Assembly (NCBI GenBank): GCA_949751835.1
Contig: CATKHK010000162.1
Location: forward strand, 1 to 38,690
DNA length: 38,690 bases
From: Blepharisma japonicum
Lineage: Eukaryota > Ciliophora > Heterotrichea > Heterotrichida > Blepharismidae
Direction: 5' to 3'
In this document: positions 1-38,690 of the stretch, piece by piece
How positions within the stretch are numbered: position 1 is the first letter of the stretch
Layout of the letters: each line of letters opens with the position of its first letter
The notes under the pieces: generated by a model
Told to the model about the DNA's origin: nothing
The model's database searches: none
Seen by the model: the letters and a program-made list of their open reading frames with translations, nothing else
Position numbers and translations under genes: made by a program

Positions 1-2
1 TA

Positions 3-281
3 ACTCTAAAAATTTTGGAAGTTTCTGAATATATCCAAACTGTAATGAATCACAGCTGCCATACAAGGTGTTATATTAATAATACTCTGTCAGAAACATT
101 AATTAAAAAGAAAAACAGGAAAAAATTGTCAGTTACAAAAAAAAATAAAGCCAAAAAGAATATGAACAATGCAAGCAAGATGGGATCAACACAAGCATGG
201 AAGATAAGGAAAAAGTTTAGTTTCAATCGGGAAAGGCCAGACTGAAATAGTCTTATGCCCAAAATTTTTGTAAGCAAATAA
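3..281 (+). other. Lysine-rich open frame at window edge, unassigned
   Basis: The frame is open from the left edge to a TAA at 279-281, with UGA at 243-245 read as Trp. The product is Lys/Asn-rich and low in complexity, and no domain is recognised. It overlaps the start of the 254-957 duplication, so it may be the tail of a decayed gene or chance. Copy C of the duplication does not share the DNA left of about 253. I cannot support it as a gene. Confidence 0.15.
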
Positions 282-957
282 TTTGTTCATTTTAGGTTTC
301 TTCTAAATTGAAAATTATAATTTCACTATAGGTCTACTTCTATGAATAATTAAAGACTATATGACTTTAAAGCTTCTTTTATATTTCTTAAGCTCGTTTA
401 TAAATTTTAACTGTTTCCTTTTAAGTTAGCCTTGCAGGCATCTATTCACCATTTATTTAATACTTTCTATAATATTTTAAACCAAACTCTTTAGATGAGA
501 GTCCAAATTTTGGTTAAAAATCTGGATGGAGAAACTGCCGCTCTTGACGTTGAAGATATAGACACTCTTGAAAGTGTGAAACAAAGGATTGGTCGTAGCC
601 AGAAAGTCTCAACAAGTGAATTTATAATCCTTTTTAAAAACAATCCTTGCGACCTTAAAACTACTGTAAACTCAAATAGAATCGTAAATGGCAGCATTCT
701 TGTCATGAAAAGAATAGAAACAGAAGAAGAAAAAACGGGTTTTAGCTACAAAAAAACTTGGCCGAATGGAGTCCTTAATCCCTTAAAGAAGTTCAACAAA
801 GCCTCAGCTCCCAATGAAATTTGGGAAAGATTTAAAGTAGAATTGGAAAGAGCCGTCTTAGATAATCTCTCTATTAAGTGAAACTTAGACAAACTTTTCG
901 TTACTCAAATGGGGCTTGACAACGAAATGGATGCGCTTGAAGCAGATTGAAATATGG
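254..957 (+). repeat. Direct repeat copy 1: promoter plus ubiquitin-like exon
   Basis: This stretch matches 4961-5664 with only scattered substitutions. The match covers about 240 bases upstream of the start codon and the first 154 codons of the ubiquitin-like/LRR gene. It begins at the shared TTATGCC near 254 and stops right after the second in-frame UGA (948-950). The close match over the non-coding part suggests a recent segmental duplication or gene conversion that carried the promoter along. Confidence 0.85.
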
Positions 958-1154
958 AGAAGGAGAAAAATCTAAAAAGCCAAAAGCAAGAGAATTTGAC
1001 TCAGATGAAGAAGACTTCCCAATATCATCAGAAAAATCACCAAAAGAAAAAATTGAGAAAAAGCCATAATAAAAATCGCAAAAAATTAAGAAAATACCTA
1101 GTATTGATGAGAAAAATAAAAAATAGAGAAAAATTAAGCAAAGAAGACCTGTAA
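495..1154 (+). pseudogene. Ubiquitin-like family copy A, truncated and chimeric
   Basis: The frame opens with MRVQILVKNLDGE, a ubiquitin-like fold start. It passes UGA at 879-881 and 948-950 (Trp) and ends at TAA 1152-1154, giving 219 residues. The first 128 residues are about 83% identical to copy C by eye (22 differences). After 957 the sequence no longer resembles C. It instead matches the 3' end of degenerate copy B: an AAGCCAAAAGCAAGA block, a FDSD acidic patch in a shifted frame, and shared 3' flanking DNA to about 1330. The LRR and coiled-coil parts are absent. The tail frame in use is Lys-rich and looks out of phase; a neighbouring frame gives a more protein-like KKPKAREFDSDEEDF segment. 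It could be expressed as a short ubiquitin-like protein, but a broken chimera is more likely. Confidence 0.7.
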
Positions 1155-1417
1155 GATACTTCAAAGACAAAGAAAGGATCAAGTATTGATAATAAAAATA
1201 AGAAAAATAAGAGTCTCTACAATTGAACTTTGCTATATTTTTATTTTAAATTGTTATATTTAAATCTAAAATTTGAGTTTACTATTTCAGTTAATGTTCT
1301 TGTCGTCTGTCCAGTAAAATTATTTGTTAGAAATTTTAATTAGCACTTAATATAGAATTAATCATTCATTTTCTTTCACAATTTTAATATTTAATATAAA
1401 ATTTAGTTTACCTTTAA

Positions 1418-1798
1418 AATGCTTATATAGCTTGATATCTTCATGAAATTATATTAAATAAAAAATATTCTTCAAAATATTTTAAAGATCAAGATTCTAT
1501 TCGTTTATCTGGAAATATTGAAACATCGAGTTTTGTTTTTACAAATATTCAAGAGACTGCAGATGGAACAGAATAATTAATTTCTCTATTTCCTTTTTAT
1601 CCTTGTAAAATCCATGATTCTGTTTTCTTGAATGAAAAATGAGAATATCGGAGACATCCTTCTTATTGGACGGGACGAATAGAAATGCTTACTGAAATGT
1701 CATGGAATTATATTGATTGTCTTCTTCATTGCGTTCGAAATCTTAGTTATGGAGGAGCTCAATACATAGCACAAGGTCCTTTCCAAGAAAATCTTTAA
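1418..1798 (+). pseudogene. Gene remnant, one in-frame TAA, family unknown
   Basis: With UGA as Trp the frame is open from 1418 to TAA 1796-1798, interrupted once by TAA at 1574-1576. The second half reads like protein, with RRHPSYWTGRIEML, then an SWNYIDCLLHC stretch and YGGAQYIAQGPFQ, and mixed codon use. No family is recognised and no plausible ATG start is seen. It lies between copies A and B. Bases 1155-1417, upstream of it, hold A+T-rich flank shared with the 3' side of copy B and no gene. Confidence 0.35.
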
Positions 1799-2004
1799 AA
1801 AACGTAAAATGTAACGGCTTAGAGAAATCAATAGCAAGAATGTCTTTATATTTAATTCAAAATTCCCTTTTTTTTAAATCATCAGGAACCTATTTATAAT
1901 AAATCAATTTTATCTAATCAAGAAGAGCCACTTAAAGATGAAATCAATTTATCTAACAACATTAATTATTATTTGATAAACAATTAATATTAAATTTTTA
2001 TATC

Positions 2005-2241
2005 CTATTTCCCCATCTTTTCTAATTCTTTCTGCATCTTTCTAGTTAATCTTTCATGTTTTTCTTGTTCAGATAATTTTTTAAAATTTTCTCTTTCAAC
2101 TAGTCGATTATTTTTGCCATAAAATCCCTTAACAATTGGAATTGCAGAAAGATGATAATATCCAGAACCTGATCCTTTTTGCTGAAACCTTCCAGATTTT
2201 TTATCAAAAGAAAAAATATTTCCTTGTTTGTTCATATTCAT
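2005..2241 (-). CDS. Small basic hypothetical protein, 78 aa
   Basis: This minus-strand ORF runs from ATG at 2241 to TAG at 2005-2007, with an in-frame TAA six bases upstream of the ATG. A second ATG follows two codons later and could also serve. The product is Lys-rich with a Gly/Ser-Tyr patch (KGSGSGYYHLSAIPIVKGFYGK) followed by a charged C-terminal helix (KKLSEQEKHERLTRKMQKELEKMGK, residues about 54-78). It has no signal peptide, membrane segment or UGA codon. The composition is balanced and unlike the surrounding A+T-rich noise, which supports a real small gene. The family is not recognised, and it has no paralog in the window. The helix may bind a partner or nucleic acid (inference). Confidence 0.5.
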   Translation of the reverse strand: MNMNKQGNIFSFDKKSGRFQQKGSGSGYYHLSAIPIVKGFYGKNNRLVERENFKKLSEQEKHERLTRKMQKELEKMGK

Positions 2242-2399
2242 TTTTTACGTCTCTATTGGGTAATTCGAATTTGAAATATAAAGTTTAATTGGATAGCCTC
2301 CAGTCGGATTTTTCATTGCTTTGCATAGTAACTGATGGAGAGGAGTAACTATTTATAAATTATTATAGCATTTTTACTTCATTTCATTTTTGCTTCCTT

Positions 2400-3610
2400 T
2401 AAAATCGAATTCATATTTTTATAAAAATCCTTTGGCAAGAATTTTTCTATTGAATGTGACGAAGAAGATACAATTGATGATATAAAGCAAAATATCAGCA
2501 AAAATGAAGGTAATAGCTATAATTTCTTTCTTACTTTTGCAAATAGGAATGGTAACCTGGGAATTACTCTAAAGGCAGATGCTAGCATTAGAAGTAAGAT
2601 GGCACAAGTCTTTCCAGAATTCTAGAAATAAATTACTGAAGATTTAATGTCCTCTCATTCAAAATATTTTTTCTAATGCTAATTCAGACATCATTGAGAA
2701 GTGGAAGGATTTTTTATCAAATATAGAAAAAGGCATTCTAAGCCAAAGCTTTTAGGGTGAAACTTGAGAAATCTTGGCAGAGTCATTGATCAGACTAAAT
2801 ACGAAATTGATCAACTTGACGCAAAATGGAAAATGGCTAGACCATATTTGTTGTCCAGGAAAGAAAATTGCATAATCGACAGAGTGTTATGGAATTAGAT
2901 TTTGTTTGCCGAGAAAAATCAAACTGAAGAGGGTTTAGAAAGGAACTCACATTTATTGAAACTATATTGGCTTATGAGAAAGCCTTAATTCTTACAGAAA
3001 CCCCTGCAATACTGTTGAGTAAATGTCTGAACTGAATCAAAAATTAAGATCTCAACAAAAATGAGGCGAAGAAATTTTTCTGCTACTAGAGCAGCTAATG
3101 AAGGACTTATTGAGAGAGATGAAGATATTCAAGAAAGGCTTTGTGCTTGATGAAGAATCTCTTTATCAAAAAAGGAGCATCTGTAGCAAAAGACCAAAAA
3201 ATAGCTCAAGAATCCTCACAAAAATAAAAGTAAAACAAATTACCAGGAGAAAAACTAAAATGCCAAGGGCTAAGCCTAAACGTAAGAAGCCAAAAGCAAG
3301 AAAGTTTGACTCAGATAAAGAAGATTTCTTAAGAATATCGAGAAAATCATTGAATTGAGAAAAAGCCAAAGAAAAATCGCTTGAAAGGGGATCAGAAAAA
3401 TTAAGTGAAGAAGACAAATAATACTAAAAGGGCAAAGAAAGCGACAATTATCGAAGAATAATTAAGCAAAGAAGAGATGATACTTCGAAAAGAAAAATTT
3501 CAGATAAAAAGCTCCAAAAGAAAGCCAGTTAAAAAGGCCTAATGATTCTGTAGAATTTTTAGAAGAATTCACAGAGGATGATGGAATAAAGTGGCTTGGA
3601 ATCAAATACT
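2400..3610 (+). pseudogene. Ubiquitin-like/LRR family copy B, degenerate
   Basis: This is a diverged relative of copy C, with many stops and frame changes. A ubiquitin-like start can be aligned from about 2403, including EEDTIDDIKQNI against C's EDTDTLESVKQRI. Around 2700-3040 the protein-level match to C is clear: WNL after an in-frame UGA, then DQLDAKWKMARPY against EMDWLEAHWNMENPY, IIDRVLWN against IIDLIRWN, NQTEEGL (identical), and AYEKALILTETPAILL against SYELVLKDYREPKILC. At 2839-2841 it has TGG where C has TGA. The 3' end (3240-3600) encodes a Lys-rich KKPKARKFDSDKEDF stretch and an SVEFLEEFTEDDGIKWLG end, shared in part with copy A. The LRR block is lost. Confidence 0.75.
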
Positions 3611-4152
3611 TAATTATCACTTTATTAATGTAAATTCATCATTCTTAAAGAGTGTAAAGATAAAGGTCTTTATAATTGCCCTTTATTATATTTCTGTTTT
3701 AAAATTGTTGTATTTATTATATGATGATTATTAATAAAATTGCTATGGTCCCAAACTCAATTTTTCTTAATAAAGCATAAACTAAACAACGAAAATTCTG
3801 TTTTATTCTAGGCAAGCTATGCATTTATAAATATTCTATGAATTATTTAGTAAAAATTTCCACATTAAGCTAAAATTTCTATAAACTTTTAATTTGCCAT
3901 TTCAGTTAACACTCATGACATCCTTCCCAATAGAAAAGTGTAAAGGTTTTTTTAAAAATTTTAATTAATGAATGTTCCTTTAGTAATAAAACAATCAGAC
4001 ATCTGAAGGGAAAAAAGATAAGGAGAGAGCAATAAAGAGGATGAAGGTAATTAATGAAAAGGGAAATAAAGAAGAGAGAAAATGAGAATAAAATACAGCT
4101 GAAAAAGCAGCCTAAGTTGCTGAAAGAATCGTAATGAAGAAGGAAGAATAGA
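3610..4152. other. Intergenic, A+T-rich
   Basis: I see no gene here. The stretch 3650-3970 is the 3' flank of copy B and aligns loosely with 1215-1340, the 3' flank of copy A (for example the ATTTCAGTTAA words at 1285 and 3898). 3985-4150 is purine-rich (AG-rich on the plus strand) and highly charged in any frame. Confidence 0.4.
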
Positions 4153-4335
4153 ATGAAAAGACGAGTGAGGAGAAAAGAATCTATTGATAGGCTGGAAAGG
4201 GAAATTCAGAAGACTAAGAGACTTGCAGGAACAATAGGACATGCAGGATATATCAAATAAAACGTACGAAAGCATATGGCAATAGAATCAATCTATAAGA
4301 TGAGGCTAGGATTCAACTGGCTAGCCCAAATGTAA
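4153..4335 (+). pseudogene. Short coding remnant, one in-frame TAA
   Basis: The frame from ATG 4153 to TAA 4333-4335 has a single TAA at 4258-4260. It starts as a charged helix (RRVRRKESIDRLEREIQKTK) and continues LAGTIGHAGYIK, then a MAIESIYKMRLGFNW stretch. A second protein-like frame with UGA as Trp follows at about 4345-4488 (SKETQVQIAEECPCSWLW). They could be two frames of one decayed gene. No family is recognised. The following 4490-4960 shows nothing gene-like. Confidence 0.3.
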
Positions 4336-4960
4336 TATAAGACGCTTAGAAGGAAAATGATTTTGTGAAAAATACACATCAAAGGAGACCCAAGTTCAAA
4401 TTGCTGAAGAATGTCCATGCTCATGGTTATGAAGCAATAAAAATTACTCAAGAACTATAGGGTTTTCTAAGAATAGAAAAAATGATTAAAAAACACTCAA
4501 AGCTTAAGAATTGAGGACAATTTTTAAAATAAGATTGGAATAAAAGTAGTTCGAATGCTTTTAAGGAATAACAGTTTTCTAGTGTATGCTTCATTTACTA
4601 TAAAAAATTCTTAAATATACCTTACAATTTTGTGCGTCATATTTATGTCAACATTTTGATTTTATACTGAACTTCTGCCAATTTAAACTTTAAAGGAAAA
4701 TTTTAGATTTTATCTCCAGCCTCTCATTATTTTTATAATTTCTTATTCACAAGCTTTATATAAAATTCATGATCTTTGCTACTTTTAAATTCCTTTAATT
4801 AAATTTATAAAATCCCTTATAATCCTCCATTTCTATGGCTCGACTTTGTATAAAATATGATGAATTTTCGAGATAGTGTAGAAATGGTAAAAATATGTGA
4901 AGAGATTAGAACAAAACTCTGAGGAAAATGTTTTTAATCAAAGATAGACAGCTTTCTTTA

Positions 4961-5664
4961 TGCCTAAAAATTTTTGTAAGCAAATAATTTGGTTTTTTTA
5001 GGTTTCTTAAAATTGAAAATTATAATTTCACTATAAGTCTACTCCAATGAATAATTAAATACTATACAATTTTAAAGCTTCTTTTTATATTTTTTAGGCT
5101 CGCTTATAAATTTTAACTGTTTCCTTTTAAATTAGCCTTGCAAGCATTTATTCACCATTTATTTCAAACCTTCTATAATTATTTTAAGCCAAGGAGTTTA
5201 GATGAGAGTCCAAATTTTGGTTAAAAACCTGGATGGAGAAACTGCCGCTCTTGACGTTGAAGATACAGACACTCTTGAAAGTGTAAAACAAAGGATTGGT
5301 CGTAGCCAGAAAGTCTCAACAAGTGAATTTACAATCCTTTTTAAAAACAATCCTTGCGACCTTACATCTACTGTAAACGGAAATAGAATCGTAAATGGCA
5401 GCACTCTCGTCATGAGAAGAGAAGAAACAGAAGAAGAAAAAAACGGTTTCAGCTACAAGAAAACTTGGCCAAATGGAATATTTGATGCCCTAAAGAAGTT
5501 CAACAAAACCTCAGCTCCCAATGAAATTTGGGAAAGAATTAAAATAGAGTTGGACAGAGGAGTCTATGAAAATCGCTCTTTTAAGTGAAACTTAGACAAA
5601 CTTTGCGTTACTCAAATGGGACTCATCAACGAAATGGATTGGCTTGAAGCACATTGAAATATGG
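4961..5664 (+). repeat. Direct repeat copy 2: promoter plus ubiquitin-like exon
   Basis: This is the partner of 254-957. The 240 bases before the ATG at 5202 (4961-5201) are nearly the same as those before copy A. They therefore probably contain the promoter and 5' UTR of the family. The match ends just after the second in-frame UGA (5655-5657). Confidence 0.85.
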
Positions 5665-7442
5665 AAAATCCTTATTTTGCTGAAGAGCAAAGAAAAACTA
5701 TAATCGACCTCATCAGATGGAATTATATCTATCTTTTCAAAGCCAACCAAACTGAAGAAGGCTTAGGTAAGCAGTATACCGATACAGTACTTTCAAGGAG
5801 CTATGAATTAGTTCTTAAAGATTATAGAGAGCCTAAAATCCTTTGTGTACTAGAAAGAAATGCATCATTAAAACTTTGTGAACAAGAAAATGATAATTTC
5901 GTCTTTGATACTCTATCGTTTAATAAAGTAGAAGAAGCTAGAAAAAGAGAGCTGGATGAGAATCAAAAGAAGCTCAGAGCTAAAAAACAAGCAAAAGATA
6001 TGACGGGTAGAGCTGAGCTAAATGAGAATATCCAGAGATGCAAAAATCAAGCACTCAACTTAAACAATGGTTATTTCAATTATATATTGGATTTTGGGAA
6101 TGGCTTAGGGGGGAGAACTAGCACTATTAAATCTTTGGAAATCAAAGGAGAGCTTGTTTTTAGGCCTTTTTTCACAAGGGTTCATAAGGATTACATCAAT
6201 AGTCTTGAGCAAGTAGATCTCTTTAAGTCCATACTTACTGCCTTTAATATGTGTTCAGGCATTGAATGCATAAAATTCAATTTATCATATACCACAGATC
6301 CTGAGCAGTATGAAAACATTCTAAAAATTTTACAAGAAATTCAAAAAAATGATAATTTGAAGTACAAATTAAAGTACCTTGACCTCTCAGGCTTTTATAT
6401 TACCTCAGAAATTATCACTGTAGTTCTACAACTTGTTACTGATTCCTCCCTTGAACACTTGGCATTAAACAACTGTAAAATAGTAGATCACGGGCTAGAT
6501 TTAATATCCAATGCACTTTCAAATAGCAGCATTGTGTCAATTGAGCTGAGAGGGAACGGTCTTGGTAATGAGAATGTAAAGATGCTGCTTAAAAAATTCG
6601 TGAACTGCAAGTTCTTGAAGAGGCTTGATATTTCGCATAACCCCATTGGAAATGAACTTGAAGAAGATATAAAAAATTTGATAAGAAAAACTGGAATTAC
6701 CTCACTTAATCTAAGTTATACAAATATTGTTAAGAGAGGACTTAATTCTATCCTAAACTTTGCAGCAACTTCGCAGCTAGAATACATCAACATTGACGGC
6801 AACAGCTTACAAGATGTTGGCCAGAATTACAGCACTTTTGGAAAAGTCATATGTTGTGATTTCTGGAGGTTTTGGCCAAAATGTGGCAATTCAGCATGCT
6901 GCATTGCAGTTTCTAACTGTTTCGCAATCAAAGCACACCAGAAAGTTCATGCCGACCCTGAACATACCGAGAAAGCTAAAAAAATCAATACAAAAGCAGA
7001 ATTAGTCCAGCTTAAAAAGCAGCTCGACAGGAATATTGAAGAGTTATTGGAAGAAAAGCAAAGGAGACTGAAGCAAAGTCTAACCCTCGGAGCACTCAGA
7101 GAAAAGGAAGATTATGAAGCAGAACAAAAACGTCTTAGAGAAGAAAAACAAGAGTTAGAAGAGTGGAAACAATTCGAACTCGATAAGGCTAAAAAAGGTG
7201 CGAGCAATATGGTATCAATGAATATTAACACGAGCAATTCTATTAACGACAATAAACTGATGGGGCAAAATAGCATACAAGATGTCGCGAACGCTGACAA
7301 AGAATCTGATAAACCAAAAGCACTTGAAGGTGTGCAAGAAGAAGAAGAAGAATATCAGAAAAAAACGAAGCCAAACCCATCTGACCCAGCTAATATAATT
7401 GAAAAGGCACAAGAATTCGCAAAGAATATGGAAATGGGATAA
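5202..7442 (+). CDS. Ubiquitin-like / leucine-rich-repeat / coiled-coil protein (copy C), 746 aa
   Basis: The intact family member starts at ATG 5202, which is conserved in copies A and D. It reads through UGA at 5586-5588 and 5655-5657 as Trp and ends at TAA 7440-7442. Residues 1-75 are ubiquitin-like (MRVQILVKNLDGE, DTLESVKQRI, ILFKN). There is no C-terminal Gly-Gly, so it is a fused domain rather than a conjugated modifier. A family-specific linker follows (YKKTWPNG, SAPNEIWERIKIELDR). Residues about 380-535 are ribonuclease-inhibitor-like LRRs (LKYLDLSGF, LEHLALNNC, IVSIELRGNGLG, FLKRLDISHNPIG, ITSLNLSYTNI, LEYINIDGNSL). Residues about 600-665 form a charged coiled coil, and the tail is acidic. 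No signal peptide or membrane segment is seen, so it is probably a cytosolic interaction or scaffold protein (inference). The stretch at 6815-6955 is Cys/Trp-rich and may reflect a local frame error. Confidence 0.85.
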
Positions 7443-9176
7443 CCCATTATAATGGTTAAATTTAATAATAGAAATTTTATTGAGATGGTCAGTTGGATAA
7501 TTTATTTTGCAAAGCTTTAGAAGAGTTTAATGTTATTAAGATATCTTCTTTTGAATGAAGCTATACTTTGATTTGGTTTTAATTAAATTAATTCTTGAGC
7601 GGGTAAAGTTTTTAACTCCCATGGAGCGAGAGGCATATTTTCAGATCTAAATATTAGTTTCTCTTTTAAAAAACTCACAAATTGAAGAAAATATAATATT
7701 TTATTCTGAAAATGAGAATTAAAAAGTGCTAAACTAGTTATAATACTTTTCGCAGGTTATGCAAATGCATTGCTTTCTATTATTTAAACACAAGCCTTAA
7801 ATATTTAGGCTTGCCAAATGGAAACTACTAGAATTGATTTGATAAGAAATGCAAATCTGATACTATCAGATTTTGCCAATCAAACAGACTTATCAAGCAC
7901 TAGTGCCGTTTTGAGGTGCTTTTAAGCTTCTCAGAAGAGTATAAATTACTGGAAAATATAATCAAGAATATAATAAATATTAAAAAGCACTTAAATTAAT
8001 GTAAATTTTTAATGCATCAATTAAAGATAGGCTGAATTTTAATATTAATCTATGCTAAATTTAATTTCTCTAAATTAATCCCTTAAATTTATAATTCTTT
8101 TAAGGATATTTTATGTAGAAGGTGATTACTAGATGGAAATTGTTTTCATAGAATGCAATTTAAATAATAAAATTCATATTTTGCATATTGGCATTAGCTA
8201 AAATATATTCATATTTGAAGAATTATTGATATTTAGTCTTGTAAAGGAATATTTGCAAAATTTAAGTGCTTCGATATACCTATTTGAGTGTTAGAAATCA
8301 TTCAATTTTAAAATATGGGTTTTCTGTATATATGTGGAAACTGCTACTGCTATTGTACCAGTCTTATGAATTAATTTCTCTTTAAGAGAAGTTTTACATC
8401 AAATATTAATAAAAGCATTTTTTGGGTCTATTTTCTAGATGGGATTGCTAATCCTCTCGAGCAGAATCATTATTGCATTCTAGGGTTCATCTTATTATCA
8501 TAGGATGCATGATAATTTTTTATACTCACGCCTTCAGAATATATTGAGTATGTGGGAAATTTTTATTTTTTTGGAGCTAAATCATTTCACATTATTAGGA
8601 TTTTCATTAAAATCCCATTTTTCAATAAGATGAACGATCCTGGAAATTTTTCTTTCAGCACATTCAAGTATAGTCATCTCAGAAGCCACTGGAATCTCCA
8701 AGACCCTCAAAATTGAACAACCTGCTAATATGCAAGAAACTAAATGCAGAGCAAAGCTATACAAGAAAAGATCACAGAAATCGGCATGTCAAAATCAAAG
8801 ATTATGAAAAACAAAATAGGAAGCAGCAGAAATCTAAAAAAGAGTATTTTTCAAGCACCTAAATAGAATAAATGAGATGAGTGTTTATAAAATCCAATAG
8901 TTGGATTATTAAAAGCTAATAATTAAGCAACAGTATTGAAATATCAAGAATTTGTTTGAGGCTTAGGATCAAACTCAAATTTTTATTTGCTCTGAGTTTT
9001 CGTATAGAAAATTGATTATTATAATTATTAATAATCTAATACAAACTCAAGATATGGCAAAAGCGTCTGAAGCTTGGAAAAATATATGGCTGTAAGACTA
9101 AAGGGGAAAAATGAAGTCTCGAGTAATGCAGATAAAACCAGAAAAAATTAAAAAAGTGATAGTAGTCATATAATAA
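7443..9176. other. Long intergenic stretch without a supported gene
   Basis: This is A+T-rich DNA after gene C. I see one small hairpin at 7851-7876 (GCAAATCTGATA and its complement around a short loop). A short ATG frame at 7818 reads METTRIDLIRNANL and soon hits TAA. Around 8580-8800 both strands have modest open frames. The plus frame gives SEATGISKTLKIEQ, faintly like a transposase helix-turn-helix; the minus frame is hydrophobic. Neither can be defended as a gene. Confidence 0.4.
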
Positions 9177-9422
9177 AAATTAGCTTATTTAACCAATATA
9201 AATTATCAAGTTTTAAAAAATGAAATTATTATATTCTTTGATGCACAAGTAGTTAAGCTAAATATTAAAAAGAAATTGCTAGCTGCAAAACCGCACCTAA
9301 GTCGCAAGATCCTCAGCCGATATCTTGAATTTTCTAAAGAATTTGCGGTTTACACCGAGCAATTGCATCATAGCCTGGTGATACTCTGAGTAACTATAGA
9401 AGGAGAAAAATATATCTGTTAA
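9177..9422 (+). pseudogene. Tc1/mariner-like transposase fragment
   Basis: An 82-codon frame (UGA at 9387-9389 read as Trp) lies between stops. Its middle reads AAKPHLSRKILSRYLEFSKEF, which resembles the segment before the first catalytic Asp of Tc1/mariner transposases: a KPLLSKKN-type motif, an LEFAKKH-type helix, then a VI-(W/F)-SDE strand. Here the strand region reads SLVILWVTIEGEKYI, so the expected SDE is absent. The N-terminal DNA-binding domain and the rest of the DDE domain are not found. Flanks are A+T-rich with no clear terminal inverted repeats, though an imperfect palindrome lies at 9720-9756. The assignment rests on motif resemblance by eye only. If right, this is a dead DNA-transposon relic, of the kind expected in ciliate germline DNA. 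Confidence 0.4.
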
Positions 9423-9785
9423 TGAAAATATATCCTTTGATCTTCCAATATTCTCTCAGCGGCTTAATAAAATTTGAAAAGCTGTTATAAGTTGCCTTGG
9501 GTTAAATCTAAATTTTTTTCTCTTTATATAGCAGGGTAGCCCTTTAAGATATGTAGCTGTTAGAATAGCCATATAGGGATTGGTATCTATGTTAATTTCG
9601 ATTAATAAATTGTAAATTCACAATCCATGCAATGGTTGGAATTGCTTATAAAGGCATCTATATTGATTGCGATTAATAGAACTAGCCCACAGATTTCTAT
9701 CAGGTGCTGAGAGGAGAACTGCATATATCTAATTAGGCTCCATTCTAATTATATGCAAATTAGACTTAAAAAAATTAAGTTCCGT

Positions 9786-10214
9786 ATGTTTTATTTTTAT
9801 AATTATACGTTAAAATTTATGCTCTTAAACGCCGGCCAATTTAATAGCTTTGAGATTGAATCTTAAAAGGATGCCACTCTAAATTTTATTGATTTAATAA
9901 ACGAAAAATGCCTGTCGTTGAGCTGCCGTTTTGAGATTAAACTCCCTTATTCGCTATTTGTACAGTTTCTCTCTTTTTATCAGGATAAACAGTCACTGAA
10001 AGGAATTCTGAGCATCATAAGTGCAGCCTTTATTGCAAGCTGAAAATTTATAAGCATCTATAATTGAAATTTTAAATTTTTAGGATTGCTTAATGAATTA
10101 TCTCAATACGTATATCAGTGATGTCTCTATCTGCATTCATGAGTAAGTTTAATTGTATATATTGCTTTAAGAGAGATTAAGAAAACCAAAGATATTAAGT
10201 ATAATTTAGCTTAA
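9786..10214 (+). pseudogene. Unrecognised gene family X, copy 1 (decayed)
   Basis: The frame runs from ATG 9786 with one TAA at 9864-9866, then is open for 115 codons to TAA 10212-10214, with four UGAs read as Trp. The core reads LPYSLFVQFLSFYQDKQSLKGILSII, then SAAFIASWKF and LLNELSQYVYQ, a mostly helical, hydrophobic pattern. A second diverged copy lies on the minus strand at 12688-13190 and shares DKQS-K-ILS, FIA, NFN-L and N-LSQYV-Y-type positions. Having two copies argues that this is real former coding sequence. The helix pattern faintly recalls a cyclin box, but the cyclin signature residues are not convincing, so I leave the family open. Confidence 0.4.
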
Positions 10215-10758
10215 AAACTTCTTAAACAATTAAAATTCATTAAAAAAAATTGTTTTTTAAAATTTAAGCAATTTCCATATTTAAGAACAAAAATTAGCTT
10301 TTATCTAAATAGGGTAAAAAGGATCAGTAAGTTCTTTATAAAAAAACATTTTGGAAATTCTAAACTTTTTGTTCCTTATTGTTTTCCGAATAACTAAATT
10401 CCCTTAATTTAATCTTTATCAATCAATCATTTTTTATATGAATTAATTTTTTTATTAATTGCATTATTTTCTCAGATTAAAGCAATTTTATGAGTGCAAT
10501 ATTTAAAGACTAACTATAAATTATAGTCCCCTGCTTGTTTTAAAGCTTAAAAAAGGCCTTATTGTAATTTTATTAAAAGCTTTTTCAGGACTAAAAATTT
10601 CCATAAGACTGCCAAATTACTTTAATTATTTAAAAATTTAAATCATACATAAGGGCTATGCCAATCCCTTTGATTCAAACAATAATTTTTTCAAATTTTG
10701 ATCTGCCCCTTTTTATCATGATGATTTGACAAATAATGCATAAATAAACAAATAATAA
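10215..10758. other. A+T-rich flank upstream of gene E
   Basis: No gene is seen. The sequence is poly-A/T-rich with TTAATT-type words and carries the presumed promoter of gene E at its right end. No motif shared with the upstream side of paralog F could be defined, beyond the A+T-rich AATAAATGG start context. Confidence 0.4.
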
Positions 10759-11478
10759 ATGGTTAAAAATATTCCTCAAGAGCTTGAGTCAGCTGTTCAT
10801 CTCGAAATTTCAACAGAGCTTTCATCTTCTGAAGAGCTCAGCCATATTTCTCAAGAATTTCTTGGAGTTCGTCATTCACTTGAAAGTGTACTCCCCGGTA
10901 GGGAGAACACTCAGGGTAGAAAAAAATCTCCAATAAAATTTAAAAACACCGCTGTTGGGTGCTTGATCCAATATCTAAGAAAAAACGGCCCCAGCTCGAT
11001 AGAAAATATCGTTCATCATTTTAAAACAGTGGAGAAGAATTTGGTAACAACCAGAGGGGGAAAATTTGTAAAAGATGCTTTTGGGATTGCTGATTATGCG
11101 ATATCTTGGAACCCAAAGCTATTCTTATTAGACAGGCATTTCAATTATTTTATTAATGTAAGGTACATTTAGGAAGCAAAAGCTGCAGAAGTTGAAGAAA
11201 ACTTCAAAAACAGGGATGCCAGAAGAATTCAACAAACAAGAGAATCAAACGAAAGAAACAATAAAAGAATAGAAAGACAAAGGGAAAGAAGGAAAAGCTG
11301 GCAAAAGATAAGAAAAATCATTATGGATGACTTGAAAGGGAACATGGAGAATCCTTCAATTTTTACAAAGGTGTTTCTGATCTTGACATCAGGTGATAAA
11401 GAACTAGCGAGTAATATGACTAAAGAAATCAGGGAAGCCTATGCTAGTATAATAAGAAATAATCCAAATTCTTCATAA
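10759..11478 (+). CDS. Gene E: two-exon winged-helix-like/coiled-coil protein, 234 aa
   Basis: Exon 1 is 10759-11157 (133 codons). A 15-base intron, 11158-11172, follows. Exon 2 is 11173-11478 (101 codons plus TAA). Without splicing the frame ends at once in the intron's TAG. Splicing restores a protein colinear with paralog F. Residues 1-8 (MVKNIPQE) are shared with F. A variable acidic/Ser linker follows, then a basic patch (GRKKSPIKF). A compact region then follows (TAVGCLIQYLRKNGPSSIENIVHHF, KFVKDAFGIADYAISWNPKLF) whose helix-turn-helix-wing-like layout suggests a nucleic-acid-binding fold (inference). Exon 2 is an Arg/Glu-rich helix (RRIQQTRESNERNNKRIERQ) and a conserved helical C-terminus (KIRKIIMDDL, TKVFLILTS, TKEIREAYA). 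No UGA is used. The function is unknown; a nuclear role is plausible. Confidence 0.85.
11158..11172 (+). other. 15-base spliceosomal intron in gene E
   Basis: The sequence is GTAAGGTACATTTAG. It follows the AAT of the FNYFIN codons and precedes GAAGCAAAA, in phase 0. It contains TAG in frame. Paralog F has a 15-base intron at exactly the same codon boundary. Fixed 15-16 base introns are characteristic of heterotrich ciliates. Confidence 0.92.
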
Positions 11479-12004
11479 TTATTTTATCAATTTTCTATAA
11501 TAAAAGAATTCTTATCGAAATTAGAATAGCTTTAATCCTAATTTTGGGATTATGTAATTATCAAACGTCTGCGGTTTTAAATGCGTTAAATCATAATAAT
11601 CTTAATACATTAAATCAGTCATGGTAGAGTCAAAATAATTAAGTTTAGATATTGAAAATTGAATTTTAGGTTGATAAGAAAGATTTTGATTTGATAAACT
11701 AATTTTAAAGTTTTTTTAAATGAAAGAAGCCTTCAAAAAATGTCTTTTACCAAATAGCATCAGTTATAATAAATATAAACAATTTTATTGCCATTTTTAA
11801 ATAGACCTCCAGTTCTTTTAATTCACTGGAACTGATACAAAATTTTGAATTTGAAGAAGAGTGCAATAAAGAATTGAAGAAATGCACAATAAAAGACTTT
11901 AAGACAAAAAGAAAAAGAAGCTAAAAATAAAAAAATAATTATGATTGTTTGACTTGCAATATAGAAGATCAATTATCAGTATATCTATTAAAGAAACCCA
12001 TATT
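11479..12004. other. Intergenic, nothing recognised
   Basis: A+T-rich DNA lies 3' of gene E. No coding frame, repeat or RNA structure could be supported. Confidence 0.4.
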
Positions 12005-12226
12005 ATGAATAAATTATTTTATAATCAAAAGATTGGCATAGGACTTCTTTTAATCTTAAGAGAATTAATATGGTTTTATACACCTGAGAAGTATAGTCGG
12101 TTGCAAACAGTCATTTCCTTTATAGGGCTTTATCTTGCTTGGTATTTTTTCCTTTCTAACTTAGGTTATATTCTTTGGCTTTTATTTAATATTCTGATTG
12201 ATTGAGGATTTTCCTGAAATAAGTAA
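12005..12226 (+). CDS. Possible small two-helix membrane protein, 73 aa
   Basis: The frame starts at ATG 12005 (MNKLFYNQKIGIGLLLILREL) and, with UGA at 12203-12205 and 12215-12217 as Trp, ends at TAA 12224-12226. Two hydrophobic stretches (GIGLLLILRELIWFY and VISFIGLYLAWYFFLSNLGY into LWLLFNILI) would span a membrane. Hydrophobic frames are common in A+T-rich DNA, so this may be chance. The 3' end runs into the repeat starting near 12160, whose second copy at 14366 does not keep the frame open, which lowers confidence. Function unknown. Confidence 0.25.
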
Positions 12227-12570
12227 ATTTTATTCTTTATCTTCGATGTTTTGGTGATTTTTTAGCATTTCCCATGCTTTTAGGTTTTCTACCTTCTAAC
12301 TTTTTCTGATTTTTGCATTATTAGTTTTCCACAGCTGTTTTTTATTTTCATCATTTTCCCATTTTTCACAATTTTTGTCTTTAAACTTCAAGCTGTAGCC
12401 CATCCTATTCTTTCAGTGAAAAAAATAGATAGAAAAATCAAGATAATAATGCAGAAATCAATCTCAATCAGTGCTCGACTTCGGCAGCTCATCAGCTTAG
12501 ATTTTTACTTCCTTTGGAGCATCAAAGATTTATGGCTCATAAAATCCTCAATCGTATTCGCTTAAAGAGT
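12165..12570 (+). repeat. Dispersed repeat R, copy 1
   Basis: About 400 bases align with 14325-14720 in the same orientation, with many substitutions and small gaps. Shared landmarks include GGATTTTCCTGAAATAAGTAA against GGTTTCCTCGAAATAGGTAA, TTCTTTATCTTC, CATTTTTC followed by AATTTT, AATCAAGAT, CTCGACTTC and GATTTTTACTTCCT. It is probably an old duplicated piece of a gene or mobile element. No open frame is shared by both copies. Confidence 0.65.
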
Positions 12571-12687
12571 TGAGAGCAAGCTCTCCACTGCAAATAAAGT
12601 TATCTAGTGTTTTTCCTTATAAGATATATTGATTGTCTAGAAAAAATCTGTAATTGTGAAAAGCTCTACCTCTTCCTTGATGGAAAT

Positions 12688-13190
12688 TTAACTCAACAGC
12701 CAAAATCTCCTATAAAGGCAATTCCTTGCAATTTGACTTGTTAATATTGGACTAGAGATATCATGATAAAACATATTAAGATAATTCGTTAAACAAGCTG
12801 AAAGGTTAAAATTACGATTATTGGCATTGAGGATTTTTGAGCTTAGTAGGGGAAAAGCAATAAAAAACTTACTTAAGACACTCAAGATTTCTTTCATTGA
12901 CTGTTTATCTGCTTTAGCAGTTGATTCATACCCAAACCATAAAATCTCTTTACCCAATCAGCTGATAAAAAAGCAAAATTTTACATAGCAATAAGACAGT
13001 TTAATTGCAAAAAAATCAACAGCAAGCCAAATTTAAGCGGTTTTTGCTAAATATAAAATGGTTTAATCAATGAAATTTAGAGTAGAAGCCTTACAATCCC
13101 AATCTCAAAACTATTTAGTTGTCAGAATTTCGAGGATATACTTTTAAACGTTAATGATAAGCATGATGTAACACTCAATTATCTCAATTT
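12688..13190 (-). pseudogene. Unrecognised gene family X, copy 2 (decayed)
   Basis: This is minus-strand DNA homologous to 9840-10140. The shared words include TTTGAGATTG, CACTCTAAATTT/CTACTCTAAATTT, GATAAACAGTCA and GAATTATCT. The last 89 codons (12688-12957) are open: ESTAKADKQSMKEILSVLS, then FFIAFPLLSSKIL and NFNLSACLTNYLNMFYHD. Compared with copy 1 the DKQS-K-ILS and FIA positions are kept. It lies directly downstream of pseudogene D on the same strand. The 5' part contains stops. Confidence 0.45.
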
Positions 13191-13221
13191 AGTTTGCATA
13201 TAATCAAAAGAATCTAATCAA

Positions 13222-13830
13222 ATATATATAAGAAATAATTCATAGCTCCTAGAAAGTTCTGCATCGGCATGCTTCCTACCTAAGCCTTCTTCAGTTAGGC
13301 CGCTTTTGAAAAGATGCAATAGCATTTAATGATGCCTACTATAATTTTTCTTTGCTCTTCCCCAAAATATGGATAATCCATGTTTCAATGTCTTCAAGTG
13401 CATCCATTTCATCATAAAACCCTATTCAGCAAGGCAAAGCTTGACTAAGTTCCATCTAATAGGTGATTGGCTCTGACTAAATTGCTAATTCTACACTAAT
13501 TCTCTCCTCCATATTTTATTGGGATCACAAGTTTTGTGGAACTGCTTTAAGGCACCGAGGATTCCTTTTGGCCACTTTTTTTATAGATGTAATCATTTTT
13601 CTTTTACTTTTTTTACTCTTCCCATGAGAAGAGCGCTGTTTACGACTCTATTTGAGCTTAGAGTAGAATTAAGGTTCAAAGGTTTTTTTTTAAAGGAGTG
13701 TAAATTCCCTTGTTGAGACATTCTGACTACGATTAATTCTTTGCTTCACAGTCTCAAGAGTATCTGCATCTTCACAGTCAACACAGGAAATTTATCCTTG
13801 GAGATTTTAAATCAAAATTTGGATTCTCAT
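13222..13830 (-). pseudogene. Ubiquitin-like/LRR family copy D, degenerate
   Basis: Read on the minus strand from CAT at 13828-13830, it starts MRIQIL and keeps a nearly full ubiquitin-like block (EDADTLETVKQRINRSQNVSTREFTLL), broken by TAA codons and a one-base deletion. Downstream it aligns with C's TGGCC-AA-GGAAT, CCTAAAG and CCCAATGAAAT words. It then aligns through the two UGA sites to the EEGLG and SYEL region, where homology stops near 13222. At the first UGA site it has TGG (complement of 13452-13454). The second site keeps TGA but lies after a one-base deletion. The LRR part is absent. Confidence 0.8.
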
Positions 13831-14324
13831 TTATCACAAAGAATTAAAAAAATATACAAAGAATTAAATAAATGGCAAACTTAAACGAAAACAGTTAAAA
13901 TGATAAAAATAATTTGAAAATTATCAAAAATAATAATAAAATCTGAGAGGCCAATTTTTCATAAAAAGCCATAAAATTTTCATATTGAAAGAAACCAAAA
14001 TCATCGAATTATTTACTTAGCTTCAATGATAATAAAAATTATTAGATTAAATCATATTATCACTATTCTTTTGCCTCCAGGGTCAATTTATGGAAAAATA
14101 GGGAAATTTAGAATGCCTTATCCTTAGAGCTGAAATTTATGTTCTTCTTGCGCCTCCCTCTTAGCCTTCTTTATCTTTAGAATCTTTTAATAGCTACTCT
14201 CTCTTATTTCTTATGAATCCTTGTTTTAGCGCAAAAATACTTAAGACAATTAAGATGTCATAATTCGCTTAAAAAAGTATAATTCAGATACGAACAGGTA
14301 TTTTCTTTATATTTCCATTTGCCA
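13831..14324. other. Intergenic, nothing recognised
   Basis: A+T-rich DNA upstream of pseudogene D. The 240-base promoter block shared by copies A and C was not recognisable here. No coding frame is supported. Confidence 0.4.
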
Positions 14325-14720
14325 TCAGTAAATTCTTTTTGGCTTTTTCTTAATATCCTTGACTGATAGGGGTTTCCTCGAAATAGGTAAACTTTCTTCT
14401 TTATCTTCTGCCGGAAGAGATATTTTAGCATTTTCCTTGTTTTTAAACTTTCTTGTGACTTTTTCTTAATTATGTTTTATAAGTTTCCTCAGCTTTATTT
14501 TCCCCATTTTTCGTAATTTTCGTTTTCATGCCTCCAAGCTGTATCTTATCCTATTATTACAATGAAACAATAGGAAAATCAAGATTATAAAGCAAAAATC
14601 AATTTAAATAAAGACCTCGACTTCTGCAATTTATCAGCATGGATTTTTACTTCCTCCAGAACATCAAAATTTTATGCTATTTAAAATCCTAGATCGTCTT
14701 GTATAAATTTATAATTAATG
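14325..14720 (+). repeat. Dispersed repeat R, copy 2
   Basis: This is the partner of 12165-12570. The copies share orientation and order but are clearly diverged, so this is an old duplication. The intervening 1.8 kb holds family X copy 2 and pseudogene D. Confidence 0.65.
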
Positions 14721-15686
14721 AGCTCTGAACTGCAAAATCAATGATCTAATGTTTTTCATTATAATTCAATCATCAGTTCGGATACGCTCTGGTATTTCCT
14801 TGACCCAAATTTAATGCAAATAACCTAACAGAGGATTCCTGATAAAGCTCAAATTTATATTTTCACAAATTTTCTTTGCATTTGATACTTTAATAGAATA
14901 AGACAAATAAAATTATCTTTGAAAATTTCATTCCAATAATATTGACTTATGATTTTCTGCCGTTGCAAGAAAGGAGAATAAACTTTCAATTTTTAAAAGA
15001 AGCATTCATCAAAAGATTATTTCTCTTGCCAATGAGATAATTGAGACTAGATATTCTTAAGGCTGTTTTTCTATATTTTATTTAGCAAGCCATTATAGGC
15101 TGCAATCATTGCTATAGAATTGACCATATCTGAGATTTCTGTGTTAAACTTTTTTGAAATAACTTAAGATATTAAGCTTCAGCATATAAAAGTCCGAGAT
15201 TATACAAATTGAAAAAGTAAAATAAAATTTAAAATTCATTTATCTTTTAATTGTAATTTCACTTTCTGAGCCATAAGTCTTCACATATGAGAAAAAATCA
15301 ATCAAAATAGTAGAAATAGAAAAATTGATCTAAATTCAATTTAAAATAGAAGTCTTGACTGTATTATCAGTTTCTTTTTGATACACAAGAATTAGCTGTA
15401 ACTTGATGATTATACAATATTTAGTAAAAATAGGGAAAATGCTAAAATTGCAGCAGCTGAAGAAATCTTATGAATCAAAAATTAAGAAGAAATGAGGATA
15501 AAGTCTAAAAACCAAAGAAAATACGCTTAAAATTATCTTAAAGTTGAATCAAAAGGTACAGCTTTATTTGTTAGTCAGAATGACCATCGATGAGTTGGAG
15601 ATATTTGAAAAAACTCAAGGGAAAATTGCTTAAAAGGCAAAGAAAACAATAAAGAAGAAGTCTGTTCTCATTTTGGATATAAATAA
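14721..15686. other. Intergenic with a short repeat
   Basis: No gene is seen. The piece 14945-15030 (TATGATTTTCTG ... GAGAATAAACTTTCAATTTT ... ATCAAAAGATTATTT) is a diverged copy of 15751-15838, which lies inside the next open frame. It is therefore probably a relic of the same former gene. Confidence 0.4.
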
Positions 15687-16325
15687 ATGCTAAATAAAGC
15701 ACCAAAACACCAAACTCTTAATAGACAAAATGCGTCAGAAATTATTTGTGCTATGATTTCTAAGTTGAAAGAAATGAGAATAAACTCTCAATTTTCAAAA
15801 GAAACATATATCAAAAGATTATTTTTCGTTGTTCCGCAGCCAGAAAAAGGAAACTTATCAATAAAAAAGCAAAACCAATCCAGAAATCGAGCAGCCCAAC
15901 GCTAATAGCGAAAATATCTTTAAGCCGTATGCATACTTTTGGCCAAGAAATTAAAGAAAGAGATGCATCTATTTAGGAATCATAAATCCTAGAGAAATAA
16001 ATATCAAAAAGAAGAAAAAGAGAAGATAAAATAAGAACATAAAATTTCATCTGAAAAAGATCAAGGCCTATATATTGCTTGAAAATATCTTTAGCTAACT
16101 AAAGATGAAAGATTAAGAAAAATGATATCATTTGCTTAGTTAAAAAAGCCTTCCCTTCTCATTGAAGCTCATATTCAGCCTAAAAGCTGTTGAGAGTCAA
16201 GATTTGACAAAAATGGAAAACTTAATAATAAAAAGATAAAAGCTGAGAGACTTGCTCTTTACGGATACAGTGGAGATAAATTAAAAAGTGTGAGGGGTAG
16301 TCCAAGAGTCTGAGACATTGATTAA
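15687..16325 (+). pseudogene. Decayed gene with a bZIP-like basic patch
   Basis: The first 72 codons (15687-15905) are open and Lys-rich. They contain KLKEMRINSQFSKETYIKRLFF (duplicated at 14945) and end QNQSRNRAAQR, which resembles the basic region of AP-1-type bZIP factors. The same frame then continues to TAA 16323-16325 with about eight TAA/TAG codons and a few UGAs. The last part again reads like protein (SLLIEAHIQPKSC, KAERLALYGYSGDKLKSV). The stop density after 15905 is near what A+T-rich random sequence gives, so continuity of the frame is not proof. It could be a dead transcription-factor-like gene, or chance. Confidence 0.25.
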
Positions 16326-17590
16326 TTAGTGCTAAATTTAATATTTTAAAATTCACACAATAAAATTCAGCTTTTTAATCTGTAAATTATGCCAGATTTA
16401 ATATCTTTGCAGCATCAGCAAATATCTCAAGATAGCTAATTTGAAAATGAGAATTAAGAATTTTTTAAGAATATTTGTCAATTTATCTTTTTGTCTTTTA
16501 TAAGTATCAAAAGAATGTTATTTTTCATTCATTTTCTATGAATATAGAATTTAAATTTATTCTCCCCTTTAAATATGGACAAAGTACTAAATTCTCTACA
16601 ATTTCTTTTCATAAATATAAGTGCCTTTCTATTTTAGATACAATTTTGATAAAAATTAAGTTTCGAGGAATTTAACCTGCTCGATATGGATGATAAACAT
16701 GTAATAAATAAATAAATTTCGATAAGCATTAAAGATTATTGAATATAAATTTGTTTATTTTATATCTTCGGACTAATTAACATAATATACAAAAGCTGCC
16801 TAATATTCTGTGCATCAAAAAGTTTTAAATGCATCCTAACTATGATTCTTAACATTCTCCCTAGAAATAAGGATATAAAACTGTTGAGCTGAGTTGTGTG
16901 ATTATTTGAATGCTGAGCTATTAGCATGTCTTAATATCTATTTCAGCAAGATAAGCTAAAATTAATAATTCTTATTCGAAAATATTGAGCTATATCAGAT
17001 CAGGCTGTAGTTATTCTTTTTGAAGTTCAGCAAGACTCAGCTTTAAATAAAAATGGAATTTTATTTCCTGAATTTTACATAGTGGAATTTATTTTCATAC
17101 CATCAAATTTAGGCAAATGCAAGATATCTCTGATACCTTTTAAAAGAACTGTTTTATTTAGTGAAGTGCTTTTTATTCTTTAAGAAATATAAAAAATAAA
17201 ACCTTTTCTTTATATTTTTACCTTATTTTTAAATTTTGGTTTCATTTATAAGATTATCTCTTAAAAAAACTCTTAAGTTTGAAATAACTTTTTATGGAAA
17301 TAAATAAAACCAAAAATAATTGAATTATAAAAGGTATCTTTATTACTTGACCCTATTTTGGAAATAGGGAATTCAAAAATGGCTACTAGAAATTCCCTCT
17401 TGCCCAAAGCAATAGAGGTAAATACCCAAAACCCAAAGAGTTAAAAGCTGTAGCTTTTTGACTGAAAATATTTGTATGATGAATTAAATTCTCAAAATAA
17501 TCAAAATCAACAATAGCAAACGACTGGTTTCTATTTAATACATCAAAATATCTAAAGTTTTAAAAATTGACTATATGAGGCGAAAATGTT
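16326..17590. other. Long A+T-rich stretch, no gene
   Basis: I see no supported coding region, repeat or RNA gene in this stretch. A 66-codon hydrophobic frame at 16475-16675 has a non-ATG start and looks like chance. Confidence 0.4.
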
Positions 17591-18000
17591 GCTTCTTGTT
17601 GCTCAATTTAAAAACTCAAGATCTCAGTGTGGAAATTGACTTATCTGTTGAAGATAAGAATGGTTTAATAATAAAGGTTTTGGCAAGGAATCTCAATCAA
17701 AAGATGATAAAATGAAAATTGAGTATGTAAATGATCAAAAATCTAAAGAAGACTGATTGTATTATAGAGAGCGCAACTATAGTAGTCCAGATATGCTGAC
17801 GTCAAAAAGAGAAATGTATATTCGAACTCAAAATTTTAAACCTCAAATAATGAGTGACACTCCAAAATTTTTGTACAAGCTCTTATAGTCCTCGATAATG
17901 CCCTAGAGATCATGCCTCAGGTCTAAAAATTTTAGATGAAATTACTTTCATATGCTTATTTTTAGGAAGATCAAAATAAAAATTACTTGATGTATAGAAA
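17590..18000 (+). pseudogene. Frameshifted gene remnant, family unknown
   Basis: Protein-like segments in successive frames suggest one decayed gene. First comes LSVEIDLSVEDKNG (about 17620-17665). Then 17658-17888 is open with UGA as Trp (GFGKESQSKDDKMKIEYVND, ERNYSSPDMLTSKREMYIRT, IMSDTPKFLYKLL). Then CPRDHASGLKILDEITF follows in another frame (about 17900-17955). G+C is higher than in the flanks. No family is recognised. Confidence 0.4.
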
Positions 18001-19605
18001 ATATCATCAATGATAACAAATATCAGGAATCCCCAATAAAAACCTTATAAAAGGAAAAAACAAGATAAAGAAGATACTTGCTCACATCAGACTATACTCT
18101 CATAGGTGATTCAAAGCTTCTACGTTCTCTAATATTAGAAGAAATTGTTTGCCAGTATTTTGGCTTAAATATAAATTAATATTTTATAGCTTCAAGCTGC
18201 AGGTCTTGAAATGGTTTATATACTCTACAATATTCCAGCAGGTATATGCATGCACTAAAGGATCAATGTCTTGCAAGATGAATTATCTTTAATTTTTTAT
18301 TGTTTCTAGACTGAAATGTGAAATTTTTAGAATTTTAAAGTATTTGAATTTAGAAAAATAAGCTTTTATTATACGGGTTTAACTAATTTGTTTAAGGAAT
18401 TGATAACTAAGCTCAATTTATAAGTGAATCATATAATAGAGAGCCTTATTTTGAGAAAAATTGGAATTGAAAAGCCAATCCTTTAATTTATATTTGATGA
18501 AAAATTTAAGAAAACAAAACTAATAAAAATATCTAGCAACTAATATCAATGATATCAAGTAATTTTACTTAAAAGCCAAAAATATTTGTTAGGAAATTCC
18601 ACAAAAGAGTGAAGAAATTGAGAGCCCATAAATTACAGAGATAAAGCAAAAGAAGAGAAAAAAAGAAGTGAGTAAAAATAAATTTCCCTAGAAAGGTAAA
18701 GACTAACAAGATTAGTCCAGCTAACATTCAATTCTTTAAGGTTGAGTATGAAAGCAAATAAAATCATAGAATGATTTAAAAAAATTTATTGTCATTTGAC
18801 CAAAAAAGTTGTTGAGAGGGGTTTATTTCGCAAATAACTAAATTTCTATAAGCAGCTTTAAAGGCGTGAAAATTTGTAAATATGGAAAGTTCAAAAGTGT
18901 AAGAATAATGACTGAATGGCTTACTATCAATTGATGAAGGTAGAAATAAAGAAAAATTTTGAAGGTAGCCGAAATGCTAAATAAAATTAAATTCCTCGAA
19001 ATCAAAGTATTGAGGAGTCGACATCTCAATGGAAAAACAATCAAAATGGAGCTAGGAAACCAAAAAAATTGATAAATGTGTTAAAACATCTTAAGCAAAA
19101 TGTAATTTTTAAGATGTATTAGATTATATAATCTTTATGCCTTTGCAAGATGATATATTATTTTCCAGCATGCACTTCAAGTAATTTTCAAAATAATAAT
19201 TCTTTAGAAAATTTGATTAACATAGAATTATTTATTTCCCATTTATGTATATCGCAGGGCATAATTAATGAAGGCTAAAAATGCGTATAACTGAAAGCAT
19301 AAAATATAAATAATACACAATATTCTTTGGATTATTTAAGCTTTTAAGCTGATCAAAAGAATATGTTCAACTGATTTCAAATTTTTTACTGATCTTAGGA
19401 AATAGCAACAACTTATTCTGGTATTTGTAGAGGTGAATTAAATTAGACATCTAGAAAGACAAAAAAATTGCCAGCAAGAATTTCAATAGATTTGCTATGA
19501 TATTTAAATTTCTTTTTGTCACATTAAATATATTAATAAAATTATAGTTTAAATGTAAGCTATTTTAATAAATTAAATTTAGTAAGGCAAAGTTTGAATA
19601 AAATC
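18001..19605. other. A+T-rich DNA 3' of the surface-protein gene
   Basis: There is no intact gene. A 70-codon frame at about 18078-18290 with one UGA and scattered coding-like bits at 18390-18660 (ESLILRKIGIEKPIL) may be remnants. The segment 18690-18770 (AACAAGATTAG ... CATTCAATTCTTTAAG) is a diverged copy of 30155-30225, next to the tandem repeat in the right half. 19480-19605 lies just past the stop of the giant gene and should hold its 3' UTR. Confidence 0.35.
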
Positions 19606-22600
19606 TTAGTTAAAGATTAAGAAGAAAGCAGTCAAAAGACTAAGATAAACTGCTGCATCATCTTTTGAACCTGTAGTTGTAATCGCGATACTCTTCAAAG
19701 TAGTGGTTGTTGTGCCACTGGTGCTAGCATCAATACAATAAGTATGAGTTGGATAGCTATTGCAAGCAGTGAAGTAGCAAGTGTAGTCTGTGGCTTGAGT
19801 AAGACCTGAAACTGTAAGAGATGCAGCTGTTGCCGCTGTAACATTGGCGCATGTTCCATATGCAGCCATAGATTCTGCATCTAATCCATCAACAACTTGC
19901 CAAGCATAAGTAACTTTAGTGGAAGTGGTATCAGTGCAAGAGACACAAGCAATACCTGTTTGAGATGAGGTTACGCTGAAAACTGCACTTGTGTCAGCTA
20001 CTGAAGTCTTAGATGGGTCAGTTGACCAGGTTGGGACTGTGCCAGTTGACACAGAAGCTGCAGTTCCATAAGCTGCTGGGGCAGATCCAACGATAGCAGT
20101 CAAATCAGTAGTGGCTCCAGTTTGATCAAGTTGGTTGAGAATATAAGAAGGTGAATAGCTTGGATTGCTTCTGTCATAAACCATTTGGTAGCTGAATCTT
20201 GAGTAGGTTGTTGTTGAGGTCTGAAGGAATCTTAATGATCCTGTAGATGTTGATGGGTTTGTTTTTCCTGTAGAAATAAGCCAGTCAGGGTTAACTCCCA
20301 TATTCTTTGCTAAGCCTCTTCTAATACTGTCGTCAAGACTTGCAGCAACATCTGTTGCGAAGGTAACTGAGGTGGAATAGACAGATTGAATGGCTGAGGT
20401 GGTAAAGTCGGTAGTTGCAGTAGGCTGAGTGCTGCTGATTTTATTGTCAGCATATGCATAGAAGCTATAGTGAGTTCCATCCATAAGCCAATCCAAAGTA
20501 ATGCTTACTTGTCCGTTCTTAGCTCTGTTTACGACTGCGTTAGTCCATAGAGTATCGCAGTGTTCCTGATGCATTCTCTTGAAGAAAGAAGTAATATCAG
20601 TGTCTTTAGTATAGTCAATGTGGGTCTCAGTAGCCTGATATTCAGCTGCTAGCTGTGCTGAAAGGCTTGTTAAATTAGAGGTAGGAGTTACGAGGCTTTG
20701 GGTTTGTGACTTAAGCTCAGAATAAGTAAGAGCTGGAGTCCCATAGCAAGTAAGTCCCCAATAAATGACTGCTTCTTGGCTGAATTTGGCTGTAATTGTT
20801 ACTGAAGTACCTGTAGGAGTGCCAGTGGACAAAGTCAAACTGGTTGATGATGTAGGGATAGTTGAAGTAACTGTTGGAGATTGAGAAGCAGGGGCGGCAA
20901 AAATAGCTGCATCGGTTCCACTTACAGTGAAAGACAGTTTAGGTGTCTGGGTTGTAGAATATGTTGAAGCTACAGTGAGTTCAAAGTAAAGAGTTTGGGT
21001 GTCTGGTGTGAATGTAAGAGTTGTAGGGTTGATGGTGATGCCAGTAGCAGTGGTACCGAATGATGGAGTAATAATGAGTTGAGCAGCTGGAGCGCTAGGA
21101 ATGGTCACTGAGATTGGAATGCTAGTGTAGCCTACATAAAGTGTTGGAAGAGTGTCAACAGTAGGTGTAATTGTTCCAGAGGTAGGAGTGCTGCAAACTT
21201 CGACCATAACGCTAAGAGGAGCACTGTAAATATTGTCAGCAACACCATCTTGACGAGTTTCTGCTGTAGTCCAGTCAATATAATAAATTCCAAGAGCGGT
21301 TCCAGTGGCAGCAGATACTCTGAACATGATTTCAGTTTCCAATTGGAATGCAGTGTATTTGTAAAAGGTTGAAGTGAATTTAATATTGTTGGCTGTATCT
21401 GGATAGTTAGTGTTTGTCTTTGGAGTCAGTACCAATTTTTGTGATTTCATGCCAAAGTTATTAGATCCAGAGACAACGCTGACTGAAATATCACCACTTT
21501 GTTGTCCAGGTAAGAGTTGGATGTGATTAGACTGGTCTGATCCACTGTAACCATTAGGATTAACTGATGTAGAAGTGCTTAGGGAGTATCCTAGATATCC
21601 AGAGTTAAGGACTCCATAAGTTCGCCCAGTAAGGACCTTGTTGGTAGAGTCTACAACGATTAAATCAAACCTGTTAGACCAGTAAGAGTATGAAGATCCA
21701 TAATTGGTTCCAGTAACGTCCCAACCTGCAGTTCTTGACAAGCCAAATTGTGGGTTATTGACGTTGGACAATGAAATTCTGATTCTGTCAGTTGTTTTGA
21801 CTGAAGGAGTTGATGAACTTGGGATACCAAAAGAGATAACGTTTCCACTTACACTGCAAGAGCTAGTGCTGACCCAACTGGTTCCAGTAGGAGATGTGGC
21901 TGATGTTTCGTCAAAGGTTGATGCACTGCAGGTGATTGAGCTGGTAGTGTATAATTTGACATTAAATTGCTGAGGGAAAATAATGTTGAAAGTATTGGCT
22001 GAGCTAAAGCTGGTAGTTGAACTTATGGCTGGGTAGAAATCGAAGTTATAGGTCGTTGAAGTGGTCAATGTGCGGTCAGTGGCTGAAATAGGCTTAAGGT
22101 TAATGTTGCTAACTGGAGAAGTAGGGGTTACTGAAACAGATGAATAGAATGAAGCCTTGAGTTTTTGGGTTGAATCGTAATGCCAAATATTGAAATTACC
22201 AGTTGCAGTAGGGCCTGGATTTCTTACACCGTTAACAGTGAGGGATACTGTAGCTCCTGCAGATTGAGCAGAAGATCCTGATACAACAAGGTACCAATGG
22301 TCGGCAGTGCAAGTAATGCCTGTGCCAAGTACTGATGAGCTGCAGCTGAGGTACCAGTTGTTTGGTAAACAGTCTGGGTAAGTGTTGTCAGCATCTCCAA
22401 TATAAGCGTCAAAGTCTCTTGGGAACTGAATGTAAATTAAATCTCCACTTGCAATTGCTGCTGCAGAACTGAAGCTAAAGGTGTAAGCAGCCTTTTCCCC
22501 TGCAGTTGTGATGTCCCTGGAAACGCTAAGAGTGATGGCTGTGCTAACAGCGGTTCCAACAGTGATTGCAGCTCCACCTGAAGCTACTGCTGAGTCATCA

Positions 22601-25600
22601 ACAATTTTAGTTGGTGTTGGTCCCCAATAGGCAGAAATTTGGAAGTTTCCTGAACTTCCTGCAGCTGAAAAAGTGATTGCACCATCCAAATAAACAATAA
22701 TAGATTTTAGAGAGTCGATATCAGCGGTTAAGGTAATTTTGATTGTAGATGATGAAGCTATTTCGCATGAGCTGTATACAAAATTGGTCCAACAGTAATT
22801 GTTAATGCTAGCTGTAGATGTGGAATAAGACCAAGAAAGGGAAGAAGGAGTTGAGATAATAATATAACCATTAGCAGGAACTTTTTTAGTTAAAGTAAAT
22901 GTGAGCAAGATATCTGCAAGCTGATTTGGAACGTTAGGATATGCGTTGATGGTCAAAGAAGAAGTGCCAGTTGTTACAGAAGAAGAAGAAGTAATGGATG
23001 TTTGATATGAGGCTTCGTTAGCAGTAGCCCAGGTCTCAATTGTGTTACCGGCACTTGTCAGTGTTGAAAGTGCATTGAAGCAGTCTTTATCAATACTAGA
23101 AGCTGCAGTATTGGTTGGAGGTGTAACTCCAGCTGCTACAGCTGTGTATGAGCCTGCCTTAAGATCAGCAGTCAGAGTGGCTGTTAATGTTGAGCCAGAG
23201 AGTGACCAAGTTGCTGCAATTGAAGATGATGAGTAGCTTGTTGATGCGGTTGGCCATGTCCATGAGCTATCCATAGTAAATACGATCGAGCCACCTTTAG
23301 GCACTGTAATAGTTGTGGTGAAGCCAAAAGTCATTGAAAGGTTAACAGAGTCTGCACTAGCTCCAATAATAGTACCAGAGCTGGATGTGCATGTAGGGGT
23401 AGTTAAAGCGGTTGAAACAACTGCAACAGTAGAAAGAGAAGAGCTAGAGTAAGCCTCAGAATAAGAGCAAACACCTCCCAATGCTGATGATGCCACCCAC
23501 ATGCCCCATGTGCTTCCTCCAGCTGCAAAAGAGTAGCTTGGCGGCTGAAGATTTGTAACTGCTAAGTTATATGCACTTGCAGTAGAAGCAGGGGTTGCAG
23601 CGCCCCATGTGCCATAGGCCATAATAAATCCACCAACTCCAGTATCACTTGAAGAACCCAGATAGAATGTTGTAGAAGCAGGGGAAGTTACAGCAGCAGC
23701 AGTATCAACAACAACAGAGTATGAAGGTGTTGATGAGAATATAAATCCTGATGGAAGGCCAATTCCAATGATATCATTATTGGCTATTGCAGTTACTACA
23801 GCATCGCTATCAAGTGTATTAGAAACAGTAACACCTGCTGAAGTTCCAATAGCCCATGAGGATGCAGAAGTTTTTGCAGCACCTGTTGAAGCAGCATCAA
23901 AATTGGTAACACTTGAGACTGTCCAAGCAAATGCATTTTGGTAGAGAACTTGTCTAACTGAAGTGTCTGATGACTTTGTAAAGTAAAAATAAGAATCAAT
24001 ATTTAAAGTAGATAGCCCTAAGGTAGCAATTGCACTTGGGAAATAACTATTTATCTTTGTTGACGCTGCTGTGGTAGTAGATCCGAGGCTTTTAAGAGTA
24101 ATTGTTAGCTTACTTGCTGAAACTGCAAAAGTAGCTGTTGCGGTAGAGGCAGAAGATAAAAAGCTGGTACCAAGAGTAAGAGTTCCAGCATTGCTAGTTG
24201 CCATAATGCCAGTACCCATGAATCCTGTTGTGGAACTATATCCTACATCAATTTCAATGTCAACTGCATATGATTGGGAGGAGAAGTCAAAGTCTGTGCT
24301 TATTGGCTCAAAGTGGTTGACTAATGGGATTCCGTTGAGGCTATCTGTGCAAAGAGGCATCGTATAGAATTTAGAACTAGACGAGGTTGTACCAGTTGTT
24401 TGAGGGAGTACTGAGATTACTGAACTGCCAATTTCAGTTGTGGATACTGTAGACAATGTATAGGATGCAATAGCCCAAATTTCGTAAAAGGTTCCTTTGT
24501 TGGATGCTATAAAAGGTAAGCTTGTTTTGGATGAATCAGCGTACCTTAAAAAGTAGTAGGATCCACTTGCAACACCATCAGTTGAAGTAGTGAATGACAA
24601 AGAAATTTGGTTGCTTGTTGAGAGTCCAGGAGTAATACCATTAGTAGTGGCTGTCATGGCGGCAGCTCCTGAGGAAAATGCAGAAGCAGCATTAATATAA
24701 TCATGTTTAGTAAGGCTGCTATCAAGATAAACAGAGCCAAAATTATTAAATTCAAATGAAGTTGCTCTGTTGAAATATAAAACGACATTTGCTGTGACTC
24801 CAGACGATCCACCCCAAGTGTTTGAACTTCCAGGAGTAATACGCATTATAATATCTTGGCCTTTGACACCTCCTTGGTTGTCCCCATTTGCATCACCTGA
24901 GTCACCTATGATATATGGAGCTGGAGCAGTTCCAGCGGCAATTTTTGGATAGCTTGTAGTACCGGCTCCAAGAGCATGCAAAGCGACATCAGGAATCAAA
25001 TAAGCAGCTGATGAGACTGCTTTAACTGTAAATGAGCCTGGATTGTTTGCACTTTGGTCTACAACATTTGAGCTGTAGTATGTGGTAATTTTAGTAACTT
25101 GTGGAGTTGTTCCTGATAAGTAGGTTAATAACACAAAAGATACTGATCCTTTAGCTTGTGCTTTACTAAATGTCACAGTTGCAGTTGTTGCATCTGTTGC
25201 TGCACAACTTGCTCCATCAATAGCTGGGGTAACATAGCATAATCCGCTACTTGATGCGTCAGTGGTAGTATCAAGATCTGACCACCAAATAGTATCATAA
25301 ACATTAACACCGCTGAAAGTAACAGTCAAGGTGCTTGAAGCAGGCAAAGGATTATTAGTGCCTACTGTAAGCTTTGTGAATATAACTTGATTTTGCATGA
25401 CTGTGTTTGAAGGGAAATTATAGCTTTGCCAGCTTGTAAAAGTAGCTGATCCTGCAGTAGATCCTGGACCAGCGCTTGTGGTATACTTAGCAAGCATGTT
25501 GTTGGTTCCGAATCTCCAAATATAAACACTCCAGTTGCTTGAGCTAGTAACCCATGCTGGTGAAGTAATATAGTTAACGTCTAGCTTAATGGTATATGAG

Positions 25601-26400
25601 TTTGAAGTAGATCCAGAAGATACATAAGCGTCTGAAGCAATTCCATAAATATAAATACTGTCTGAAGCAACAGTAGTGTCAGCTCCAGTTGCAACTCCTG
25701 CGGTAACAGAACTTTTAAGTCCAAGTGAGCAAGGTAAGTTACTGGTATTTGTGCTATCTGGGCCTAAGAGAGGGTTTGAGTCTCCTACTGATTTGCATGT
25801 TGGGCCTGTTTTTAGAACCCAGTTTGAATCTGGAACAATTTCAATCAAATCATGAGCCCAAAGACTGAAGGACAGTGTAAATTGGAATTCAAGGGTGTTG
25901 TCAGTATTGATTGTAGTGACAGTGCTGCCTGTAGTTCTAGATACAGTAAGAGAGCCTGATGATAAAGAGCTTGTAACTGCGACGCAACCGAAATTGTAGT
26001 TTGCATCGACAATTTGCCCAGATGAGCTGTATCTAGTGACTATTCCAAATGGACCATATGTGCCTGCGCTAGGAAGAGTTGTAGAATAAGTTACGCTAGT
26101 ATCTTGTCCAGACTGTAAACTAGCTGAACTTGAAGCAGTAACAGTTTTAGTTGATTCGGTAGACCAAGCTGAAGGGAAAATGATCTGGACTGTTGCTCCA
26201 GTCATAGTAGTAGTAGGCCTGAAGTGAACTGTCAAAGTGACTGTTGATCCAGTATTTGTTTGGGCAAGTTCTATAGGGTTATTAAACCAAGTTTCTTTAG
26301 GCCAAACAATTCTGCCAGGATCTAAGTTAGAATCATATGATCCAAATGTCAAACAAGAAGCAAGTCCAATAAGGGCGATAAAGCTTATGAGACTTTTCAT
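19606..26400 (-). CDS. Giant GPI-anchored-type Ser/Thr-rich surface protein, 2264 aa
   Basis: A single uninterrupted minus-strand frame runs from ATG 26400 to TAA 19606-19608. Residues 1-18 (MKSLISFIALIGLASCLT) are a signal peptide. The C-terminus (TTGSKDDAAVYLSLLTAFFLIFN) has small residues then a hydrophobic end with no charged tail, typical of GPI attachment, so the mature protein should sit on the cell or cilia surface. Between lie many Ser/Thr/Ala/Gly-rich modules of about 130-180 residues with a recurring pattern: an aliphatic strand ending in FP or TP, then W or F, then a Cys pair. Examples are VQIIFPSAW near 60, IYIQFPRDF near 1326 and FNIIFPQQF near 1473. They look like beta-sandwich adhesion modules. 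A late segment near 2150-2230 is FN3-like (LTVSGLTQATDYTCYF). The gene is richer in G+C and uses only TGG for Trp. Relatives lie broken at 35110-38300. The exact family is not recognised. Confidence 0.88.
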   Translation of the reverse strand: MKSLISFIALIGLASCLTFGSYDSNLDPGRIVWPKETWFNNPIELAQTNTGSTVTLTVHFRPTTTMTGATVQIIFPSAWSTESTKTVTASSSASLQSGQDTSVTYSTTLPSAGTYGPFGIVTRYSSSGQIVDANYNFGCVAVTSSLSSGSLTVSRTTGSTVTTINTDNTLEFQFTLSFSLWAHDLIEIVPDSNWVLKTGPTCKSVGDSNPLLGPDSTNTSNLPCSLGLKSSVTAGVATGADTTVASDSIYIYGIASDAYVSSGSTSNSYTIKLDVNYITSPAWVTSSSNWSVYIWRFGTNNMLAKYTTSAGPGSTAGSATFTSWQSYNFPSNTVMQNQVIFTKLTVGTNNPLPASSTLTVTFSGVNVYDTIWWSDLDTTTDASSSGLCYVTPAIDGASCAATDATTATVTFSKAQAKGSVSFVLLTYLSGTTPQVTKITTYYSSNVVDQSANNPGSFTVKAVSSAAYLIPDVALHALGAGTTSYPKIAAGTAPAPYIIGDSGDANGDNQGGVKGQDIIMRITPGSSNTWGGSSGVTANVVLYFNRATSFEFNNFGSVYLDSSLTKHDYINAASAFSSGAAAMTATTNGITPGLSTSNQISLSFTTSTDGVASGSYYFLRYADSSKTSLPFIASNKGTFYEIWAIASYTLSTVSTTEIGSSVISVLPQTTGTTSSSSKFYTMPLCTDSLNGIPLVNHFEPISTDFDFSSQSYAVDIEIDVGYSSTTGFMGTGIMATSNAGTLTLGTSFLSSASTATATFAVSASKLTITLKSLGSTTTAASTKINSYFPSAIATLGLSTLNIDSYFYFTKSSDTSVRQVLYQNAFAWTVSSVTNFDAASTGAAKTSASSWAIGTSAGVTVSNTLDSDAVVTAIANNDIIGIGLPSGFIFSSTPSYSVVVDTAAAVTSPASTTFYLGSSSDTGVGGFIMAYGTWGAATPASTASAYNLAVTNLQPPSYSFAAGGSTWGMWVASSALGGVCSYSEAYSSSSLSTVAVVSTALTTPTCTSSSGTIIGASADSVNLSMTFGFTTTITVPKGGSIVFTMDSSWTWPTASTSYSSSSIAATWSLSGSTLTATLTADLKAGSYTAVAAGVTPPTNTAASSIDKDCFNALSTLTSAGNTIETWATANEASYQTSITSSSSVTTGTSSLTINAYPNVPNQLADILLTFTLTKKVPANGYIIISTPSSLSWSYSTSTASINNYCWTNFVYSSCEIASSSTIKITLTADIDSLKSIIVYLDGAITFSAAGSSGNFQISAYWGPTPTKIVDDSAVASGGAAITVGTAVSTAITLSVSRDITTAGEKAAYTFSFSSAAAIASGDLIYIQFPRDFDAYIGDADNTYPDCLPNNWYLSCSSSVLGTGITCTADHWYLVVSGSSAQSAGATVSLTVNGVRNPGPTATGNFNIWHYDSTQKLKASFYSSVSVTPTSPVSNINLKPISATDRTLTTSTTYNFDFYPAISSTTSFSSANTFNIIFPQQFNVKLYTTSSITCSASTFDETSATSPTGTSWVSTSSCSVSGNVISFGIPSSSTPSVKTTDRIRISLSNVNNPQFGLSRTAGWDVTGTNYGSSYSYWSNRFDLIVVDSTNKVLTGRTYGVLNSGYLGYSLSTSTSVNPNGYSGSDQSNHIQLLPGQQSGDISVSVVSGSNNFGMKSQKLVLTPKTNTNYPDTANNIKFTSTFYKYTAFQLETEIMFRVSAATGTALGIYYIDWTTAETRQDGVADNIYSAPLSVMVEVCSTPTSGTITPTVDTLPTLYVGYTSIPISVTIPSAPAAQLIITPSFGTTATGITINPTTLTFTPDTQTLYFELTVASTYSTTQTPKLSFTVSGTDAAIFAAPASQSPTVTSTIPTSSTSLTLSTGTPTGTSVTITAKFSQEAVIYWGLTCYGTPALTYSELKSQTQSLVTPTSNLTSLSAQLAAEYQATETHIDYTKDTDITSFFKRMHQEHCDTLWTNAVVNRAKNGQVSITLDWLMDGTHYSFYAYADNKISSTQPTATTDFTTSAIQSVYSTSVTFATDVAASLDDSIRRGLAKNMGVNPDWLISTGKTNPSTSTGSLRFLQTSTTTYSRFSYQMVYDRSNPSYSPSYILNQLDQTGATTDLTAIVGSAPAAYGTAASVSTGTVPTWSTDPSKTSVADTSAVFSVTSSQTGIACVSCTDTTSTKVTYAWQVVDGLDAESMAAYGTCANVTAATAASLTVSGLTQATDYTCYFTACNSYPTHTYCIDASTSGTTTTTLKSIAITTTGSKDDAAVYLSLLTAFFLIFN

Positions 26401-26640
26401 ATTGTGACTTATTTAAATAATTTTATTGTTAAAAGGAATGGTGGAAAATTTTTCGAAAAAATTTTAACGAATTCGATTTATGCGCGGAAAGTGGCTTTAT
26501 CAAATTGTAAATATGGAAAATGAGTTATGAAACACCCTTATAATAATAAAGATGACGGGTCGAAAACTTAGCTCCGTGCCTATTTTTTTGAGCTCTTAGG
26601 TGGGGGAATAGGTTTTAAATAATTCCTTGCAGGTTAGGAT
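26401..26640. other. Upstream region of the surface-protein gene
   Basis: The bases just upstream of the minus-strand ATG are A/T-rich (AATTATTTAAATAAGTCACA before ATG) and presumably hold the promoter and a short 5' UTR. No shared promoter element with other genes here could be identified. Confidence 0.3.
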
Positions 26641-26649
26641 GAATTATTG

Positions 26650-27363
26650 GACTAGGAAGCTATGCAAAAGTTCAGAGTTAAGGGCCAAATACAGCAAAAG
26701 TTAGGGATTCCAAACCACTTTTTAGTAAATATCCGCTCAAAAGAGAAGAATTAAGAAGAAACTTATACGGAGATATCAGAGATTATTTTCTTACAGAAAT
26801 TTTAAGGCATTTCAGGATTTAAAAATTTCAGTTACTTGATTCTTTAAAGATAAGAAGAATTTAAGCTTTTAATAGCTTTTTCTATTAATTTTAATGGATA
26901 ACTATAGGCGCTTTGAGTGAAGTCTTTCTAAAATTTAAGTGTTGAATAAATTATTCTCGTCTTGACAACCAAAATGGATTAAAATTTGAATAAAAGGGTA
27001 CCGACTAAGGCCAATAGGGCGATCGATTTTCAAGTTTTACTCAACTAGGAAGGTTTTGACTATTCAGCTCTTCCCGAAGTCAATAGAAAATCATTCAAAG
27101 CTTGATATATAAAATATCATGAGCTTAAAGAGCAAACAAATTTTTGGACAGAATTCGAAGAAGAGTAGAAATCAGAATTCCAGGAAAAATTGGCTTTAAG
27201 GTCTAAACTATGAAGATACTAAAATTTTAATTTTTCAAGCCAAATCTTAGCAAAATTTGAAGAAGAATTCGAGCGCAATAAATTTTGGCAAAATTCAAAA
27301 GTATTTTTATTTAGTATAAGCAATTATGAAGAAGAATTATTATTTCTTATCATGTTGGCATAA
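26650..27363 (+). pseudogene. Decayed gene with unusually few stops, family unknown
   Basis: Two frames look like protein. About 26685-26822 reads AKVRDSKPLFSKYPLKREEL, then RRNLYGDIRDYFLTEILRHF, before a TAA. From 26983 to TAA 27361-27363 another frame has only three TAA/TAG stops in 126 codons. It reads RVPTKANRAIDFQVLL, EGFDYSALPEVNRKSFKAW (UGA as Trp), YHELKEQTNFWTEFEEE and KSEFQEKLALRSKLW. The charged, aromatic helices suggest a former soluble or nuclear protein. Its end overlaps the 3' end of gene F on the other strand by about 40 bases. The family is unknown. Confidence 0.4.
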
Positions 27364-28046
27364 ATTTGCCTTATTTCTTTAGTTACTTTGTTTGCCAGTT
27401 CTCTATTGTCTGATGTCAAAATTAGAAACACCTTCGTCAAGTATGATGGATCATCCATATCCCCATTTAAATCATCCATGATGATTTGTCTTATCTTTTG
27501 CCAGCTTTTTCTTCTTTCTATTTGCCTTTGCATTCTTTTATTGCTCCTTTCCTTTGACTCTCTTTCCTGCTGGGCTTTTCTTTCATCCCTATTTTTAAAA
27601 TTTTCCTCAACTTCGTCAGCTTTTTTGTCCTAATTTTTTATTACATTTAGGTAATAATTGAAGTGTCTATCCAATAAAAATAACTTTGGATTCCATGATA
27701 TAGCACGATCGGCAATTCCAAAGGCATCTTTTACAAATTTTTTGCCTTCGGTTGTCACCAAGCTGCTTTCAACATTTTTTACATGTCTAACAATATCTTC
27801 TAAGGAACTTGGACCTTTTTGCCTTAGATATTGTATTAAGCATCCAACAGCAGTGTTTTCAAATTTTATTTGAGACTTTTTCTTTCTTGAAATTTTTTGC
27901 TTTGGTTGTGGAAAATCTTCTGAAGAACGACCAAGCTCATTCATTTCTTGAGATTCTGCAGGATTTGAGTCAATTTCTCTAGGATCTATTTTAAATTCTT
28001 GCTTAGCCGCTGGCTTGTTGAATTCTTGAGGTATATTTTTAACCAT
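27324..28046 (-). CDS. Gene F: two-exon paralog of gene E, 235 aa
   Basis: On the minus strand, exon 1 is 28046-27645 (134 codons), the intron is 27644-27630 (15 bases), and exon 2 is 27629-27324 (101 codons plus TAA). Exon 2 has exactly the same length as in E. The N-terminal MVKNIPQE, the basic patch (SRKKKSQIKF), the winged-helix-like block (TAVGCLIQYLRQKGPSSLEDIVRHV, KFVKDAFGIADRAISWNPKLF) and the C-terminal helices (KSWQKIRQIIMDDL, TKVFLILTS, TKEIRQIYANMI) are shared. The linker at residues about 10-55 is not. Conservation in the fold and divergence in the linker is the pattern of two functional proteins under constraint. The function is unknown; a DNA- or chromatin-related role is an inference from fold and charge. 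Confidence 0.87.
27630..27644 (-). other. 15-base spliceosomal intron in gene F
   Basis: Read on the minus strand it is GTAATAAAAAATTAG, between AAT and GACAAAAAAGCT, in phase 0. It sits at the position of the intron in gene E. It contains in-frame TAA and TAG, so translation requires its removal. Confidence 0.92.
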
Positions 28047-28146
28047 TTATTAATTTATTGATTATATTCAACCAGCTTGCCTTGCGTAAGTTTGCGTTAT
28101 TTTTTCTTCCGGCTTGTTTCTCCCTAGCAATCTTTTTGATCAGCAT
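28039..28146 (-). CDS. Short upstream ORF overlapping the gene F start, 35 aa
   Basis: The minus-strand ATG at 28146 opens a 35-codon frame (MLIKKIAREKQAGRK ... KASWLNIINKLING) that stops at 28041-28039, just past the start codon of F in another frame. It is more G+C-rich than the upstream side of paralog E, where no such ORF exists. It could be a translation-regulating upstream ORF, a gene relic or chance. Confidence 0.2.
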   Translation of the reverse strand: MLIKKIAREKQAGRKNNANLRKASWLNIINKLING

Positions 28147-29214
28147 TCTTATTTTATTTGATATGAACACCTGAAAATTAAAATTTTGCATTTTTTAATG
28201 AATTGGCATTAGATTATGATGGGAAATGAGCCATTAAGTTATATTAATTAGAAAAGTCGGTGATAATAAAAATTTACAATACCAAATAATTGTTAATAAG
28301 AATTGGGTTTAATAAAAATTTTGACATCAATATATTGCAATATTAAAATTCAAATTTTAATATGAATTTCCAAAACACCTGTAACTTCCTTTTTTTATTT
28401 GCATGAATAAATTTAGAATTTCATAATGCTGATGATCTCAAATTACGTTATTTTCATTTTCTATTATTTTGGATTGAATTCTTATATATTTCTAAATAGA
28501 AAAGTAATTTTTAAATAATTTTTTTTCCCTTTATACCAAATAAAATTTTGTTCTTTACTTTCTTAACAAAAAAGAAATTTTATAAACTTGGATCTTAATT
28601 AATTACTATTAATGGCTCTATGTTTAATTAATCTAGTATGATTTTTCCCAAAGCAAAAAGCTATAAATACGAGTATTAAATTAATTACTAATGCATCTTC
28701 ATAAATTATGTAAATCTTTGAATGTTTCCAATCATATCTAGTAAGTTTTATATGTTCTAGTAAGGGAAGATACAATTGGAAACAAAAAAGTCAAAAAAAT
28801 GTTATAGATTTAATACATTCGGCATATTGATAAATTTCAAACTAATTTTATTCTTAAATATGGAGTTCATAAATTTTGCAAAACGAGTTTTTGGATATTT
28901 AATAACTAAAATTGTTTTGTTTTCGGGATCTTTCTTTCAAATTTATTTTATTTTAGATAAAGTATAGTAGATAATTTCAGATCATTAGCATAAAATCAAA
29001 TCTAAGATTTTTTGTTTTAATATATGATTCTATTCGAAATAGCACTTAAGTGTTTAAGTAGCAAATATTTATTATGCCTTAATAAGCTCCTCATTATAAC
29101 TTTATTGAATTTTCATCTTCATTATTTTGACATTGAGTTATAGAATATCTCTTTTCCTTCCAATATTTTTTATTAAGCAATTCCTATTCTTCTATTAGTA
29201 TCAATAGTTTGCTT
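28147..29214. other. A+T-rich intergenic DNA, no gene
   Basis: No supported feature. A 63-codon hydrophobic frame at 28776-28967 lacks an ATG start and looks like chance. Confidence 0.4.
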
Positions 29215-29660
29215 TAAATTTCAATTTTATTTAATGCTTCAGATTTCGTTGGCAACTTCTCCTGCACACAAATGGGCTGATGCTTGAAGTCTGTCACTTG
29301 ATCCATATCATCCCCAATGCTTTCTCCACACATCTTCACACCAATATGTTAATTATCTTCCTTCCCATCTTCATTGCCAGCCTCACTTGCCCAAAATTTT
29401 ATATTTTTGTGAATAGTTACATCTGCACATTGTCTTCACGGTGAGACTCTCCTGTTCTCCTTTACAGAATTCTTCCTTAACCTTAGGTCAATTAAGAGTC
29501 CTACTGGTGGCATCAATTATCCTTCATCAATGTCTCAATAGTGTCCACTATAATCATATTTACTTGATCTAGGCATTCCTCCTAATCATCCAACATGCCG
29601 CCAAACCCCATGGAATTTTCAATCCTATTTCAATCGTCTCTGCATCTGAGCAATATTTTT
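29215..29660 (-). pseudogene. Frameshifted gene remnant, family unknown
   Basis: A G+C-richer island in A+T-rich DNA. On the minus strand it reads in successive frames: YCSDAETIEIGLKIPWGLAA, then EECLDQVNMIIVDTIETLMKDN, then KFWASEAGNEDGKEDN, then HIGVKMCGESIGDDMDQVTD and FKHQPICVQEKLPTKSEAL, ending in TAA near 29220. Stops and frame changes separate the pieces. The acidic, soluble character suggests a former intracellular protein. It is not recognised. The stretch from 29661 to 30210 shows nothing. Confidence 0.45.
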
Positions 29661-30388
29661 TGGCTAGTTTTTAGCATAAAGTTTGATAGCAGCTGATGCT
29701 TTTGTTTATGGATCTCTTAAGCGAAATAAGAAAAGTTCTGGATTTGCACTTTAGCTGGACTATAGAAATCAATGCGTCTCTAAATGAATTGGCAGAAGTT
29801 ATTCTTTCTTTGAATTTTGGAAGCTATGCTTCTTGATAAAAGCCAATATTTTAATAAAATTAATATAAGAGTCATATAGGAGCGAGCTTTATTGTGGACA
29901 TTTGAGCTTGGCAAGCCAACACCTTAAGTAATACCTTGATAAATGATATAAAACAAAATAATCCATAAATCTAGCAGCCTAATATTGTTGACATAAAGCA
30001 TTTTTAGCTAAATCAAAATAATCATTAAGAAATTTCGCAAGGAGGGCAGACTCTAAGAGTTTATAAGGAAAAGAGAAAAGTAAAGAAGAGAATAGAATAG
30101 AATAGAAAAGAAAAATTACCTTATCTAAATTATTCTTACTTAGAAAAGGAAAAGACCCACAAGATTAGATGAACTCTTATTCAATTCATTAAGATTGAAA
30201 GCGAGAGGGGAAAAAATCATAAGATCGAGAACTTTGTGCAATTATTACGACCTGAAAGCATTTGAAGCGAGCTGCTAAATCGATTTAAAAGAGAGAAAAA
30301 TCATATGAATCTAGCAGTCATGAACACATATATATAAAAGAAGATTCAGATGAGTTATTTACTTGAAATTTAGAAGAAATGACTTTTT

Positions 30389-30585
30389 CAGAAGCAATTA
30401 AGCTCGATAATATATTAAGGGACTGTCCTCTATAATTATTCCTGCTAATCACTCAACCTTCTTTTGCAGAGACTATGACCCTGAAATATATCGTCTTACT
30501 ATAGGTTAAGCCTTTATTATTGATGAAAATAAGACAATAATGCAGTTTACAGCAGAAATTTCTTGTTTAATATTATTATGTTAAT
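30389..30585 (+). pseudogene. Short coding remnant ahead of the 30648 ORF
   Basis: ATG 30388-30390 opens MTFSEAIKLDNILRDC. A second frame then reads SSIIIPANHSTFFCRDYDPE, then IYRLTIG, a TAA, and AFIIDENKTIMQFTAEISC, ending at TAA near 30583. This looks like a frameshifted piece of a gene. The following ORF at 30648 could be its continuation or a separate exon (inference). Confidence 0.3.
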
Positions 30586-30647
30586 TGTGTATAACTTTGA
30601 AGACAATTTGACTCAATATCGCTTAAATACAATATAGAAACAAATAA

Positions 30648-30938
30648 ATGAGTCTAGTCTCTCTCCCCGTTGAGAGTTTCAATTATCCTTGCTCTTTTTT
30701 CCAGGCTTCATCAAAACTTAATCACAAAGCTTTATTATTACGATATCTCAAAAGATTGCCCTTGAAAGATTCCAGGCTTCGCAACGAATTTTCAGGTAAA
30801 ACTATTTTTTCCGTTAACGATAGAGTATGCACCATTGAGTTATGTGATGGAAATATTTACCAAATCAAATCCAACAGCATTACGTATAAAAGTTGGAAGA
30901 ACTTCTTCAAGGCACATTGTGGTGCCTCATATAATTAG
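30648..30938 (+). CDS. Hypothetical protein, 96 aa
   Basis: The frame opens at ATG 30648, directly after an in-frame TAA, and ends at TAG 30936-30938. The composition is balanced and G+C-richer than the flanks. Residues 1-45 are basic and Leu-rich (NHKALLLRYLKRLPLKDSRL). Residues 46-90 read SGKTIFSVNDRVCTIELCDG and NIYQIKSNSITYKSWKNFF, a probable small beta-rich unit. It has no signal peptide, membrane segment or UGA codon. It lies in the segment present only in tandem unit 1. It could be an intact small gene or the 3' half of the remnant just upstream. The family is not recognised. Confidence 0.4.
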   Translation: MSLVSLPVESFNYPCSFFQASSKLNHKALLLRYLKRLPLKDSRLRNEFSGKTIFSVNDRVCTIELCDGNIYQIKSNSITYKSWKNFFKAHCGASYN

Positions 30939-32842
30939 ATTCAAGTGTAAGATTTATTTCACTTAAACACGCAATAAGGTGGCAGGATTTAATCTCATGA
31001 AGGAGTGTTTTCTGATGTACTAATTTCAATAAGCTAATCCAAAATTTATATAAGCAGGGAAATTAATTGGCAATAATAAAGAATTTGATTAGCAATTTAA
31101 ATTTAGGTTTTATTCAAATGCCATGATAATTAGAAAGAAAAAGATAAGAATTTTACAAATAAAGAATATTAAAATAACATCGAAATTTAATTTTTTTGGT
31201 TAAGGCCTTTTAACTTAAAATTAACACATAAAACTCAAAAAAGAATTAAAACCCAATATAAAAATATTGGATTAGATCTCATAAAATATGCAAAATCGAA
31301 AAAAGCTCATAGAAATTATTAGAATAGATACTTGAATTTTACTCTATAAATTAATATCAAAAATCAAATTATTTTTTAATGTAGGAATACTTAGTAAGTA
31401 CCCTAAAAAGTCAATATAAAATTTACTAGAAATTTAATTTAAAGTCAAATTAAAAGATAAATATTTATATTTAACAGATTATAAATAAAGGAAATTGAGA
31501 AAGTGGAAATCGATTTTAAAATCAACTAAGAAAGCCTTGCAGAAATAAAAGTCATAAATAATCGTAAAATAAAGGAAAAAGGAGAAGATAAAACAGTCAA
31601 AAGGTAGAAGACTACCACAAGAGTTTGCCTATATAATCGAGGATAAATTATCAGTAGGTCTAGGGGTATCAAAGAAATCAAAAAAAAATTAGTTAAAAGG
31701 CATCATAAATTATCAAAAAAGCTGTCTTATTACGTCTGGATTATGCTTATATGAGTCTTTCAAAACATCTAAGCTACCCGAGACAGAAAAGAAATTGATA
31801 AAAAGACATATTTTTTACTGTTAAAAGGCTACATAGTGACTGTCACTGAACTTGTAATGATCTTATTGCCCTAAACGTCTTAAACCCATTATCAAGATCT
31901 TTAACCTAATAGGCGAAATTCTGATAAATAAAATTTAAGAGCAGATACAAACATTTAATCTGTATAATGGAGAGAAAATAAATGCTAAAGATAAAAGATT
32001 CAATAAGAAATTAATTTTTGGCTGAAAATGGACATAGTCTCTCAAAATTGCTTGAGCCTACGGTTAACACAATTAAAGTTATAAAAGAGATCAAATTGAT
32101 AATTCAAATATTTAAAAGAATACCTTTCTAATTACACTTCTATCAAATAAAAGGCTTTTATGTCTTTTGATGTAAAATTGTTGAATATTTTTATAAAAAT
32201 TAAATATTTTAAGAGCAAAATTATGCAAAAATGGAGAGAGAGCAATGTAAAAAAATGGCTGCTGGGAATTCTAATCAATATAAGGCAGCAATAAAAAGAC
32301 AAGATCAGATATAAAAACAGAGGACTATTCTAAGTTTTGAATAAATGATTAAATATTTTTATGCTATTTCTTAGTTAAAAATCAAATAAAAACCATTTGG
32401 CTCTACTGTTTAAAAATTAATAAATTTTACTTTTACATCATAAATCTTTTTCGTTTTGAACAGAAAATTTAATATATATCTTATAGCCCCGTTCTCTTCA
32501 TGCATAAAATTTGTAATTAAATTCAATAAATTCGACTTATTCCTCAATCAAGGATGTTTAAGTTTTGTCTCTGCATTATATCTAAAAATTTTCATAATTT
32601 CATTCTTCCATCTGCATCTTTCTAAAAGTAATAAATGTAAATAATTAAAGATTATTATTAAATAATTAATATGTAAACACTATTTTTATTAAGTTCGAAA
32701 TTAGCTTGGCTCTCCATCTCTCATTCCATAAAGTTCATAAGTTTTTTTTGATCGTTTAAAAATCCTTTTAAATAATTGAAATGCTAGAAATTTTGTTTGG
32801 TTTCTTTATCGTCGAACTCATTAGAAATCATACTGATATTCT

Positions 32843-34910
32843 CAATCATACCGAAATTTGGGCAATAATTACGGCCAGCAAGCATTTGAAACAAACTGCC
32901 TGAATCGATTATAAAGGAACAAATCATACTAATCTGGCAGTCATGAACTCATATATATAAAATAAGATTCAGTTACTTACTTGAAATTTAGAAGAAATGA
33001 CTTTGAAATGGTAGAATTTAATCTTAAAGATAAAATTTTGAGTGAGTGTCTTCTGGGATAAACATTTTCAATAGAGTAGTTCAATTTTTTAATATTAGCT
33101 GGAAAATCAAGCATAATTTTATTGGTAATAATAAAGTTTTTGATTAACAATTATAAAGTTAGGTTTTATACGATTTTATTGATTATTAGAAAGAAAGAAA
33201 AATTTTACAATGAGGAATATTAAAATAATATCGAATTTAATTTTTCTAGTTAAGCCTTCGAACTTGAAATTCAATACATAATGCTTAAAAAAAATTTAAT
33301 AATTGACACAGAAATATTGAATTAGATATCATAAAATATGCAAATTTGACTAAAACTCATAAAAATCTATAGAGTAAATACTTGCTAAAAATTAATACAG
33401 AGTCCCAAAACATCAAATTATTTTAATATAGAAATATTTGGTAAAGAATCGAAAGCTGAATATTTTTATATTTAATTCAGATTGTTAAATAAGGAAAATT
33501 TAGAAAATGAGAAATTGATTTTAAAATCATTAAGAAAGCCATATAGAAGCAAAACCAAATAAAAAATCCAGAAGAAATCTTAAAATAAAGGTAAAAGGCT
33601 GAAGATAAAAAAAGTCCAAAGTTAGAACACAATGACGAGAGTTTGCCTATATAATCGGGAAAATCATCAGTAGGCTTAGGAGTATCAAAGAAAGTTAAAA
33701 GAAAATTCGGCTGAAATGTAATATGAAATATCAAAAAGCTATTTTTTAATGTCTTGATTATAATTTTATGAATCTTTCAAAAATCTAAGTTGCCTGATTA
33801 AAAATGAATTATTAAAAAGGCATATATTTTACTATAAAAAGGCTAGAATAGTGACTATCATCGAACTTATAATGATATTATTGCCATATCAGATCTATGC
33901 AGATATATAATAATTCTGTAAGGAACAACAAAAACATCAAACCACTTAAAGATTAAATTCATCATAAATCATCTATTCCAAGATTCTTTCAGCACTAGAC
34001 TGTTTGATAGAATTTTCAATTTTCCAAAAGAAACATAGACTAAATGGTTAATTTTTCTTCCTTTCCCTTTGGGAAAAGTAGTCTTGCCAATAATGAAGGA
34101 AAATTAATACAAAAATCGAAGCATCTTGAAACCCATTATCAAAATCTTTTAAATAAATTTAAGAGCAGATACAAACATTGAAACTGCATAATGGAGAGAA
34201 AATAGAAGCTGAACATAAAGAAAAGAAGAAATTCAATAAGAAATTAGTTTTTAGTTGAAAATAGTCAAAGTCCTCAAAATTGTCTGAGCCTACAATTAAT
34301 ACAATTAAAGTTACAAGACAGATAAATTGATAATTTAAGATAATTTGTAAGAATTCAGTCTAATTGATACTTCTATCGAGCAAAAAGCCTTTGAGAGTCC
34401 TTTTTATTTAAATCATTGAGTTTTTTATAAAACTTTAATATAAAAATTTAAGTATTTGAGAGCAAAAATCTTGCAAAAATGGAAAAAGAGCAATACAAGA
34501 AAAAGACGGATAGGAATGCTAATCAATGCATATAAGGTAGCAATAAGAAGACAGGATCAGATATAAAAACGGAGGTCTAGTCTAATTGTTGAATAAATTG
34601 ATTAAGTATGTTTATTCTATTTTTTATTTAATATAATCAAATAAAAATCATATGATTTTATTGCTTTATTGCTTGAAAACTTAAGAAATTTGAATATTTC
34701 TACTCTATTGTATGCAATACCTATTATCAGTAAAATTGTTTTCTTTATAAATTGCTAGTCTTTCTCACAATGGTTCAGTTTTAATCTTAAATATGACTTT
34801 TTCATCATAAATCTTTTCATTTAACACAGAAATGAATATATGTCTTTATTCCACCTCTTTGAGCATAAAATATGTGATTAAAATAATAAATTCGACTTAT
34901 CCCAGGATAA
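32843..34910 (+). repeat. Diverged tandem repeat, unit 2
   Basis: This is the partner of unit 1. It lacks the ORF-bearing segment: the shared AAATGACTTT at about 32995-33005 joins almost directly to sequence equivalent to 30985. It has its own extra stretch at 33889-34109. Reading frames are broken throughout and no gene is supported inside. Confidence 0.8.
33889..34109. other. 221-base segment present only in tandem unit 2, TA at both edges
   Basis: Unit 1 reads ATTGCCC-TA-AACGTCTTAAACCC near 31870. Unit 2 reads ATTGCCA-TA, then 221 extra bases ending in TA, then CAAAAATCGAAGCATCTTG before AAACCC. A precise insertion at a TA is how internal eliminated sequences look in many ciliates. In DNA this A+T-rich, TA edges can arise by chance, so this is only a candidate. 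Confidence 0.25.
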
Positions 34911-35109
34911 AAGAGTGCCTTTTCTTTTAAAATAGCTTTTAAATTCTCAAAATAAGGCATTATATATGTTTAATCGATTGATTTTGGTCTTTGTTATCTA
35001 TAGCTGCATAAGATTTGACACGTTTCAATTTTTATATGAACTGAATGACATGTCTCAATTATATATAGCACAATTTATATTAAATAAGATATGAAATTGA
35101 TAAAAATTT

Positions 35110-37467
35110 TCTTGAAATAATCTTACTCATTTGCATTTGATTCTTTTAATTCCGTTTATCTTGACACTGGCGTAACAGTAAATGACTACATCAATATAGA
35201 TACTGATTTAAAGTCAACAGACGCAGCAACCCGAGCTCTAGATGCAGCAAGCCCTGCAACTACTCCGAGCACAACAACCTCGAATCAAATTTCGGTAAAT
35301 TTCGCTGCCTCAACTTCCTCACCAGCTGTTGCATCCGGATACTACTATGTTCTACGCTACTCGGGCGCAGGAAAAACAAGTTTGCCTTTTGTAGCATCCA
35401 ACTTAGGAACCTTTTATGAAATCTGGTCTATTGCAACTTATTCATCTACAACTGAAATTGGTAGCTCAGTGATTTCAGTGCTTCCTCAAGTAGTTACTGA
35501 TGAACTCTATACCAAATTAACTTGCAACGACAATCTTGATGGGATTCCACTTTTCAATTACTTCGAGCCAATAAATGTGGACTTTGACTTTAGTTCCCAA
35601 TCATACGCAATTGATATTGAAATTAACGTAGGATATGACACTAATAATGGATTTATGGGAACTGGAATTATGGCAACAAGCAATGCTGGAACGTTGACTC
35701 TTAATACTCACTTCTTATCCACTTCCTCTTCTGCGACTGCTACTTTCACAGTTGCTACTAATAAATTGACAATTACTCTTAAAAGTCTTGGATCTACCAT
35801 TGTGTCGACCCCAAAATATATGCTTCTATGATTGCTACCTTAGGAGAAACGTCTTTAGATGTTAAAACATATTTCTATTACACTAAATCAGATGCATCAG
35901 TTAAGCAAATGCTTTACCAATCTTCAGCTACCTTGACAGTTAAAGCAAGTCTAAGTTCTTTTGATTCTTCATCAATAGGAGCTGCACCAACCTCAGCCTC
36001 AACATGGTATATTGGAACTTATGCTGGGGTGACTGTATCTCAAAATTTTATTAAAGAGGTTGGAACAACAACCCTAGCAACTGACATAGTTAATGAAGAT
36101 ATAATTGGAATTGGCCTTCCAAAAGGATTCGGTTTTTCATCAGCTCCTTCATACACCGTACAAATTGGCTCAGCTGCTTCCGGAACAGCATCTCCTAGCA
36201 CTACACTATATTACCTTGGCTCTTCAAGCGACACAGGGGTAGGCGGATTCGTCATGGCTAGTGGCACCAGCACAACCACTTGGGGTGCAAAAACAGGTGA
36301 CGCATCATCCACTACGGTCTATAACCTCGCAGTAAGTAATCTTATGCCTCCAAACTATGTGATTGCGGCTGGAGAAAGTACATGGAGCGTATGGGTTGCA
36401 CCAAAAGGATGGGGAAGCGATTGTTCATATTCTGTAGCTTATTCTAGTAGCATAGAATCAATATTTACCCAAGCGCTGGCATAGGATCTGGAAATACGAT
36501 TATTGTTTATTTGGATGGCGCAATAACTTTCGCAGCTGAAGGAAGTTCAGGAAATTTCTTGATTTCTGCCTTTGGGGATCAGGACCAACTAAAATTGCTG
36601 ATGACTCAGCAGCCACCTTAGGCGGAGCTGCAATCACTGTTGGAGCCGCTGTAAGTACAGCAATCACTCTTAGTGTTGCAAGAGATATCACAACTGCAGG
36701 AGAAAAGACTGCTTACACATTTACCTTCAGTTCTGGTGCAGCAATTACAAGAGGAGATTTAATTTTCATTCAGTTCCCAAGAGATTTCGACTCCTATATT
36801 GGAGATGCTGACAATACCTACCCTGACTGTTTGCCAAATAACTGGTATCTCACTTGCAGCTCATCAGCACTTGGATCTGGCATTGCTTGCAATGCAGATC
36901 ATTGGTATCTGATTGTATCAGGATCTTCTGCACAATCTATTGGAGCAATTGTATCCCTCACTGTTAACGGTGTAATAAATCCTGGCCCTACTGCAACTGG
37001 ATATTTCAATATTTGGCATTATGATTCAGAATAAAAACTCAAGGCTTCACTTTATTCTTCTGTTTCAGTAACCTCTACTTTGCCAGTTAGCAACATAAAT
37101 CTTAAGCCTCTTTCAGCAGCTGACCGCACATTGACTACTTCAACAACTTACAACTTCGAATTCTATCCAGCCATAAGCTCAACCACCAGCTTCAGCTCTG
37201 CCAATACTTTCAAAATTGTGTTCCCTCAGCAATTTAATGTCAAATTATATACTACTAGCTCAATCACTTGTAGTGCATTAACCTATGATGAAACATCAGC
37301 CACAGCTCCTACTGGAAACAGTTGGGTTAGCACTAGCTCTTGCAGTGTTAGTGGAAACGTTGTCTCTTTTGGCATCCCAAGTGCATCAACTCCTTCTGTC
37401 AAAACAACTGACAGAATCCGCATTTCATTGACCAACGTTAACAACCCACAGTTTGGCTTAACAAGAA
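35110..37467 (+). pseudogene. Surface-protein pseudogene fragment, plus strand
   Basis: This fragment is homologous to residues about 546-1553 of the intact 2264-residue protein, in order (SSQSYA-DIEI-VGY, GTGIMATSNAGTLTL, YLGSSSDTGVGGF, PNNWYL-CSSS, NIWHYDS, TDRIRISL-NVNNPQFGL). It is broken by a frameshift near 35800-35830, a deletion of about 245 residues at 36480, a one-base deletion near 36571, and a TAA at 37032-37034 where the intact gene has Gln. There is no start codon or signal peptide. Divergence from the intact gene is substantial, so the parent was another family member. The G+C-rich, Ser/Thr-rich character is retained, suggesting fairly recent loss. It ends abruptly at the junction with the inverted fragment. 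Confidence 0.85.
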
Positions 37468-38300
37468 CCACACGATCAGAGGCTGCTGCCGATTCTAAAT
37501 CTATCGCAGATTTGATATAGCAATTTGCTGTAACTCCATCGCCAATATAAACAGAGTTAAGAATATCAAATGAAACTGAAAATACTTTGTTGAAATAAAA
37601 AAGCTAAGTTTGCTTCAACACCTGCTCCCCTTCATGTATTTGAGCTACCTGGAGTAACACGGATAAAGATATCTTGACCTCTTTTTCCTGCTTGGTTCTG
37701 ATTAGTTGCTGAAGTTAGATAATATGGATCAGGAGCAGTCCCAACATTAAGCTGAGGATATTGTGTGGTCTCAGAAGCAAGAGCATGCAAAAAAGATCAG
37801 GAATCATATACAGAGAAGATGAAGTAGCCTAAATTGTAATGAAGCCTGGATTGTTTGCACTTTGATCTAACTACAGAGACTGATGGATCATAATAAGTAG
37901 TAATTTTAGTAACTTTTGGTGATGATCCATAGAAATAGCTTAATACCACAAATGAGACTGATCCTTTAGCTTGGGCTTTCATGAATGTTACAGCTGCAGT
38001 AGCCGTGCTAGATGCCATACAGCTTGCACTACTAATAGCTGGAGTTACATAGCATAGTCCTCTAGCTTTCCCAGATTCATTATCAGTATCTGATCACCAA
38101 ATCGTGTTGTATATATCTACAGAACTGAAATTAACGACCAAAATGCTACCTACGGGTAGAGGATTGTTTATTTCTACTGTAACCTTTGTAAATAAGACCT
38201 GGCCTACTACAATAGAATTTGAAGGATAATTTTGACTTTGCCAGCTTGTAAAAGTAGTTAATCCTGCTGTAGATCCTGGGCCAAAGCTTGTTGGGTATAT
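37468..38300 (-). pseudogene. Surface-protein pseudogene fragment, inverted
   Basis: On the minus strand this matches residues about 305-585 of the intact protein (GPGSTAG-TFTSWQS-N-PSN, NPLP, VTFMKAQAKGSVSFV). It has stops and frame changes. The residues around 37470-37560 (SVYIGDGVTAN) overlap the start of the plus-strand fragment (SVYLDTGVTVN). The two fragments resemble each other more than the intact gene there. They therefore come from the same or sister copies, rearranged tail to tail. Homology ends near 38300. Confidence 0.8.
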
Positions 38301-38385
38301 CAATATGAAATTTTTTTGCAGGTATATAATAATTAAGAAGGGAGCAGTAAAAAGTCAAACCCTTATAAATTGCACTTTTTTAAAA

Positions 38386-38690
38386 ATGAAGAGACGAAAA
38401 CATTTTACTGGCGATTCACTAGGCCCAAATGCCGACCAAGTATTGGGAATTGATAGTGAAGGCTTGCTATTTTGTTCTTCAATTTCGACTGATACTTTAC
38501 CTACAATTGTGGAGTCAACGATAATGGAAAGTTCTGATTTTGAAGGCTCTATTCCACCTTTTATTGATGGAGACAGAGCTTCAAATGAAGAGCTTTTCAA
38601 ATTACTTTTAAGGTTCCATCATGATGATTTTCTACTTGAAGAGATTGATTTGTTACTTGACAATAGTGACTTAGAAATTTTTACTGATGA
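38386..38690 (+). CDS. Open frame leaving the window, N-terminal 101 codons
   Basis: ATG 38386 starts a frame that stays open to the right edge. It begins MKRRKHFTGDSLGPNADQVLG, with a short basic start, then a Ser/Thr/acidic stretch (SISTDTLPTIVESTIMESSD) and an acidic Leu-rich end (NEELFKLLLRF, LLEEIDLLLDNSDLEIF). It has no signal peptide and uses no UGA. Codon use and G+C look like a real gene. The antisense frame is a shadow. The family cannot be judged from this part; an acidic, low-complexity N-terminal region is common in nuclear proteins and in some transposases. Confidence 0.5.
   Translation, partial: MKRRKHFTGDSLGPNADQVLGIDSEGLLFCSSISTDTLPTIVESTIMESSDFEGSIPPFIDGDRASNEELFKLLLRFHHDDFLLEEIDLLLDNSDLEIFTD

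Follow-up and report, generated by a model that had tools for sequence, protein, structure and literature searches.

The window analysed here, 38,690 bases in length, is one whole contig of a genome of 45.19 Mb in 224 contigs. The window is AT-rich, has few long open frames, and contains several diverged local duplications and other repeat pairs; no telomere repeat was found between positions 1 and 38690. The gene under study, gene C, and its local copies are arranged as follows.

5202..7442, plus strand: gene C, with ATG at 5202 and TAA at 7440-7442; 746 residues when TGA is read as Trp
5586..5588, plus strand: first in-frame TGA of gene C, read as Trp129
5655..5657, plus strand: second in-frame TGA of gene C, read as Trp152
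Gene C, residues 5-72: ubiquitin-like domain
Gene C, residues about 390-540: leucine-rich repeats, C-terminal of the ubiquitin-like domain
495..1154, plus strand: copy A, with ATG at 495 and an open frame of 219 residues
2640..2946 (aligned extent), plus strand: copy B, a diverged and weak match with an in-frame TAG at 2896
13229..13830, minus strand: copy D, 75% identical, decayed, with in-frame TAA/TAG and indels

The frame of gene C is open far beyond chance. Over 747 codons it contains two TGA, no TAG, and TAA only at its end, and seven TGG codons accompany the two TGA. When the bases of the gene were shuffled 2,000 times, TGA occurred 14.3 times on average (minimum 4) and TAA and TAG together 43 times (minimum 25); the remaining five frames of the gene hold 22 to 84 stops each. 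Both TGA codons were found where the original prediction had placed them, in the reading frame that begins with the ATG at 5202, and the standard code gave the same split of the gene into pieces of 128 and 593 residues. Outside its own contig, gene C had seven protein matches (60 of 120 candidates scored), none of which covers either TGA site. Because no matched relative elsewhere spans these codons, the genetic code and the local copies are the basis for assigning Trp precisely at 5586 and 5655.

Copy A is 90% identical to gene C over the first 467 bases and diverges thereafter. It carries TGA at 879-881 and 948-950, the same codons as in gene C, and the part common to the two copies is under mild constraint only (dN/dS of 0.56 over 155 codons). 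Copy B, which apparently has decayed, has TGA at the first site (2758-2760) and TGG at the second (2827-2829). In copy D the codon of the first site (complement of 13452-13454) is TGG, and TGA is retained at the second (complement of 13385-13387), the latter a codon that the original prediction did not mention. The predicted states of copy A at both sites, and of copies B and D at the first site, were all recovered. The TGG at the second site of copy B is present as well, but it had been placed at 2839-2841, where the bases are AGA; this 12-base slip leaves the observation intact. The two TGA/TGG exchanges had further been taken to show that UGA is a tryptophan codon. The exchanges are real, but alone they are weak evidence, because both occur in decayed-looking copies and a one-step change between TGA and TGG in a dead copy can be neutral.

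A second gene family, unrelated to that of gene C, is also present in the contig.

19606..26400, minus strand: large gene of 2264 residues, with 38 TGG and no TGA, ending in TAA
37557..38663, minus strand: paralogous open frame of 368 residues, with six TGA and four TGG, ending in TAA

The 2264-residue protein, for which no Pfam match was found, looks secreted when its sequence is judged by eye. The 368-residue paralog is 52% identical to residues 300-546 of this protein. Two of the paralog's TGA codons (complements of 38094-38096 and 37632-37634) stand opposite Trp residues of the large protein that are encoded by TGG, and a third aligned TGA (complement of 37797-37799) stands opposite Ala. 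Two more related pieces lie on the plus strand between about 35,100 and 37,500; one has TGG at five of five Trp codons, plus one TAA, and the other has TGG at five of six, with TTG at the sixth. Two weaker, overlapping alignments to the family contain several stops and keep no Trp. Rearranged relatives of the large gene lie on both strands of the region from about 35100 to 38663.

Conserved gene families were then compared across the genome. The protein kinase search gave 1,185 candidate matches, 134 of which were scored, and the best 30 of the 134 were read and aligned. Inside the 134 scored matches there were 101 TGA, eight TAG and three TAA codons, and 74 of the matches held at least one TGA. 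In the best 30 domains, the column that we take to be the Trp of the DxW motif was encoded by TGG in 23 cases and by TGA in seven, with no other residue. The corresponding column of what is presumably the HPW motif had 20 TGG and three TGA, together with four Phe, one Tyr and two gaps. Eleven of the 16 TGA codons in these 30 domains fell into the three Trp-dominated columns among 296, whereas 20,000 random placings of 16 codons put 0.15 there on average and never more than three. The remaining five lay in variable columns or in an insertion. Both TAG codons in the best 30 domains (two of the eight TAG, the ones that were inspected) lay inside stretches exactly 15 bases long that begin with GT and end with AG; we read these as introns.

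TGA was present in 28 of the 67 kinase matches in the better-scoring half and in 46 of the 67 in the worse half, a comparison that says nothing on TGA use because it is confounded by the lowering of match scores by TGA itself. The 33 tubulin matches contained 28 TGA, in 19 of them, and neither TAA nor TAG. The eight best-scoring tubulin matches were free of TGA, which was found in 19 of the 25 others. Highly expressed genes may avoid UGA, but the ranking of the tubulin matches is confounded in the same way as that of the kinases, and the pattern may come from nothing more than the lowering of scores by TGA.

The search for the release factor eRF1 returned four matches, namely three eRF1 genes (L005, L006 and L007) and a fourth (L004) that we take to be a pelota-like protein. 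The domain matches of two of the eRF1 genes are as follows.

Contig C29 of the genome (G000:C29:400682-401053): L006
Contig C9 of the genome (G000:C9:327595-327966): L007

L005 is free of TGA, and its codon 13 is TGG. Both L006 and L007 have TGA at the codon aligned with this TGG, and L007 has a second TGA at another Trp. When L007 was aligned with the solved eRF1 structure 1dt9, presumably the human protein, both of its TGA codons stood opposite Trp; the TGA of L006 is at the first of these two positions. L006 and L007 are 73% identical to each other, and either is 61-67% identical to L005. The motifs KSSNIKS and YICDNKF are present in L005. In L006 and L007 the NIKS motif is replaced by SATSIKS, and L006 also has YICNNVF.

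In the gene families examined, TGA is found mainly at conserved Trp positions, and TAA and TAG are rare inside coding frames. The kinase DxW column, the eRF1 genes, the stop-codon counts of kinases and tubulins and the second family of the window all bear out the original prediction that UGA is a tryptophan codon. Because this genome-wide evidence is independent of the gene C copies, we consider the assignment settled. We regard it as nearly certain that the window is a nuclear contig of a heterotrich of the Blepharisma kind, in which UGA encodes Trp and UAA and UAG are stops, and that gene C is one uninterrupted gene with Trp129 and Trp152. In this nuclear genome, UGA would be read as tryptophan, with UAA and UAG kept as stops, and gene C would be translated through both of its TGA codons. 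For annotation, the consequence is that the standard code would split, or call pseudogenes, gene C and the 74 of 134 scored kinase matches that contain TGA.

This reading is correct and already published for Blepharisma. UGA is translated as Trp in B. stoltei, whose introns are mostly 15/16 bp long and whose telomeres consist of CCCTAACA (according to the relevant parts of PMC9942806), and, at low usage, in B. japonicum (as stated in the passages of PMC4967479 on this species). Ciliates of the Blepharisma kind are known to read UGA as Trp in their nuclear code, and since the organism is one of them, the apparent stops of gene C are ordinary Trp codons. We found no difference from the Blepharisma code as described for B. 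stoltei, B. japonicum and B. americanum (UGA as Trp, UAA and UAG as stops). Blepharisma and this genome share UGA at conserved Trp positions, TAA or TAG at the gene ends that were read, 15-base introns, CCCTAACA arrays, and an eRF1 with KSSNIKS and YICDNKF (L005). A table in PMC4695839 gives the two eRF1 motifs for three Blepharisma species, and 15-base introns are described for heterotrichs in the pertinent text of PMC11441545. The assembly searched here is 45.2 Mb in 224 contigs, compared with a published 41 Mb for B. stoltei. The literature is not unanimous: a proposal cited in PMC6879139 assigns the standard code to B. japonicum, and PMC4695839, in the places that deal with Blepharisma, gives UGA as Trp in one and as Cys in another.

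A pattern of three CCCTAACA units, searched for in the whole genome with the reversed pattern as control, gave 168 overlapping matches and the control none. Among the matches listed, arrays lie at most 8 bases from the start of contigs C36, C47, C69, C78, C80 and C89, one on C7 ends 7 bases before the contig end, and one on C11 runs from base 334. Two DNA queries of the genome gave no match to tRNA-Trp, and ARAGORN called none among 57 tRNAs in 101 loci, which represent 51 of the 63 scored tRNA matches (of 2,483 candidates). The Blepharisma nuclear code is associated with a tRNA-Trp(CCA) that has a 4-bp anticodon stem, with no nuclear tRNA-Trp(UCA), and by analogy with this published work we infer that UGA would be decoded in the same way here.

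One other explanation is a context-dependent code like that of Condylostoma or Loxodes, in which UGA would terminate translation close to the ends of genes and encode Trp within them. Such codes have been published for related ciliates (in the parts of PMC4967479 and PMC11441545 that treat them). Condylostoma magnum and Parduczia resemble this genome in using UGA for Trp, and also for Sec in thioredoxin reductase, but in both UAA and UAG also encode Gln and all three codons can act as stops by context (UGA as Trp, stop and Sec is described for both in the corresponding section of PMC4967479); here, in contrast, TAA and TAG are rare inside coding frames. We nevertheless consider a context-dependent code very unlikely. 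The four genes whose C-termini could be assessed, by comparison with solved relatives or among themselves, end in TAA (L005, L006 and L007) or TAG (thioredoxin reductase), and the authors of PMC4967479 state in their account of B. japonicum that they removed its predicted UGA stops, none of which appeared genuine. With four gene ends assessed, an occasional UGA stop is still conceivable.

A second explanation is that UGA specifies selenocysteine or cysteine at the gene C sites, and the genome does contain a tRNA-Sec and a thioredoxin reductase with TGA at the Sec position.

G000:C60:226544-226629 (L078:1501-1586), minus strand: tRNA-Sec with anticodon UCA, 75.6 bits compared with a gathering score of 47
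G000:C4:745634-747091, minus strand: thioredoxin reductase (L079), which scores 657 bits with the TGR selenoprotein model (cut-off 476)

The thioredoxin reductase ends in Gly-Cys-TGA-Gly-TAG, so that TGA is its penultimate sense codon. Its alignment with 1h6v, a solved thioredoxin reductase that we take to be the rat enzyme, extends to the last residue, and the TGA stands opposite a residue written Cys in that structure. In mammals and other eukaryotes, thioredoxin reductase has Sec as its penultimate residue, according to the passage on this enzyme in PMC4967479. No SECIS element was matched in the reductase locus by Rfam up to E = 1; a candidate SECIS hairpin behind the gene, picked by eye from the SECIS motif, folds only slightly better than shuffles (z = -1.18) and is supported neither by Rfam nor by folding. 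With both a tRNA-Sec(UCA) and a TGA at the Sec position of thioredoxin reductase, UGA most likely also encodes Sec, in at least one gene, and would thus have two meanings, Trp and Sec, in this genome. For the two codons of gene C, we give this explanation almost no credence: in eRF1 and at the two kinase motifs, DxW and HPW, it is Trp and not Cys that UGA replaces, and where the gene C paralogs differ at these codons, the other codon is TGG. The thioredoxin reductase alignment described in PMC4967479 includes MMETSP1395, which is listed as B. japonicum in PMC6859813.

A standard code, with gene C turned into a pseudogene by two nonsense TGA mutations, is scarcely credible either: copy D has decayed, copy B apparently so, and the match of copy A to gene C stops after 467 bases, but gene C itself has no internal TAA or TAG in 746 codons, against about 43 in shuffles, and TGA also occurs within other, conserved genes of this genome (kinases, tubulins and eRF1). 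The Mycoplasma/Spiroplasma code (table 4) makes the same assignment of UGA to Trp but is bacterial, whereas a ciliate nucleus is at hand here; a bacterial (Mycoplasma) reading was rejected in view of the 45.2-Mb genome, its introns and telomere arrays, and its many kinases and tubulins.

Beyond the assignment of UGA to Trp in gene C, a side result of wider interest is that UGA seemingly has both the Trp and the Sec meaning in one genome whose eRF1 paralogs themselves contain UGA. Among the papers listed by our literature search, none contained both Blepharisma and SIKS. Because both SIKS-type paralogs depend on UGA being translated as Trp at their own codon 14, it is conceivable, though doubtful, that they form a feedback loop that would sense how well UGA is decoded, with UGA meaning Trp as a rule and Sec in thioredoxin reductase.
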